From Acidobacterium sp. S8 (GTDB lineage: Bacteria > Acidobacteriota > Terriglobia > Terriglobales > Acidobacteriaceae): a DNA stretch of 64,000 bases. The stretch's first letter is position 1, and every line of letters begins with the position of its first letter. The DNA lies in assembly GCF_009765985.1 (NCBI RefSeq), contig NZ_LMUM01000034.1, forward strand, positions 345,508-409,507, read 5' to 3'. Both the position numbers and the translations under genes were made by a program. Below, in pieces: positions 1 through 64,000 of this stretch. The notes under the pieces are model-generated. The model was not told where the DNA came from and did no database searches. It saw only the letters and a program-made list of their open reading frames with translations.

Positions 1-1506
1 ATAGGACGGCTGCTCTACGATTCGCGCAGTGTTTACGAAGACCAGGTGAAAGCAGTCACGCGCAGTAATACCGGCGATGGCACGTCTATCGATTTCGCGC
101 TGCTTACCGATGGCCTGCGCGCCGAGCGCGAGCAGGGAATCACCATCGACGTTGCCTATCGATTCTTTGCCACGGCGAAAAGAAAATTCATCATCGCTGA
201 CACGCCCGGTCACGAGCAGTACACACGCAACATGGTTACGGGTGCTTCTACCGCTGAGCTGGCCATTGTCCTGGTCGATGCGCGCAAGGGCATTCTCACG
301 CAGTCCCGCCGCCACGCTTTCATCTCCTCGCTTCTCGGAATCCGCCATGTTGTCGCCGCCATCAACAAGATGGATCTGGTCGATTTTTCCGAGGAGGTCT
401 TCGCGAAACATCAGCGCGACCTGCAGGCTCTCGCGCAACAACTGGAAATTCAAAATCTGGTTTGCATTCCCATCAGCGCACTGGATGGCGACAATGTTGT
501 AATCGCCAGCGAGCGCACTCCGTGGTACTCAGGGCCAACGCTGCTGGAGCATCTCGAATCTGTTCCGATTGCGGAGCACTTGGAATACGCGCCATTTCGG
601 ATGCCGGTACAACGCGTCATCCGTCCCAATCAGGACTTTCGCGGATTCGCCGGACAGATCGCATCAGGCACGATCAAGCCCGGCGATGCCATCGTTGCTT
701 TGCCTTCTGGAAGAACAAGCCGAGTCAAGGCGATTCATACCTTCGACGGGGAATTGGAAAGCGCATTCGCTCCACAGTCAGTCACGCTCACGCTCGAAGA
801 TGAAGTCGACATCAGCCGCGGTGACCTGATCGCACATGAAGGTAACGCGCCAACCATCTCCACAGAATTTACCGCTTCGCTCGTATGGCTGCATGCGGAG
901 CCATTCACAGCCGGCAAAACCTATCTGCTGAAACACGCGAGCCAGACGGTGAAGGCACATCTGAAACTGACGCATCGTTTAGATGTGGAAACGCTGGCAC
1001 AACATCCGGCTCAGGCGCTTGAACTGAATGAGATCGGCGAAGTTCATATAAGGACAAGCCGTCTGCTCATGGTGGATGCCTATCGGGACAATCGAATCAC
1101 CGGCAGTTTTATTCTCATCGATGCGCAGAACAATGCAACGGTCGGTGCCGGCATGATTCGCAACGCGCAGCCGGCCAAAACATCGCAGGGATTGGAAAAC
1201 AAAGGCGCGTTGATATCTCTGCCGCAAGCCGAACTCATACCCGCGCTAGAAAAATCGCTGCTGGCATCCGGTGAAGATGTTGTCGTGACGCGCGTGCAAA
1301 AGCCAGAGGTATGGCGCACGTTGCTGCACGCCGGCTTGATTGTGCTCGTCTACACTCCGGAAAAATCGCAGGTAGAGATCATCACGCTCAATAACGCGAG
1401 TCAATTTACTACGCAATCGCTGCAGCAGCTTACAGATGTGGAAGACGTTCTTCGAACAGTTGAGCAGATGAAGAAGGGAGCTGATCGGGATGACAGTGAG
1501 TTCTGA
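1..1506 (+). CDS. cysN: Sulfate adenylyltransferase subunit 1 (CysN), 5' end cut by window
   Basis: GTPase subunit of ATP sulfurylase, which with CysD makes APS from sulfate and ATP for assimilatory sulfate reduction. The reading frame is open from base 1 (residues IGRLLYDS), so the start and the P-loop lie left of the window and the GTG at 46 is internal. 501 codons are visible. Seen: the switch I region (GLRAEREQGITID), G3 DTPGHEQY, G4 NKMDLV and G5-like SALDG, then the two beta-barrel domains of an EF-Tu-like GTPase. No APS kinase (CysC) domain is fused at the C terminus; the protein ends just after the barrels. It overlaps cysH by 17 bp, indicating translational coupling. cysD is expected immediately upstream, outside the window. 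Confidence 0.95.
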   Translation: MGRLLYDSRSVYEDQVKAVTRSNTGDGTSIDFALLTDGLRAEREQGITIDVAYRFFATAKRKFIIADTPGHEQYTRNMVTGASTAELAIVLVDARKGILTQSRRHAFISSLLGIRHVVAAINKMDLVDFSEEVFAKHQRDLQALAQQLEIQNLVCIPISALDGDNVVIASERTPWYSGPTLLEHLESVPIAEHLEYAPFRMPVQRVIRPNQDFRGFAGQIASGTIKPGDAIVALPSGRTSRVKAIHTFDGELESAFAPQSVTLTLEDEVDISRGDLIAHEGNAPTISTEFTASLVWLHAEPFTAGKTYLLKHASQTVKAHLKLTHRLDVETLAQHPAQALELNEIGEVHIRTSRLLMVDAYRDNRITGSFILIDAQNNATVGAGMIRNAQPAKTSQGLENKGALISLPQAELIPALEKSLLASGEDVVVTRVQKPEVWRTLLHAGLIVLVYTPEKSQVEIITLNNASQFTTQSLQQLTDVEDVLRTVEQMKKGADRDDSEF

Positions 1507-2194
1507 AGCGAGCACGAGCATTGTGCCTGGTCTCGAAGAAAAGATCAGCGCAGCGAGATCTCTCGTTGCAGCGCATGTGAATGGTTCGCCCGGCGAATGC
1601 GTTACCTGCAGTTTTCAGGCAGAAGACATGATCGTGCTGCACATGGTGCGCGAAATCTATCCGGATGTGCCGGTATTGTTTCTCGACACTGGTTATCACT
1701 TCGCGGAAACCTATGCGTATCGTGACGAATTGGCGACCGCATGGAACCTGAACCTCATCAACCTGACGCCGCGCCAGAGTGTGCCTGAGCAGGAAGCGCA
1801 ATTCGGGATCCTGCATCAGAGCGCTCCGGACCAGTGCTGCAAGCTCCGCAAGGTAGAACCGCTATTCGCTGCGCTGGCAGAATACGCAACCTGGTTCACA
1901 GGCATGCGCCGCGAACAGGCCAAGAGCCGCGCACTGATGCAGGCGCTCGATCACTTCACACTCCCGGGCGGCAAGCAGTTATTGAAGATCAGCCCGCTCA
2001 CCGACTGGAGCACGCGTGACGTCTGGTATTACGCGCAGGAACATGGAATTCCGCTGCTGCCGCTCTATGACAAGGGCTACTCCAGCATCGGCTGCGAACC
2101 TTGCACCAGTCTGCCGTCCGATCCAAATGATCCGCGCTCAGGCCGCTGGTCGGGCCGTAAACAGGAGTGCGGCATTCACATTCAGGCGCAGTAG
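1490..2194 (+). CDS. cysH: Phosphoadenylyl/adenylyl-sulfate reductase
   Basis: Reduces APS (or PAPS) to sulfite in the cytoplasm, the step after CysDN. 234 aa, normal for the family. Seen: the Cys116-Cys117 pair (DQCCKLRK) and Cys202-x2-Cys205 (GCEPCT), together the [4Fe-4S] ligand set of APS-type reductases, and the C-terminal KQECGIH motif with the catalytic Cys227. The four extra cysteines and the absence of a CysC domain in CysN argue for APS rather than PAPS as substrate; this is family knowledge plus inference. ATG at 1490 has an AAGGGAG ribosome-binding site and overlaps the end of cysN. Confidence 0.93.
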   Translation: MTVSSEASTSIVPGLEEKISAARSLVAAHVNGSPGECVTCSFQAEDMIVLHMVREIYPDVPVLFLDTGYHFAETYAYRDELATAWNLNLINLTPRQSVPEQEAQFGILHQSAPDQCCKLRKVEPLFAALAEYATWFTGMRREQAKSRALMQALDHFTLPGGKQLLKISPLTDWSTRDVWYYAQEHGIPLLPLYDKGYSSIGCEPCTSLPSDPNDPRSGRWSGRKQECGIHIQAQ

Positions 2195-2208
2195 CGCTAA
2201 GGATAGTC

Positions 2209-3051
2209 ATGGAACTGGCCATCGGGTTTTTCATCGCGTTCGCGATCGCAGTCACGGGAGTAGGTGCAGGCACTATCACTGCGCCGATCCTCGTGCTTTT
2301 TCTGCACGTGCCGCTCCCGCTCGCCGTTGGAACAGCTCTCGTCTATTCCGCAATCGTGAAGCTGATCGTTGTCCCTATCCAGATGTGGCGAAAACAAGTG
2401 GTATATCGCGCAGTGGGTTACATGTTGCTCGGGGGTCTTCCTGGGGTGCTGATTGGCGTGTGGCTTTTCCGCCGCGTTGTGCAGCATGGCCATGAAAGCA
2501 TTCTCTATGCCGCGCTCGGTAGCATTATTGTTGCCTCTTCCGGATGGCATCTCTATCGAACATTTCGCGGAAAGCACCTTTCCCAGGCTGAGCGCAATCG
2601 TCCTAGATGGCTGGCAATCCTGATGCTCCCCATCGGCGCGGAGGTGGGTTTTTCTTCTTCAGGGGCAGGAGCTCTCGGCACCATCGCTTTACTGGGACTT
2701 ACCACGCTCAGTACGACGCAGATCGTGGGAACAGATCTTGCCTTTGGTCTTTGCCTCTCGCTAGTGGGCGGGGGACTGCATCTTCTCAGCCAGAATCTCG
2801 ATTCGACGTTGTTATTGAAATTGCTGGTGGGTGGGCTTCTTGGCGCGATCGCCGGAAGTGTTGCCGCGCCACGCCTGCCAAATAAAAAGCTGCGACTGGT
2901 TCTGACAGCATGGCTGCTGATGATTGGCGTGCAATTCTGCTATCAGGCCGTGCATCTTCATATCGGTGCGCAGTCGCGGGAGAACCATCTCGCGTCCGTT
3001 CCGACTACTCAACATGCTCTCCTGCACCCTCTCAAAATCGTAAAACCGTAG
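2209..3051 (+). CDS. TauE/SafE (DUF81) family membrane permease, possible sulfite/sulfonate transporter
   Basis: 280-aa polytopic inner-membrane protein with about eight hydrophobic segments and the two-half layout of the TauE/SafE family: each half has a Gly-rich helix (GVGAGTITAP near the N terminus, SSSGAGALGTIALLG in the middle). Members move sulfite, sulfoacetate or related anions. The position 14 bp behind cysH supports a sulfur-linked role, for example exporting excess sulfite, but the substrate is inferred. The ATG at 2209 is preferred over an upstream in-frame start at 2167 inside cysH because AAGGA precedes it and it begins directly with the first membrane helix. Confidence 0.85.
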   Translation: MELAIGFFIAFAIAVTGVGAGTITAPILVLFLHVPLPLAVGTALVYSAIVKLIVVPIQMWRKQVVYRAVGYMLLGGLPGVLIGVWLFRRVVQHGHESILYAALGSIIVASSGWHLYRTFRGKHLSQAERNRPRWLAILMLPIGAEVGFSSSGAGALGTIALLGLTTLSTTQIVGTDLAFGLCLSLVGGGLHLLSQNLDSTLLLKLLVGGLLGAIAGSVAAPRLPNKKLRLVLTAWLLMIGVQFCYQAVHLHIGAQSRENHLASVPTTQHALLHPLKIVKP

Positions 3052-3114
3052 CGCACAGCAGCGTTTCTTCGGCATACTGGACTTCCAAAGGTTTTAGTCT
3101 GTAAACGGAGTCTA

Positions 3115-4485
3115 TTGCTCTTGAAAACATTCCTGCTTAGTCCGTTATCCGCCGCTGTTCTGGCTCTTGCCGCTTCGGTCTCCGCGCAAAACGCAATCGA
3201 CATCAAACCTTCCCCGCAGCAAACGGCGTGGCAGGACCTCGAGATCGGGGTCATCATCCACTTCGGTACAAATACTTTTCTCGATCGCGAATGGGGTGAC
3301 GGCACGGCGGGTCCGAAAGTGTTCAACCCTTCGAACGTCGACACCGACCAGTGGATGAAAGCCGTCAAAGCTGCCGGGGCGAAATATGCTGTGCTGGTCG
3401 CGAAACATCACGATGGATTCACTCTCTGGCCCAGCGAGCAGACAGACTACGGCGTAAAGAGCAGCCCCTGGATGAACGGTAAGGGCGACCTGGTGCGTAT
3501 GGCTGCGGATTCTGCACGAGCGAATGGCTTAAAGTTCGGGGTCTATCTCTCGCCCTGGGATCGCCATGAGCCGAAGTACAAAGACCCCAAAGCTTATGAC
3601 GAGTACTACCTGAAGCAGCTCGACGAACTCTCTACGCATTATGGAGATTTAATCGAGTTCTGGCTTGATGGAGCCGGCAGTGCCGGACGCAAATATGACT
3701 TTGACAGCATCATCGACGAGCTGCGTACGTATCAACCGAACACGATGGTCTTCGCTGATGTCGCACTCTTCAAGTATGCGGATCTGCGTTGGGTAGGAAC
3801 CGAAAGCGGCAGTATCTCTTACGAAGACTGGAACGTGATCGATCGCGCAGGTTATCTGCGCTGGCGTCCCATTGAAGCAGATACGCCTTTGCACAAGCTA
3901 CATTGGTTTTGGCATCCGAATGACGAAGCGACTCTCAAGAGCGTCAGCGAGCTAGTCGAGGTCTACAACAACACGGTGGGACATGGCGGACAACTGATGC
4001 TTGGTATCGCGCCAGATAACACGGGTCGCCTACCCGAAGCGGATGTGATGCGCCTCAAAGAGTTCGGTGATGCAATCAAACGGCTCTACAGCCACAACCT
4101 CATCGTTGATGAGCATGCGAAGCCTGCATCAGCTGATGAGTCCGCCGCAATCGATAATGATCCAGAGACATTCTGGTCGTCGCCGCCGGGTTCACATCAT
4201 GCAACCGTAGAAGTTACATTTGCGAAACCTGTCACCTTCGATCGCGCCCTGTCAATGGAATGGCTCAACGATGGCCAGCACATCCAGAAATACGCGATAG
4301 AAATCTACAAAGACGGAGCGTGGCAGCGCATCGTGGAAGCTCAGGCTATTGGTCACAAGAAGATTGATATCTTCCGGCCCGTAACCGCGCAGCGCGTGCG
4401 CCTCAACCTGCTCTCGACCACCAGCGAGGCGCACATCCGCGAGTTTCAGTTATTTTCTGACAATCCCGACGGAAGACGGCCCTGA
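3115..4485 (+). CDS. GH29 alpha-L-fucosidase with C-terminal F5/8 type C-like domain, exported
   Basis: Cleaves terminal alpha-L-fucose from glycans; probably periplasmic or secreted. 456 aa with an N-terminal signal peptide ending near SVSAQN. The GH29 barrel carries HHDGFTLWPS (about 98-107) and the nucleophile motif EFWLDGAG with Asp185. Residues from about 330 to the end resemble a discoidin/F5-8C carbohydrate-binding fold (DNDPETFWSSPPGSHHATVEVTF). The start is a TTG at 3115, with GGAG 4 bases upstream; a second TTG at 3121 is also possible. The last 36 bp overlap the 3' end of the convergent GH3 gene. A second GH29 gene at 15619-17193 heads the fucose operon; the two share little outside the catalytic core. 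Confidence 0.92.
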   Translation: MLLKTFLLSPLSAAVLALAASVSAQNAIDIKPSPQQTAWQDLEIGVIIHFGTNTFLDREWGDGTAGPKVFNPSNVDTDQWMKAVKAAGAKYAVLVAKHHDGFTLWPSEQTDYGVKSSPWMNGKGDLVRMAADSARANGLKFGVYLSPWDRHEPKYKDPKAYDEYYLKQLDELSTHYGDLIEFWLDGAGSAGRKYDFDSIIDELRTYQPNTMVFADVALFKYADLRWVGTESGSISYEDWNVIDRAGYLRWRPIEADTPLHKLHWFWHPNDEATLKSVSELVEVYNNTVGHGGQLMLGIAPDNTGRLPEADVMRLKEFGDAIKRLYSHNLIVDEHAKPASADESAAIDNDPETFWSSPPGSHHATVEVTFAKPVTFDRALSMEWLNDGQHIQKYAIEIYKDGAWQRIVEAQAIGHKKIDIFRPVTAQRVRLNLLSTTSEAHIREFQLFSDNPDGRRP

Positions 4486-7185
4486 GTCGGCAACGGCCTC
4501 ATCTACCTTCTGAATCCCGGTGATCGTAAGATTCTGCTCTACGCCGGAATCTGTATCACCAGGCTGCGCTCCACCAACAAACACCTTGTAGTTGCCTGCC
4601 GTCACAGCACGCTGGCCCTGCGCATCCACCAGGCTCAAGCGTCGGGAATCTAAATCGAAGCTGACATGTGCAATTTGATGTGGTTCCACATGGATGCGCT
4701 TGAAACCCGCCAGCCAATGATTTGGATTACCCGGCGCAGCAGGCGGCGTAATGTAAAGCTCCGCTACTTCATCGCCCGCAATCGCGCTTGTATTCTCTAC
4801 GTCAGCCGTCACATGCAGCGTTGTTCCCGCACTCAGCTTCCCTGACGAAAGACGGAGATTCTTGTAAACGAATTTCGAATAGCTCAATCCATAGCCAAAG
4901 CCAAAGAGCGGCTTTTGCCGGAAGTAGCGGTACGTGCGGCCTTCCATGGCGTAGCTATCGAAAGCGGGCAGTTGATCCACAGATTGATAGAACGTCACCG
5001 GGAGTCGCCCACCAGGATTTACCGCTCCCGTCAGTACATCTGCAATCGCTGTGCCTCCGGCCTGTCCCGGATACCACGCTTCCACAATCGCGTTGGCGTG
5101 TTCCTTCGCCCAGTCTACGGCCAATGCGCTGCCATTCAGCAGAACGACGACCAGTGGCTTATTCGTCGCTGCAAGAGCTTCCAGCAGATCGCGCTGCACG
5201 GCAGGTAGAGCTATATCTGTGCGGTCGCCGCCAGAAAAGCCGGGAACATGCACCGGCATTTCCTCGCCTTCTACTTCAGGCGATAGTCCGACGAAAGCAA
5301 CAACAGCGTCTGCCTGATTGGCAAACTGAACCGCCTGCTGGCGAAGCTGCTCGATATTTGGTTTCCACTTCAATCGGATGCCCGCGCCATAGTCTGCCCC
5401 CGAGCGCGCATATTCCATCTTGAAGGCATGCGGTTGGGCATCATCGAAATGAACGGTAAATGTCAGCGGCTTTCCTGAGTCGTGGGGATCGTGGCTCGAA
5501 TCTTTCGCAACTTCCTTCCCATCGAATGAAACGCTATAGGAATATGTGGAAGCGCAGTGTGGCTCGCAACCTGCGTGGTCTACGGTAAAGGAAACATCGC
5601 CGGGCGCAACCGGTTGAAAGCTTCCGCTCCAGCGCACGCTGAAGCTCTTTGCTCCGCGCACGGGAAGAGGCACAACGCGATTCCAGTCAAAATCAATCCG
5701 CGCATCTTCCTGCGTAGTTGGCGCGCCGCCGAAGTTTGCGTCGGAATAGTACTCCGCTGTCAGCCCCCCTGCTTGACCGTCCTTGTTGAGAAAAGCGCCG
5801 CTCGGGACGATGGCGGGTAGTTCTGCGACCAGCGGCGAGCCTTGCGCAAACAACACCTTTGTACCTTTAGCTGCCAGCTCCTGCTGCAATCCTGCCAGCG
5901 GTGTCACCGGATGCTCCGGCACGCCGTTGTAGTTTCCTTCCAGCGTGGTCAGTGATTCTGCATTTGGTCCGATCACCGCAATTGTCTTTAATGTGCTTGC
6001 CAGCGGCAGGGTGTTATGGTCGTTCTTCAACAGCACGATCGCTTCATGCGCGGCCTTTAGCGCCAGCTCCGCGTGGGCCGGTGTTGCATTCTCACTCGGA
6101 GCTATCCGCGAATAAGCATTCGAGCCTTGGGGATCGAAAAGTCCCAGCTCAAAGCGGGCCGTAAACAGTCGCGTAACCGACTGAGTGAGGGCAGCTTCAT
6201 CAATCAAACCCTGATGCACAGCATCTACCAGCGCGCCGAATTCCGGGCCGCAGCTGGTGTCGGTACCTGCTTTCACCGCAGCCGCCGAGGCATGCGCCGC
6301 ATCGGGTGAAAAGTGGTGACCATTCTCGCTAAAGAAATCGGTGACCGCCCAGCAATCGGAAGTGACATATCCTTTGAATTTCCATTCACGCCGCAATATT
6401 GAGTCCAGCAGTTCGTGGTTCGCGCAAGCCGGCGTGCCATTCACGCTGTTATAGGCGCACATGATGGAATCAGCCTTGGCATCCACCATCGCCGTGCGGA
6501 AGGCGGGCAAATAGGTGTCTTCCACATCATGCGGAGATGGATCGATATTGGCGCTGTGCCGCGTCGATTCCGGTCCGCTGTGCACTGCGTAGTGCTTGGC
6601 CGTGGCAATCGTTTTGAATACTTTCGGATCGTCGCCCTGTAATCCGCGAATAAAAGCAGCTCCCATCTGACCGGTCAGATAAGGATCTTCGCCATAGGTC
6701 TCTTGTCCACGTCCCCACCGCGGATCACGAAAAATATTGATGTTCGGCGACCAAAAATCGAGGCCGCGATAGATGCTATGGTCCCCTTCTGCCTGCGCCG
6801 CATTGAATTTTGCCCGCGCCTCAGTTGAAATCGTATCGGCGATGCCGTGCTCCAGCTCTGTGTCCCAAGTTGCCGCGAGTCCAATCGCCTGCGGGAAAAC
6901 GGTGGCATAACCGGCACGCGCCACGCCGTGCAACGCCTCGCTCCACCAGTGATAATCCGGCACCTGCAGTCGCGGAATCGCCGCCGCATTGTCCTGCATC
7001 TGCGAGACTTTCTCTTCCAGCGTCATCCGCGAAACCAGGTCGGCAACACGCTTCTCTGTCGGCTGAGATGGATCAAGATAGACGGGCTTTTCTGGAGTAG
7101 ACTGGCAGAAACCATGTGTTGCGGATGCCAGAATGATGAGAGCAAAAAACGGAACTGCACACGACAATACCAAACGAATCTTCAT
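4450..7185 (-). CDS. GH3 beta-glucosidase/beta-xylosidase with PA14 insert, exported
   Basis: Exported glycoside hydrolase acting on beta-linked glucose or xylose oligosaccharides. About 911 aa. Order: signal peptide (LILASATHGFCQ), GH3 N-domain with WWSEALHGVARAG, KHYAVHSGPE and the nucleophile motif TSDCWAV (Asp near 277), GH3 C-domain split by a PA14 segment (about 470-610, GLTAEYYSDANFGG), then a C-terminal fibronectin III-like domain (AGDEVAELYI). The N-domain signature resembles the beta-xylosidase branch of GH3, but specificity cannot be read from sequence. ATG 7185 is chosen for the clean signal peptide; an in-frame GTG at 7194 has better-placed GGGAAG. Overlaps the convergent GH29 gene by 36 bp. 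Confidence 0.92.
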   Translation of the reverse strand: MKIRLVLSCAVPFFALIILASATHGFCQSTPEKPVYLDPSQPTEKRVADLVSRMTLEEKVSQMQDNAAAIPRLQVPDYHWWSEALHGVARAGYATVFPQAIGLAATWDTELEHGIADTISTEARAKFNAAQAEGDHSIYRGLDFWSPNINIFRDPRWGRGQETYGEDPYLTGQMGAAFIRGLQGDDPKVFKTIATAKHYAVHSGPESTRHSANIDPSPHDVEDTYLPAFRTAMVDAKADSIMCAYNSVNGTPACANHELLDSILRREWKFKGYVTSDCWAVTDFFSENGHHFSPDAAHASAAAVKAGTDTSCGPEFGALVDAVHQGLIDEAALTQSVTRLFTARFELGLFDPQGSNAYSRIAPSENATPAHAELALKAAHEAIVLLKNDHNTLPLASTLKTIAVIGPNAESLTTLEGNYNGVPEHPVTPLAGLQQELAAKGTKVLFAQGSPLVAELPAIVPSGAFLNKDGQAGGLTAEYYSDANFGGAPTTQEDARIDFDWNRVVPLPVRGAKSFSVRWSGSFQPVAPGDVSFTVDHAGCEPHCASTYSYSVSFDGKEVAKDSSHDPHDSGKPLTFTVHFDDAQPHAFKMEYARSGADYGAGIRLKWKPNIEQLRQQAVQFANQADAVVAFVGLSPEVEGEEMPVHVPGFSGGDRTDIALPAVQRDLLEALAATNKPLVVVLLNGSALAVDWAKEHANAIVEAWYPGQAGGTAIADVLTGAVNPGGRLPVTFYQSVDQLPAFDSYAMEGRTYRYFRQKPLFGFGYGLSYSKFVYKNLRLSSGKLSAGTTLHVTADVENTSAIAGDEVAELYITPPAAPGNPNHWLAGFKRIHVEPHQIAHVSFDLDSRRLSLVDAQGQRAVTAGNYKVFVGGAQPGDTDSGVEQNLTITGIQKVDEAVADSGPSSVGIVRK

Positions 7186-7297
7186 AGATATCACACGCAA
7201 CTTCCCGCACCAGTGTACAGATGTATACGGTTTAGTAAAGCGATTTTCTTAACGAACGCTGCTCCCAGCAAAGCCACTCCAAGAACGAGGAAAAGTA

Positions 7298-8041
7298 GTG
7301 CGGATTTCGCTGTTCATCACCTGCTACAACGACACGCTCTTTCCAGAGACCGGGAAATATGTAGTTCGCCTGCTTGAACGGCTTGGTCACGAAATAGATT
7401 TCCCGCTCGAACAGACCTGCTGTGGCCAGATGCACTATAACACTGGCTATCAGACAGAGGCGATGCCGCTGATGCGACGCTTTGTCGAAATCTTCGAAGA
7501 CGCGGAAGTGGTCTGCATCCCATCCTCTTCCTGTGTGGCGATGATACGCGACCATTACCCGAAAATGGCTGAGGCTGCGGGCGATCCAGCTCTGGTCCAG
7601 AAAGTGAATGCACTGCTGCCGCGAGTTTATGAACTGAGCGAGCTCCTGGTGAACAAGCTGGGATTGGAAGATGTAGGCGCCTATTATCCGCATCGCGTTA
7701 CATATCATGCCAGTTGCCATTCGTTACGCAGTCTGCACCTGGGCGATGTGCCACTGCAGCTGTTACGAAATGTGCGCGGCATCGATCTTGTGGAGTTGCA
7801 GAACGTGGATCAATGCTGCGGTTTCGGGGGCACCTTTGCGGTGAAGAATGGTGATGTCTCCGCGGCCATGCTCTCCGATAAGCTTCGCTGTGTTGAGAAC
7901 ACCCGTGCTGAAGTCTGTACCGCAGTCGATAATTCCTGCCTCATGCATATCTTTGGTGGATTGCATCGGCAGCGTACCGGCGTCAAGACAGTGCACATTG
8001 CAGAAATCCTCGCCTCCACAGAAGACGAGGCTACCCAATGA
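7298..8041 (+). CDS. lutA: L-lactate utilization protein LutA (CCG-motif Fe-S subunit)
   Basis: Subunit of the LutABC complex, which oxidises L-lactate to pyruvate without a flavin dehydrogenase. 247 aa. Two CCG cysteine-rich motifs are visible: TCCGQMHYN near residue 41 and QCCGFGGTF near 173, each typical of heterodisulfide-reductase-like cluster binding. GTG start at 7298 with CGAGGA six bases upstream. It overlaps lutB by 4 bp (ATGA). The gene lies 3' to 3' with the fucose operon, whose last reaction should make L-lactate, so it probably serves that pathway. Confidence 0.93.
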   Translation: MRISLFITCYNDTLFPETGKYVVRLLERLGHEIDFPLEQTCCGQMHYNTGYQTEAMPLMRRFVEIFEDAEVVCIPSSSCVAMIRDHYPKMAEAAGDPALVQKVNALLPRVYELSELLVNKLGLEDVGAYYPHRVTYHASCHSLRSLHLGDVPLQLLRNVRGIDLVELQNVDQCCGFGGTFAVKNGDVSAAMLSDKLRCVENTRAEVCTAVDNSCLMHIFGGLHRQRTGVKTVHIAEILASTEDEATQ

Positions 8042-9489
8042 GCATTCGCGTAGGTGAAGCTGCCGAAGCGCCGTCATTCCAGAAAGCCGCTCTGCCGTTG
8101 TTAGATGATACGCAGCTGCGCAAGAATGTCCGCCACGCTACCGATGTCATCACCAACAAGCGTGCCATCGTTGTGGGAGAGCAGCACGATTGGCAGCAGC
8201 TGCGTTCCGCAGCCAGCGCCATCAAAGAACATACGCTGCGACACCTCGATCACTACCTGCTGCAGTTTGAAGCTGCTTGCACCGCTGCTGGAGGCCATGT
8301 CCATTGGGCCTCCGATGCTGATGAGGCGAACCGCATCATCGTCGATCTGGTAAAGCAATACGGCGGCAAGGAAGTCATCAAGGTGAAGACGATGACCTCC
8401 GATGAAATCGGTCTCAATAAGGCGTTCGAGGCGAATGGCATTCATCCTCACGAAACCGATCTTGCCGACATGATTATTCAGCTCGGTCATGACAAGCCAT
8501 CACACATCGTCGTGCCCGCATTGCACAAGAATCGCCAACAGGTGCGCGAAATTTTTATGCAGGCGATGGGGCTTTCTGAGTTGGGCGATAAGCCGGAAGA
8601 CCTGACCAATGCAGCCCGCCACTATCTCCGTGAGAAATTTCTGAAGGTAGGAATTGGCTTCAGCGGAGCCAATTATCTCCTTGCGGACACAGGTGGCGTT
8701 TGCGTTGTCGAATCAGAAGGCAATGGCCGTATGTGTCTCACCTTGCCTGATGTGCTGATCACAGTCGCAGGCATAGAAAAAGTGATTCCAGGTTTCCGTG
8801 ATCTTGAAATCTTTCTGCAATTGCTGCCGCGCTCCGCGACCGGCGAGCGCATGAATCCTTATAACTCGCTATGGACGGGCGTTCACGACGGAGATGGCCC
8901 GCAACATTTCCATATTGTTCTTCTCGACAATGGACGCACGCGCATCCTTGCTGACCCGGAATCACGGCAGACGCTGCATTGCATTCGGTGCGGAGCCTGC
9001 CTGAACACCTGCCCCGTCTATCGTCAGACTGGTGGGCACGCCTATGGTTCGATCTATGCAGGACCTATCGGTGCCATCCTGACGCCGCAGCTCTTCGATA
9101 TGCAGCACTCGCAATCGCTGCCTTATGCGTCGTCGTTATGCGGGGCCTGCTATGAAGTCTGCCCGGTAAAAATCAATATTCCCGAAGTGCTTATTCACTT
9201 GCGTGGCCGCGTTGTACGAGAGCAGCAGAGCGGAGCGAATATCGAAGCCATGGGGATGAAGGCCATGGCGAATATCTTTGCCAGCCGCCGCCGCTTTGAA
9301 GCTGCGCAGCGCCTCGGACGAATCGGCCAATGGCCATTCGTCTCGGAAGGGTGGGTAAAGCATCTGCCAGGGATGCTCGGCAATTGGACATCGGTACGCG
9401 ATTTGCAGTCGATGCCGCAACAATCGTTCCGTAGTTGGTGGCGAGATCGCAAGAAATCTGCTGTGGCAAAGGAGAAAGCCGATGCCTGA
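8038..9489 (+). CDS. lutB: L-lactate utilization protein LutB (ferredoxin-type subunit)
   Basis: Central Fe-S subunit of LutABC. 483 aa, normal length. The N-terminal two thirds form the LutB/LUD domain. Two ferredoxin-like clusters follow: Cys315-x2-Cys318-x2-Cys321-x3-Cys325 (CIRCGACLNTCP) and Cys368-x2-Cys371-x3-Cys375 (CGACYEVCP). The C-terminal helical stretch (RRRFEAAQRLGR) is typical. Overlaps lutA by 4 bp and lutC by 8 bp, so the three subunits are translationally coupled. Confidence 0.94.
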   Translation: MSIRVGEAAEAPSFQKAALPLLDDTQLRKNVRHATDVITNKRAIVVGEQHDWQQLRSAASAIKEHTLRHLDHYLLQFEAACTAAGGHVHWASDADEANRIIVDLVKQYGGKEVIKVKTMTSDEIGLNKAFEANGIHPHETDLADMIIQLGHDKPSHIVVPALHKNRQQVREIFMQAMGLSELGDKPEDLTNAARHYLREKFLKVGIGFSGANYLLADTGGVCVVESEGNGRMCLTLPDVLITVAGIEKVIPGFRDLEIFLQLLPRSATGERMNPYNSLWTGVHDGDGPQHFHIVLLDNGRTRILADPESRQTLHCIRCGACLNTCPVYRQTGGHAYGSIYAGPIGAILTPQLFDMQHSQSLPYASSLCGACYEVCPVKINIPEVLIHLRGRVVREQQSGANIEAMGMKAMANIFASRRRFEAAQRLGRIGQWPFVSEGWVKHLPGMLGNWTSVRDLQSMPQQSFRSWWRDRKKSAVAKEKADA

Positions 9490-10120
9490 GGCCACGAACA
9501 CGCGAGAAGCGATTCTCAGCCGGATTAGAGCGACGAATCCTACCGCAGATGCAGCGGTGTGCACGTCCGAGTACCAGGCAATCGAGCGCGCCTATCAGCA
9601 GTCGGCATCGATGGATCGCGCCTCGATCATCAGGACGTTCATCGAACGCCTGCATGAATACGATGCGAACGTCACCGAGACGAGCGTCGACGGAATCGCG
9701 ACTGCTATTGCCGAAATACTGAACACACACAGCCAGAAGTCCACAGTACTAGCGGACAATTTCAAGCAGCAGTTTTTGCCAGCGGATTTTCATTGCGTGC
9801 GCGAATCTCAAATTACAAAGGAACAGCTCAATACGATCGAAGGTGCGATTTCCGAATGCGAAGTAGCTATCGCGCACACCGGTACCATCATCATCAGAGG
9901 GTCGCGGCAGATTACTTTATTGCCCGACCGCTATCTTTGCGTGGTTTCTGAGAGCCAGGTCGTCGAAACGGTACCGGAAGCAATAGCTGTACTGGAAAAA
10001 TTTGCAGCAGAGCCGCTCACCTTCATCTCTGGCCCGTCGGCTACAGCCGACATTGAGATGACACGCATTCGTGGAGTTCACGGTCCACGCATTCTCGATA
10101 TTGTTTTGGTCAGAGATTAG
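9482..10120 (+). CDS. lutC: L-lactate utilization protein LutC (LUD domain)
   Basis: Third subunit of LutABC, 212 aa, consisting of a single LUD domain: GAISECEVAIAHTGTIII, then the C-terminal FISGPSATADIEMTRIRGVHG signature with its conserved nucleotide-binding-like GPS/ADIE residues. ATG at 9482 inside the end of lutB. Its TAG stop shares the tetranucleotide TTAG (10117-10120) with the opposing stop of the permease gene, so the two transcripts overlap at their 3' ends and no terminator lies between them. Confidence 0.92.
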   Translation: MPEATNTREAILSRIRATNPTADAAVCTSEYQAIERAYQQSASMDRASIIRTFIERLHEYDANVTETSVDGIATAIAEILNTHSQKSTVLADNFKQQFLPADFHCVRESQITKEQLNTIEGAISECEVAIAHTGTIIIRGSRQITLLPDRYLCVVSESQVVETVPEAIAVLEKFAAEPLTFISGPSATADIEMTRIRGVHGPRILDIVLVRD

Positions 10121-11370
10121 GCAGCGTGTTTCACGCGATATCCGCGAGTCGCGAAATAGAGAACGAATAAATAGCAAACCAGTGGCACAAAGAAAGCTGC
10201 CTGAATATTGGATGCGTCGGATATACGCCCCATCAGGGCAGGAAATACTGCGCCTCCGAGGATGGCCATCACCACCAATGAAGACCCGCGTTTGGTATAG
10301 GGCCCCAGGTGCCGAATACTCAGCGCAAAGATAGTCGGGAACATGATTGAGTGAAAAAATCCCAGTAGCACGATACCCGCAAGCGCTGAAGATCCTCGCG
10401 TAAAGATCACAAGCAACACCGACGCGACACAACCAACGGCAAAAATGGCTAGCATTTTTGCGGGCTGAATCTTCTTCATCAATGCGGATCCGGCAAAGCG
10501 TCCGATCATAAATCCCAGTAGATGCAGCTTGAGATAATTCGCGGCCTGTGTGTCCAGTGTTCCCGGATGCGTGTGTTGTACGAAGCGAATGACAAAGCTG
10601 GCAACACCTACTTGTGCGCCAATGTAGAAGAACTGTGCCGCAACACCTTTTATTAAGTGCGGAAATGCGAGAATCCCTGGCAAATTAGGCGATTCCTCTT
10701 CCGCTGTTTCTTCCTGAATCACCGGTAGTTTTGAAAGAAAGATGATGACTGCCATCGCTACAAAGATGCCAACCATCACAAGGTAAGGCATGCGTACGAC
10801 ATCAGCTTCCGACCCAGCAGGAGCAGCATGTGCGCGCGAAAGAATAAACGTCGATCCTAGAATCGGCGTAACTACTGCCCCGACTGCATTGAATGACTGC
10901 GCTACATTCAGCCGCTGCTCTGAAGTCTGCGGTGGCCCAAGAAATGTGACATAGGGATTTGCAGAAACCTCAAGAAACGACTGCCCGCATGCCATGACAA
11001 AAAGCCCCAGCAAAAAGACAGCGTATTCGCGCACTGACGCCGCAGGAATAAATAGAAATGCACCGCACGCGCAGATCAACAATCCACAGACAATGCCGCG
11101 CTGATAACCGATCTTTTCCATAACTCTGCCTGCAGGCCATGCAGCCAGAAAGTATCCTCCGAAGAAAGCCACCTGTACGAACGACGATTGAAAGTCCGTA
11201 AGGTGAAACGCGCCCTTCAGGTGCGGAATAAGGATGTCGTTCAAATTGACGCCGACAGCCCACAAAAAAAAGAGACTGGTAATCAGGATCAGCGGCAGCA
11301 CATAGCGGCGCTCGGTAAGCGGACCGCCTGTCTGCGGCGTCGAGGATGAAGAAATGCGCGTTACCGCCAT
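10117..11370 (-). CDS. fucP: FucP-type MFS sugar permease, probable L-fucose/H+ symporter
   Basis: 417-aa major facilitator with 12 predicted membrane helices and the FucP subfamily hallmarks: SLFFLWAVGVNLNDILIPHL in helix 1 (the Asn-Asp segment that carries the proton-linked acidic residue in FucP), QSSFVQVAFFGGYFLAAWPAG in helix 2, and FLEVSANPYVTFLGPP. Last gene of the fucose operon; start 9 bp after the FAH-family gene. The context makes L-fucose the likely substrate; related transporters for glucose/galactose or N-acetylglucosamine share the same motifs. Convergent with lutC. Confidence 0.87.
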   Translation of the reverse strand: MAVTRISSSSTPQTGGPLTERRYVLPLILITSLFFLWAVGVNLNDILIPHLKGAFHLTDFQSSFVQVAFFGGYFLAAWPAGRVMEKIGYQRGIVCGLLICACGAFLFIPAASVREYAVFLLGLFVMACGQSFLEVSANPYVTFLGPPQTSEQRLNVAQSFNAVGAVVTPILGSTFILSRAHAAPAGSEADVVRMPYLVMVGIFVAMAVIIFLSKLPVIQEETAEEESPNLPGILAFPHLIKGVAAQFFYIGAQVGVASFVIRFVQHTHPGTLDTQAANYLKLHLLGFMIGRFAGSALMKKIQPAKMLAIFAVGCVASVLLVIFTRGSSALAGIVLLGFFHSIMFPTIFALSIRHLGPYTKRGSSLVVMAILGGAVFPALMGRISDASNIQAAFFVPLVCYLFVLYFATRGYRVKHAA

Positions 11371-11379
11371 AGGGTGCGG

Positions 11380-12228
11380 CTACTTTCCAGCGACGACGGG
11401 GTTTGTCAGCGTACCCAATCCGCTTACTTCGATCGTCACCGTCTCGCCCGCGCGGAGCCAGCGCTGCGGTGTGCGTCCTAAGCCTACACCCGCAGGCGTA
11501 CCCGTGCTGATAATGTCTCCAGCCTGCAGTGGCGTGATTGAAGAAATATAGGCGATCAAATCAGGTAGCTTAAAGATTAACTCGCGCGTATTCGAGTGTT
11601 GCAGTACCTTGCCGTCAATCGAAAGTTTCACATCCAAAGCGTGCGGATCGGCAATCTCATCCTTTGTCACGATGGCTGGACCAAGTGGAGCAAAAGTGTT
11701 GAAACTCTTACCCAGAGTCCATTGTGTCGTCGCCAACTGAACATCGCGCGCACTCACGTCATTCAGAATGGTGTAGCCGAAGGCATATTCCTGCCAATCA
11801 TCGCGTGCGATCCGGCTACCGCCCTTGCCGATGACGCAGGCAAACTCCGCTTCGTAATCCGGTTGCGACGAAATCGACGGCAACTCGATTGCAGTATTCG
11901 GACCAGTTAAGGCAGATGCCAGCTTCAGAAAAATCGTTGGCACCTTGGGAATCTCCATCTTCGATTCCACTGCGTGATCCCGGTAATTCAACCCAACACA
12001 GAAGATGCGCGGCGGGTCAGGCAACGGCGTCAGCAAACGGGCATCTTCGAGGGAAAGACGAGAGCCGCCGGCTGCGAGTAAATCCTCAGCGGTGTTCAGC
12101 GCCTCTGCGCCACCATGGATGATGGAAAGCACGCTGCGAAAACGCGACGATACATCCACAATAGAGCCGCCGACAAGGACACCGGGACGAGCAATTCCAC
12201 TCGCTTCAGAATATGTAACTAACTTCAT
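11380..12228 (-). CDS. FAH-family hydrolase, probable 2,4-diketo-3-deoxy-L-fuconate hydrolase
   Basis: Fumarylacetoacetate-hydrolase fold enzyme, 282 aa. Seen: FCVGLNYRDHAVE, the acidic metal-binding stretch PDYEAEFACVIG, NDVSARDVQ, and GTPAGVGLGRTPQRWL. In the non-phosphorylative L-fucose pathway described in Xanthomonas an enzyme of this family splits 2,4-diketo-3-deoxy-L-fuconate into pyruvate and L-lactate; the neighbouring SDR and fuconate dehydratase supply that substrate. The ATG at 12228 overlaps the dehydratase stop (ATGA) and has GGAGAG five bases upstream. A different acylpyruvase substrate is possible in principle, but context is strong. Confidence 0.86.
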   Translation of the reverse strand: MKLVTYSEASGIARPGVLVGGSIVDVSSRFRSVLSIIHGGAEALNTAEDLLAAGGSRLSLEDARLLTPLPDPPRIFCVGLNYRDHAVESKMEIPKVPTIFLKLASALTGPNTAIELPSISSQPDYEAEFACVIGKGGSRIARDDWQEYAFGYTILNDVSARDVQLATTQWTLGKSFNTFAPLGPAIVTKDEIADPHALDVKLSIDGKVLQHSNTRELIFKLPDLIAYISSITPLQAGDIISTGTPAGVGLGRTPQRWLRAGETVTIEVSGLGTLTNPVVAGK

Positions 12229-13526
12229 GCTTCTCTCCAAATACGGCCATCAGGATAGCTGTAATCGCGCAACGTCTCCGGATAAATTTCAGCGCTGTAA
12301 CCCGGCTGCTCTGGCAGCAGATAATGGGCATTCCGAATCCGCACCGGATCTATGAAATGTTCGTGAAGATGATCGACAAATTCTGTTACGCGATCTTCCA
12401 GGGTCGCCGAAACCCGAAGATAATCGAACACCGAAAGATGCTGCACATACTCACACAAACCAACGCCGCCAGCGTGCGGACAGACAGGAATATTGAACTT
12501 TGCTGCCATCAATATGACAGCAAGATTCTCGTTGACCCCCGCCAATCGGCAGCTGTCAATCTGGCAAACGTCAATCGAGCCCGCCTGCATCAACTGCTTG
12601 AACATGACGCGATTATGGCAGTGTTCTCCAGTGGCGATGCGCACCTGGGGCACCTCGCGTCGGATGCGTGCGTGGCCAAGAATATCGTCGGGACTTGTAG
12701 GCTCTTCCATCCACCAGGGATCCACTTCCGCCAGCATGCGCGTGCGTTCGATTGCTTCTCCTATGTCCCATTTCTGATTCGCATCCATCATCAGCTTATT
12801 GTCAGGACCAATGACCTTCCGCAAGAGCCGAGCACGCCGCAAATCATCATTTGGATCGCCGCCCACTTTTAATTTGAAATGCGTCCAGCCCTCGGCCAGG
12901 CCCTCATTGGCCAGCCGGATAATCTTCTCGTCGCTATAGCCAAACCACCCGGCTGACGTCGTGTAGGCTGGATAGCCTGTTTGTCGCAGTTCAGCAAGTC
13001 GGGCTTCTTGCCCTTTCTCGCGTTCGCGTAGAAGTTGCAGAGCTTCTTCCCGCGTGAGCGCATCTGAGATGTAGCGAAAATCAATGGCGCGGACGATTTC
13101 TTCGGCGCTCATATCGGCCAGCAGCTTCCACAGCGGCTTGCCTTCCACGCGCGCATACAAATCCCAAACAGCATTGACTAACGCACCGGTTGCGAGATGG
13201 ATCACGCCTTTTTCCGGGCCGAGCCAGCGAAATTGGCTATCTGAGGTGAGCTCGCGATAAAACGCACCCAGGTTATCTGTAAGCGCAGATAACTCGCGTC
13301 CGATAACGAAGCGCGAGAGATAACGCAATGCTTCGACACAAAGTTCAGTGCCACGTCCCAGCGTAAAGGTCAGACCAAACCCTCGCAGTCCGTGGTTCGT
13401 TTCCAGAATGCAATAAGCTGCCGAATAATCAGGATCGGTATTCACCGCGTCCGATCCGATCTGCTCTCGCGAAGTCGGAAAACGTAGATCAATCACCTGC
13501 ACATTTGTGATTTTCAATTCACTCAA
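12225..13526 (-). CDS. fucD: L-fuconate dehydratase (enolase superfamily)
   Basis: Converts L-fuconate to 2-keto-3-deoxy-L-fuconate. 433 aa, full length for the family. Seen active-site set: Lys218-x-Lys220 (KLKVG), metal ligands Asp248 (MMDANQKWD), Glu274 and Glu301 (GEHCH), and His351 (CPHAGGVGLCEY). As I recall, these positions coincide with those of the characterised Xanthomonas fuconate dehydratase, which supports this specificity over the broader mandelate-racemase group. N-terminal capping domain: DLRFPTSREQIGSDA. Overlaps the FAH-family gene by 4 bp and follows the SDR by 26 bp. Confidence 0.93.
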   Translation of the reverse strand: MSELKITNVQVIDLRFPTSREQIGSDAVNTDPDYSAAYCILETNHGLRGFGLTFTLGRGTELCVEALRYLSRFVIGRELSALTDNLGAFYRELTSDSQFRWLGPEKGVIHLATGALVNAVWDLYARVEGKPLWKLLADMSAEEIVRAIDFRYISDALTREEALQLLREREKGQEARLAELRQTGYPAYTTSAGWFGYSDEKIIRLANEGLAEGWTHFKLKVGGDPNDDLRRARLLRKVIGPDNKLMMDANQKWDIGEAIERTRMLAEVDPWWMEEPTSPDDILGHARIRREVPQVRIATGEHCHNRVMFKQLMQAGSIDVCQIDSCRLAGVNENLAVILMAAKFNIPVCPHAGGVGLCEYVQHLSVFDYLRVSATLEDRVTEFVDHLHEHFIDPVRIRNAHYLLPEQPGYSAEIYPETLRDYSYPDGRIWREA

Positions 13527-13553
13527 TCGGAATCATTCTCCTTGTTAAGGCAG

Positions 13554-14312
13554 CTAAGCCGCCGTCCAGCCACCGTCAATCGGCAACAACGATCCAGTCA
13601 TAAACTCCGCTTCATCGGAACAGACATAGCGGATCAACGAAGCAATTTCCTCCGGTTTGCCAAGCCGGCCCATTGGCTGGCGTGCATTCAGTTGCTCTCG
13701 CATCTTCTCTTTTTCGTGTGCGTGATACTTGTCGAGATAGCCTTCGACAAAAGGCGTCTGCACGGTGCCTGGACAAATACAGTTGACGCGCAACTCTTTG
13801 GGATATTCAACCGCAAGCTGCCGCGTCATCGCCAGCACCGCACCCTTCGTTGTGCAGTATGCAAATCGCTGCTTAATGCCGACCTGTCCTGCAACCGAAC
13901 CGATATTGACGATCGAGCCTCGGCTCTTGAGTAGCAACGGCAGTAATGCGCGGGTCACCAGATAGACTGATTTCACATTTACTTCCATCAGCTTGTCGAA
14001 GTCATCTGGCTCAACATGTGCGATATCTCCCACATGTGCAATGCCGGCGTTATTGACGAGAATGTCTAGCCGGTCGAGCTTTGCTGCGACAGCTTCAATG
14101 GAGTCCAGCTTCGTCACATCCATCAGGACAGCGGTCGCATCCGGTAAGCCTGCTGCAAGTGATTGATCTTTATCTAAATTCAAGTCGGCGAAGACACCCG
14201 CGGCTCCAGCGCCCGCCAATTCTTTGCACGTGGCTTCGCCGATACCACTTGCGCCACCGGTAACGAGCGCCCGCTTTCCGTCTAGTCGAAATGCTCCTTT
14301 GTTCTCCGTCAT
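13554..14312 (-). CDS. SDR oxidoreductase, probable 2-keto-3-deoxy-L-fuconate dehydrogenase
   Basis: 252-aa classical short-chain dehydrogenase, NAD-type. Seen: TGGASGIG (18-25), an Asp after beta-2 (FADLN) favouring NAD over NADP, NNAG (87-90), and catalytic Ser139, Tyr152, Lys156 (AYCTTKGA). C-terminal GSLLPIDGGWTA is canonical. In the pathway an SDR of this type oxidises C4 of 2-keto-3-deoxy-L-fuconate to the 2,4-diketo acid; another SDR can act as L-fucose dehydrogenase, and only one SDR is present here. Its ATG overlaps the stop of the upstream 69-aa gene by 4 bp. Confidence 0.86.
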   Translation of the reverse strand: MTENKGAFRLDGKRALVTGGASGIGEATCKELAGAGAAGVFADLNLDKDQSLAAGLPDATAVLMDVTKLDSIEAVAAKLDRLDILVNNAGIAHVGDIAHVEPDDFDKLMEVNVKSVYLVTRALLPLLLKSRGSIVNIGSVAGQVGIKQRFAYCTTKGAVLAMTRQLAVEYPKELRVNCICPGTVQTPFVEGYLDKYHAHEKEKMREQLNARQPMGRLGKPEEIASLIRYVCSDEAEFMTGSLLPIDGGWTAA

Positions 14313-14518
14313 CGAAACGTAATCCTCTGCGCAAGAATGCGCTTTTGTGCACTGGCCGAAGCACCTTCTGTTCTCAGAGCTTCCATCGCCATATCATTCA
14401 AAATTTCGGCGAACGTGGCCTTCAAATGTTGTTCGCCGGAGAGCGTAATCTCTTCGGCGAGTACATTCTCGAAATTGGCAGATTCCCTCACGGCAATACG
14501 CAAACGCATCATCGGCAT
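14309..14518 (-). CDS. Unknown 69-aa protein in fucose operon
   Basis: Begins MPMMRLRIAV and ends AQKRILAQRITFR. I do not recognise a family. It looks real because it sits between two translated genes with near-zero spacing: its ATG is 2 bp after the Gfo/Idh stop and its stop overlaps the SDR start (ATGA). Composition is soluble and helical (AEEITLSGEQHLKATFAEIL), with no Cys, no signal peptide and no membrane segment. It is too short for a FucU/RbsD mutarotase (about 140 aa) or for a rhamnose mutarotase (about 104 aa) and lacks their motifs. It could be a subunit or chaperone of a neighbouring enzyme. Confidence 0.65.
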   Translation of the reverse strand: MPMMRLRIAVRESANFENVLAEEITLSGEQHLKATFAEILNDMAMEALRTEGASASAQKRILAQRITFR

Positions 14519-14520
14519 GA

Positions 14521-15609
14521 TCAATTCCTGAGGAGCGGAACTCCGCTCTGTTCGCTTGATGTGTATGCGGCCTCCACCGTGCGCATCGTGTCGATCGCAT
14601 CTTCCACGCTGGTTGGCAGAGTATTCGATGCGCCGGTCACATACGCCTGCAGTGATCCCATTGATCCGATAAAGGCATCCGGAAACCAATTGCCCTTCGT
14701 TGGGAGCTGGTGCCATTTTTCGCCGAGTTTGGCGAAGCTCAAAGTGTCCGGGCGCCCTTTCGGATAATCCAGATTCACTCCCATCACCGCATGCAGCCCA
14801 CCTTCAGTTCCTTCCCATCTCACATAGCTCTGCTGCGTGTCCTGGAATCTATGTCCGTGGTTTGTCGCGATATAAACGCGCTTCCAATCTCCGTAATCGA
14901 GCGTGATGACGCTCTTTGTGGAGGCAAGATTTGCCGTATTCGGATGGCGAACTGTGCGCGCCAAAACTCTTTCCGGATTACCGAACCACGACCGCACCAG
15001 GTCAATGTAGTGAATGCTGTGGTAAAGAATTTCGAGCCGCGGAGCGGTCGATAGAAACGTCCATAACTCCCACGGCATATAGACGCTCACCACTATTTCC
15101 ATGTCATGCAACTGCCCCAGCAGGCCGGCGTCTGTAATTTTTTTTGCGGCAAGCATGGTCGGGGCATACCGCAGCTGGAAATTCACTGCCGCGGTCAGGC
15201 TCTTCTTTCTGCAAAGCGACAGAATTTCTTCCGCTTCTTCGAGCGTATTGCCCATTGGCTTCTGGATCAGTACTGAGGCTCCGTCTGGCAGACGCTTCAA
15301 TACATCAAGAATGGCTCCGGCAGGTACCGCCACATCGAAGATGCTCTTTGGTGGAGCATAACGAATCGCCTCATCGAGTGAATCGGTCGCTAAGGGAACG
15401 GAATAGTTTTCCGCAAGGGTCGCTGCCCTATCCCGGTTTGCGTCTACCAGCGCTGCTACCGGAAACCCCGCCTTCTTGTAAGCGGGCAGATGCGCATCGT
15501 GCACAATGCCACCTGCTCCCACTACGATAATGGGCAGAGGCTGCGCAGGCAGTGGGGGAGTTGCATCGTCAAGGGCTTGTTGTATTCGGGTGTCCAACTC
15601 AGAGACCAT
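14521..15609 (-). CDS. Gfo/Idh/MocA-family oxidoreductase
   Basis: NAD(P)-dependent sugar or sugar-derivative dehydrogenase, 362 aa. Rossmann motif VVGAGGIVHDAHLPAY (about 30-45) and the catalytic-loop Lys in IQKPMGNT, a Gln variant of the usual EKP. The C-terminal alpha/beta domain carries HSIHYIDLVRSWFG. It is the only dehydrogenase in the operon left for the first step, L-fucose to L-fuconolactone, which other bacteria do with an SDR or aldo-keto reductase. That role is inferred. ATG at 15609 (a GTG at 15612 is directly in front); GGAG lies in the end of the fucosidase gene. Confidence 0.85.
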   Translation of the reverse strand: MVSELDTRIQQALDDATPPLPAQPLPIIVVGAGGIVHDAHLPAYKKAGFPVAALVDANRDRAATLAENYSVPLATDSLDEAIRYAPPKSIFDVAVPAGAILDVLKRLPDGASVLIQKPMGNTLEEAEEILSLCRKKSLTAAVNFQLRYAPTMLAAKKITDAGLLGQLHDMEIVVSVYMPWELWTFLSTAPRLEILYHSIHYIDLVRSWFGNPERVLARTVRHPNTANLASTKSVITLDYGDWKRVYIATNHGHRFQDTQQSYVRWEGTEGGLHAVMGVNLDYPKGRPDTLSFAKLGEKWHQLPTKGNWFPDAFIGSMGSLQAYVTGASNTLPTSVEDAIDTMRTVEAAYTSSEQSGVPLLRN

Positions 15610-15618
15610 CACCTCGGA

Positions 15619-17193
15619 TCACTCTCCTTCAGGAGTCAGCCTGAAGCTATAAGCATAGTGGCCCGGAGCGTTCGCTGGCAGTTCAAGATGAAGGCCATCA
15701 GCCTGCTGACTGAAGTGAATTGTCGCATCCGACCCGAGGAGCGATACAGTTTTTACTTTGAAGCTGGTTGCATCTGCGAGTGAGTGAATCACCAGGTGGC
15801 CATCAGAAGGCCAGCCCATCGCGATTGCATAGAGCATCTTGCCCTTGGTCGTGAAGCGGATATCCTGCGACGTGTAGGGTTTTGTATCTGCATCATTGAA
15901 TGATCCGGCGACAACTTTGGTCGGCCCCTCTCCGTATGTCGTCCAGGAGCGCGTGCCGTAGATTGCCTCGCCGTTTGTCTTCAGCCACGCGCCCATGTGC
16001 TGCAGAATTGACTGCGCCTCTTCGGGAATGGTGCCATCGGATTTAGGTCCGATATTTAGTAGCAGATTGCCATTCTTGCTGACGATATCGATAAGTTGCC
16101 ACACCAGACTTTCCGGCGATTTGTAGGTGTCGCCGGAGATATATCCCCAGGATTTCTGGCTCACGGAAGTATCCGTTTGCCAGTGAACCGGACGAATCCG
16201 ATCCAGTTGCCCGCGCTCAATATCGAGTACGGTTGTTCCGTCAGGAAACGCGTTATTTTTGCGGAAGAGCACTACCTGCTGCCCATTCTTTGCAGCCTGG
16301 TTGTAGTAGAAAGCTGCAAAGCGCTTCAGATAAGGCTGAAATGTATCCTGCTCTACCCACCAATCAAAGTAGACAAGCTCTGGATGATAGCGTTCCACCA
16401 ACTCGCCGCTGCGCGCCAGCCAATCGTTCAGATACGCCGCGTCCGGATGCCCGGTGCCGTCCTTTCCCGGGTCGATTCCGATATGCGCGGGGCCATATAA
16501 GGAGGCATAGTTCGGGTCTTGTACATCGGACGGGAACTGACGTCCGCCATTCATGAACCAGTAGTGTTCAGCGCGGTGCGAAGACGCCCCAAAATGAAGG
16601 CCCTCGGCGAGAATGGCAGTGCGTAGCTCGCCGATAATGTCGCGCTTCGGCCCCATCTTTGTCGCACACCAGTCGCTCAGGTCAGAGTGGTACATCTGGA
16701 ATCCGTCATGGTGCTCCGCGACGGGGATGATGTACCGCGCGCCCGATTCCTTAAAGAGTGCGGCCCACGCTTTTGCGTCAAAGCTCTGCGCCTTGAACTG
16801 CGGAACGAAGTCCTTGTAGCCGAATTTTGTCTGCGGCCCGTAGGTTTCAACCTGGTGCTTGAACTCTGGCGTGCCCTGCCGATAAGAGTCGCGCGGATAC
16901 CATTCGCTGCCGAATGCCGGAACCGAATAAACGCCCCAGTGAATGAAGATGCCGAACTTTGCGTCCTGGTACCACTCCGGGATCTTGTATCCCTTCAGCG
17001 AATCCCAGTCTGGTTGAAATGGCCCTTCCTTCGAAGCTTTGTCCACCGAAGAGAGCACTGTGTTACGCTGCTTGTCATATTTCTTTACCGACTGCTGCCA
17101 GGTCAGATCATTTTTGTCGGGTTGTTGCGCGTACGCTCCAAGGCCGGAGGCAGCCAGCAGGCAGAAAGCGAACCATTTCGATAGGCCAGTCAA
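15619..17193 (-). CDS. GH29 alpha-L-fucosidase, exported, first gene of fucose operon
   Basis: Exported alpha-L-fucosidase, 524 aa. Signal peptide ends about GLGAYAQQ. GH29 motifs: AKFGIFIHWGVYSVPAFGSEW (about 78-98), AEHHDGFQMY (159-168), nucleophile motif LVYFDWWVEQ with Asp277, and LLLNIGPKSDGTIPEEA. C-terminal beta-sandwich but no F5/8C domain, unlike the gene at 3115-4485. The TTG start at 17193 has GGAG 7 bases upstream. Leads the seven-gene minus-strand operon and is separated from the divergent IclR gene by 154 bp holding a perfect palindrome, so it is probably induced by a fucose-pathway metabolite through that regulator. Confidence 0.93.
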   Translation of the reverse strand: MTGLSKWFAFCLLAASGLGAYAQQPDKNDLTWQQSVKKYDKQRNTVLSSVDKASKEGPFQPDWDSLKGYKIPEWYQDAKFGIFIHWGVYSVPAFGSEWYPRDSYRQGTPEFKHQVETYGPQTKFGYKDFVPQFKAQSFDAKAWAALFKESGARYIIPVAEHHDGFQMYHSDLSDWCATKMGPKRDIIGELRTAILAEGLHFGASSHRAEHYWFMNGGRQFPSDVQDPNYASLYGPAHIGIDPGKDGTGHPDAAYLNDWLARSGELVERYHPELVYFDWWVEQDTFQPYLKRFAAFYYNQAAKNGQQVVLFRKNNAFPDGTTVLDIERGQLDRIRPVHWQTDTSVSQKSWGYISGDTYKSPESLVWQLIDIVSKNGNLLLNIGPKSDGTIPEEAQSILQHMGAWLKTNGEAIYGTRSWTTYGEGPTKVVAGSFNDADTKPYTSQDIRFTTKGKMLYAIAMGWPSDGHLVIHSLADATSFKVKTVSLLGSDATIHFSQQADGLHLELPANAPGHYAYSFRLTPEGE

Positions 17194-17236
17194 AGTCGTG
17201 CTCCAGGAAAAGGGTTATTTCATCCATACTTTTATA

Positions 17237-17256
17237 CGCTAAAAATGGTTTTAGCG
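17237..17256. promoter_or_regulatory. 20-bp palindromic operator between fucosidase and IclR genes
   Basis: CGCTAAAA (17237-17244), spacer ATGG, TTTTAGCG (17249-17256): two 8-bp arms with no mismatch. It lies 44 bp before the fucosidase start. Read on the minus strand it abuts a TATAAA (17231-17236) that could be the -10 box of the operon, so a bound protein would cover the promoter spacer. The IclR-family regulator encoded next to it is the natural ligand; this is inference. Confidence 0.6.
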
Positions 17257-17347
17257 AGTAATAGTATTGCGGGATTCCGGTCGGCGTACATTTTGCTGGC
17301 GGTTTACAATTTACAATCTCTGCTAGCTGCTCAGGAAAGAAGCATCC

Positions 17348-18142
17348 TTGAAAACGGCAAAACGACGCTACCCTACCCCTGCCCTGGAAAAAGGGCTCGA
17401 CATTCTTGAGCTGTTCGCACATGAGCCCGGCGGCCTCACCAAGAGCGACGTTGCCCGCCGCCTCAACCGTACCGTATCCGAGATTTTTCGCATGCTCTTG
17501 TGTCTGGAGGAGCGCGGCTATATCGGTCGCGCGGAAGATGACGACCGCTTCCGGCTGACGCTGAAGATCTTCCGCATGGCGCTCGAATATCCTCCGACGA
17601 AGCGTCTGGTCTCGGAAGCACTGCCAATCATGCAGGCCCTCGTGCACAAGCTTAACCAGTCCTGCCATTTGGGAGTGTTGGAAGCGGGACAGGTTGTCAT
17701 TGTCGCGCAGGCCGATTCGCCCGTGAGCCCCGGCTTCTACGTCAAGGCCGGATCAATCGTCGACCTCATGCATGCCGCTACCGGGCACGTCATTCTGGCG
17801 CACATTCCGGAGGAACTGCGCAATCGCGCTGTGGAGATGTGGCAGCAGGAGACCGGAAACCGCATTCCCAAAGACCTGGATGAACACCTCGCGAAGATTC
17901 GTTCGATGGGATTCGAGGAGCGCGACAGCTACCAGATTCGGGGGGTCATCAACATCACCTATCCAGTCTTCGACGAGAGCGGGCAGGCCGTGGCTGCTCT
18001 TACTGTTCCTTACCTGGCTCGCACGGAGGATCCAACTACGCCGAAATTGGTGCGCGCAGCTCTTCGCGAAGCCAGTATCAAGCTGACGGAGTCGATAGGT
18101 GGCATTCCGCATCTCTCGACTGAGGCGAAAAAAAGTAGATAA
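17348..18142 (+). CDS. IclR-family transcriptional regulator of the fucose operon
   Basis: 264-aa DNA-binding regulator. N-terminal winged helix-turn-helix (about 10-75; LTKSDVARRLNRTVSEIFRMLLCLEERGYI) and C-terminal IclR effector-binding GAF-like domain (about 85-255; SIVDLMHAATGHVILAH, VAALTVPYLAR). IclR proteins sense small carbon compounds and bind palindromes as dimers. It is divergent from the fucosidase-led operon and likely binds the palindrome at 17237-17256; the effector may be L-fuconate, 2-keto-3-deoxyfuconate or L-fucose (inference). TTG start at 17348 with GGAAAGA upstream. Followed by an unusually AT-rich spacer. Confidence 0.9.
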   Translation: MKTAKRRYPTPALEKGLDILELFAHEPGGLTKSDVARRLNRTVSEIFRMLLCLEERGYIGRAEDDDRFRLTLKIFRMALEYPPTKRLVSEALPIMQALVHKLNQSCHLGVLEAGQVVIVAQADSPVSPGFYVKAGSIVDLMHAATGHVILAHIPEELRNRAVEMWQQETGNRIPKDLDEHLAKIRSMGFEERDSYQIRGVINITYPVFDESGQAVAALTVPYLARTEDPTTPKLVRAALREASIKLTESIGGIPHLSTEAKKSR

Positions 18143-18384
18143 GCCAGCAGACTATTCGGGCGTGGCTTCCTTTATTTTCGCAAATTCTCTATTTTCAATT
18201 ACTTGCGGTAAATTTAAGGATAAATTCCTTATTTTGTTTAAGTTACTAGACATCGCAAATTCTGCCGGGAATCACGATGAATTACCCTACTTTTATTTTA
18301 CCGATTTTAGCGGTAATTCTCGGCGCGCATAAACTACCGTTTATCAGCTACTTATCTTAATGAGGGCTTGACAAGAAAACGGGT
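18143..18384. other. AT-rich intergenic spacer with short repeats and palindromes
   Basis: A 242-bp gap clearly richer in A and T than the flanking genes. It contains a 10-bp direct repeat CGCAAATTCT (18179-18188 and 18254-18263), an inverted repeat TAAGGA-TAAAT-TCCTTA (18215-18231), and TTACCG-ATTTTAG-CGGTAA (18298-18316). The last includes TTTTAGCG (18305-18312), identical to one half-site of the 17237-17256 palindrome. No convincing ORF is present. It may hold terminators for the two converging genes, a second regulator site, or the scar of an inserted element. Confidence 0.4.
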
Positions 18385-20808
18385 TCATTCATCCCGAAGG
18401 GCTACAACAGGTTCTACAGACGAAGCCCGTCGAGCCGGAAAGAAAGCGGCAACTAGTCCAGCAGCAATCAGCGCGATGGTTAGCCCCAGAATCCGTCCTG
18501 CATCCTTGTCCACATGGAGTTCCACTACCGAACCGATATATTTCTGCGCGGCTGCTGTAAGTAACAGGCCGACCACGACACCGCTGCCCAGCATCCAGCT
18601 CACCCGACGATAGATGCCCGAGAGAATCCGTCCTCGGGTCGCTCCCAGAGCCATACGGACACCTATATCGCGCGTGGAAAGTTCGACCTCGTGACTAATC
18701 AGCCCAAACAGACCTACGATGGCCAGCAGTACGGCGAGCGCGGCAAAGGATCCAAAGAGCCAATTTTCGAGGCGCTCAAAGATCAGCGTGTCGGCAATCA
18801 CGCTCCGCATGGTCTCCGGCGTGCGGAAGGGAAGCGTTGGATCAACATCATGGAAAGCCTTTCGCAGGCTGGGCACTAGATTTGCCGAAGCAAGATTCGT
18901 GCGTACCACCAGCGTCATATTTCCCAGCACGCGCATGCTCTCCTGCTTTGGAACCTGGGATGAGACGTAATCCATTTCGGCCATCGGCGCTTCATAGATG
19001 TTCTGGCGAATGTTCTTCACCACGCCGATGATCTGCGTTTTGTCATCGTCATCGATCTGCATGCCAATGGGATCGCGTCCTGCGGGAATGAACTTCTTTA
19101 CGAAGGCTTCATTCACCACCATCACCGGTTTTGAGGTTGGAGTGTCGAGGCTGGGATCAAGCAGGCGACCACGCACCAGGCGGTCTTTGAAGACATCGAA
19201 ATAGCCGGGTGAAACGACGCGGTACTCCGCCAGAGTGACTTCGTTGGGGGCTGCGGGCGGTGTTCCCGTGACGTGTATCTCGGAATTCCAGCCCCAGTTC
19301 TGAATCGGCAGCACCTGGATCATGCCGACAGCCTGGACGCCGGGAATGGCGTGAATCTTATCAAACAGCGGCTGATAGAAATCAGCCATGACATCGCGGC
19401 CGTCATAACGACCGGGCGACAGATCAATCTCCGTCGTAAGAATGTTGTCGGGTGAGAAGCCCAGCTCCGTATTCTGCAGGCCGCCGAGCATATGCATCAG
19501 TAGCCCGGATACCACCAGCAACGCAAGGGCGAGCGCCATTTGTGTGACCACAAACGCGGCGCGTAGGCGATGCTGTCCACGCGAAGTACCAGCGCTTCCG
19601 CCCGCTCGCAGCGCAAGCGTAGGCGCGGTTCCGGAGAGGCGCATGGCCGGAGCAAGGGCCGCGATAACCGTAACAATGACTGATACAAAAAGAGCGGCCA
19701 GCAGTACTGGAATGTTCAGTTGTACCTCGGCACCACGCGCCAGTGCGGAGATCAACAACAGGCGAATTACGTGCAGCAGTCCGTAGGCGAGCACGATGCC
19801 GCCGATTGCTCCGCAAAAAGCAAAGAGGAGGGCCTCGGTCAGAATCTGCCGCGCAATTCTTCCTCGATGCGCGCCGATTGCCGAGCGAAGAGCAATTTCG
19901 CGTTCACGCTTTACGCCGCGCGCCAGCATCAGTCCGGCGACGTTCACGCATCCGATCGCTAACAGGGCCAGCACTGCGTAGAACAGCAGTTGAAGCGAAC
20001 TGCTGGTTTTGCCCAGGATGAAGGTTGAAAGCTCAACGAGCTTTACGCTGCGTCCCTTCGAATCGGGATAGGTACGGCCCAGATCGGCAAAGACGGCATT
20101 CATATCAGCTTGCGCCTGCTGAAGGGTCACGCCGGGTTTCAATCGGGCAATTGTAGGCATGAAGTGATTGCCGCGGTTGTCGTGCATCTGCTTGGTGAGA
20201 TGAACCGGAATATACACAGCATTTGTGCGGCTGATCGGATAGCGAAAGCCAGCCGGCATGACGCCAATGATTGTGTAAGGGCGGCCGTCGAGTTTTGCCT
20301 TCTGACCGATCACGCTCGCCTGTCCGCCAAAGTTTTGCTGCCACACCTCATAGCTCAGTACAACAACGTCATTCCTGCCGTCCTGATCTTCGCCGGGGGC
20401 GAATGTGCGCCCCAGGAGCGGATTTACTCCGAACACATCGAAAAAATTATCTGTTGCCTGCACCCCATGCAGAGCGATGGGGCCGCCATTTGCCTCAAAG
20501 TTCACCGTTCCGCCGAAGCCGCTCACTCCGGCTAAAGCCGCGAGGCTATGGTTCATCCGCCGCCAGTCCAGATACTCGGGATAGGAGGCTGGTTGCGTAT
20601 AGCCCTCAGGGGAATGCGTCTGCAGCGCCACAATTTTTTCGGGCTGCTGATAAGGAAGAGGCCGGATCACCATGGCATAAAGCACGCTGAAAACGGCTGC
20701 AGTGATTCCGATGCTGAGTGCCAGAGTGGCAATGACGGTTGCGCCGAAACCAGGTGACTTCCGCAACTGCCTTATCGCGTAACGAAGATCCTGCAGGAAG
20801 GATTGCAT
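18385..20808 (-). CDS. ADOP-type duplicated orphan permease (MacB/FtsX-like), no ATPase partner
   Basis: 807-aa membrane protein of the MacB_PCD/FtsX class in the duplicated form abundant in Acidobacteriota. N terminus MQSFLQDLRYAIRQLRKSPG precedes the first helix; a large periplasmic MacB-like domain (about 50-270) follows, then three helices with GCVNVAGLMLARGVKREREIALRSAIGA, a second periplasmic domain, and a second helix block with STRDIGVRMALGATRGRI. Other bacteria pair such permeases with an ABC ATPase; none is adjacent here. Substrate unknown. ATG 20808 is chosen over an in-frame start at 20841 because GAGG precedes it and the conserved N terminus begins there. Confidence 0.9.
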   Translation of the reverse strand: MQSFLQDLRYAIRQLRKSPGFGATVIATLALSIGITAAVFSVLYAMVIRPLPYQQPEKIVALQTHSPEGYTQPASYPEYLDWRRMNHSLAALAGVSGFGGTVNFEANGGPIALHGVQATDNFFDVFGVNPLLGRTFAPGEDQDGRNDVVVLSYEVWQQNFGGQASVIGQKAKLDGRPYTIIGVMPAGFRYPISRTNAVYIPVHLTKQMHDNRGNHFMPTIARLKPGVTLQQAQADMNAVFADLGRTYPDSKGRSVKLVELSTFILGKTSSSLQLLFYAVLALLAIGCVNVAGLMLARGVKREREIALRSAIGAHRGRIARQILTEALLFAFCGAIGGIVLAYGLLHVIRLLLISALARGAEVQLNIPVLLAALFVSVIVTVIAALAPAMRLSGTAPTLALRAGGSAGTSRGQHRLRAAFVVTQMALALALLVVSGLLMHMLGGLQNTELGFSPDNILTTEIDLSPGRYDGRDVMADFYQPLFDKIHAIPGVQAVGMIQVLPIQNWGWNSEIHVTGTPPAAPNEVTLAEYRVVSPGYFDVFKDRLVRGRLLDPSLDTPTSKPVMVVNEAFVKKFIPAGRDPIGMQIDDDDKTQIIGVVKNIRQNIYEAPMAEMDYVSSQVPKQESMRVLGNMTLVVRTNLASANLVPSLRKAFHDVDPTLPFRTPETMRSVIADTLIFERLENWLFGSFAALAVLLAIVGLFGLISHEVELSTRDIGVRMALGATRGRILSGIYRRVSWMLGSGVVVGLLLTAAAQKYIGSVVELHVDKDAGRILGLTIALIAAGLVAAFFPARRASSVEPVVALRDE

Positions 20809-20970
20809 GGTGAAGGCCTCTGTCCAGAAGTGGGCAAGCAAGCTGCCAATCGATTGATACCTATTCTGACTTAGAATCAGCCAGTTAGCACCGATAAAGA
20901 AGACGTTGCGGCAAGATGTCCGTCCATTTTCAAACTCAGCTGTTCGATAGCGGACAATGCCTGCTGTCGA

Positions 20971-22422
20971 TCATCGGCGGGCCGCGATAACCGACAATCC
21001 ACCAGCGGGCTGGGCGGGTTGAAGGCGATCATATGCCTGCTGTAATAAAAGCCAGTCATCTTGCAGGGCAGAAGGGTCTTCCCGCCCGTGGTTTTTTGCG
21101 TGAATCATGCATTCAACACGACCCAGCATGAATTCGAACGCAAGTTCAGGATCGGAACCGGGAGCCAGCACGTTGGCGCTGGTGATGCCGACTCGACGTG
21201 TCAGATTGTTCGCTTCGATCTCAATCCACGGATTGCCATCGCTGTCGACTGTGACCTGCGCCTTAGCGAACTCGATGGGCATCTTTCCTTTTTTCCCTTG
21301 GGGAATTTCCTCTGCCGCAGCAAATGCCTGATATCTCGTAAGCAGCGCCTGCTCGCTGGTGGCATCCGGGACTTTCGCGAGAGTCATGGCTGGAGCTGGA
21401 GGATTCATCAGCGATACGGGCTGCACCATGTCTGGGGAAGCCTGCGGGGTGTCTGTTGCCTGCTCTGAAGTCGCGAAGGAAGGCCGCGAATGGTGGAGAT
21501 ATTCCTTGTACAAACCAAATCGACCAGTCAAAAAATAGGCCACGAAGAAGGACCCGGCTACCTCGTGATCGCCAATCAGAGCGGCTGGTATCAGATATTT
21601 TTTTGTGTGAATGGCTGTTTCGGTGCCGCTCCGGGCTAACCCGCTGCGGGGAATCTCTCCCGGCTGCTGGGCGAAGTGAAGGCTGTAGAAGCCGAGCTCA
21701 GTGTGCTTGACTGCCCAGTGGGTGAAGGATCGGGCGGCAGCCTTCGGACCCATCATGCCCAGATCGTTGAGAAAGTCACGGTGCACCGAGTGGGGAAAGA
21801 TCATATTGACGAGGGTGCGGGTAAAGACGGCGCAGTTGTTCGTCATGCCGTGATAATGGTTCACGTTGGGATCGGTATTCAGCCAGTCCACGATCACCTG
21901 ATCCTGCGCTCGCGTGGTGCGCACGGCGTAGACAAAGACATCACGGTCGGCCGTGGCCGCGACGAGGTCGCGCCAGTAACTATGCTGTACGTCCGGGCAA
22001 TCACCGGCTCCACAAACGGGCTGCAGGAAATGGTGACGGGCTTCCTTCTGAAGCGCGTCTTTGACGTTGGGCGAGGCGTAAAGAAGTCTGGTTTCCGGGT
22101 CAGGCAGACCCTGCAAATAGATGCTTAAGGGAGCAATATTCCAGGCATAAGGCTGCGCTTCGCGGAAATGAGGATAGGTGGTGACGATAGACCCTTGCTC
22201 CCCTGGCTCGCACAACCGTGCCTGTATGGGGGAGATTGGGCAGACACCCGAAAGATAGACCAGGGAATGGCCGGCCTGCGTGTACGACGAATAGCCGATG
22301 GTCGTGGGATCGGCTATGACGACGCCTATATCCGCTCTTGCCTTTGAGCCAAAAAAAGCCGTCGCCAAGATGACGAAGGTAGTCAGACAGCTTCTGAGCC
22401 CGCGCCACTCCCATCCGTGCAT
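20971..22422 (-). CDS. Exported protein of unknown function with His...Asn-Cys signature
   Basis: About 483 aa with an N-terminal signal peptide (FVILATAFFGSKARAD). Conserved-looking segments: AGHSLVYLSGVCPISP (about 53-68), HYHGMTNNCAVFTRTLVNMIFP (about 196-217) and AAARSFTHWAVKH. The early GHS and later NNC-ADFTR-like motif recall circularly permuted papain-like enzymes (DUF4105/NlpC-P60 relatives), so a periplasmic amidase or peptidase is possible but unproven. The C-terminal third is proline-rich then alpha/beta. ATG 22422 has GGAG six bases upstream; the ATG at 22434 also fits. No operon partner. Confidence 0.75.
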   Translation of the reverse strand: MHGWEWRGLRSCLTTFVILATAFFGSKARADIGVVIADPTTIGYSSYTQAGHSLVYLSGVCPISPIQARLCEPGEQGSIVTTYPHFREAQPYAWNIAPLSIYLQGLPDPETRLLYASPNVKDALQKEARHHFLQPVCGAGDCPDVQHSYWRDLVAATADRDVFVYAVRTTRAQDQVIVDWLNTDPNVNHYHGMTNNCAVFTRTLVNMIFPHSVHRDFLNDLGMMGPKAAARSFTHWAVKHTELGFYSLHFAQQPGEIPRSGLARSGTETAIHTKKYLIPAALIGDHEVAGSFFVAYFLTGRFGLYKEYLHHSRPSFATSEQATDTPQASPDMVQPVSLMNPPAPAMTLAKVPDATSEQALLTRYQAFAAAEEIPQGKKGKMPIEFAKAQVTVDSDGNPWIEIEANNLTRRVGITSANVLAPGSDPELAFEFMLGRVECMIHAKNHGREDPSALQDDWLLLQQAYDRLQPAQPAGGLSVIAARR

Positions 22423-22583
22423 AGGTGTCTCCATCCTCTTCAGAAAACCAGCGAGATCGCATTTCTGAGTCTGGAACCATTTGGCTACGTTGGCTTCAGA
22501 TCTTATTAGAAATCAGGAAAAATTATGCAAAATCGAGCTCAAAATTGCGCGAAATGGTGCATTTATCGCAATTCTGCGCAAGG

Positions 22584-23243
22584 TTATCGCCGCGGTAAAT
22601 AACCCAGAACCTCACCCGGCTCAGGGCGAACGCGGAAATCGGCATGAGCTTCCGCATAGATTACGGTGCCGTCCTGCGCGATTACATAGGTGGCAGGGAG
22701 CGGCAACATCCAGCTTTCATCTCCGTTGACGAACGGTACATTGACCAGGATGCTGCGGAAGTATTGCTGGTGAAACGGAGGAACCTTATAGGCCAGTCCG
22801 AATTGCTGCGCCACATCGCAATGGGAGTCGTGCAGCAGCGGAAAGGGAATTCCATGGTGGCCTGCGGTGAAGTCGCTCTGGCGGGTGGTCTGAGGGGAAA
22901 TTGCAACCAGAAGCGCCCCACGCTCACGGATAACGGGGTAAAGATCGCGCCATGCTTCGAGCTCCGTCATGCAGTAAGGGCACCAGCGTCCACGGAAGAA
23001 ATCGACAATGAGCGGACCCAGCGACAAGAGATCAGTGGAGTGGACAATGCGTCCCGAGGCGTCGGGCAGCGCGAACTCGGGAGCTTTTGCGCCTATCGGA
23101 AGAATTTGTTCCTCGATACCGGTCGAAAAAAGATCAGACACGGCCTGTTCGCTGATGGCCAGGCGTTCGGGCTGCACCAACGTCCGCGTGTTGGCGGTGA
23201 TTTCGTCGAGCTGATCCTGTAATCGATGGTCGAGATCAATCAT
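22584..23243 (-). CDS. Peroxiredoxin-like AhpC/TSA family protein
   Basis: 219-aa thioredoxin-fold protein. The AhpC/TSA domain (about 48-200) has GAKAPEFALPDASG and the redox site DFFRGRWCPYC, with Cys-x-x-Cys replacing the single peroxidatic Cys of typical peroxiredoxins, and a cis-Pro strand (LPATYVI). An N-terminal helix (IDLDHRLQDQLDEI) precedes it, as in the peroxiredoxin-like family seen in soil bacteria. Likely a cytoplasmic thiol peroxidase or oxidoreductase. It follows ffh by 8 bp on the same strand and may be cotranscribed. Confidence 0.85.
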   Translation of the reverse strand: MIDLDHRLQDQLDEITANTRTLVQPERLAISEQAVSDLFSTGIEEQILPIGAKAPEFALPDASGRIVHSTDLLSLGPLIVDFFRGRWCPYCMTELEAWRDLYPVIRERGALLVAISPQTTRQSDFTAGHHGIPFPLLHDSHCDVAQQFGLAYKVPPFHQQYFRSILVNVPFVNGDESWMLPLPATYVIAQDGTVIYAEAHADFRVRPEPGEVLGYLPRR

Positions 23244-23251
23244 GGATTCGA

Positions 23252-24628
23252 TTATCGGCCCCCGCGCATGCCGCCCAGCATTCCCATGGCGCGGCGCTGC
23301 AACATTCCACCCTTGCCTACGTTTTTGAACATCTTGCGCATTTGCGCGTACTGCCGCAGAAGTTGGTTTACTTCCTGTACCGTTGTTCCGGAGCCGGTGG
23401 CGATGCGTTTGCGGCGGCTGCCGGAGATGATTTCGTGGTGATTGCGTTCTTTGGCCGTCATCGAGTTGATGATCGCCTCGACGCGGACGAATTGTTTCTC
23501 GTCCACCTGATCGGCCATCTGCTGCATGCCTGCGAGTGGTCCAACTGATGGGAGCATCTTCATGATGCTCTGCAAAGAACCGAGTTTACGAATCTGGCGC
23601 AGCTGGTCGCGGAAATCTTCGAGCGAGAATCCGTCTCCGGAGAGCGCTTTGCGAGCGAATTCTTCGGACTTCTTCTTGTCCAGCTTTTCTTCGGCCTTCT
23701 CAATGAGCGTCATGATGTCGCCCATGCCAAGGATGCGGCTTACGATGCGGTCTGGGTGGAAAGGCTCGAAGGCGTCGGGCTTTTCGCCCATTCCGATAAA
23801 CTTTACCGGCTGGCCGGTCACGTGGCGGATCGAGAGCGCCGCGCCGCCGCGTGCGTCGCCGTCCATCTTTGTGAGGATGATGCCGGTGAGCGCGAGGCGC
23901 TTGTGGAACTCGTCGGCGGACTTCACTGCGTCCTGTCCGGTCATCGAGTCGGCGATGAAGAGAATTTCCTGCGGAGTGAGCAGCTTCTTGAGCGATTCCA
24001 TTTCGCCCATCAGCTCTTCGTCAATGTGCAGGCGACCGGCGGTATCGACGATCAGCGTGTCGCAGCCGGAGATGATGGCTTCGCGGCGTGCTTCTTTCGC
24101 CAGGCGCTCGACCAGGGCTGTGCCTGCGGGCTCGCCTTTGGTGTCACCTTCATAGAGGTTGGCCTTGATCGACTTGGCTACGACTCTGAGCTGCTCGCGC
24201 GCCGCCGGACGGTATACGTCAACGGAGACGAGCATAGGGCGGTGTCCGCCCTTTTGCAGCCATGCTGCCAGCTTGCCGGAGGTAGTCGTCTTACCGGAAC
24301 CCTGCAGACCGGCCATCAGGATGACTGTCGGAGGTTTGGAGGCGAACTGGAAGCGGGCCGTGTCTTTGCCGAGGAGCGCGACCAGCTCATCACGCACAAT
24401 TTTGACAACCTGCTCGGTCGGCGAGAGCGCTGTCAGCACTTCCTGGCCGACGGCCTTCTCGCGGATGTGCTCGATCAAATCCTTAACGACGTTGAGGTTG
24501 ACGTCGGCTTCAAGCAGCGCCACGCGGATTTCGCGCAAGGCTTCGCCGATGTTCTCTTCGGTGATGGTGCCCTGTCCGCGCAGATTTTTGAATGTGCGCT
24601 GCAGTTTCTCTGAAAGGTTCTCAAACAT
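23252..24628 (-). CDS. ffh: Signal recognition particle protein Ffh
   Basis: GTPase of the signal recognition particle; delivers nascent membrane proteins to FtsY. 458 aa. N domain, then G domain with G1 GLQGSGKTTTSGKLA (about 108-122), DVYRPAAREQL, DTAGRLHIDEEL and TKMDGDARGGAA, and the methionine-rich M domain (about 295-450: MQQMADQVDEK, SGSRRKRIATGSGTTVQEVN, GGMLQRRAMGMLGGM). Normal length and complete. Divergent from an SDR gene. Confidence 0.97.
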   Translation of the reverse strand: MFENLSEKLQRTFKNLRGQGTITEENIGEALREIRVALLEADVNLNVVKDLIEHIREKAVGQEVLTALSPTEQVVKIVRDELVALLGKDTARFQFASKPPTVILMAGLQGSGKTTTSGKLAAWLQKGGHRPMLVSVDVYRPAAREQLRVVAKSIKANLYEGDTKGEPAGTALVERLAKEARREAIISGCDTLIVDTAGRLHIDEELMGEMESLKKLLTPQEILFIADSMTGQDAVKSADEFHKRLALTGIILTKMDGDARGGAALSIRHVTGQPVKFIGMGEKPDAFEPFHPDRIVSRILGMGDIMTLIEKAEEKLDKKKSEEFARKALSGDGFSLEDFRDQLRQIRKLGSLQSIMKMLPSVGPLAGMQQMADQVDEKQFVRVEAIINSMTAKERNHHEIISGSRRKRIATGSGTTVQEVNQLLRQYAQMRKMFKNVGKGGMLQRRAMGMLGGMRGGR

Positions 24629-24739
24629 AGCTTCAAAACCAGTTTAACAGTCCTGCCTGCTTCGGATGGCCGGAGGCTGCATCGTTGGCCGCGATCCGCG
24701 AATCTACTGTTTCGAGAAGACATTCTGGAGGGCGGAACC

Positions 24740-25519
24740 ATGGACCTAGGATTAAAAGGGAAAAGAGCGTTAGTGACTGGCTCAACGGCAGGCATCGGGT
24801 TTGCAATCGCCAGGCTTCTTGCCCGGGAGGGAGCGTCTGTTTATGTGAATGGACGCACCGAAGCCCGCGTCGAGAAGGCAGTGGCTGAGATCGAGGGCAA
24901 AGTGGACGGAATTGCCGCTGATCTGACAACGCCGGAGGGTGCACAGAAGCTCTTCGAGCGGGTGAAAGATGTCGATATTGTCGTCAATAACCTGGGAATC
25001 TTTGAAGCCAAGCCATTTCTCGAAATTGAGGACTCGGAATGGGTGCGCTTTTTCGAGGCGAACGTGCTTTCCGGGATTCGCGTGACCCGGCATTATCTTC
25101 CGCCCATGCTGGAGCGAAAATGGGGCCGTATTCTTTTCATTTCCAGTGAATCTGCGATCCAGATTCCTGCCGAAATGGTGCATTACGGCATGACGAAGAC
25201 TGCGCAGATCGCGATTGCGCGCGGCATCGCGGAGTCTTTTCCGGCCAGTGGAGTGACTGTTAACTCTGTCCTTGTTGGGCCGACAGAGAGTGAAGGTGTT
25301 TCCGCGTTTGTTGATGGGTTGGCCAGTCAACAGAAGAAAAGCAGGGAAGATGTAGAGCGTGACTTTTTCCAACACATGCGGCCGACCAGCCTGATCAAGA
25401 GGTTTGAAACTCCTGATGAAGTGGCGGCGATGGTGGGCTTCCTCTGCAGCGAAGCAGCTTCGGCGATTACAGGTTCAGCGCAGCGGGTGGATGGCGGCGT
25501 GGTGAAGGCGATCGTATAA
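24740..25519 (+). CDS. SDR-family oxidoreductase, substrate unknown
   Basis: 259-aa classical short-chain dehydrogenase. TGSTAGIG (14-21), an Arg after beta-2 (YVNGRTEARV) pointing to NADP, NNLG in place of NNAG, and the active-site Ser, Tyr, Lys in ISSESAIQIPAEMVHYGMTK. C terminus SAITGSAQRVDGGVVKAIV. It differs from fatty-acid FabG by an insert (VDGLASQQKKSREDVERDF). Strong GGAGGG site before ATG 24740. Stands alone, divergent from ffh, so no pathway can be inferred. Confidence 0.88.
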   Translation: MDLGLKGKRALVTGSTAGIGFAIARLLAREGASVYVNGRTEARVEKAVAEIEGKVDGIAADLTTPEGAQKLFERVKDVDIVVNNLGIFEAKPFLEIEDSEWVRFFEANVLSGIRVTRHYLPPMLERKWGRILFISSESAIQIPAEMVHYGMTKTAQIAIARGIAESFPASGVTVNSVLVGPTESEGVSAFVDGLASQQKKSREDVERDFFQHMRPTSLIKRFETPDEVAAMVGFLCSEAASAITGSAQRVDGGVVKAIV

Positions 25520-25532
25520 GAAAAGACGCTAG

Positions 25533-26195
25533 CTAATCGACTTCGACGTGCTCGAAACCGAGGCCCAGCAGCATAGTGGTGACGGTTGCGGCGGCGTTTT
25601 TGCGCGCAGTTTGAAGAATTCCGTCATTGACTGCTGCCTGCTGCAATTCCTGCTGCGCCTTATCGCGGACTTCGCTTTCAAGGTTGGGGTCGGCGGCGGC
25701 GAAAAGGCCGGTTTCGCGGGAGTAGACGCGAGTCTTTGAGTTGTCGAGCGTAGTGGTGAAAACTTCTGATTGCGGCAGATGAACCTGAACGGCGCGTCCA
25801 TTGATCTTGATATCGCTCGATTGCAGTTTGCTCAGGTCGATGCCCGCGATCGTTTGTCCGTGAACGACGAGCAGCAGTTTGTCGCCCGCAAGAAAATCAG
25901 GGAAATATTCACTCTCGCGAGAGCCGCCGACCACCTTGTCCATCGTATAAACGACGGTTTCCAGTCGTTGCAGCTGCTGGATTTTCGCCACGATGGTAGG
26001 CAGTGAAGTGTCCACTGACAAGCTGCGATGGGTCAGCTTTGCGGCGAATTCATTCCAGGCGCCTTCTGTTGCGTGGCGGATAAACAACACCAGCGCGATG
26101 GCGCCAATCACCAATCCGAGGAAAAGCGATAGCAGGATTTTTCCGATGCTTGATCTCTTTGGCGGTTCGACGGGGGTGAGGACTGGAGTGCTCAT
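25533..26195 (-). CDS. DUF4230 domain protein, membrane anchored
   Basis: 220 aa. One N-terminal membrane helix (ILLSLFLGLVIGAIALVLF, about 19-37) followed by an extracytoplasmic DUF4230 domain: TIVAKIQQLQRLETVVYTMDKVV, LLLVVHGQTIAGIDLSKL, and a C-terminal helix (AQQELQQAAVNDGILQTARK). Function unknown for the family. Ends 13 bp from the convergent SDR stop. Confidence 0.85.
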   Translation of the reverse strand: MSTPVLTPVEPPKRSSIGKILLSLFLGLVIGAIALVLFIRHATEGAWNEFAAKLTHRSLSVDTSLPTIVAKIQQLQRLETVVYTMDKVVGGSRESEYFPDFLAGDKLLLVVHGQTIAGIDLSKLQSSDIKINGRAVQVHLPQSEVFTTTLDNSKTRVYSRETGLFAAADPNLESEVRDKAQQELQQAAVNDGILQTARKNAAATVTTMLLGLGFEHVEVD

Positions 26196-26333
26196 AAAGG
26201 ATTCGATGATGAATGACTGTAATTCGTCATCTCAGGCGAGAGATAGAGTACGGGAATTCATCTTTTTGACCATGGTTACTTCCGCCTGAGTGAAGCGAGG
26301 AATCCCAGCGATATTGGCTTAGCGTAAATCACT

Positions 26334-26368
26334 GAGATTCTTCCTCCCGTTGGTCGTCAGAATGATGG
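26334..26368 (-). repeat. Dispersed repeat arm, GTCATTCTGA family
   Basis: On the minus strand this reads CCATCATTCTGACGACC then GGAAGAATCTC. 31 of 35 bases match the plus-strand arm at 43350-43384. A weak partner, CTGAGTGAAGCGAGGAATCC, lies at 26286-26305, so this may be a degenerate two-arm palindromic element between the DUF4230 and pyrG genes. Confidence 0.7.
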
Positions 26369-26382
26369 CCGGCTGTCCGTTG

Positions 26383-29184
<2,802 letters not shown>

Positions 29185-29237
29185 ACGGCTGTATCTATCC
29201 TCATGCGGCTGCATCCAATAGAGTAGATATCAACCTG

Positions 29238-30281
29238 ATGGCAGCATCTTTCACCAGTCCCGGTATACAGGAAGCGGATCGAAGCGCGCGCCTGATCGAC
29301 AAGCACGGTCGCGCCATTACTGACCTGCGGGTATCCGTGACTGACCGGTGCAATTACAAGTGCGTTTATTGCCGGACGGGAAACGACGGTGCTCAGTACG
29401 CCGAGCTTCCTCTGGATGACTATTTTCGCATTGTTCGTGTCCTGGTGAATCTGGGGATTGAAAAGGTCAGGCTGACCGGCGGCGAGCCTCTTCTACGAAG
29501 AGATTTGCCCACTCTGGTGCGAGAGCTGGCGAAGCTAAGAACCGTGGATGGCAACCATCCGCTCGATCTTGCGCTGACGACCAATGGTCATTTACTGGCA
29601 GATCTAGCGCAGCCGCTCAAGGACGCAGGACTAACCCGCGTTACGGTCAGCATGGACGCGGTGGATCCGGAAATTTTTGCTCGCATCACTCGCGTTCCCG
29701 GCAGCTTTCACAAGGTGACTGCCGGAATTCGCGCAGCGCAGCGTGCCGGCCTGGGTCCAGTCAAAGTGAACTGCGTGCTCCTGCGTGGGTTCAACGAAGA
29801 CCAGGTGGTGCCCTTCGCAAAATTTGCGCGCGACGAGGGCGTGATCGTGCGCTTTATTGAATTTATGCCGCTCGAAGAAGATCGTCTCTGGACGCCGGCT
29901 TCGGTGATTCCGGTGCATGAATTACTGGAGCGTTTGAGCACATTCCGTCCGGTTGTGCCGCTCAAGGCAAACGCGCTCAGTGAGACTGCTCGGCGCTATA
30001 CCTTCGACGATGGTGTAGGTGAGATCGGCATCATCGCGCCGGTTTCCCAGGCATTCTGTGGGCATTGCAGCCGCATCCGTCTTACCTCAGACGGGAAAAT
30101 CCGCACCTGCCTCTTTTCGCAGTTCGATCATGATCTACTTGCCCGCATGCGTCACGGCGCTACAGACGAAGAGATGGCAGAGTGGATTCGGCAGGTGGTG
30201 GAACAGAAAGAGGCACGCCATCACATTGGTGAACCGGGATTTCTGAAACCATCGCGCAGCATGGTCCATATCGGCGGATAA
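29238..30281 (+). CDS. moaA: GTP 3',8-cyclase MoaA (molybdenum cofactor)
   Basis: Radical-SAM enzyme for the first step of molybdenum cofactor synthesis, GTP to 3',8-cyclo-7,8-dihydro-GTP. 347 aa. Radical SAM cluster Cys38-x3-Cys42-x2-Cys45 (CNYKCVYC), RLTGGEPLLRRDL, and the second C-terminal cluster CGHCSRIRLTSDGKIRTC. It ends in Gly-Gly (VHIGG), the conserved C-terminal pair needed for activity in MoaA. No other moa genes are in the window. Confidence 0.95.
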   Translation: MAASFTSPGIQEADRSARLIDKHGRAITDLRVSVTDRCNYKCVYCRTGNDGAQYAELPLDDYFRIVRVLVNLGIEKVRLTGGEPLLRRDLPTLVRELAKLRTVDGNHPLDLALTTNGHLLADLAQPLKDAGLTRVTVSMDAVDPEIFARITRVPGSFHKVTAGIRAAQRAGLGPVKVNCVLLRGFNEDQVVPFAKFARDEGVIVRFIEFMPLEEDRLWTPASVIPVHELLERLSTFRPVVPLKANALSETARRYTFDDGVGEIGIIAPVSQAFCGHCSRIRLTSDGKIRTCLFSQFDHDLLARMRHGATDEEMAEWIRQVVEQKEARHHIGEPGFLKPSRSMVHIGG

Positions 30282-30292
30282 ACGTGCGAGGT

Positions 30293-30481
30293 TTATGGAT
30301 GCTTCGCAGTGGATTGTGAAGAGTGATGATGGAGCACGCCGCGCTGACAAAAGCGGTTCCCGCATATTCTGCAGCGATAAGGCCGTTGGCCTAGAAATAA
30401 TCTGGGCCAATCTTTCCATCGCGCGTGAGAACGCCGAATGGAACTCAGCTCAGAACACCAGGGACAGGAGATTTTTGACAT
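30293..30481 (-). CDS. Small zinc-ribbon protein
   Basis: 62 aa. Two Cys pairs, CPWC (6-9) and CRICGNRFC (36 onward), with RPYRCRICGNRF like the second knuckle of a zinc ribbon and a basic segment SIRRSHARW between. ATG 30481 has GGAG at a 7-base spacing. The pattern resembles small zinc-ribbon proteins that recur in Acidobacteriota. Function unknown; nucleic-acid or protein binding is likely for this fold. Its stop is 11 bp from the convergent moaA stop. Confidence 0.7.
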   Translation of the reverse strand: MSKISCPWCSELSSIRRSHARWKDWPRLFLGQRPYRCRICGNRFCQRGVLHHHSSQSTAKHP

Positions 30482-30585
30482 GAAACAACTCCAGTCTTCG
30501 GTCTAACTTTACTCTGCGATTCGTAGGCCGAAAACTGGTGCTACTGTCTCATGAAATCTGCGACGAAGCAACAGATCGTTAGTAA

Positions 30586-31128
30586 CTACACGATCGATTT
30601 GGTCATGCGCCGCACTTGAATCGATTGGTGCCCGGGCAGAGGAACATCGAAGGTGTCGAGCGCCAGATAGCCATGCGCTTCATAGAGTGGAACGCCTGGC
30701 AACGTCGCCGCCATCTCCATGCTGCGGAAGCCCGCTTCACGCGCTTCATCTTCGCAATGCAGAAGCAACGCGCGGCCTACGCCCTTTCGCGCAAAGGCGG
30801 GATGCGTAAAGAAAGCGCGGATACGCGCCGGGTCACGTGCTGGATCAAGCAGAGTGTCCTGGCGGGAATGTTCGAAATGGCTTGCGCCGTAAAGCGTGGT
30901 GCGTTTGCTCCATCCGCCGCAGCCAGCGAGTTGACTGCCCATCTCCGCTACGTAGTATGTGCCGTCTTCGATGAGTTGCATATCCACGCCAAAGACGGAT
31001 TGCGCGGCAGCCTCGATCTGCTCCGGCGTATACCAGCCTGCCTGCAGCTCGCGTACTGAGCGCTCGATCAATTCGCGTAGCGCTGGCACATCATCCAGGG
31101 TAGCCACGCGTATGTAAATGGCAGTCAT
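30586..31128 (-). CDS. GNAT-family N-acetyltransferase
   Basis: About 180 aa. Acetyl-CoA binding motif A is visible as FFTHPAFARKGVGRALLLHCEDEA (Q/R-x-x-G-x-G/A type, about 107-130), followed by AGFRSMEMAATLPGVPLYEAHGY, a usual motif B. N-terminal IRVATLDDVPALRELI is typical. Acceptor substrate unknown. ATG 31128 follows a GTG at 31131; neither has a strong ribosome-binding site. Downstream of ETF-QO on the opposite side of a short gap, same strand. Confidence 0.87.
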   Translation of the reverse strand: MTAIYIRVATLDDVPALRELIERSVRELQAGWYTPEQIEAAAQSVFGVDMQLIEDGTYYVAEMGSQLAGCGGWSKRTTLYGASHFEHSRQDTLLDPARDPARIRAFFTHPAFARKGVGRALLLHCEDEAREAGFRSMEMAATLPGVPLYEAHGYLALDTFDVPLPGHQSIQVRRMTKSIV

Positions 31129-31183
31129 CACAAGCTACTGTAGCGCAGATGGCGCCGAAGGCGTCCGCCCGTGCCGTCAGCAC

Positions 31184-32920
<1,737 letters not shown>

Positions 32921-32960
32921 AGGCGACTGATCATCTTACTAGAGATAAAGACAAAGACGC

Positions 32961-33118
32961 GTCATTCTGAGCGTAGCGAAGAATCCATAAGATGCAGACA
33001 CTACCTATACTCCATACGGCTTCTGACAAAATTGTTTTCCAGAAAAACTCGTTCTGCAAACTTAAATTTATCGCTGGAAACAGTTCACATAGATTCTTCA
33101 CTGCCCTCAGGATGACAT
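32961..33118. repeat. Two-arm inverted repeat element, GTCATTCTGA family
   Basis: Left arm GTCATTCTGAGCGTAGCGAA plus GAATCC (32961-32986). The right arm (33090-33118), read in reverse, is ATGTCATCCTGAGGGCAGTG plus AAGAATCTA. The arms flank about 100 bp of AT-richer sequence with no ORF. The layout resembles a REPIN or MITE. It sits immediately upstream of the frameshifted GIY-YIG gene and within the 32921-33545 gap that separates etfA from ETF-QO. Confidence 0.65.
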
Positions 33119-33136
33119 CCGATTAATCTCAATTCC

Positions 33137-33528
33137 ATGAGACGAGGCTGGGTATATATTCTCTGCGGTCGAACCGGGACGCTCTACACAGGAGTTACAA
33201 GTAATCTTTATAACCGAGTGCTGGAACACCGCAGCGTATCAAATCCGGCTTCGAGTCAAAATATAGTTGCAATCGTCTGGTTTATTTTGAAGAGTTCGGC
33301 GACATCACTTCGGCCATAGATCGCGAAAAGAAGATCAAAGGGTGGACCAGGGCGAAGAAGCTGGAACTGATTGAATCGAAAAATCCGGAGTGGCGTGATC
33401 TAGCGATCCATTGGGGAAGACAGATGCTGATGCCACATCAAAGTATCCACGAAGAAAACGAACGGCAGCAAGGCCGCATTCAGCTTCCCATGGATTCTTC
33501 CCCTTCACTACGTTCAGGGTCAGAATGA
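33137..33528 (+). pseudogene. GIY-YIG endonuclease-like gene, frameshifted
   Basis: Starts MRRGWVYILCGRTGTLYTGV, a clear GIY-YIG core (VYI...YTG with SNLYNRVLEH). After about codon 35 the frame loses homology. One base out of phase, from about 33241, the family's second half continues without stops: GFESKYSCNRLVYFEEFGD, then AIDREKKIKGWTRAKKLELI and NPEWRDL. The frames differ by a one-base deletion (or two-base insertion) between about 33229 and 33247. The shifted frame runs through a repeat arm to TGA 33526-33528. A sequencing error remains possible. Intact relatives are single-domain UvrC/YhbQ-like nucleases of uncertain role. Confidence 0.8.
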
Positions 33529-33530
33529 CG
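33491..33530 (-). repeat. Dispersed repeat arm overlapping GIY-YIG 3' end
   Basis: Read on the minus strand: CGTCATTCTGACCCTGAACG, then AGTGAAGGGGAAGAATCC. Same family as the arms at 32961-33118, 26334-26368 and 43350-43430. It forms the last codons of the frameshifted GIY-YIG frame and ends 15 bp before the etfA stop. Confidence 0.65.
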
Positions 33531-33545
33531 CGCCTTACGGATAGC

Positions 33546-34526
33546 TTAAGCCTTAGCCTTCTTAATCTCCTCAGTCAACGCAGGCACAATATCGAACAGA
33601 TTCCCCACCACGCCCACATCGGCAATCTCAAAGATCGGAGCCTCAGGGTCTTTGTTGATCGCCACAATCGTGCTTGAGCCCTTCATGCCGACGATGTGCT
33701 GGATCGCCCCGCTGATCCCCAGCGCGAAATAGAGCTTCGGAGCGACAGTCTGCCCGGAGCTGCCAATTTGCCTTTCTAGCGGCAGCCAGCCGTTATCGCA
33801 GATAGGCCGTGAAGCCGCCACCTCGCCGCCGAGCGCCTTGGCCAGCTCTTCGGCCAGTGCGAGGTTTTTCTGCTCCTTGATGCCGCGTCCCACAGCGACG
33901 ATGACCTCCGACTGTGAAAGATCGACCGCCTGCTTCGCTTCCTGAAAAACTTCGTGTGGCGTGACACGTGCCGGGCCATCGGCAACCGCAGCGGAAATGT
34001 TCTCGACGGTGGCCGATCCTTCCGCCTGGTCTCCGCGAAACGCGCCTATCTGGAAGGTCGCCAGCCACGGGCCGTCGGAGCCGAACGAGACATCCGCGGC
34101 AAACTTTCCCTGAAACATCTGCCGGGTAAACAGCAGCTTGCCATTCTCGTGCTTGTAGCCAATGGCGTCCGCAATGAGAGTCCGCCCTAGTGCAAGCGCC
34201 AGGCGGGGGGCAAAGTCGCGCACCTGATAGGTATGCGGAAAGAGCACCAGCTTCGGCTGCTTGTCCTGAATGAGCTGCTTCAGCGCAAAAACATAAGCGT
34301 CGGAGGTGTATGTCGCCAGCACCGGGGCCTCCAGCGCGTAGACGCGAACTACAGCTTTACCCGCCAGTTCCTGCGCGAGCGACGCGATGCCGCTGCCCGC
34401 GAGCACAACCTCGACGGTCCAGCCCATTTCTTTTGCGATAGCCTGTGCGCCCGCAATGGTTTCAAAGGAAACGCGGTTCAGCTTGCCTTCCCGCTGTTCC
34501 GCAACGACAAGAATAGTGTCTGCCAT
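33546..34526 (-). CDS. etfA: Electron transfer flavoprotein subunit alpha
   Basis: FAD-binding alpha subunit of ETF, which collects electrons from acyl-CoA and other dehydrogenases. 326 aa. N-terminal ETF domain [20 protein letters not shown], and the C-terminal FAD domain with [43 protein letters not shown] and [23 protein letters not shown]. The frame is open upstream to 34667, but that part is translated repeat sequence; ATG 34526 has GAGG five bases ahead and matches the family start. Confidence 0.95.
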
Positions 34527-34587
34527 ACACACCTCAGGGGAGCCGTAGCTCCCCTTGGTCGATTCAAATCTATAGGAAAGAAAATCT

Positions 34588-34630
34588 GGGTGCCCCAATT
34601 CTTTCGCGTTTTTTTTGCGAAAGGGTGGGA
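34588..34630. repeat. Palindromic repeat, GGGTGCCCCA family (copy 1)
   Basis: Begins GGGTGCCCCAATTCTTTCGC, then a run of eight T, then GCGAAAGGGTGGGA. Self-complementary arms CTTTCGC/GCGAAAG. It shares both flanks with 62997-63036. It lies in the 112-bp gap between the small membrane protein gene and etfA, inside the etf operon, where a transcript hairpin could affect the relative output of etfB and etfA. Confidence 0.7.
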
Positions 34631-34638
34631 GACGACCC

Positions 34639-34923
34639 TTACAGGCTGGCAAACTCCGACCGGCCACGCTTCAAATACGTGCCGTACATGCCAAAAACAA
34701 CCGCCAGCACGCCGGTAAAGATGTTGTAGTAGAGCATGGGATGGACTGCGCCAGGCGAATACGTGGCGTCCTGGCCTGACCACACCGTCAGCAGAATAGC
34801 GAAGAAACCAAACTGCCCGGCAATTACCTGGAAGGTCAGCCCCCACTGGCGGCGCTTGTCCAAAGCTTCTACGTCACGGGGCGTCAGGGCGCGTTCTTCA
34901 GCAGGGATATTCGTGTTGGCCAT
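34639..34923 (-). CDS. Small two-helix membrane protein between etfB and etfA
   Basis: 94 aa. Starts MANTNIPAEERALTPRDVEA, with two membrane segments (VIAGQFGFFAILLTVWSG, about 33-50, and LYYNIFTGVLAVVFGMYGTYL, about 64-84) and a short basic tail. No family recognised. It is positioned between the two ETF subunits on the same strand (59 bp after etfB, 112 bp before etfA), suggesting a link with ETF or membrane electron transfer, but this is only context. Confidence 0.72.
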   Translation of the reverse strand: MANTNIPAEERALTPRDVEALDKRRQWGLTFQVIAGQFGFFAILLTVWSGQDATYSPGAVHPMLYYNIFTGVLAVVFGMYGTYLKRGRSEFASL

Positions 34924-34982
34924 CGTGCTCTCAATCTCCTAAAAAATAGCGTCAAAAAATGGCGAAAATTCTATGGCAACCA

Positions 34983-35753
34983 TTAAATCACGCGCGCGGT
35001 GTTTTTGAGATATTCCGTTACCTTGCGCGCCACTTCGGCAGCCGGTCCGTCGATCATTTCAGTCTTTTTCTGTTTTACCGGCACATACAGCCGCTCAATC
35101 TGCTGCAGGTTTTTGCTCAGTTTCGGCTCAACCTCTGCCCACGCAACCTTTCGGAGGGGCTTGTTCTTGGCCTGCTTGATGCCGATCAGGCTCGCGTAGC
35201 GCAGCTTATTGATGCCGCTCTGGATGGTCAGCACCGCAGGTGTCGGCAGGTCGACATACTGGTAGTGGCCGGCCTCTAATTCTCTTTTCAGGTGGAGGCC
35301 GGAATCGGTTTTTTCAATGCCGATGATGATCGTGGCATGCGGCAGCCCCAGAATTTCAGCCAGGAGAACGCCCGTCTGAGCCGCGCCAAAGTCGTCCGAT
35401 TGCAGCCCGGTGACGATGAGGTCGAAATTCTCCTCCGCCACGGCGGCAGCGATCGCCCGCGCTGTATTGGTCGAGTCCAGCTGCACAAACTTGTCGTCCT
35501 CGAGATGAATGGCCCGGTCGGCTCCCTTAGCCAGCGCCTCGCGCAGCACCTGCTGCGATCGGGCAGGCCCGGCAGTGATCACGACCACTTCGCCGCCATG
35601 TTTTTCCTTCTGACGCAGCGCTTCTTCGAGCGCGTAGGCATCCGGCTCGTTGACTTCGTAGGAGACATCCTCTCGAATCCATGTGCCGGACTCGTTCAGC
35701 TTCAGCGGAGCATCTTTTTGCGGGACCTGTTTGATGCAGACAAGAATCTTCAT
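34983..35753 (-). CDS. etfB: Electron transfer flavoprotein subunit beta
   Basis: AMP-binding beta subunit of ETF. 256 aa. MKILVCIKQVPQKDAPLKLN, NEPDAYALEEALRQKEKHGGEV, the AMP/recognition region LIVTGLQSDDFGAAQTGVLLAE and LPTPAVLTIQSGINKLRYASL (docking loop for partner dehydrogenases). First gene of the minus-strand run etfB-membrane protein-etfA, with ETF-QO further on. Divergent from the M20 peptidase gene across 78 bp. Confidence 0.95.
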   Translation of the reverse strand: MKILVCIKQVPQKDAPLKLNESGTWIREDVSYEVNEPDAYALEEALRQKEKHGGEVVVITAGPARSQQVLREALAKGADRAIHLEDDKFVQLDSTNTARAIAAAVAEENFDLIVTGLQSDDFGAAQTGVLLAEILGLPHATIIIGIEKTDSGLHLKRELEAGHYQYVDLPTPAVLTIQSGINKLRYASLIGIKQAKNKPLRKVAWAEVEPKLSKNLQQIERLYVPVKQKKTEMIDGPAAEVARKVTEYLKNTARVI

Positions 35754-35831
35754 AGGTGAACGCGCCAGTATATCGAATCAGGCAATCCACAAGCGAATCG
35801 GCTCGTATCCGATGCTATTCTCCTTGTCATC

Positions 35832-37196
35832 ATGCAAAAGAAAATACTGGCCGCCATCGGAACAATTGCGTTCGTCTCGTCGGCGACTTTCGCATTTGCG
35901 CAGCAGCTCTCCGCTCCAGAGCAGGCCATGGTCAGCTACATCAAGGCCAACGAGCAGGCTTCGAATGACCTCCTCAAACAGCTGGTTGAAATCAACAGCG
36001 GCACGCGCAATCTTGAAGGCGTCCGCACCGTCGGCAAAATCATTTCGGGCCAGCTCACAGACCTTGGCTTCAAGACTCAGTGGATACCGATGGACGAGGT
36101 CAAGCGCGCCGGTGTACTCGTAGCCGAGCACCCCTGTCCGGAGCCGGGCAAGTGCGGCAAGCGCATGCTGCTCATCGGCCACATGGACACGGTCTTCGAA
36201 AAAGACAGCCCGTTCCAGACGTATACAGTCAACGGTCACATCGCCACCGGTCCCGGCACGAATGACATGAAGGGCGGCCTCGTCATCATGCTGTACGCGC
36301 TTAAAGCGATGCAGGCCGCAAATGTCCTGAAGCAGACTGAAATCACCATCGTTCTCAGCGGCGATGAAGAAGCGCATGGCGAGCCGGCCAGCATTTCGCG
36401 CCGCGACATGATCGCCGCAGCCAAACACAGCGACGTGGCGCTCGAGTTCGAAGGTACTCCGCGTGTGGATGGCGTTTACTACGGCAGCGTGAGCCGCCGC
36501 AGCTCTATCACGTGGCATCTCAAGGCGACAGGAGAAACCGGCCACTCGTCTGGAATTTTCTCTGACAGCAAAGGTTACGGGGCCATCTACGAAGTAGCCC
36601 GCATCCTCGACACTTTCCGCACGCAGCTTCCGGAAAAATATCTGACCTATAATGTCGGTCTCGTCCTCGGCGGCACGACAGTCGATGTAGGCTCAGAGGG
36701 AATATCGGGCAGCGCTACCGGCAAAGACAACGTCATCTCGCCAACGGCATACGCCAGCGGCGATATCCGCACCATCTCCAACGACCAGAGCGACCGCGTT
36801 GAAGCAAAGATGAAAGCCATCGTCGCCCAGCATCTTCCTAAGACCAACGCAACCATCGAGTTTGGGGAAGGATATCCGGCGATGGCTCCCACGGAAGATA
36901 GCCGCGCCCTGCTGAAAATACTGAATGGCGCGAATAAGAGTCTCGGCTTCACTGAAATGCCGGAACTCGATCCGATGAAGCGCGGCGCCGGCGACATCTC
37001 TTTCGTTGCGGAATATCTACCCGGACTCGCAGGGATTGGAGCTACGGGCGACGGCGCGCATGCACCCGGCGAGACCGTCGATCTTTCGGCGCAGCCGATC
37101 AATACGGAGCGCGACGCGCTGCTCATGTATCGGCTGAGCAGAGTGGATGCGAAGGCCGATCTGAAGACACTCAAGTCAGGGAAAGAAGCAAAATAG
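35832..37196 (+). CDS. M20-family metallopeptidase (glutamate carboxypeptidase-like), exported
   Basis: 454 aa with a signal peptide ending about FAFAQQ. Zinc ligands and catalytic residues of M20 are visible: LLIGHMDTVFEKDS (His117, Asp119), TGPGTNDMKGG (Asp145), and LSGDEEAHGEP (catalytic Glu179, ligand Glu180), with a dimerisation lid in the middle and GDGAHAPGE near the C terminus. Closest in layout to carboxypeptidase G2 enzymes that remove C-terminal glutamate from folates or peptides; actual substrate unknown. The region before ATG 35832 has no strong ribosome-binding site. Confidence 0.9.
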   Translation: MQKKILAAIGTIAFVSSATFAFAQQLSAPEQAMVSYIKANEQASNDLLKQLVEINSGTRNLEGVRTVGKIISGQLTDLGFKTQWIPMDEVKRAGVLVAEHPCPEPGKCGKRMLLIGHMDTVFEKDSPFQTYTVNGHIATGPGTNDMKGGLVIMLYALKAMQAANVLKQTEITIVLSGDEEAHGEPASISRRDMIAAAKHSDVALEFEGTPRVDGVYYGSVSRRSSITWHLKATGETGHSSGIFSDSKGYGAIYEVARILDTFRTQLPEKYLTYNVGLVLGGTTVDVGSEGISGSATGKDNVISPTAYASGDIRTISNDQSDRVEAKMKAIVAQHLPKTNATIEFGEGYPAMAPTEDSRALLKILNGANKSLGFTEMPELDPMKRGAGDISFVAEYLPGLAGIGATGDGAHAPGETVDLSAQPINTERDALLMYRLSRVDAKADLKTLKSGKEAK

Positions 37197-37226
37197 CTGG
37201 GCGAAGTGAAAAGGTAGAATCGAAAT

Positions 37227-37787
37227 ATGTCAGAAGATCAGCAGTGGCCTGCCTCCCTCCTTGAGCGTGCGAAAAAAATCCGTCTCTTTCTTATGGACGT
37301 GGACGGCACGCTTACCAATGGCGGTGTGTGCCTCATCTCGTTGCCTGATGGCGGCCCTGTTTCCGAGATGAAGATTTTTAATTCGAAAGACGGCATGGGC
37401 CTGAAGCTGGCGAACACGATGGGCATCAAGACCGGATTTATTACCGGGCGCAAATCGCCAGCCGTGCAGCAGCGCGCCAAAGAGCTTACCGTCGACTATG
37501 TCTACCTCGGTCAGGCAAAAAAGGTGGCTGCGTTTGAAGAGTGCATGCAGAAGGCTGGAGTCACCGAGGAAGAAGTCGCCTACATGGGCGACGATCTTCC
37601 CGACATGCCGCTGGCCCAACGTGCCGGACTTGCTGTTGCCGTAGCCGATGCTGCGCCGGAGCTGAAAGCCGCCTGCCACTTCGTCACAATCACACGCGGC
37701 GGAGAGGGTTCAGCCCGCGAAGTGATTGAGCTGATCCTGAAGGCGCAGGGCCGCTGGGAAGAAGCGATTCCGCGAGCGCTGGCTTAG
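37227..37787 (+). CDS. kdsC: 3-deoxy-D-manno-octulosonate 8-phosphate phosphatase (KdsC-type HAD)
   Basis: Cuts phosphate from KDO-8-P to give KDO for the lipopolysaccharide inner core. 186 aa, capless HAD protein: FLMDVDGTLTNG (Asp24, Asp26), ITGRKSPAVQQRAKEL, and MGDDLPDMPLAQRAGLAVAVADAAPE. The DDxxD form with a following VADA is typical of KdsC. waaA, which uses KDO, is 6.4 kb away. Its TAG stop shares the TTAG tetranucleotide 37784-37787 with the opposing zinc-ribbon gene. Confidence 0.92.
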   Translation: MSEDQQWPASLLERAKKIRLFLMDVDGTLTNGGVCLISLPDGGPVSEMKIFNSKDGMGLKLANTMGIKTGFITGRKSPAVQQRAKELTVDYVYLGQAKKVAAFEECMQKAGVTEEEVAYMGDDLPDMPLAQRAGLAVAVADAAPELKAACHFVTITRGGEGSAREVIELILKAQGRWEEAIPRALA

Positions 37788-38065
37788 GCAGACTGCAGAA
37801 ACGCCACCGACTGAATCCCAGCGACTTCAAACCGCTTCCGGCAGCGAATATTTTTGCACGCTACCTGATCGTCTTTACGCACCATGTACGATTGCGCCTT
37901 GGCAAAGCGTGCGCGATCGCGCTCATCGGCATGACGCGGCAGCGAGGGACGCTTGCGGCGCACCAGCCACGCAAGCTGATACTCCTCTGCCTTTCCGCAA
38001 TGCGGACAGGTAAGCGTATGGGTGCGCTGCTCATTCTGCTCGTTGAAAAAATCACGTTCTTCCAT
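37784..38065 (-). CDS. Small zinc-ribbon protein
   Basis: 93 aa. Two Cys pairs: CPHCGKAEEY (20-23) and CKNIRCRKRFEV (70-75), consistent with one zinc ribbon, joined by a basic stretch LVRRKRPSLPRHADERDRAR. No named family recognised. Overlaps the kdsC stop by 4 bp in convergent orientation. The region ahead of ATG 38065 is clean and AT-rich. Confidence 0.72.
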   Translation of the reverse strand: MEERDFFNEQNEQRTHTLTCPHCGKAEEYQLAWLVRRKRPSLPRHADERDRARFAKAQSYMVRKDDQVACKNIRCRKRFEVAGIQSVAFLQSA

Positions 38066-38142
38066 AGCAAATCACCCCTATCAACTTCGAAAGTATTTCA
38101 TACTGAGGCGGTAGCTGGAAACCGCGCTGTCAAAGAGCACAC

Positions 38143-38316
38143 ATGGTAAAGAAGAAAGCTAAAAAGTTTTCAACAGTAAAGGCAGTCAAAGCCAACGCAC
38201 GCGAACGTGTTGGACAGCCCAAAGCCGAGCGCGTGATTGAAGACAAGCCGCGCGAGGAACGCCGTAAGGCCAAGCACAAGCCAACACTCAGCGAAATCAT
38301 GAACCGCGAGGAATAG
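38143..38316 (+). CDS. Small basic protein, 57 aa
   Basis: A short ORF starting MVKKKAKKFSTVKAVKANAR and ending TLSEIMNREE. Very rich in Lys and Arg in the first half, with KPREERRKAKHKP in the middle. AAGAG precedes the ATG. I do not recognise a family, but the composition and the clean intergenic position between two minus-strand genes support a real small protein, perhaps ribosome- or nucleic-acid-associated. Confidence 0.6.
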   Translation: MVKKKAKKFSTVKAVKANARERVGQPKAERVIEDKPREERRKAKHKPTLSEIMNREE

Positions 38317-38354
38317 CTATCGGCAAGCGCTCGCGGTCAGAGGTCGCTTCGGTA

Positions 38355-39854
38355 TTAATCGCTCTCCTTGTTGCGTGCGCGTATCTTGAACCATATCGGT
38401 GAGCCTTCAAACCCGAAGGCTTCGCGAATCTGATTTTCGAGAAAGCGCTCGAAAGAGAAGTGCAGCTTCACGTCGCGGTTGGTGAAGAGGATGAACGTAG
38501 GTGGTGCCACTGCTGCCTGTGTCATGTAGAAGATGCGCACCTTTTTTGCCATCGGCACACTGGCGCGCTGGAAATCGACGCGTTCGAGAAAGCGATTCAT
38601 CTGGCCGGTGGAGACGCGCTTGCGACGCTCTGCGGCTACGCGGATGACGGCATCGAGCACGCGATGAACATTCGTGCCTTCGGCAGCGGAGATGAAGAGA
38701 ACCGGCGCATAGTTCAGATATTTGAGGGTGCGGCGTAGTTGCTCTTCGAAAATAGCGCGGTCGGCGGGAGGCTTGCCATCCGTGCGCTTCGAAGTGACTA
38801 AATCCCACTTGTTGACGACGATGACGACCGACCGGCCGCTCTCGTGCGCGTAGCCGCCAATGGTTGCATCGGAAGCGGTAACGCCTTCGGTGGCATCGAT
38901 GATAAGCAGCGCTACGTCCGACGCTTCGAGATGCTTGCGCGCCATGACCACCGATAACTTCTCAGCCATCAAATGCGTTTTGCCTTTGCGTCGGATGCCC
39001 GCCGTATCGACGATGCGAAGCTGCTGTCCTGCGTGTTCGATGACTTCGTCGACGGCATCGCGCGTGGTGCCTGCGACGGGCGAAACGATCGCGCGGGAGG
39101 AGCCGGTCATGGCATTGAGCAGGGTCGATTTGCCGACATTCGGGCGGCCGATGATAGCGACGCGGGTCTCATGCTGCTGGAACTCGCCGTGTGTGCGATG
39201 CGGCGCTTCCTGCGGCGCTTCCTGCGGTGCTTCTTTCGCAGATTTCTCTTCGATGGGTTCTGGCAGATCTTCTTCGGCTTCAGGAAAGGTGAGGACGGCG
39301 AAGACCTCATCGAGCAAATCGCCGATGTTGTGTCCGTGTTCGGCGGAGATGGGGATGAGATTTTTGATTCCAAGGCGGCGGAAGTTTTCGGCTCCAGCGT
39401 CGAGTGCTTCGACGTCGATCTTGTTCACAGCCAGAAAGAGCGGCTTGCCGGTTTTTTGCAGCAAGCGGGCTAGGTCGATGTCGGGTGCGGCCAACTCGGT
39501 GCGTCCGTCGACGACCATGACAATGGCCTGTGCCTCTTCGAGTGCTACCCGCGCCTGGCGAAAGATTTCCACCGGAATCAATGCTTCCTCGTCCGGGACA
39601 ATGCCGCCGGTATCGACTAGACGGGCAACATGGCCTTCCCACTCCACTTCGCCGTAGATGCGGTCGCGGGTAATGCCCGGCTCATCTCCCACGATGGAGC
39701 GGCGCGATCCGGTGAGGCGATTGAAAAGAGTGGACTTACCCACGTTTGGGCGGCCTACGATGGCAAACAGAGGTTCTGCTGCCGATTCAGCCGACTGTGG
39801 GTTCTTAATCTTGGCAGGGCGGGTTCTGCGCGTCGCGTTTTTCCTGGTGCTCAA
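38355..39854 (-). CDS. der: GTPase Der (EngA), ribosome assembly
   Basis: Tandem-GTPase factor for 50S subunit maturation. 499 aa. First G domain: AIVGRPNVGKSTLFNRL, DTGGIVPDEEALIP, NKID. Second: AIIGRPNVGKSTLLNAM, DTAGIRRKGK, NKWDLV. A C-terminal KH-like domain ends IRARNKESD. A Glu-rich linker holds a short repeat (APQEAPQEAP). The start is a TTG at 39854 with AAGGAG seven bases upstream; there is an N-terminal basic extension of about 27 residues. Confidence 0.96.
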   Translation of the reverse strand: MSTRKNATRRTRPAKIKNPQSAESAAEPLFAIVGRPNVGKSTLFNRLTGSRRSIVGDEPGITRDRIYGEVEWEGHVARLVDTGGIVPDEEALIPVEIFRQARVALEEAQAIVMVVDGRTELAAPDIDLARLLQKTGKPLFLAVNKIDVEALDAGAENFRRLGIKNLIPISAEHGHNIGDLLDEVFAVLTFPEAEEDLPEPIEEKSAKEAPQEAPQEAPHRTHGEFQQHETRVAIIGRPNVGKSTLLNAMTGSSRAIVSPVAGTTRDAVDEVIEHAGQQLRIVDTAGIRRKGKTHLMAEKLSVVMARKHLEASDVALLIIDATEGVTASDATIGGYAHESGRSVVIVVNKWDLVTSKRTDGKPPADRAIFEEQLRRTLKYLNYAPVLFISAAEGTNVHRVLDAVIRVAAERRKRVSTGQMNRFLERVDFQRASVPMAKKVRIFYMTQAAVAPPTFILFTNRDVKLHFSFERFLENQIREAFGFEGSPIWFKIRARNKESD

Positions 39855-39935
39855 ATTCTTGCTCCTTTACGGTGACGCGCTGTGAAGGCGAACACTTGTC
39901 TATTATAGAAACCAGACTTCGCTGGAATTTCGCCT

Positions 39936-41930
39936 GTGCCATTAGACACCCAAACTACGCCCGCGCTGCCATCGCTCCACGACTTCTTCGCTCCGGGCGG
40001 AGTGCTGTCGCGTTCGAGCCTGCCATACGAGTTTCGCAAGGGGCAACTGGAGATGGCGCAGGCTGTGGAACGCGCCCTGAAAGAGCACAAGCACCTGATC
40101 GTAGAGGCCGGAACGGGAACTGGCAAGACGCTGGCTTATCTGCTACCTGCGTTGCGAACCGGGCAGCGGGTCATTATCTCGACGGGAACGAAGAATCTGC
40201 AGGAGCAGCTTTACTTCAAGGACGTGCCGTTCCTCGAATCGCTACTCGGGCCATTGCGCGTTACGTACATGAAGGGGCGAGCTAACTATCTCTGCCGCCA
40301 TAAGTTATACGCACTGCGCGACCAGCCGATTCTGAATGGCCTGGAAGAAATTGAGCAGTATCGCACGATTGCCGAGTGGGAGAAGACGACTGAAACCGGC
40401 GATCGAGCCGAGATCGATTCGCTGCCGGAGACGAGCGCGGTATGGGGAAAGCTGGATGCGCGCAGCGATGCCTGCCTGGGACAGAGCTGTCCTAACTATG
40501 AGCGCTGCTTCATTACGGAGATGCGCCGTAAAGCGGCGGAAAGCGATGTCGTCATCGTGAATCACCATCTCTTTTTTGCTGATCTGGCCATCAAGCAGCA
40601 GGCCAAGGCCGCGCCCGATGCAGGCGTGCTGCCGGATGCGGCGGCGGTGATCTTTGACGAGGCGCATGAGCTGGAAGATGTGGCATCGAGCTATTTTGGC
40701 ATCAGCTTGAGCAATGTGCGCTTTGAGGAGCTGGCGCGCGATCTGGAAACGATGCTGCGCTCGAAGCAGGCTTTGAGCAGCGGTCTGCAGTCAGCCTCGC
40801 AGCTGGTGCGTGAGCGGGCGCGGATGTTCTTCGGCGCTCTGCCAATGAGCGCGAGCGGCGAAGGTCGCATGCAGTTCGGCAATCGCGAAGAATTTCTGGA
40901 AACACAGGGCGATCTTTACATTGCGCTGATGAATGCGCTGCATCGGCTGGAGGGCGAACTGGAGCGGGTACGCGGTGTAGAAGAGGCTCCAGGGTTGAAG
41001 AAGCGCGCGGCGGATGTGCGCGAGCACTTGAAGTTCCTGATGGAAGCCGACGATCGTAATACCGTCTTCTGGCTGGAGCGCCGCAATGCCGGACGAGCGC
41101 GTGAGGCGGGTCGCAACACGTATCTGCAGGCGACGCCGATTGATGTGTCGCAGCTCTTGAATGAGTTGCTCTTCGAGAATTTCCCCAGCGTAATTCTTAC
41201 CTCGGCAACGCTCACGGTGCAGAGCGGATTCGAGCATATTCGCAAGCGCGTGGGTATGCGCGATGCGCGCGAACTGGTGGTGCCGTCGCACTTCAAATAT
41301 GGTGAACAGGCGCTTCTTTATCTGCCTCCGGATATGCCAGACCCGCGTGATCCAAATTTTCAGGATCAGGCGACGAAGCATATCCGCCGCGTGCTGGAGT
41401 TTTCCGAAGGCCGCGCTTTCTGTCTTTTCACCAGCTATCAACAGATGCGGGATATCTATGAGCGTTTGTTGATGGAAGTGCCGTATCCGCTGCTGCTACA
41501 GGGGAATGCGCCGCGTCGAGCCTTGATTGAGGAGTTCCGTACGACGCCGAATGCTGTGCTCTTCGGTACGTCGAGTTTCTGGCAGGGTGTGGATGTGCAG
41601 GGCGAGGCACTGAGCTGCGTCATCATCGACCGCCTGCCGTTTGCTGTGCCGACAGATCCGGTGGTGCAGGCGCGCATGCGCGCGATTGAAGAGGGCGGTG
41701 GCAGTCCGTTTTTTGAATACCAGGTGCCGTCGGCGGTAATTACGCTGAAGCAGGGTTTCGGGCGACTGATCCGCTCGCTTGAAGATCGCGGCGTGCTGAT
41801 GCTGCTCGATCCGCGCATTCAGCGGCAGAGGTATGGGCGCGTTTTCCTCGACAGCCTGCCGCCTTATCGCATCACGCAGGATATGGCCGCGGTCAGTGAT
41901 TTCTTTCACAAGCCCGGTTCGTTAGCATAG
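39936..41930 (+). CDS. dinG: DinG-type ATP-dependent DNA helicase
   Basis: XPD/DinG superfamily-2 helicase with an iron-sulfur cluster. 664 aa. Walker A AGTGTGKT (58-65), Fe-S cysteines Cys121, Cys181, Cys186 and Cys192 (RANYLCRHK...CLGQSCPNYERC), DEAH box (242-245), and C-terminal motifs FCLFTSYQQMRDIYERL, GTSSFWQGVDVQGE and QGFGRLIRSLEDRG. No N-terminal exonuclease domain. Start is a GTG at 39936 with weak SD. The 84-aa membrane protein follows 11 bp downstream. Confidence 0.94.
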   Translation: MPLDTQTTPALPSLHDFFAPGGVLSRSSLPYEFRKGQLEMAQAVERALKEHKHLIVEAGTGTGKTLAYLLPALRTGQRVIISTGTKNLQEQLYFKDVPFLESLLGPLRVTYMKGRANYLCRHKLYALRDQPILNGLEEIEQYRTIAEWEKTTETGDRAEIDSLPETSAVWGKLDARSDACLGQSCPNYERCFITEMRRKAAESDVVIVNHHLFFADLAIKQQAKAAPDAGVLPDAAAVIFDEAHELEDVASSYFGISLSNVRFEELARDLETMLRSKQALSSGLQSASQLVRERARMFFGALPMSASGEGRMQFGNREEFLETQGDLYIALMNALHRLEGELERVRGVEEAPGLKKRAADVREHLKFLMEADDRNTVFWLERRNAGRAREAGRNTYLQATPIDVSQLLNELLFENFPSVILTSATLTVQSGFEHIRKRVGMRDARELVVPSHFKYGEQALLYLPPDMPDPRDPNFQDQATKHIRRVLEFSEGRAFCLFTSYQQMRDIYERLLMEVPYPLLLQGNAPRRALIEEFRTTPNAVLFGTSSFWQGVDVQGEALSCVIIDRLPFAVPTDPVVQARMRAIEEGGGSPFFEYQVPSAVITLKQGFGRLIRSLEDRGVLMLLDPRIQRQRYGRVFLDSLPPYRITQDMAAVSDFFHKPGSLA

Positions 41931-41941
41931 AGCAAGGAAGT

Positions 41942-42196
41942 ATGGCCCGGAACCTCTACATTCTCGCTGGAACGCTGCTGCTGTTTGCCCTGATTTCTTT
42001 TGGTATGACGTTCGTTGGCCGGTCACAAACCGGGTTGCCAGGCAACGGAACCTTATGGGCAACAACCGCCTTATTTCTAACGGTAGGCGGCCTGATTGTG
42101 GCCCTCTGCGGTGTGATGACGGCCATGTTTGAACAGGTGGATCGCCGTGCTGAGGAGAAACGCTACCAGGAGCGCAGCCGCAGGCCCCGCCGCTGA
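41942..42196 (+). CDS. Small membrane protein, two helices
   Basis: 84 aa. Two membrane helices (YILAGTLLLFALISFGMTFV, about 6-25, and ALFLTVGGLIVALCGVMTAMF, about 43-63) and a strongly basic tail (ERSRRPRR) that should stay cytoplasmic. AAGGAAG stands just before ATG 41942. No known family recognised. Probably cotranscribed with dinG. Confidence 0.75.
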   Translation: MARNLYILAGTLLLFALISFGMTFVGRSQTGLPGNGTLWATTALFLTVGGLIVALCGVMTAMFEQVDRRAEEKRYQERSRRPRR

Positions 42197-42246
42197 GAAA
42201 CGTTACAATAGAGAAGGGCATTTCTGCCCGAGAGAGCTAAGCAAGC

Positions 42247-42624
42247 ATGTATGAAGTAACTGTAGAGCGCGGGTTTTCCTCAGGACACTACCTGCGCAAT
42301 TACAAGGGCAAGTGCGAGAATCCGCACGGCCACAATTACAAGGTGCGCATCACGCTGCGCGGGGAGCGGCTGGACCACGCCGGTCTACTGCTGGACTTCA
42401 AGGAACTGAAGCATGTCATGCTCCCGGTCATCGATCGCATCGATCACCAGATGCTGAACGACCTGGAGCCGTTTACGGAGATCAATCCGTCGGCCGAAAA
42501 TCTCGCGCGATACTTTTACGACGAGACGAACAAGCAGCTCGCCGAAATGACCGATGGCCGCGTGCACGTAAAAGACTGCACCATCTACGAGACCGACACC
42601 ACCACGGCGACGTACTACGAGTAA
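42247..42624 (+). CDS. queD: 6-carboxy-5,6,7,8-tetrahydropterin synthase
   Basis: Second step of queuosine (7-deazaguanine) synthesis, from dihydroneopterin triphosphate. 125 aa. Zinc ligands His14, His27 and His29 (FSSGHYL, PHGHNY), catalytic Cys23 (GKCENPHGHN), IDHQMLNDL and CTIYETDTTTATY. queE follows 6 bp downstream, giving a two-gene unit. Confidence 0.94.
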   Translation: MYEVTVERGFSSGHYLRNYKGKCENPHGHNYKVRITLRGERLDHAGLLLDFKELKHVMLPVIDRIDHQMLNDLEPFTEINPSAENLARYFYDETNKQLAEMTDGRVHVKDCTIYETDTTTATYYE

Positions 42625-42630
42625 CCTGCC

Positions 42631-43311
42631 TTGTATCTGATCGAAATTTATAAATCTGTTCAGGGCGAATCGAGCTTTGCCGGCCGGCCGTGCATCTTTG
42701 TGCGGCTCGCAGGATGCAATCTGCGTTGCTCCTGGTGCGACTCGGAGTATACGTTCAAAGGCGGCTACAAGCTGTCTGAAGACGAGGTTGTCGCCGAGGT
42801 AGAGAAGCTGGCTCCGGTGAAGCTGGTCGAGTTTACCGGCGGCGAGCCTCTGTTGCAGGAGCGCGAGCTGATTCCGCTGATGGAGCGGCTGTTGACATCC
42901 GGCTACGAACTGATGATCGAGACCAGCGGCGAGCGGCCTCTGGATCGTGTGCCTGCGGCTGTGCACAAGATCGTCGATGTGAAATGTCCTGGCTCAGGCG
43001 AGGGCGACAGCTTTCGTATGAGCAATCTCGACTTTCTGACAAAGCGGGATGAGGTGAAGTTCGTCATCACGAATCGTGGTGATTATGAGTTTGCCCGCGA
43101 TTTTATTCGCGAGCACTCGCTCGAAACCCGCGCTGGTTCCGTGCTGCTGTCACCTGCGTTTATTAAGACGCCAACGCCAGTTCGAAGCACGGAAAACTGC
43201 ATGCTCGATCCGCGTGAGCTGGTGGAATGGCTGCTCGCCGATGGGCTGGAAGCGCGGCTGAGCCTGCAGATTCACAAGTATATCTGGGAGCCTCAGAAAA
43301 AGGGTGTTTAG
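42631..43311 (+). CDS. queE: 7-carboxy-7-deazaguanine synthase
   Basis: Radical-SAM enzyme of the queuosine pathway, following QueD. 226 aa. Cluster motif Cys29-x3-Cys33-x2-Cys36 (CNLRCSWCDSEY), VEFTGGEPLLQ, IETSGERPLD and KCPGSGEGDS. The C-terminal part (SLQIHKYIWEPQ) is standard. Start is a TTG at 42631, 6 bp after the queD stop, with no strong ribosome-binding site, suggesting translation coupled to queD. queC and queF are not in the window. Confidence 0.94.
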   Translation: MYLIEIYKSVQGESSFAGRPCIFVRLAGCNLRCSWCDSEYTFKGGYKLSEDEVVAEVEKLAPVKLVEFTGGEPLLQERELIPLMERLLTSGYELMIETSGERPLDRVPAAVHKIVDVKCPGSGEGDSFRMSNLDFLTKRDEVKFVITNRGDYEFARDFIREHSLETRAGSVLLSPAFIKTPTPVRSTENCMLDPRELVEWLLADGLEARLSLQIHKYIWEPQKKGV

Positions 43312-43349
43312 AAGCGGCACGTCAAGACTTTATTCTCATCACAAAATAT

Positions 43350-43430
43350 CCATCATTCTGACGACCGAAGGAAGGAAAAATCTCAAGCCCGCTTCATTAG
43401 AGATTCTTCGCCTGCGGATCAGAATGACGG
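43350..43430. repeat. Two-arm inverted repeat element, GTCATTCTGA family
   Basis: Left arm CCATCATTCTGACGACC...GGAAAAATCTC (43350-43384). The right arm (43400-43430) in reverse reads CCGTCATTCTGATCCGCAGG plus CGAAGAATCTC. A 15-bp spacer separates them, so the unit folds into an imperfect hairpin. It lies between the convergent queE and 43468-44115 genes and could also serve as a bidirectional terminator. Confidence 0.7.
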
Positions 43431-43467
43431 GCGGCTTATTTCAAAAATTGAATTAAGCCGATCTGCC

Positions 43468-44115
43468 TCACTGCGGCTGCGTTTGCAGGTACTTGTCGAA
43501 CGGAATTTCGAAATAGAACAACTCTTTGCCGTCAGCGTCTTTAATCTCACGGAAGACCAGCTTAGCGCCTTTCAACGGCGCGTTGCCTAATCCCTGAATG
43601 TCGTAGAAGAGGAATCCGGCGCGCGTGGTGTGCGGTTCCACTACGAGGGCTGCATATTCAAATTCTGAAAAATCCTCTTCCACTTTGCGGTTTGGTGTCT
43701 TGGGTTTGGTATGCAGCTTGATTGGGCCGACGGGGATATGTTCCCCCTCTTTGTCTCGGAGTGAGATGCGGCGCTCAATGTCACCCGCTTCAGCTGCGGG
43801 AAGACGTTCACCGTGGGCGGGAATGAAGTTGATGCGAACGTCATTGAGCGATATGGGGCGGTCGCCATTATTGGTAATGATGATGCGGATGGGAAGGAAC
43901 TGGTGATCGAGATAGTTCACGCGAAAGGTCTTGATCTGCTCTTCCGTGTTGTATGGGACCGCGGCGATGGCCACGTGCTCGTTCTGGTGGATATCGACTG
44001 CGGGATAAGTCGCAGCGTCTTTCGCCTGTTGGGGAGCATGTTCGAAAGCCAATGAGTTTCCAACACAGCAGGAAGCCAGTAGTGCCAGAGATAGAAAAGA
44101 TCGTACGCGCATCAT
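43468..44115 (-). CDS. Exported protein of unknown function
   Basis: About 215 aa with a signal peptide (SFLSLALLASCCVGNSLA). The mature part looks like one or two beta-sandwich domains (FLPIRIIITNNGDRPISLNDV, FEYAALVVEPHTTRAGFLFYD) with IPVGPIKLHTKPKTPN between. No family recognised. ATG 44115 or 44112 fits the signal peptide better than the first in-frame ATG at 44136. Divergent from waaA. Confidence 0.75.
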   Translation of the reverse strand: MMRVRSFLSLALLASCCVGNSLAFEHAPQQAKDAATYPAVDIHQNEHVAIAAVPYNTEEQIKTFRVNYLDHQFLPIRIIITNNGDRPISLNDVRINFIPAHGERLPAAEAGDIERRISLRDKEGEHIPVGPIKLHTKPKTPNRKVEEDFSEFEYAALVVEPHTTRAGFLFYDIQGLGNAPLKGAKLVFREIKDADGKELFYFEIPFDKYLQTQPQ

Positions 44116-44172
44116 CCTGTGGACGATTATCATCAACGGTTAAGACTTCAGTAAAGTGAGATTGGTAAGCGG

Positions 44173-45432
44173 ATGCTGTTTCTCTACAGCCTGGCCCTCG
44201 CTCTTGTGCTCGTCGTGGGCTCGCCGTACTGGCTTTTCAGGATGCTTACCAGCGGGAAATACCGCGAAGGACTAAGCGAACGGCTGGGTTTCGTGCCTCG
44301 CCGTCTGCGGACCAGGACGGGCGATCCAGTGATATGGGTGCATGCCGTCTCGGTTGGTGAACTGCTCGCCGCCTCGCGCATGATCGAGGAGCTAAAAGCG
44401 CGATTGCCAGGCTGGCGAATCGTTATCTCGACTACGACAAAAACTGGACAGGCTCTCGCACTGCAACGATTCGGCGCTGAGAATGTTTTTTACTTCCCGC
44501 TGGACTTTGCCTTCGCGGTACGGGCATATCTTCGCGCTCTGCAACCGCGCATGCTGGTGCTGATGGAGACCGAGTTCTGGCCGCGCCTTCTTATTGCATG
44601 TCGCCGCTCGCGGATACCGATCGCCGCGGTCAATGCGCGTATCTCGGATCGCTCATGGCCACGCTATTTGCGGCTGCGCTTCTTGTGGAGACATCTGCTC
44701 GACGGCCTTTCGCTCGTACTCGCTCAAAGTGACACCGATGTAAAGAGGCTGCAAGCCATCGGCGCCGCGAATGTGCGCTATGGCGGTAACTTGAAATTCG
44801 ACGTTCGTTCCGTTGCGCCCGCTGCGGTAACGCAGGCTCTGGCAATGCAAATCGCGGATGGCACGAAGGTCCTCGTCTGCGGAAGTACGCTCGAGGGCGA
44901 GGAAAGCATGCTGATCGCTGCCGCGCCAGCCGATGCTCTGATCGTGATTGCTCCCCGTCATCCTGAACGGTTCGATGCCGTGGCGCAAATGCTCCAACGC
45001 AGCGGCAGACCGTGGGTGCGGCGTTCGCAGTGGATGACTGCGCCTGCGCCGATTACGTCCGGGACGGTCTTTCTGCTTGATTCGATCGGCGAGCTGGCCT
45101 CCGTCTATTCGCTGGCAACCGTCGCGTTTGTTGGCGGAAGCCTGGTGGCTGCCGGTGGTCACAATCCTCTTGAAGCGGCGCAGTTTCGTATTCCGGTGGT
45201 GATGGGGCCGCACTATGCGAATTTTCGCGCAATCGTCGATAGGCTGAGGCTCGATGATGGCATTCGCATTGTCGAACCGCCATCGTTGAAAGAAGCGCTG
45301 GACGAGCTTTTTCGCGACGAAGAGGCTGCATTGGCGATGGGAGCGCGCGGCTATGCAGTCTTCATATCGGAAGCGGGAGCGACCGCGCGCGCCGTCGATG
45401 CGTTATCGGCAGTTGTGGAGAGTAGGCAATGA
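44173..45432 (+). CDS. waaA: KDO transferase (3-deoxy-D-manno-octulosonic-acid transferase)
   Basis: Adds KDO from CMP-KDO to lipid IVA. 419 aa, GT30/GT-B fold. N-terminal membrane anchor (FLYSLALALVLVVGSPYWLF), VIWVHAVSVGE, the catalytic region LVLMETEFWPRLL, CGSTLEGEE, and the sugar-nucleotide-binding C-domain VAFVGGSLVAAGGHNPLEAA. First gene of a plus-strand lipopolysaccharide operon; the stop overlaps lpxK by 4 bp. Confidence 0.95.
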   Translation: MLFLYSLALALVLVVGSPYWLFRMLTSGKYREGLSERLGFVPRRLRTRTGDPVIWVHAVSVGELLAASRMIEELKARLPGWRIVISTTTKTGQALALQRFGAENVFYFPLDFAFAVRAYLRALQPRMLVLMETEFWPRLLIACRRSRIPIAAVNARISDRSWPRYLRLRFLWRHLLDGLSLVLAQSDTDVKRLQAIGAANVRYGGNLKFDVRSVAPAAVTQALAMQIADGTKVLVCGSTLEGEESMLIAAAPADALIVIAPRHPERFDAVAQMLQRSGRPWVRRSQWMTAPAPITSGTVFLLDSIGELASVYSLATVAFVGGSLVAAGGHNPLEAAQFRIPVVMGPHYANFRAIVDRLRLDDGIRIVEPPSLKEALDELFRDEEAALAMGARGYAVFISEAGATARAVDALSAVVESRQ

Positions 45433-46418
45433 TACAACGCGCTCTGCTTCCGCTGGTACCGCTGTATGCCGCCGCGATCGCAGCGAAAAATGCTGCCTAC
45501 GATCACGGCTGGGCGCATCCGGATAAGCTGCGGTGGCCGGTCATCAGCGTCGGAAATATCTCTGTTGGCGGATCAGGAAAGACGCCGCTGGTGATCGCAC
45601 TGGCAAAGCTCTTCACCCAACACAAAATTCACGTCGACGTGCTTTCGCGTGGATACGGACGCAGCTCACACGCCATCGAGCGCGTCGATCCTGCCGGAAG
45701 CGCAGAACGCTTTGGTGATGAGCCTTTGCTCATTGCGCAGTCAGCTCAGGTTCCGGTGTATGTGGGCGCGAGCCGGTACGATGCGGGTCGTCTGGCAGAA
45801 AATGAACAATCCAGCACCGGGGTTCACCTGCTCGACGACGGTTTTCAGCATCGCAAGCTGGCAAGAAATGTAAATATAGCGGTCGTCCATAGCAGCGATT
45901 TAAGGGAGAGCCTGCTGCCTTCCGGCCGTTTGCGAGAGCCTCTGAGCGCCTTGCGTCGAGCGTCGATTCTGGTCCTGCGCGAAGAAGATGCTGAGCTTGA
46001 GAATCAATTGGCCCAGCGAGGAATCAAGAAGCCCGTCTGGTGGATAAGACGTTCACTCACAGTTCGACCGGACACGGGAAGCGTGCTGCCTTTCTGCGGC
46101 ATCGCGCGTCCGGAAGAGTTTTTTCAGTCGCTGCGAAGAGAGGCGATCGCAGCTGTGGCGACGCATGCCTTTCGCGATCATCATCGCTACAGCGAGCGTG
46201 ATATGCAGCAGCTGATTACGAAGGCGCGGGCAAACTCGGCGCAGGCTTTTCTTACTACAGAGAAGGACTGGGTCCGCTTAACACCGGCGCAGCGAGATAG
46301 CCTCTCAGCGGTTGCGCCTCTGCAGATCGCTCGTCTGGAGGCCGTTCTGCAAAACGAAGCCGCCGCATGGTCTGAGCTTGAACGGCTTCTGCCCGCAGTT
46401 TTCTCTCGTTCCTTGTGA
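45429..46418 (+). CDS. lpxK: Tetraacyldisaccharide 4'-kinase
   Basis: Phosphorylates the 4' position of lipid A disaccharide at the inner membrane. 329 aa. P-loop SVGNISVGGSGKTPLVIALA (40-59), SRGYGRSS, GDEPLLIAQS and the LDDGFQHRKL motif with the catalytic Asp pair. C-terminal FLTTEKDWVRL is standard. Overlaps waaA by 4 bp; the GT9 gene follows 12 bp later. Confidence 0.95.
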   Translation: MIQRALLPLVPLYAAAIAAKNAAYDHGWAHPDKLRWPVISVGNISVGGSGKTPLVIALAKLFTQHKIHVDVLSRGYGRSSHAIERVDPAGSAERFGDEPLLIAQSAQVPVYVGASRYDAGRLAENEQSSTGVHLLDDGFQHRKLARNVNIAVVHSSDLRESLLPSGRLREPLSALRRASILVLREEDAELENQLAQRGIKKPVWWIRRSLTVRPDTGSVLPFCGIARPEEFFQSLRREAIAAVATHAFRDHHRYSERDMQQLITKARANSAQAFLTTEKDWVRLTPAQRDSLSAVAPLQIARLEAVLQNEAAAWSELERLLPAVFSRSL

Positions 46419-46430
46419 GAAAATCAAAGT

Positions 46431-47492
46431 TTGTCAACAGAAAGTCAGCAGTTGCGAGTACTCATCGTACGGCTGGGCGCTATGGGCGATATTCTTCACG
46501 CTCTGCCGGCCGTCACGGCGCTGCGTGCTGCGCATCCTGAGTGGTTTATTGGCTGGGCCGTGGAACCGCAGTGGCGAGGATTGCTCGCAGCATCCTGTGT
46601 GAAGGCGATAAGCCACGAAATGCCTATCGTAGACCGGCTGCATATTGTGCCGGCGAAGGACTGGGGACGACATCCCCTGCGTGCGGAAACGATCAAAGAT
46701 ATTCGTCGCACCCGGCATGAACTGCGCGCTGCGCGTTACGATATCTGCGTTGATCTGCAGGGAGCCGTGCGGTCGGCTGTACTGGGCAGGTGGGCGCATC
46801 CCAAGCGGCTGATCGGTGAAGAGAAGCCGCGGGAATGGGCAGCTCGTTATCTTTTCGACGAGCAAATACCGACAACTGGTACGCACGTCATCGAACAGGC
46901 GATAGAAGTAACGAACGCAGTGGCCCACGAACAGCTTCCAGTCATGCTGCCGTGGCTGCCTGTAAGTGAAGCAGCCGAGCGGTATTGTGATGCCAGTCTT
47001 GCGGCGTTTGATGGAAAGCCATTCGTGATCCTGAACCCCGGCGCGGGCTGGGGGGCGAAGCGCTGGCCAACAGAGCGCTACGGCGAAATGGCTCGCAGAT
47101 TTTCAGAAATAGGCTATGGAGTGGTCATCAACTCCGGCCCTGGAGAGGAAATGCTGGCAACGGAAGTGAATGCGACGAGCGGAAATATTGCATTGCCGCT
47201 TTCGCCAGCGCTGGATGGGTTGATCGCGCTTATGCGGCGCGCTTCGCTGGTGATTGCCGGCGATACCGGTCCGCTGCATCTCGCATCGGCTCTCGGCAAG
47301 CCTGTGGTCGGCATCTTCGGTCCTACGGACCCGGCGCGCAATGGTCCTTTTGGCGGTGCTTTCCGCGTGCTTCGGCATCCGGAAAGCAAGCGCGACCACA
47401 GCCGCCGCGCTGAGCCCGAGGCCGGATTACTGACAATTTCGCCTGATGAAGTATGGAGCGCTGCAATGGAGTTATTCCCCGATGGCCGCTGA
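46431..47492 (+). CDS. GT9 glycosyltransferase, probable lipopolysaccharide heptosyltransferase I
   Basis: 353 aa, GT-B fold. N-terminal VLIVRLGAMGDILHALPAV (9-27) is typical of heptosyltransferases; DICVDLQGAVRSAVLG; nucleotide-sugar domain FVILNPGAGWGAKRWPTERYG, AGDTGPLHLASALGKPVVGIFGPTDP. Position after lpxK fits addition of the first heptose to KDO, which is inferred. TTG start at 46431. The end overlaps the start of the methyltransferase gene by 11 bp. Confidence 0.88.
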   Translation: MSTESQQLRVLIVRLGAMGDILHALPAVTALRAAHPEWFIGWAVEPQWRGLLAASCVKAISHEMPIVDRLHIVPAKDWGRHPLRAETIKDIRRTRHELRAARYDICVDLQGAVRSAVLGRWAHPKRLIGEEKPREWAARYLFDEQIPTTGTHVIEQAIEVTNAVAHEQLPVMLPWLPVSEAAERYCDASLAAFDGKPFVILNPGAGWGAKRWPTERYGEMARRFSEIGYGVVINSGPGEEMLATEVNATSGNIALPLSPALDGLIALMRRASLVIAGDTGPLHLASALGKPVVGIFGPTDPARNGPFGGAFRVLRHPESKRDHSRRAEPEAGLLTISPDEVWSAAMELFPDGR

Positions 47493-48036
47493 CTGGAGCC
47501 GAATCGCGCGCCGCATTCGCGTGCCGATGGGATTTGTTTTTGCCGGTGTGTATTTATGGCTGGCTCGACCCACGCTCATCTCCATGGCGTGGAGCCTGCT
47601 GATGGTTGTGCCCGGGCTATGGCTGCGAGGCTACGCTGCTGGATACGTGAAGAAGAACGCCGAGCTGACGATGACCGGTCCCTATGCCTACACACGGAAT
47701 CCGCTCTATCTCGGCTCCATGCTCATCGCCTTCGGGTTTGCGGCAGCGTCGAAGAGCGTCATCATCGTCGTGCTGCTGGCGTTGCTCTTTGCGTTGATCT
47801 ACATTCCCGTCATCCGCTCGGAGGAAGCCTTTTTGCGCTCGAAATTTCCGGATTTTGATGCCTATGCCGCTAGTGTTCCGCGTTTGTTGCCGCGTTTACG
47901 CCCGGCCCGCGTGGCAGATAGCGAACCGGGGCGGTTTTCTTTTCCTTTGTACCGCAAACACCGCGAGTACAATGCTCTTATGGGTGCAACGGCCATCTAT
48001 GCTGTGCTTGCCCTCAGAATCTTTTTCAAGCACTAA
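47482..48036 (+). CDS. Isoprenylcysteine/phospholipid methyltransferase-like membrane protein
   Basis: 184-aa integral membrane protein of the ICMT/PEMT fold: several hydrophobic helices and the SAM-binding signature TGPYAYTRNPLYLGSMLIA (about 75-93), then RSEEAFLRSKFPDFDAYAASV. A bacterial member could methylate a lipid or small molecule; the lipopolysaccharide context suggests an envelope lipid, but no substrate can be assigned. ATG 47482 is preferred over an upstream in-frame start because GGAG precedes it by nine bases. Confidence 0.82.
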   Translation: MAADWSRIARRIRVPMGFVFAGVYLWLARPTLISMAWSLLMVVPGLWLRGYAAGYVKKNAELTMTGPYAYTRNPLYLGSMLIAFGFAAASKSVIIVVLLALLFALIYIPVIRSEEAFLRSKFPDFDAYAASVPRLLPRLRPARVADSEPGRFSFPLYRKHREYNALMGATAIYAVLALRIFFKH

Positions 48037-48054
48037 AAAGAGTGAGCACGGATA

Positions 48055-48825
48055 TTGACCTGGCTTCGTAGACTTCTTCCCATTGTTCTTTGCTTTTCGT
48101 TGCTGGCGGGTGCCCGTGCGCAAAATGCGCCGCCGTTGCCTGCTCCCCATCCCGGCTTGGGACTTCCGGCAAGACAATCGCTCACCTATACCGTCGATTG
48201 GCGTGTTTTTCCTGCAGGCACGGTAACGTTCCGGCAGGAAGCCGATGGCGATGTGCAGCGCATTACAGTCACGGGCGATTCCATTGGTGCGGTCAACCTC
48301 ATCTATCGCGTCAGTGACCGCTTTCAGTCATCGTTCAATCGGCGTACGGGCTGTTCGATTGGGTTCAGCAAGCAGCTGATCGAAGGCCGGCGCCAGGTGA
48401 ACAGCGATCTGAAATTCAACTATGCCCAGAGTAAGGCGATCCTCGATGAGAAGAATCTCGTCTCAGGAATCAGCAAGCATCAGGAGTCCTCGATTCCATC
48501 TTGCGTAACCGATCTTCTTTCCGCCATTTTTTACACGGCCACACAGCCACTACAGGCTGGACAGAGCTTTGTGGTTCCCGTTTTTGACGCGGGGAAAAAT
48601 ATTCCTGTCACCATGAAGGCGGAAGACAAGGAATCGATCAAGACGCCTTCAGGCACCTATCAAACCGTCCGCGTTCAGCCGCTGGCGGACGCTGGCGTAG
48701 TGAAAAATCGCGGAAATATCTGGATCTGGTACACAGACGACGAGCGCCACATTCCGGTGCAAATGCGTGCGCGTCTCTTCTGGGGAACCATTACCTTCCA
48801 GCTCACCAATATCGATCAGAAGTAA
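48055..48825 (+). CDS. DUF3108 exported protein
   Basis: 256 aa with a signal peptide (LLPIVLCFSLLAGARAQ). The DUF3108 beta-rich domain covers most of the mature chain: LTYTVDWRVFPAGTVTFRQE, CVTDLLSAIFYTATQPLQAG, WIWYTDDERHIPVQMRARLFWGTITFQL. Members are periplasmic or outer-membrane associated and of unknown function. TTG start at 48055. Last gene of the waaA operon; its stop is 1 bp from the end of the convergent 105-aa gene. Confidence 0.85.
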   Translation: MTWLRRLLPIVLCFSLLAGARAQNAPPLPAPHPGLGLPARQSLTYTVDWRVFPAGTVTFRQEADGDVQRITVTGDSIGAVNLIYRVSDRFQSSFNRRTGCSIGFSKQLIEGRRQVNSDLKFNYAQSKAILDEKNLVSGISKHQESSIPSCVTDLLSAIFYTATQPLQAGQSFVVPVFDAGKNIPVTMKAEDKESIKTPSGTYQTVRVQPLADAGVVKNRGNIWIWYTDDERHIPVQMRARLFWGTITFQLTNIDQK

Positions 48826-48826
48826 G

Positions 48827-49144
48827 TTATTGGATTCGGTAGCGCTCGCGCATCAGCCGCTGCAGGCGCGGCTTGTAGATCAGGTTGTAGGCCAGCTCCT
48901 TATCCGGAAACATGGCGAGTGCGGCGCGTCGACTGTCAGCCACCATCTCGGCGGCCTCATCTACTGTCAGGGTTGTATCCTGGCTGATGACTGACATCAC
49001 CATGTTCATCATGATCTGCAGACGGCGTATTTTCCGCTGCTCTTCGCGTAGCTCTTCCGGGGTCTGCTGTGGGGTTTCGCTTGTAGAAGAATTGTGCTGG
49101 TTATGTAGCAGGTCGCGGTCAGCATTCACTTCGCCTGGGCCCAT
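48827..49144 (-). CDS. Small protein of unknown function
   Basis: 105 aa. Polar N terminus (NQHNSSTSETPQQTPEEL) followed by a helical core, REEQRKIRRLQIMMNMVMSV, then VDEAAEMVADSRRAALAMFP and a basic C terminus (RLQRLMRERYRIQ). No family recognised. The ATG at 49144 has a perfect GGAGG seven bases upstream, so the longer frame to 49267, which overlaps comEC, is rejected. Downstream of comEC on the same strand. Confidence 0.78.
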   Translation of the reverse strand: MGPGEVNADRDLLHNQHNSSTSETPQQTPEELREEQRKIRRLQIMMNMVMSVISQDTTLTVDEAAEMVADSRRAALAMFPDKELAYNLIYKPRLQRLMRERYRIQ

Positions 49145-49242
49145 TGCTTGTCCTCCATTGGCGGGCTTGCTTGCACGCATCGTACAACGCTGGAGATGCG
49201 CAGCAAACGGAAAAGATGTCGGACGTGCCTGAATTGGCACTC

Positions 49243-51903
49243 TTATCGTGCAGGTGCCGGATCCCACGCAGCAGCGGTCACGTTTCTTCCATCGAGATAA
49301 AACGTAGATGCGCCGAGCAGATCGGTGCGCCAGGTGCGAACATGCGCGTCCTCCAGCTTGTTCAGCGTTTCCATCTTTGGGTGGCCGTAGTAGTTGTGTC
49401 GTCCCACAGAAATCGCCGCGTATTCGGGAGCGACCGCATACAGAAATTCAGGTGTGGTAGACGTCTTGCTGCCGTGATGTCCGATTTTCAGCAGGTCAGA
49501 GTGCAGGCCGCCAAGCGCCAGCATGCGCCTCTCGCTGGGGGCTTCCGCATCGCCCTCGAGCAGCGCGGACGTATGGCTGTAGCTCACGCGCAGCACAAGT
49601 GAGTCATCATTTGCAGGCGCGCCCTTGGGTATGTAGTCGGCTGATGGAGAGAGCACGCGAATATCAGCGCTGCCAAAGCGAAAGGCATCCCCTGCAACAT
49701 GTTGTTGCGTTTTGATGCCGAGTGTCTTTGTCTCGCGCAACAGTCGATCGTAGGCTGGGGAATCGGGATTGCGGCCGATCCATAGCTCGCGTGGGCGAAA
49801 ATTTGCGAGCACCGCAGGCATACCGCCGATATGGTCTGCATGCGCATGCGTAATGGCGACGGCGTCAAGCCTGCGAATACCGCGCGTCCATAAAAGCTGC
49901 GACACTACATCTTCGCCGATATCAAATTTCGATTCAGGAGAAGCCCCGGCTAGTCCGCCTGCATCGACCAGCAGTGTTTTGCCGTCAGGAGTAACGACAA
50001 GCAGAGCGTCGCCCTGCCCGACATCGATGGTTGTAACTTCGAGCGCACCCGGGCGATAGTGGATGCGGTGCGGCAACATGCCTACGATAGCCGCTCCGGC
50101 CAACGATGCCAGCGCAATGGAGATGGCGAATCTGCGCTGACGGATGATCCATATCGCCAGGGCAATTCCAGCCATCCAGACCGAAACCGCTATTGCCGAT
50201 GGCGTCGCGATGCGCAGATCACCTGTCATCGAATCCGAAAATAGATGGATGGTCCACAGCACCAGGTGCAGGAGTGCCGCAGTAACAGCAGCCGGTACGA
50301 AGGCAGCGACGGGCACGAGCAATACGGCCACCAACGTGAGGATAGCGGACGGAAGCAGAATTCCCAATAGCGGGACCACGAGCAAATTGACCGGAAGCGC
50401 AACGGCAGTAATGCGATGAAAGTAGAGCGCCATTGGCAATGATATGACCAGCTCGACGACGACAGAAACCAGCAGAAGCTCAGTGGCACGCAGTATCAGA
50501 CGAACCAGGAACGGGACGCTGTTTGCCGCATGTCGGCCGAGGAGAAAACGCGCATGCTCGACGACAAGGCGTAGACTCACCCGAAACTGTGCGACGCGGG
50601 GCGGCAATTTCGGATCGACGGAGAGCATCCACAGATCGCGTAACGCCGCGAGATAAGGCGCAAATGTTTTTTCCGCGATTGGTGCTGCAATGCCAGCTAT
50701 GGCCAGCACTGAGAGCAGCGTCATCTGAAAGCCGGCTTCAAATAGAAATCGCGGATTTACAGCAAGCAGGCCGAGAGCCGCGAATCCGATCGCGTTCAGG
50801 GAGCTGCGATCGCGCCATAAAAGTCTTCCGATCAGAAAAAGTGTGATCATCCAGAACGAGCGCTGTACCGGATGACCGAACCCGGTAAAGAGCGCGTAGC
50901 CGAGAGAAAGAAGAATAGTAGCGAGTGTCGCTGTCACGCGTGGAAGTCGAAATGTTTTTGCAAGAAAGAAGATAATTCCGGCAAAGATCGCAAGGTGCAT
51001 TCCCGAAACAACCAGCAGATGAAACGAGCCGGTGCGCTCAAAGCCGGTGCGTATGCCGCGCGACAGATAGCTGCGGTCTCCGGTCAGCATGGCCGTCAGC
51101 ATGGTTGCGTCTTCGCGATCTAGCCGAAGGAAAGACGGAAGCTTCGTCGATTGCCGCTCGGCGAATGCGATTAACCGTAAGCTGGCCTCTTGCTGTATCG
51201 AATGAAGTCTGCAAGTGAGAGACGCATGCGATGCGGCGGAGATAACTTTGAAGGCGGATAGTTTGACACTGCCCAGTGCTCCTATGCCTTCATCGAGCAT
51301 ATAAGCGCGCTCATTCCACACTCCCTGGTCGAGATATCGATCAGGCTGCCGCATCGTGACATTCGCCTGTATCCGATCGCCGCATGCGATCTTTGGAAAA
51401 GCCACTTCAACTTGCGCATAGATGCCGAGTGAAATCCCGCCGGCAACAGGGCGCATATCGGCCGACGCGATCCTCACCTGCAGCTGCATACTTTGTTCTT
51501 CGTGCACTTTATCCGAGAAGGGGAGCGAAGATTCGATGCGCCGCAGAGGTCCGGTTCTGATGACTCTGGCCTCGACCATGTGGGGCGTTCCATCTGCAAG
51601 TTGAGTCAGCTGCGCTTGAGGAGCGGGCCACGGTGTTGCTTCCGCGCAGAAGGATCCCAGCAACAGGAAGAGAATTGCAAGTGGCAACAGCGAGAGCCGC
51701 TGCGCTGTGTGTACTGCCACTAGAGAAAGTACAGCGCAGAGTGAAATTCCGATGAGCAGGAGATCTGGCGAGAACCAGAAAAAGTGAACTCCAACTATGC
51801 CAGTCGCAAAGCAGAGAGCCGCAAAGAGCAGCGGCAGAAAGTGGAAACGAAGCGGCGCGGTAACCGGAGAAAACGGGACGGGTTGGGTCGCAGCCTGCGG
51901 CAT
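49243..51903 (-). CDS. comEC: ComEC/Rec2 DNA internalisation protein
   Basis: Inner-membrane channel for uptake of single-stranded DNA in natural transformation. 886 aa. N-terminal hydrophobic and DUF4131 region (about 25-210), the Competence domain with many helices (about 255-560; SGMHLAIFAGIIFFLAK, FGHPVQRSFWMI), and a C-terminal metallo-beta-lactamase-like domain: TTIDVGQGDALLVVTPDG, THAHADHIGGM, KIGHHGSKTSTTPE. Complete length. The rest of the uptake machinery is not in the window. Confidence 0.94.
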   Translation of the reverse strand: MPQAATQPVPFSPVTAPLRFHFLPLLFAALCFATGIVGVHFFWFSPDLLLIGISLCAVLSLVAVHTAQRLSLLPLAILFLLLGSFCAEATPWPAPQAQLTQLADGTPHMVEARVIRTGPLRRIESSLPFSDKVHEEQSMQLQVRIASADMRPVAGGISLGIYAQVEVAFPKIACGDRIQANVTMRQPDRYLDQGVWNERAYMLDEGIGALGSVKLSAFKVISAASHASLTCRLHSIQQEASLRLIAFAERQSTKLPSFLRLDREDATMLTAMLTGDRSYLSRGIRTGFERTGSFHLLVVSGMHLAIFAGIIFFLAKTFRLPRVTATLATILLSLGYALFTGFGHPVQRSFWMITLFLIGRLLWRDRSSLNAIGFAALGLLAVNPRFLFEAGFQMTLLSVLAIAGIAAPIAEKTFAPYLAALRDLWMLSVDPKLPPRVAQFRVSLRLVVEHARFLLGRHAANSVPFLVRLILRATELLLVSVVVELVISLPMALYFHRITAVALPVNLLVVPLLGILLPSAILTLVAVLLVPVAAFVPAAVTAALLHLVLWTIHLFSDSMTGDLRIATPSAIAVSVWMAGIALAIWIIRQRRFAISIALASLAGAAIVGMLPHRIHYRPGALEVTTIDVGQGDALLVVTPDGKTLLVDAGGLAGASPESKFDIGEDVVSQLLWTRGIRRLDAVAITHAHADHIGGMPAVLANFRPRELWIGRNPDSPAYDRLLRETKTLGIKTQQHVAGDAFRFGSADIRVLSPSADYIPKGAPANDDSLVLRVSYSHTSALLEGDAEAPSERRMLALGGLHSDLLKIGHHGSKTSTTPEFLYAVAPEYAAISVGRHNYYGHPKMETLNKLEDAHVRTWRTDLLGASTFYLDGRNVTAAAWDPAPAR

Positions 51904-51922
51904 AAGACTACCGCCTCAGCAC

Positions 51923-53182
51923 TCAATCGATGGACAACATCGTGACGCTTTCCAAGTGAAAGGTCTGCGGGAAAAGGTCCACCATATGCATGCTTGCGAG
52001 GCGATAGCCGGATTCTACCAACGCGTGCAGGTCGCGCGAGAGCGTCGCCGGGTCACAGGAGACGTAAACCATGGTCCGTGGCCTTACTTTGGTAAGCAGC
52101 GCTGTGATATCGGCGCCAAGTCCGCTTCGCGGCGGATCGACGACGACCAGGTCCGGTGTAGTGTCGTGTTTATGTCGCAGAAAATCGAGAGTGCTACTTC
52201 GGATAGCTTGACTGTCTGGTAGATTCTTGCCCATGTCGTTGGATGACGATGGCGCAGCTTCCACTGCGATTAGTTTCTCGAATTTCTCACGCAGCGGCAG
52301 CGAGAACAATCCAACGCCCGCGTACAAATCCCATGCCAGTCTGCCTGAGTGATCTGCGGTAACAAGCTGGATCAGACGATCAACCAAAAAACGATTCACC
52401 TGGAAAAATGAGCCGATGCTTACCTCGTAAGAATGTTCGCCGGCACGATAAGTGAGCGCCTGAGCTTGCCAGGCGAACAGCTTATTCTCAGTCTGGTTTT
52501 TCTCTGTGACAAACACCGCAGCGCCTGAAATGACCGGCAAGTCTCGCTGTAACATTTCACAGAACTGGCGGAGCTTCTCAGAGAGCTCTCGATCTCGCTT
52601 GCGCGTCCATAACGAGACAAGCAGTTCGCTTTGCTCTTCATTTGTGAAGAATTCGATCTCCTCGAACTCTGAAATGTAAGCCGCGCCGATGCGCGTCACG
52701 ATAGCAATCGCCTGCTCGACGATGGGAGCAGAGATGGGGCAATGCGTGATGGGGAGATTTACATGCGAGGCTCGGCGTTTATAGCAAAGTGCGAAGGGCT
52801 GTCGTTGAATATGCAGACGTGCGCGGTTGCGATATCCAAACGGTGCAGCATGTATAGGAATGATTTCAGGCAGATGGGACAACTTCGCGCGCTCAAGCGT
52901 TTCGCGCAGAATGCCAAGCTTGATTTCAATCTGAGCAGAATAGTCGGCGTGTTGGTATTGACATCCGCCGCAAGCGCCGAAGTATTCGCATGGTGCAGTG
53001 GCCCGGTTCTGCGTAGGCTCCAGCACTGCGTCCAGCTCGGCGTTGGCGAAGCTGCGCTTGTCCTCGGTGATGTGCGCTTCTACTAATTCGCCCGGCAACG
53101 TAAAAGGAACAAAGATAGCTTTGCCTTCTGCGCGCGCTAATCCAGCGCCGCCATAGATGCACTTTTCAATCTGCAGCTTCAT
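51923..53182 (-). CDS. rlmD: 23S rRNA (uracil-C5)-methyltransferase, RlmD/TrmA family
   Basis: SAM-dependent RNA m5U methyltransferase, 419 aa. Short TRAM-like N terminus (IEKCIYGGAGLARAEGK), [4Fe-4S] ligands Cys65, Cys71, Cys74 and Cys148 (CEYFGACGGCQ, ITHCPI), GSFFQVN, SAM motif DLYAGVGLFSLPL, VDPPRSGLG, and nucleophile motif YVSCDPATLSRD. The Fe-S ligands point to RlmD/RlmCD rather than TrmA; the exact target uridine is not readable. Overlaps the upstream 235-aa gene by 4 bp. Confidence 0.88.
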   Translation of the reverse strand: MKLQIEKCIYGGAGLARAEGKAIFVPFTLPGELVEAHITEDKRSFANAELDAVLEPTQNRATAPCEYFGACGGCQYQHADYSAQIEIKLGILRETLERAKLSHLPEIIPIHAAPFGYRNRARLHIQRQPFALCYKRRASHVNLPITHCPISAPIVEQAIAIVTRIGAAYISEFEEIEFFTNEEQSELLVSLWTRKRDRELSEKLRQFCEMLQRDLPVISGAAVFVTEKNQTENKLFAWQAQALTYRAGEHSYEVSIGSFFQVNRFLVDRLIQLVTADHSGRLAWDLYAGVGLFSLPLREKFEKLIAVEAAPSSSNDMGKNLPDSQAIRSSTLDFLRHKHDTTPDLVVVDPPRSGLGADITALLTKVRPRTMVYVSCDPATLSRDLHALVESGYRLASMHMVDLFPQTFHLESVTMLSID

Positions 53183-53886
53183 GACTGGCTCATATAGAAG
53201 AGGCTCATGCGTGGCAGCCGATATTTTTCCAGCAGGCGCTTATGCAGGAACTGCTGCTCGATCTGGCGAATTTGCACCACCTGCATGCGCCTGCGGTATG
53301 GAGCCAGCTCGCGCGACGCCTGCTCTCGTACCGCAGCAAGATCGGCCTCTGGAGTGGTGGTCAGAAGCGTAGCAAAGAGCTTTTCTTCGAGCACGGTGAG
53401 AGTGCGTTCCAACTCTTCGACATCTGGCTGTTCGGTACGGGCCCCGATCGCCAGCCCTCGCAATCGCTGACTCATCTCTTCCGCCGTCTCCCGCGCGACG
53501 CCAATCAAAGAGGCGGCTTGGAGTTCAGCCGCGCAAGATTCAAGATGTGCGGCGATGCGTTCCGCTTCAAATCCCGGAGCAGGTGTCTCAGAATCACGAG
53601 CAGGCGCAGCGCCGACAGAAGCTTCTTTCATCTCTTCAACTGCCGTCATAACCTCCTGCGTGCAGTATGCGAGACCATTTACACGACGCACCCGCGCATG
53701 CGCTCTTCGCGCCTCATGCTTTTCAAAGGCAGCGTCGATGCCGCGCAGTACAGCCTCGAGGGGAACGCCTGCTTCGCGCCATATTTCTATGAGCGCCCAG
53801 TCGAGTGTTGAGAGCAGCAGCAGCGATCCACGTCGCCGCTGGAAGTGTTCTTCGATTTCAGTAAAGTAATTGAAATAATTTTCCAC
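53179..53886 (-). CDS. Conserved-looking protein of unknown function, mostly helical
   Basis: 235 aa. Starts MENYFNYFTEIEEHFQRRRG; LLLLSTLDWALIEIWREAGV and VLRGIDAAFEKHEARRAHAR suggest an N-terminal helical domain, then an acidic coiled-coil-like middle (VEELERTLTVLEEKLFA) and a basic C terminus. No family recognised. Translationally coupled to rlmD (ATGA overlap) and 15 bp after coaX. Confidence 0.75.
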   Translation of the reverse strand: MENYFNYFTEIEEHFQRRRGSLLLLSTLDWALIEIWREAGVPLEAVLRGIDAAFEKHEARRAHARVRRVNGLAYCTQEVMTAVEEMKEASVGAAPARDSETPAPGFEAERIAAHLESCAAELQAASLIGVARETAEEMSQRLRGLAIGARTEQPDVEELERTLTVLEEKLFATLLTTTPEADLAAVREQASRELAPYRRRMQVVQIRQIEQQFLHKRLLEKYRLPRMSLFYMSQS

Positions 53887-53901
53887 GGTTACGTCAGGTT
53901 G

Positions 53902-54717
53902 TCACGAACGCGGCGATTGCGTAGCGGTCTTTGCCGTGTGATTGCGCTCGTAGATAATTCGCAGTCCGTCGAGAGTGAGCATGTCATCCACGGCAGAAAT
54001 ATATTTCGATTCGCCCGCGATGAGATGCGCGAGTCCGCCAGTAGCCACGCATTTCGTCTCTGAGCCCAGCTTGGCAATCATGCGTTCGAGAATACTGTCG
54101 ACGAGACCGATGTGCCCATAGAAGAGGCCAATCTGCAGATTATCAACAGTGTTGGTGCCAATGATCTTTGCCGGACGCTTGATCTCAACTCGCGGCAATC
54201 GCGCTGCGCGGGCAAACAATGCTTCAGCAGAGATATTCAGCCCCGGAGCAATGGCGCCACCAAGGAACTCACCCTTGCTCGATATCACATCGAAATTTGT
54301 CGCCGTGCCGAAATCCACAACGATGCTGGGGCCGCCATATTTCTGAAACGCGCCCACGCAATTGGCAACGCGATCCGCCCCCACTTCGCTGGGGTTGTCG
54401 GTAAGAATCGGCAGCCCGGTCTTCACGCCGGGTTCGATAAACAGCGGCTTGTGGTTGAAATAGCGCTCGCAAAATTGACGCAGAATCCAGTCAATCGGAG
54501 GCACGACAGAGGCGATGACGATGCCGGTGACAGCCTTGCTCTCCACGCCTTTGCTCTGCAGCAGACTTTGCACGAGTATGCCGTATTCGTCTGCGGTTTG
54601 CGTATGCCGCGTGCTGATGCGCCATGTTGCCTGCAGGTCGCCGATGCGACCTCCTTCCATCATGGGATAGAGCGCGATGATTGTATTGGTGTTGTTAACG
54701 TTGAGTACAAGCAGCAT
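53902..54717 (-). CDS. coaX: Type III pantothenate kinase with atypical first motif
   Basis: Phosphorylates pantothenate, the first step of coenzyme A synthesis. 271 aa. ASKHA fold: SVVPPIDWILRQF, GADRVANCVGAF with the catalytic Asp, IVVDFGTATNFDVI, GGAIAPGLNISAEALFARAARLP, and CVATGGLAHLI. Odd: motif 1 reads LVLNVNNTNTI (Asn6, Asn8) where the family has Asp-x-Gly-Asn-Thr; that Asp normally positions Mg-ATP. All other motifs are intact, so the protein is probably functional or recently altered. Starts 1 bp before birA ends. Confidence 0.88.
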   Translation of the reverse strand: MLLVLNVNNTNTIIALYPMMEGGRIGDLQATWRISTRHTQTADEYGILVQSLLQSKGVESKAVTGIVIASVVPPIDWILRQFCERYFNHKPLFIEPGVKTGLPILTDNPSEVGADRVANCVGAFQKYGGPSIVVDFGTATNFDVISSKGEFLGGAIAPGLNISAEALFARAARLPRVEIKRPAKIIGTNTVDNLQIGLFYGHIGLVDSILERMIAKLGSETKCVATGGLAHLIAGESKYISAVDDMLTLDGLRIIYERNHTAKTATQSPRS

Positions 54718-55536
54718 TTATTTTCCAGAAGTATCTTTGAATTCGCGCACGCCGCCGGAGAAGACCGTACGCAATCCCTGCGCTGTGCGCACCTGTAAGA
54801 AGCCGCGAGCATCCAGGCCCTCGGTCAATCCATCGAAGCCGTCCATCTCTTCCACGTGCACCTGCTTGCCGCGCACCCAGCTCGATGCCTTTTCCACGCG
54901 CTCCAGGACAGATTGCCTGGAGGCAGCGGCGTTCGCCGGATCAGAGAGCGCAACCACCTCGCGATGAAGTGATTGTAGCAGGGTAAGCAGCAGCTCCTGC
55001 CGTGGCCACGTGCGTCCTGTTTCGACATGCAGAGACGTGGCGATATTGCGCAACTCAGGCGGAAACTGCTGCTGGTGCACATTGATTCCGATGCCGATCA
55101 CAAGATGGCGGACGCGTGTGACCTCAGCGTTGAGTTCCGTAAGAATGCCGCAGAATTTTCGCGGACCGAAGAGCAGATCATTAGGCCAGCGCAGATCGCA
55201 TGACAGAGTCGTTGTCTGCATGACGGCATTGCGCACGGCCAGCCCCGTAGCGAGGGAGAGCCACAGCACGTCCGCCGGAGCCATGCGCGGACGCAGCAGC
55301 ACGCTGACGTAAAGACCAGAGCCTGGAGGCGACGACCACGCATGTGCCCCGCGTCCACGTCCGGCTGTTTGCTCATCGGCGAAATACACTGAGCCATGCT
55401 GCGCGCCTGCTTCTGCCTGCTGCATGGCATGCGTATTGGTGGAATGAATCGACGGGAAAAACTGCAGCTTGCCTGCAAACGGTGTGCCACTCAACGCTCC
55501 GTCGAGCGCAGGTATGTCGAAGGCATCCTCAATCAT
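54718..55536 (-). CDS. birA: Biotin--[acetyl-CoA-carboxylase] ligase, without DNA-binding domain
   Basis: Attaches biotin to the carrier protein of acetyl-CoA carboxylase. 272 aa. Ligase core: FPSIHSTNTHAMQQAEAGA, the biotinyl-AMP loop AGRGRGAHAWSSPPGSGLY, LRWPNDLLFGPRKFCGIL with the catalytic Lys, GIGINVHQ, and a short C-terminal SH3-like domain. The N-terminal helix-turn-helix of repressor-type BirA is absent, so this is an enzyme only. Directly abuts coaX, as in many genomes. Confidence 0.93.
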   Translation of the reverse strand: MIEDAFDIPALDGALSGTPFAGKLQFFPSIHSTNTHAMQQAEAGAQHGSVYFADEQTAGRGRGAHAWSSPPGSGLYVSVLLRPRMAPADVLWLSLATGLAVRNAVMQTTTLSCDLRWPNDLLFGPRKFCGILTELNAEVTRVRHLVIGIGINVHQQQFPPELRNIATSLHVETGRTWPRQELLLTLLQSLHREVVALSDPANAAASRQSVLERVEKASSWVRGKQVHVEEMDGFDGLTEGLDARGFLQVRTAQGLRTVFSGGVREFKDTSGK

Positions 55537-55546
55537 CAAAGATCGC

Positions 55547-56431
55547 TCAATAAATCTCAGCCGTGATCTTCATGCTTAAATCTACAGCGACAGCGGAATG
55601 CGTCAGCGCTCCGACAGAGATGTAATCGACACCCGCAAGCGCGTATTTGCGAATGTTCTCAAGCAGAATCCCGCCGGAAGCCTCAATCGGAATCGTCAGT
55701 CCGCGACCGCGCACAATGCCGACGGCTTTCTTTACGTCTGCGGGCGTCATGTTGTCCACGAGCAGTGATTCAGCGCCATGATCAAGGGCCGTTTCCAGTT
55801 CCGCGAAGCTACGCACTTCGATGTCGATAGTCTGCCCCGGCTTACGCAGCTCGTGCGCGCGTTTCAGTACCTTCTCAATACCGCCGCCCAGCGAGATGTG
55901 ATTGTTCTTGATGAGAATGCCATCGGAGAGATCGAGGCGATGATTTTCGCCGCCACCGCAACGAACCGCGTACTTGTCGAGAATGCGAAGGCCGGGAATC
56001 GTCTTACGGGTGTCGAGAATGCGCGTGTTTGTACCTGCGATTGCGTCAACGTACTGCCGCGTCATGGTAGAGATACCGCTCATGCGCTGCATCAGATTGA
56101 GAATCACGCGCTCGCAGCCAAGAATGACGCGGGCATTGTGGCGAATCACGGCGATAGCCTGACCCGTTTTCACGCGCACGCCTTCAAAAATCTCCGGGTG
56201 ACTGATGACTTCGTAACGCCCACTGTCACGTTTATCGAGCTGCGCAAAAATTTCCAGAAAACGCGGAATGCAGCCGAGGCCGGAGATGGTGCAATCCTGC
56301 TTGGCGACAATAGTGGCCGAGGCGCGCAGGCCGGGCTCAATCGTGATCGCTGTTGTTATATCGCTGGTGGCTTTATCTTCCACCAGCGCCTGCTCCAGAA
56401 TTGCCTCAATCCGCCTGCTCTTCCAATCCAT
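55547..56431 (-). CDS. nadC: Nicotinate-nucleotide pyrophosphorylase (carboxylating)
   Basis: Converts quinolinate and PRPP to nicotinate mononucleotide in NAD synthesis. 294 aa. LVEDKATSDITTAITI near the N terminus, LMQRMSGISTMTRQYVDA, ILDTRKTIPGLRILDKYAVRCGG and LIKNNHI, then EVRSFAELETALDHGAE and EASGGILLENIRKYALAGVDYISVGALTHS. Complete. 13 bp after valS and 10 bp before birA. Confidence 0.96.
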   Translation of the reverse strand: MDWKSRRIEAILEQALVEDKATSDITTAITIEPGLRASATIVAKQDCTISGLGCIPRFLEIFAQLDKRDSGRYEVISHPEIFEGVRVKTGQAIAVIRHNARVILGCERVILNLMQRMSGISTMTRQYVDAIAGTNTRILDTRKTIPGLRILDKYAVRCGGGENHRLDLSDGILIKNNHISLGGGIEKVLKRAHELRKPGQTIDIEVRSFAELETALDHGAESLLVDNMTPADVKKAVGIVRGRGLTIPIEASGGILLENIRKYALAGVDYISVGALTHSAVAVDLSMKITAEIY

Positions 56432-56444
56432 GTATTCCTCGTTG

Positions 56445-59192
<2,748 letters not shown>

Positions 59193-59257
59193 TTTGAAGT
59201 GAACCTAACCTTTCACGATAAAGCATTTCGCCAATGGGTGCATGCGCCTCACAGTAG

Positions 59258-59283
59258 AAAGGCCGCCCGAAGAGGCGGCCTTT
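59258..59283 (-). terminator. Intrinsic terminator after the BamD-like gene
   Basis: Perfect inverted repeat AAAGGCCGCC (59258-59267), loop CGAAGA, GGCGGCCTTT (59274-59283): ten pairs, GC-rich inside with a T-run at the end. It starts 22 bp past the BamD-like stop on the minus strand and ahead of valS, so it should end that transcript. Confidence 0.85.
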
Positions 59284-59305
59284 GCTGGTTTCATCTGCGT
59301 TCGTT

Positions 59306-60931
59306 TTAGAACGGATTCAGCTTGTCCAGACCCTTCTTCTTTTTCTTGGTGGAAGATTCCTTGCTCTTGTCGACCGGAACATTTGGATTCTTCTTACCGT
59401 TCGTCGTGCCCGTCTGAACCTGTGCTGGCGCGCTTCCGGCCTTGACGTCATTGACCTGGTCGGCAGCTTCGGCCGGCTTATCGACCGGCGGCAGGGCCGT
59501 ATTGGTGTTTGCCGGAGGTCCAACCGGTTGCAGGCCATATTCAGCACCTGGATTGGCTGGTGCAGCGGGCGCAGCCTCATTCCCAGGCGCAGCCTCATTG
59601 CCGGTCGGCGCAGCAGGAACCGCCTCACTTCCCGTAACTCCGCCCGAATTGGCGCCAGGGTTCACAATCTCCACGCTGGTGGAGTTGCCGCCGCTGTTCC
59701 CCGAGGGAATGGCTTCCATCTCGACCGCATTGCCCGTGTTCGAACCTGCAGCGTATGCGCCAGCACTGGCTCCTGTCCCTACTGCCGCGGCGGAAGCCGT
59801 CGTTGCTCCACCGCCATAGCTCGGACCTGCAGGCAGTGGCTGGCTTTTCAAAGCAGCGTTGAACATGGCTACTGTGCTATTGCGCACGTCTGGAGCGGTC
59901 GTTTGGGGGGTATCTGTGAGCGCAGGCTCGCCTACGCGCGCCGCGCGTACGGTGGATGGGCCAGGCTTAACCAGCAGCATGGCACGATCCTTCAGCTTTA
60001 CTGAGGTCCGGCTGCCTTCTTCTGCCTCGCTTTCGGCAAGCTGCTCCTGGGTCGGTTCCGGCACCGGACGACCCATGGCAATCAGGCGATCCTTCGCGTC
60101 TTCCACATGCGGAGCCATTGCGTATCGCGTCACGACGCGGTCATAGGCATCGGCGGCGCGATCATTGTAGGCCTTCACCAGCTCGACCTTCGCCTTCGGA
60201 GGCAGGTTCAGCCTTTCGGCGGTCTGCGCCTGGGTAACGTATGCGTCACCCAGCGTAATCAGCGTCTGATCGCTGTGGCTGAAGAGCGGATAGCTGTCGG
60301 CTACAGTCTGCAGGCGGGCAATCGTTGCGGGCCAGTTCTCGTGCGAGGCATAAAACTGCCCTACCTCGAATTGACGCTGTGCCAGAACCTCCTGCACATC
60401 ACGCAGCCGCTGCTTGGCACGCGGCACCAGCGGAGAATCGGGGAACTGCTGCAGCATCTGCCGGTATTCCTGCTCGGCATGCATCACATTCTGAGCGTCG
60501 CGGTCCGGCTTGGCCATCTGTTGGTAATAGATGTCGCCGACCTTCATCTGCGCTTCGGCTGCTTCCGGCGTGTTGGGGAAGAAGGTGATGAAGTCCTTAT
60601 ATTCCTGCTCCGCCTGCGTCAGCGCAGCCGATCCGCCTTCCTTGTACCAGGTGTCGCCCACGGCGAGCTTGGCGCGCATCGCGTATTCGGTATCCGGATA
60701 GGTGTTGAGCAGCGTCTGCAGGTCCAGACGGGCCACGTCATACTTGCCCTTCTTCATGGCCTTCATGGCCTTGTCGAAGAGCTCTTTATCCGGCTGCTTA
60801 GAGTTCACGTTGGCTAGCGGATTGGCGCTCAGGTCCGTCTGCTTCTTCTTTTTCTTACTCGCGGCGTTGGCGCAGGGCACCATGGCCAGACAGAGGCAAA
60901 CAGCCGAGACTTGGGTAACAAAACGATTCAT
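59306..60931 (-). CDS. BamD/YfiO-like TPR protein with long low-complexity C terminus
   Basis: 541 aa, exported (signal peptide ends near VPCANAAS; no standard lipobox). Residues about 45-280 form TPR repeats as in outer-membrane assembly factor BamD: KAMKKGKYDVARLDLQTLLN, KDFITFFPNTPEAAEAQMKV, YRQMLQQFPDSPLVPRAKQR, RLQTVADSYPLFSHSDQTLI. From about 330 on it is a low-complexity region rich in Ala, Pro, Gly and Asn, with repeats such as GNEAAPGNEAAPAAPA, ending in a Lys-rich KKKKKGLDKLNPF. The tail is far longer than in ordinary BamD (about 245 aa in total). Confidence 0.82.
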   Translation of the reverse strand: MNRFVTQVSAVCLCLAMVPCANAASKKKKKQTDLSANPLANVNSKQPDKELFDKAMKAMKKGKYDVARLDLQTLLNTYPDTEYAMRAKLAVGDTWYKEGGSAALTQAEQEYKDFITFFPNTPEAAEAQMKVGDIYYQQMAKPDRDAQNVMHAEQEYRQMLQQFPDSPLVPRAKQRLRDVQEVLAQRQFEVGQFYASHENWPATIARLQTVADSYPLFSHSDQTLITLGDAYVTQAQTAERLNLPPKAKVELVKAYNDRAADAYDRVVTRYAMAPHVEDAKDRLIAMGRPVPEPTQEQLAESEAEEGSRTSVKLKDRAMLLVKPGPSTVRAARVGEPALTDTPQTTAPDVRNSTVAMFNAALKSQPLPAGPSYGGGATTASAAAVGTGASAGAYAAGSNTGNAVEMEAIPSGNSGGNSTSVEIVNPGANSGGVTGSEAVPAAPTGNEAAPGNEAAPAAPANPGAEYGLQPVGPPANTNTALPPVDKPAEAADQVNDVKAGSAPAQVQTGTTNGKKNPNVPVDKSKESSTKKKKKGLDKLNPF

Positions 60932-60949
60932 AACACCTCAAAAACCTTT

Positions 60950-60970
60950 GCGGCTCAAAAGGACAGCCGC
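60950..60970 (-). terminator. Weak hairpin between rpe and BamD-like genes
   Basis: GCGGCT (60950-60955) and AGCCGC (60965-60970) can pair over a 9-base loop. On the minus strand the stem is followed by AAAGGTTTTTGAGG, which also serves as the ribosome-binding region of the BamD-like gene. It may be a weak terminator or attenuator between the two. Confidence 0.35.
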
Positions 60971-60980
60971 GACCTGATTC

Positions 60981-61667
60981 CTATGCTACTCCCCAGCTTT
61001 CCAGTTCGGCAGCTTTCTGGGCAGCAGCGAGCAGTTTGCGGGCATTCTGTTCGGCATGGCCGCCATCGAACACGGCACTTCCGGCCACCAGCAGCTCGCC
61101 TCCATTTTCGACGACTGCCGCGATGGTATCGTGAGCCACGCCGCCATCTACTTCAATCCTATAGCTCAGCCCCAGTTCCTGGCGAAGTTCTTTGAGCTGC
61201 CGCATCTTGGTCAGCGAGTAGGGAATAAATTTTTGTCCCCCGAAACCGGGATTCACGCTCATCACCAGCACATGGTGCACCATGCCGAGAATCGGCCGCA
61301 GCAGCGAAACTTCGGTCGCCGGATTGATCACCACCCCCGGCTGCATTCCGTGCTGAGCAATCAGCTCCAGGGTCCGGTGCAGATGCCGGCAGGCTTCGTA
61401 ATGCACGCTTACCCAGTCAGCCCCTGCATCCGCGAAGGCGGGAATAAAATTGTCCGGATTTTCGATCATCAGGTGGCAATCGAGCGGCAACTTAGTCACC
61501 TTGCGCAGCGACTTTACCACCGGCGGTCCCAGGGTGATATTGGGCACAAAATGCCCATCCATCACATCCACGTGGATGGCCGTGCCGCCGCCCCGCTCCG
61601 CAGCAGCAACTTCATCTGCGAGGTGCGCAAAATCCGAAGAAAGTATGGATGGAAGCAGCTCGACCAT
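60981..61667 (-). CDS. rpe: Ribulose-phosphate 3-epimerase
   Basis: Interconverts ribulose-5-phosphate and xylulose-5-phosphate in the pentose phosphate pathway. 228 aa TIM barrel. PSILSSDFAHL, HVDVMDGHFVPNITLGP (metal His and catalytic Asp), DCHLMIENPDNFI, VMSVNPGFGGQKFI, and VDGGVAHDTIAAVVENGGEL with the second catalytic Asp. Complete. The first 49 bp downstream hold a weak hairpin before the BamD-like gene. Confidence 0.96.
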   Translation of the reverse strand: MVELLPSILSSDFAHLADEVAAAERGGGTAIHVDVMDGHFVPNITLGPPVVKSLRKVTKLPLDCHLMIENPDNFIPAFADAGADWVSVHYEACRHLHRTLELIAQHGMQPGVVINPATEVSLLRPILGMVHHVLVMSVNPGFGGQKFIPYSLTKMRQLKELRQELGLSYRIEVDGGVAHDTIAAVVENGGELLVAGSAVFDGGHAEQNARKLLAAAQKAAELESWGVA

Positions 61668-61872
61668 GACACCGTCAGTGTATCAAGTTCAGCGTATGCA
61701 CGGCCTTGACCGTCTTCGTATTTCATAGAAATCACGCACTTCGCCGGAGAATGATTCCGTCGCCATCTCCGCTCCTCCGGCGCTAAAAAATCTGTAACGG
61801 CATTCAGCCGCCATCCACTACAATTACGCTCTCCTCCACCATGATGAAATCCACGTGTTTGCGGAGAAGTCC

Positions 61873-62988
61873 ATGAGCAAGAACATCGTCCTCTGCTGCG
61901 ACGGCACCGGCAACGACTTTCACGACCCCAGCACAAACTCAAACGTCGTCAAGCTCTACGGAACGCTGAAAATTAATCAGGAGCAGTTCGGCTATTACCA
62001 TCCCGGCGTCGGAACCATGGGGTCGCCAAAGGCTCGCGGCTGGTTTGAACAGCAGGCATCGCGCATCTGGGGACTCGCCACCGGCGCCGGTCTTCTCGAC
62101 AATGTGGGCGACGCCTATCGTTACCTGATGAACACCTACGCGGATGGCGACCGGATTTACATTTTCGGATTCAGCCGTGGAGCCTACACTGCCCGGGCCA
62201 TTGCCAGTGTGCTGCATGTTTTTGGGCTTTGTTGCGCGGGGAACGAAGGGCTGATTCCTTACATTCTTCGCATGTATGCGCAGCGCAGCCGCCAGGAGAA
62301 GCGCAAAAAGGCTACTTTCGATTCAGAAAACGCCTTTAAGCAAACTTTTTCTCATAAAAACGAAGTTAATGTGCATTTTTGCGGAGTATGGGACACGGTC
62401 AGCTCGTATGGCTGGGTCTATTCGCCCATCAACCTGCCCTATGCCGGCCGCAATCCTATTATTCTTACCGGACGCCACGCCATCTCCATTCATGAGCGGC
62501 GCTGCTACTACCACGACAACCTATGGGGGCACCCATTTCCCGGACAAGACCTGCGCCAGGTTTGGTTTTCCGGCGTCCACTCTGATATCGGCGGCAGCTA
62601 TTTCGAATCTGAAAGTGGCCTGTCGAAGATCTCTCTCGAATGGATGCTGGTCGAGGCAGAAAAGGCCGGTCTGCTGATTGATAGTGAGAAGGTGCAGCGA
62701 ATCCTCGGACGAGATAACGCTCCCGGCGAGATGCCATATGCCGCACCGGACGCGAATGCTGATCTCCACACCTCGCTGCAGGGGGCCTGGTGGATACCGG
62801 AATTCCTGCCAGAGCGGAATCCTCACACGAAAGGCAGCACGTGGCGCTGGCCTCTGGGCCACTACCGGATCATTCCGGAGAACTCCGTCATTCACGAAAG
62901 CGTATTTCAGGGCAAATGGAAGCCGGAGAGCCCGCCCCCGCACTCGATCGAACCGTGGGTGCCATATCCGCATCCGGCTACCCAATAA
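61873..62988 (+). CDS. DUF2235 alpha/beta-hydrolase-like protein
   Basis: 371 aa. N-terminal KNIVLCCDGTGNDF and the nucleophile-elbow motif FGFSRGAYTARAIAS (Gly-Phe-Ser-Arg-Gly) define DUF2235, with a second acidic motif VHSDIGGSYFESESGLS. Relatives include phospholipase effectors of type VI secretion, but also stand-alone proteins; no secretion gene is nearby here, so the role is open. ATG 61873 has GGAG six bases upstream and begins the conserved domain; an in-frame GTG at 61855 is less likely. Confidence 0.87.
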   Translation: MSKNIVLCCDGTGNDFHDPSTNSNVVKLYGTLKINQEQFGYYHPGVGTMGSPKARGWFEQQASRIWGLATGAGLLDNVGDAYRYLMNTYADGDRIYIFGFSRGAYTARAIASVLHVFGLCCAGNEGLIPYILRMYAQRSRQEKRKKATFDSENAFKQTFSHKNEVNVHFCGVWDTVSSYGWVYSPINLPYAGRNPIILTGRHAISIHERRCYYHDNLWGHPFPGQDLRQVWFSGVHSDIGGSYFESESGLSKISLEWMLVEAEKAGLLIDSEKVQRILGRDNAPGEMPYAAPDANADLHTSLQGAWWIPEFLPERNPHTKGSTWRWPLGHYRIIPENSVIHESVFQGKWKPESPPPHSIEPWVPYPHPATQ

Positions 62989-62996
62989 ACCATGCC

Positions 62997-63036
62997 GGGT
63001 GCCCCATCCTTTCGCGTAATTGGCGAAAGGGTGGGA
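62997..63036. repeat. Palindromic repeat, GGGTGCCCCA family (copy 2)
   Basis: Begins GGGTGCCCCATCCTTTCGCG and ends GGCGAAAGGGTGGGAG; arms CCATCCTTTCGC and GCGAAAGGGTGG pair with one mismatch. Same family as 34588-34630. It lies between the DUF2235 gene and the convergent cupin gene and may act as a terminator for both. Confidence 0.7.
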
Positions 63037-63053
63037 GAGCAGTAACGGTCAAT

Positions 63054-63641
63054 CTACGCATGCCGCCAAAGCTGTAGCAGAGCCCCAGCCCCACCATCCA
63101 CAGGGTCAGACTTGGGAAAGGGAAGCATTTTCATGCGCAGCGACGCCTCTTCGGAAGGCGCGCTCCGGCATATATCCCAGTTCTGCTGCGGCGGATACGC
63201 CCCTACGACCAGAAAATCCGGGCTCGCGGAGAGCTTACAGTGGCCCGTTCCCGCCGGAAGCACCGCAACGTCTCCAGCTCGAACGGTGATTTCATGGCCG
63301 TTCTCGCCGCCAAGCATCAGGTGCGCCTCGCCTCCGGCAAAACCCAGCACTTCATGCGCCGTCGAATGGTAGTGGTGAAAATCGTAGACCCCATTACGCC
63401 ATTGCGGCGGCCAGCCATTGCGTAGAAATGCAGCCTCGAAACGAGCTGCAGGATCGGCCCCTTCGGTTGAAATCACGCGGCGATAAAGCAGAACAGGCAG
63501 GTGCTCGTTATTCGGCATCCACCCGTTGCGCGAGAGCTGCAGAGTCTCTGGCTTCGATGTGACGGCAAAGCCGGAACTGGCCGACGACAAGCCGAGTCCG
63601 GCAAGCAGCGTGTTGAATCTGCGTCGGTCCAGATTGGTCAT
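63054..63641 (-). CDS. Cupin-domain protein with Tat-like leader
   Basis: 195 aa. N terminus [20 protein letters not shown] has a twin-Arg pattern followed by a hydrophobic stretch. The cupin (about 85-150) shows [25 protein letters not shown] with His/Glu metal ligands and [19 protein letters not shown]. Resembles YjlB-type single cupins. Probably a periplasmic metalloprotein; activity unknown. Confidence 0.82.
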
Positions 63642-63812
63642 AACAATTGGATGCTCTGTCTATTGCGGGGGGAACACTGTTCGCCAGTCGCTCTTCATAT
63701 CCACCACCAGCCAGTGCTTCGCAGTCGCCTCGTCGAGAGGCGTAGTGAGCTGCCTGACGGATGAATTCCGGTCATACGCAGCTTTGCGGGCAACATACCT
63801 GAGCCGAAACGG

Positions 63813-64000
63813 TTACTTCTTTTTCAACTCTGAAGCATACTCCATCGACCAGATCGCCCCTGGGCGCATATACATGCTGGCGCGGTACATGCCGTCCTCG
63901 TCATAAGCTTCAGGCGTACGGAAAAAGTATCCGCGGTCGCGCCAGACCACGTTGTAGACACCCTGCGCCGTTTTATAAGCCTCATCGCGGAGCCCTTCGG
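63813..64000 (-). CDS. GH116-like glycosidase, C-terminal end only (cut by window)
   Basis: The last 61 codons of a minus-strand gene that enters from the right. RGYFFRTPEAYDEDGMYRAS and MYMRPGAIWSMEYA match the C-terminal part of GH116 (non-lysosomal glucosylceramidase/beta-glucosidase) catalytic barrels. Stop TAA at 63813-63815. Most of the enzyme and its catalytic residues lie outside the window, so the call rests on this segment only. Confidence 0.7.
   Translation of the reverse strand, partial: EGLRDEAYKTAQGVYNVVWRDRGYFFRTPEAYDEDGMYRASMYMRPGAIWSMEYASELKKK

Follow-up and report, generated by a model that had tools for sequence, protein, structure and literature searches.

Stand-alone GIY-YIG nuclease genes are associated with tagged hairpin repeats across bacterial phyla and may form REPtron-like mobile units with them

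We show that stand-alone genes for GIY-YIG nucleases are bordered by tagged hairpin repeats, and that this association is real, specific and widespread. Because gene and repeats come and go at the same chromosomal places, the gene may be the missing partner of the repeats. Probably, the nuclease and the tagged hairpins that border it make up a widespread two-part mobile unit, REPtron-like in kind, with the nuclease as its putative agent. The locus from which the analysis departs lies in a 64,000-nucleotide stretch of DNA from Acidobacterium sp. S8 (hereafter, the window), which belongs to contig C27 of genome G000 (5.4 Mb, 38 contigs).

Three hairpin arms and a broken GIY-YIG gene are found at the window locus in the order '> < gene <'. 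A preliminary description had placed a GIY-YIG gene amid copies of the same repeat, and the arms indeed lie around it, at 32961, 33116 and 33529. The left arm (32961..32985, plus strand) consists of a CGTC tag and the hairpin GTCATTCTGAGCGTAGCGAAGAATC, followed by CA. The second arm (33092..33116, minus strand; G000:C27:378599-378623) faces the left one, and its head, GTCATCCTGA, has one mismatch to GTCATTCTGA; together, both arms form a REP dimer of 156 bp (32961-33116). The third arm, GTCATTCTGACCCTGAACGTAGTGAAGGGGAAGAATC on the minus strand (33493..33529), is the outer end of the unit, which spans 32961..33529 from arm end to arm end. The tags of the three arms are CGTC, TGTC and CGTC. The sequence GTCATTCTGA occurs three times in the 64 kb, compared with 0.22 copies expected, and none of 100 shuffles reached three. 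Another arm pair, with one mismatch in its left head and without a GIY-YIG gene, is located at 43352..43428. The unit is flanked by two ORFs that we take, from their translations, to be an electron-transfer-flavoprotein oxidoreductase-like ORF on one side and an etfA-like ORF on the other.

The gene opens at 33137, 20 bp after the repeat pair (a gap of 18 bp had been given before). Its first part (33137..33319, plus strand) is a 60-aa open frame that encodes the GIY/YIG half of the domain, and PF01541 matches this half with 24.8 bits (cut-off, 22.6). The second part (33240..33528, plus strand; start approximate) lies in the +2 frame. The product reads MRRGWVYILCGRTGTLYTGVTSNLYNRVLEHR in the first frame, then KSGFESKYSCNRLVYFEEFGD...REKKIKGWTRAKKLELIESKNPEWRDL in the +2 frame. 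Alignment with the homologue of a congener (G060), an open frame across the whole domain, reveals a single one-base gap, in agreement with the single frameshift proposed. The window copy, its domain split by a frameshift, is a dead or decayed member of the gene and repeat system, as had been suspected. The window genome also has an intact GIY-YIG gene (L001), which lies between tpiA- and pgk-like genes and has arms on both sides; an additional weak PF01541 match (L003) has no arm. The last codons of the window gene (...MDSSPSLRSGSE*) are translated third arm, as the preliminary description had noticed, and the stop codon TGA (33526-33528) is supplied by the ATGAC of that arm. Its further point, that stand-alone GIY-YIG proteins in other genomes often end in translated repeat, also found confirmation: an arm head falls within the last coding stretch of 20 of 69 ORFs of 85-220 aa, and in 9 of those 20 the stop codon is formed at the same place of the arm as in the window.

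The arm can be written as a tagged hairpin, GTC-ATYCY-GA-[variable stem-loop]-GA-RGRAT-C. Covariation shows that the arm is held as a hairpin. Among 250 distinct arms of the family that have a recognisable tail, both variable pairs are kept in 241, one in 9 and none in 0; among 154 arms from the named loci, the figures are 147, 7 and 0. Heads without a tail within 75 nt were set aside (40 of 290 distinct heads in the family, 57 of 211 at the named loci). Covariation replaced folding energies as evidence for the hairpin, since energies were strong for two of six arms only: single-strand DNA folding yielded the expected hairpin in five of the six, of which only two folded much better than shuffles. 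Four of the six reached no better than z -0.5 to -1.0, and one of these four did not adopt the expected hairpin. In the acidobacterial arms that were folded, a short outer stem of 5 bp is followed by a GA/GA step, which is conserved, and by an inner stem, which varies; the alphaproteobacterial arm has a 9 bp stem and a 5-nt loop. A search of three genomes with the G060 arm pair gave matches elsewhere that were confined to the arms of about 40 bp and left the spacer unmatched. The possibility of a conserved MITE was therefore dropped, as the repeats share the arms but not the spacer.

To measure the association, 60 genomes of the window's family were sampled together with the window genome, giving 84 PF01541 matches in 80 stretches. 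Matches of UvrC length were left out (with one exception, which was dropped from the 83 counted), and so were roughly ten weak or long ones. An arm was scored if a GTCATYCYGA head lay within 200 bp of an ORF of 85-220 aa (n=69, including the L036 ORF in spite of its internal stop). Arms were found at 57 of the 69 GIY-YIG ORFs, compared with 16 of 288 size-matched control ORFs (Fisher test applied), and on both sides at 51 of 69 versus 0 of 288, the controls being greedy, non-overlapping ORFs of the same stretches, chosen mechanically rather than annotated genes. Among 430 control ORFs of at least 200 aa, 39 had an arm and 4 had arms on both sides. The layout is not uniform: 37 of the 69 ORFs show the '>gene<' orientation, and 10 the '<gene>' orientation. 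In a midpoint-rooted FastTree phylogeny, read irrespective of supports, the arm-bordered genes make up one large group that includes some members without a strict arm. Near-variant arms were recognised by eye at several genes that lack a strict one (GTCATGCTGAGC at L090 and L094, GTCACCCCGAGC at L102). One stretch (L050, G027:C11) holds two highly similar GIY-YIG genes about 620 bp apart, with arms at each.

Searching species genomes with a seven-sequence profile matched at least 588 stretches, with at least 581 relatives. The best 80 of these 588 or more came from Acidobacteria, Chloroflexi, Patescibacteria, Bacteroidetes, Clostridia, Gemmatimonadetes, Verrucomicrobia, Alphaproteobacteria and others. 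With the head pattern unchanged, an arm was detected at 55 of 74 evaluable GIY genes and arms on both sides at 38 of 74, compared with 29 and 1 of 221 control ORFs. A pattern-free score of inverted repeats between both flanks exceeded the 99th percentile of 160 controls at 24 of 69 loci, once 11 of 80 loci too near a contig end had been dropped. When flanks were swapped between loci, 0 of 69 exceeded that percentile.

We call "class 1" the stand-alone GIY-YIG genes of about 95-145 aa that score at least 90 bits to the family profile. An arm or another flanking repeat is present at 61 of 63 class 1 genes of the family, versus 202 of 2094 control ORFs, and at 42 of 51 in other phyla, versus 15 of 185, among the matches listed; here the controls include overlapping ORFs and are not annotated genes. 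The sample from other phyla is a part of the matches listed: 30 loci and 54 regions from 29 genomes (L280-L363). Genes of an intermediate score band (60-90 bits) were kept apart, with an arm or repeat at 1 of 5 in other phyla and 6 of 6 in the family. When GIY genes of every class in the 29 genomes are taken together, 23 of 82 evaluable ones have the strict arm, versus 10 of 100 controls; the hairpins of other lineages differ (for instance, GTCATTCCCGCGAAGGCGGGAATCC and GTCATTGCCCGGCTTGACCGGGCAATCC), and the rhizobial and alphaproteobacterial form of the arm is CGTCATCCTCGGGCTTGACCCGAGGATCCA, with a CGTC tag. The association anticipated in the preliminary description is hence strong in the family and present in other phyla, and in view of such enrichment neither of the outcomes held to speak against it (no enrichment, or an association limited to this locus) was observed.

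Of 33 plasmid records with a relative, six were opened (Sinorhizobium, Rhizobium, two from Shinella, Sphingobium and Planktothrix), and hairpins were seen by eye on both sides in all six. The Planktothrix plasmid (L267) has its GIY-YIG gene among several arm pairs, between a MmeI-type restriction gene and the DISARM gene drmA. In Flavobacterium G090 (L316), 15 PF01541 matches are found, of which four cluster in about 8 kb, and hairpins of the ATTCCTGCG...CGGGAAT type border some of them. A viral origin was considered as well and dropped, as a scan of viral contigs with one narrow peptide pattern returned 56 stretches and 0 relatives.

Comparison of related genomes revealed intact, arms-only and empty sites; the preliminary description had proposed to look for intact copies and empty sites. 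At the window site, G000 has gene and arms, G060 only an arm pair, and G061 and G062 no arm. G060 carries a homologous unit at another site (on contig C37), with the same layout and with DNA that is 75% identical along the greater part of the gene; judged by eye, the similarity between the two units begins at GTCATT and ends at ATGAC, which are the arm ends. At the tpi-pgk site, G000 and G061 have gene and arms, G062 has a shortened, 85-aa frame with arms, and G060 retains an internally deleted remnant, made of the gene start only, between two decayed arms.

Sites of this kind are also found in Alphaproteobacteria. In Sphingobium TomTYG46, the unit lies between fnrL and a response regulator gene. 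Strain TomTYG73 has the same unit, in which the gene carries a one-base gap and no CDS is annotated, and five additional Sphingobium strains match the entire query. At the same site, TomTYG64 and TomTYG74 contain a single palindrome that resembles the outer halves of two arms joined together, which reads GTCACCCCGGG-TCAAG-CCCGGGGTGAC in TomTYG64. Other hairpins are found there in TomTYG72 and TomTYG65. In Sinorhizobium, strain K101 has a similar palindrome, with a changed left tag, and more arm-like pieces where Ak57 has the gene. In Shinella, WSC3-e and HZN7 carry the unit at a place where H4-D48, S. oryzae and S. sumterensis lack both gene and arms; the right flank there aligns poorly. In three strain comparisons, inspection by eye revealed no evident target-site duplication. 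As an observation apart, L276 and L275 show unrelated hairpins at the fnrL/response-regulator place of related Sphingobium, as if the site took any hairpin.

Double-ended palindromes are rare. By an exact pattern, which misses the K101 palindrome with its changed left tag, the 1.0-Mb TomTYG64 record has a single one, located precisely at the site without the gene, the S. oryzae record has one, four other records (TomTYG74 left out) have none, and five acidobacterial genomes have 0-3 each. The idea that such palindromes are a common pool of targets was rejected for their rarity by exact patterns. Given this rarity, the hybrid palindromes look like scars, presumably left by gene loss through recombination between arms.

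The upstream and downstream arms of one element are more alike (0.77, 50 elements) than arms of other co-resident copies (0.57), a relation found in 26 of 30. Terminal inverted repeats, as in insertion sequences, are present, in that own arms are alike and 24 of 69 loci exceed the 99th percentile of controls. Among co-resident copies, arm similarity tracks protein similarity (r 0.63 over 49 pairs, a value reached by 0 of 2000 shuffles made within genomes), a correlation to which recent duplication can add. Between genomes, arm and protein similarity are weakly correlated (r 0.10; 53 of 2000 shuffles reach r). Arm load was compared between 14 genomes with class 1 genes and 13 with a single PF01541 row, hand-picked and at least 90% complete: the median is 20.8 arms per Mb with a class 1 gene and 3.2 without (P 0.0009). 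One genome without a stand-alone GIY gene, G032, holds 158 arms.

The residues Y6, Y16, G18, R26, E63 and N82 are invariant in 26 sequences; presumably, they play the catalytic roles of the conserved Tyr, Tyr-x-Gly, Arg, Glu and Asn of the GIY-YIG domain. PF01541 scored above its cut-off in all eight relatives that were scanned. No separate DNA-binding domain (NUMOD or other) was detected in these eight proteins with Pfam at E values up to 0.1; additional matches were overlapping GIY-YIG-like models and one weak DUF. The NCBIfam model grpIintron_endo stayed below cut-off in three of five proteins. The nearest solved structures by sequence are the UPF0213 proteins 1zg2 (E 6e-10) and 1ywl (E 5e-7). 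Class 1 proteins share a single minimal GIY-YIG domain with UPF0213 and prokaryotic Slx1-like stand-alone proteins; however, they have an invariant C-terminal Asn (N82) that is absent in Slx1 according to the consulted part of the superfamily classification by Dunin-Horkawicz et al. (2006). In that same part, hairpin repeats are not mentioned and 'palindrom' occurs 0 times. The dN/dS ratio is 0.055-0.144 in seven of ten pairs, those with finite dS; the remaining three are saturated for dS, and several of the seven come close to it. By this measure, class 1 genes are under strong purifying selection. Taken together with arm load, purifying selection suggests that the gene is kept for its activity and that arms can outlive the gene, as would be expected of a REPtron-like pair.

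Altogether, a mobile pair with the nuclease as its agent seems the most economical reading, in which cutting and copying are the inferred steps. The nuclease would recognise an extruded hairpin with an unpaired GTC foot, either in single-stranded DNA at a replication fork or in a cruciform, and might cut there. Repair of the break from another copy would then spread arms, pairs of arms and, at times, the gene as well. Gene-less arm pairs would be non-autonomous members, and recombination between arms could remove the gene and leave a hybrid palindrome behind.

The arms are reminiscent of the CGTC-tagged REPs described by Di Nocera, De Gregorio and Rocco in 2013 (PMC3733652). In the sections of that paper at hand, these REPs have a CGTC or TGTC tag, a stem that opens with A-T pairs and a CCA tail; they occur in several phyla, as pairs in opposite orientation, with a stem of 8-9 bp and a loop of 4-5 nt. 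The arms found here share the unpaired tag, the first stem bases and the tail, and the alphaproteobacterial CGTCATCCTCGGGCTTGACCCGAGGATCCA fits the description, stem and loop included, unlike the acidobacterial arms, which lack a stem and loop of those sizes. Both kinds of repeat are also alike in lacking an associated Y1 gene (here, 2 of 27 Y1_Tnp loci are near an arm). They differ in that a GIY-YIG gene is the partner here and none figures in the 2013 description as far as consulted, where CGTC REPs 'lack a dedicated transposase' and the term GIY-YIG has a count of 0. Whether and by what enzyme CGTC REPs are maintained was left open there (PMC3733652); the GIY-YIG nuclease is a candidate in bacteria of many phyla.

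Likeness to RAYT-REP and REPIN systems lies in many-copy tagged hairpins that occur in pairs, and in a gene for a DNA-cutting enzyme bordered by its own repeats. Differences with the GTAG REPs and their TnpA-REP are the enzyme, GIY-YIG and not Y1/HUH, and the tag, GTC(A) and not GTAG. Hence, the parallel with RAYT-REP drawn in the preliminary description stands for the anatomy, and its other half, a nuclease that moves the repeats, is something we infer. Among the matches listed in open-licence PMC, we found no paper that joins GIY-YIG to REP-type repeats by title, abstract start or term counts, and 'nuclease', 'transposase' and 'RAYT' have 0 occurrences as word starts in the consulted portion of a 2025 REP survey (PMC12306157). 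If the mobile pair is real, proteins whose sole annotation is 'GIY-YIG nuclease family protein' would gain a function, and the RAYT-REP theme would have a second solution, unrelated to the first. A broader proposal, which we advance tentatively and rate slightly below an even chance, is that mobile hairpins throughout bacteria (the CGTC superfamily and relatives) might be spread by a minimal GIY-YIG nuclease instead of a transposase: the extruded, tagged hairpin would be cut and copied by repair, each nuclease lineage would be matched to its own hairpin, and a sister class would do likewise with tRNA-derived hairpins.

Homing endonucleases of the I-TevI type have a GIY-YIG catalytic domain and show patchy presence and absence at fixed sites. 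Both traits are found here. Differences are that no further Pfam DNA-binding domain accompanies class 1 (eight proteins) and that its genes are bordered by hairpin repeats. An unlikely alternative is a homing-type parasite, whose nuclease would dock at existing hairpins and copy itself alone while the repeats moved by other means. A parasite of this sort would agree with arms that far outnumber genes, with arms-only and gene-bearing alleles at one site, and with the persistence of arms in genomes that lack the gene. However, genomes with the gene have a higher load of arms, and each copy tends to have its own matching type of arm even among co-resident copies; furthermore, the double-tagged palindromes that might be its intact targets are rare by an exact pattern (one that misses K101's).

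The nuclease might otherwise have been domesticated by the host, which would keep it beside the repeats to trim or resolve hairpins (for instance, by removing cruciforms), without mobility. Strong purifying selection and conservation of the tpi-pgk position in three of four genus members are in agreement with such a role, which nevertheless seems improbable to us in view of the patchy presence of the gene, its several divergent copies per genome, the decayed and internally deleted copies, and the different sites occupied in congeners.

Movement of the repeats by RAYT (Y1/HUH) transposases of the same genomes, with the GIY gene as a passenger, is very improbable. Y1_Tnp matches do exist in 12 of 15 genomes searched. 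However, an arm lies within 450 bp of the domain at only 2 of 27 Y1_Tnp loci (30 were fetched, and 3 truncated ones set aside), compared with 56 of 67 GIY loci by the same measure in 15 genomes, and G034 and G019, without a Y1 match, hold 237 and 101 arms. The Y1_Tnp genes of the window genome lie elsewhere than the window unit. A different repeat lies on both sides of a Y1 gene in G060 and of another in G056, and on one side of one of the three Y1 genes in G000. Two repeat systems, each with a gene of its own, seem to coexist. The 2013 account, in the sections consulted, likewise has no tyrosine transposase gene flanked by CGTC repeats (PMC3733652). Coincidence between hairpin repeats and small genes, both of them common between genes, would explain an arm on one side of some control ORFs (16 of 288), and its probability is negligible when both sides are considered (0 of 288 controls versus 51 of 69 GIY-YIG ORFs) or flanks are swapped (0 of 69 above the control threshold versus 24 of 69 with own flanks). 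Control-ORF, swapped-flank and Y1_Tnp counts led us to reject both chance and RAYT. A copy of the Y1-associated repeat is also seen in the window, at 34612-34636.

GIY-YIG genes of a second class, which are shorter (median length 87 aa in the 29 genomes from other phyla), adjoin tRNA genes. A tRNA gene is found within 150 bp of 14 of 26 such genes in other phyla, versus 2 of 185 control ORFs, and of 5 of 12 in the family, versus 9 of 2094. Loci of this class are L051, L054, L042, L073 and L113 in the family, and L361, L362, L322, L324, L342, L288 and L293 in other phyla. In several second-class genes, a tRNA-like direct repeat was seen by eye on the far side of the gene.
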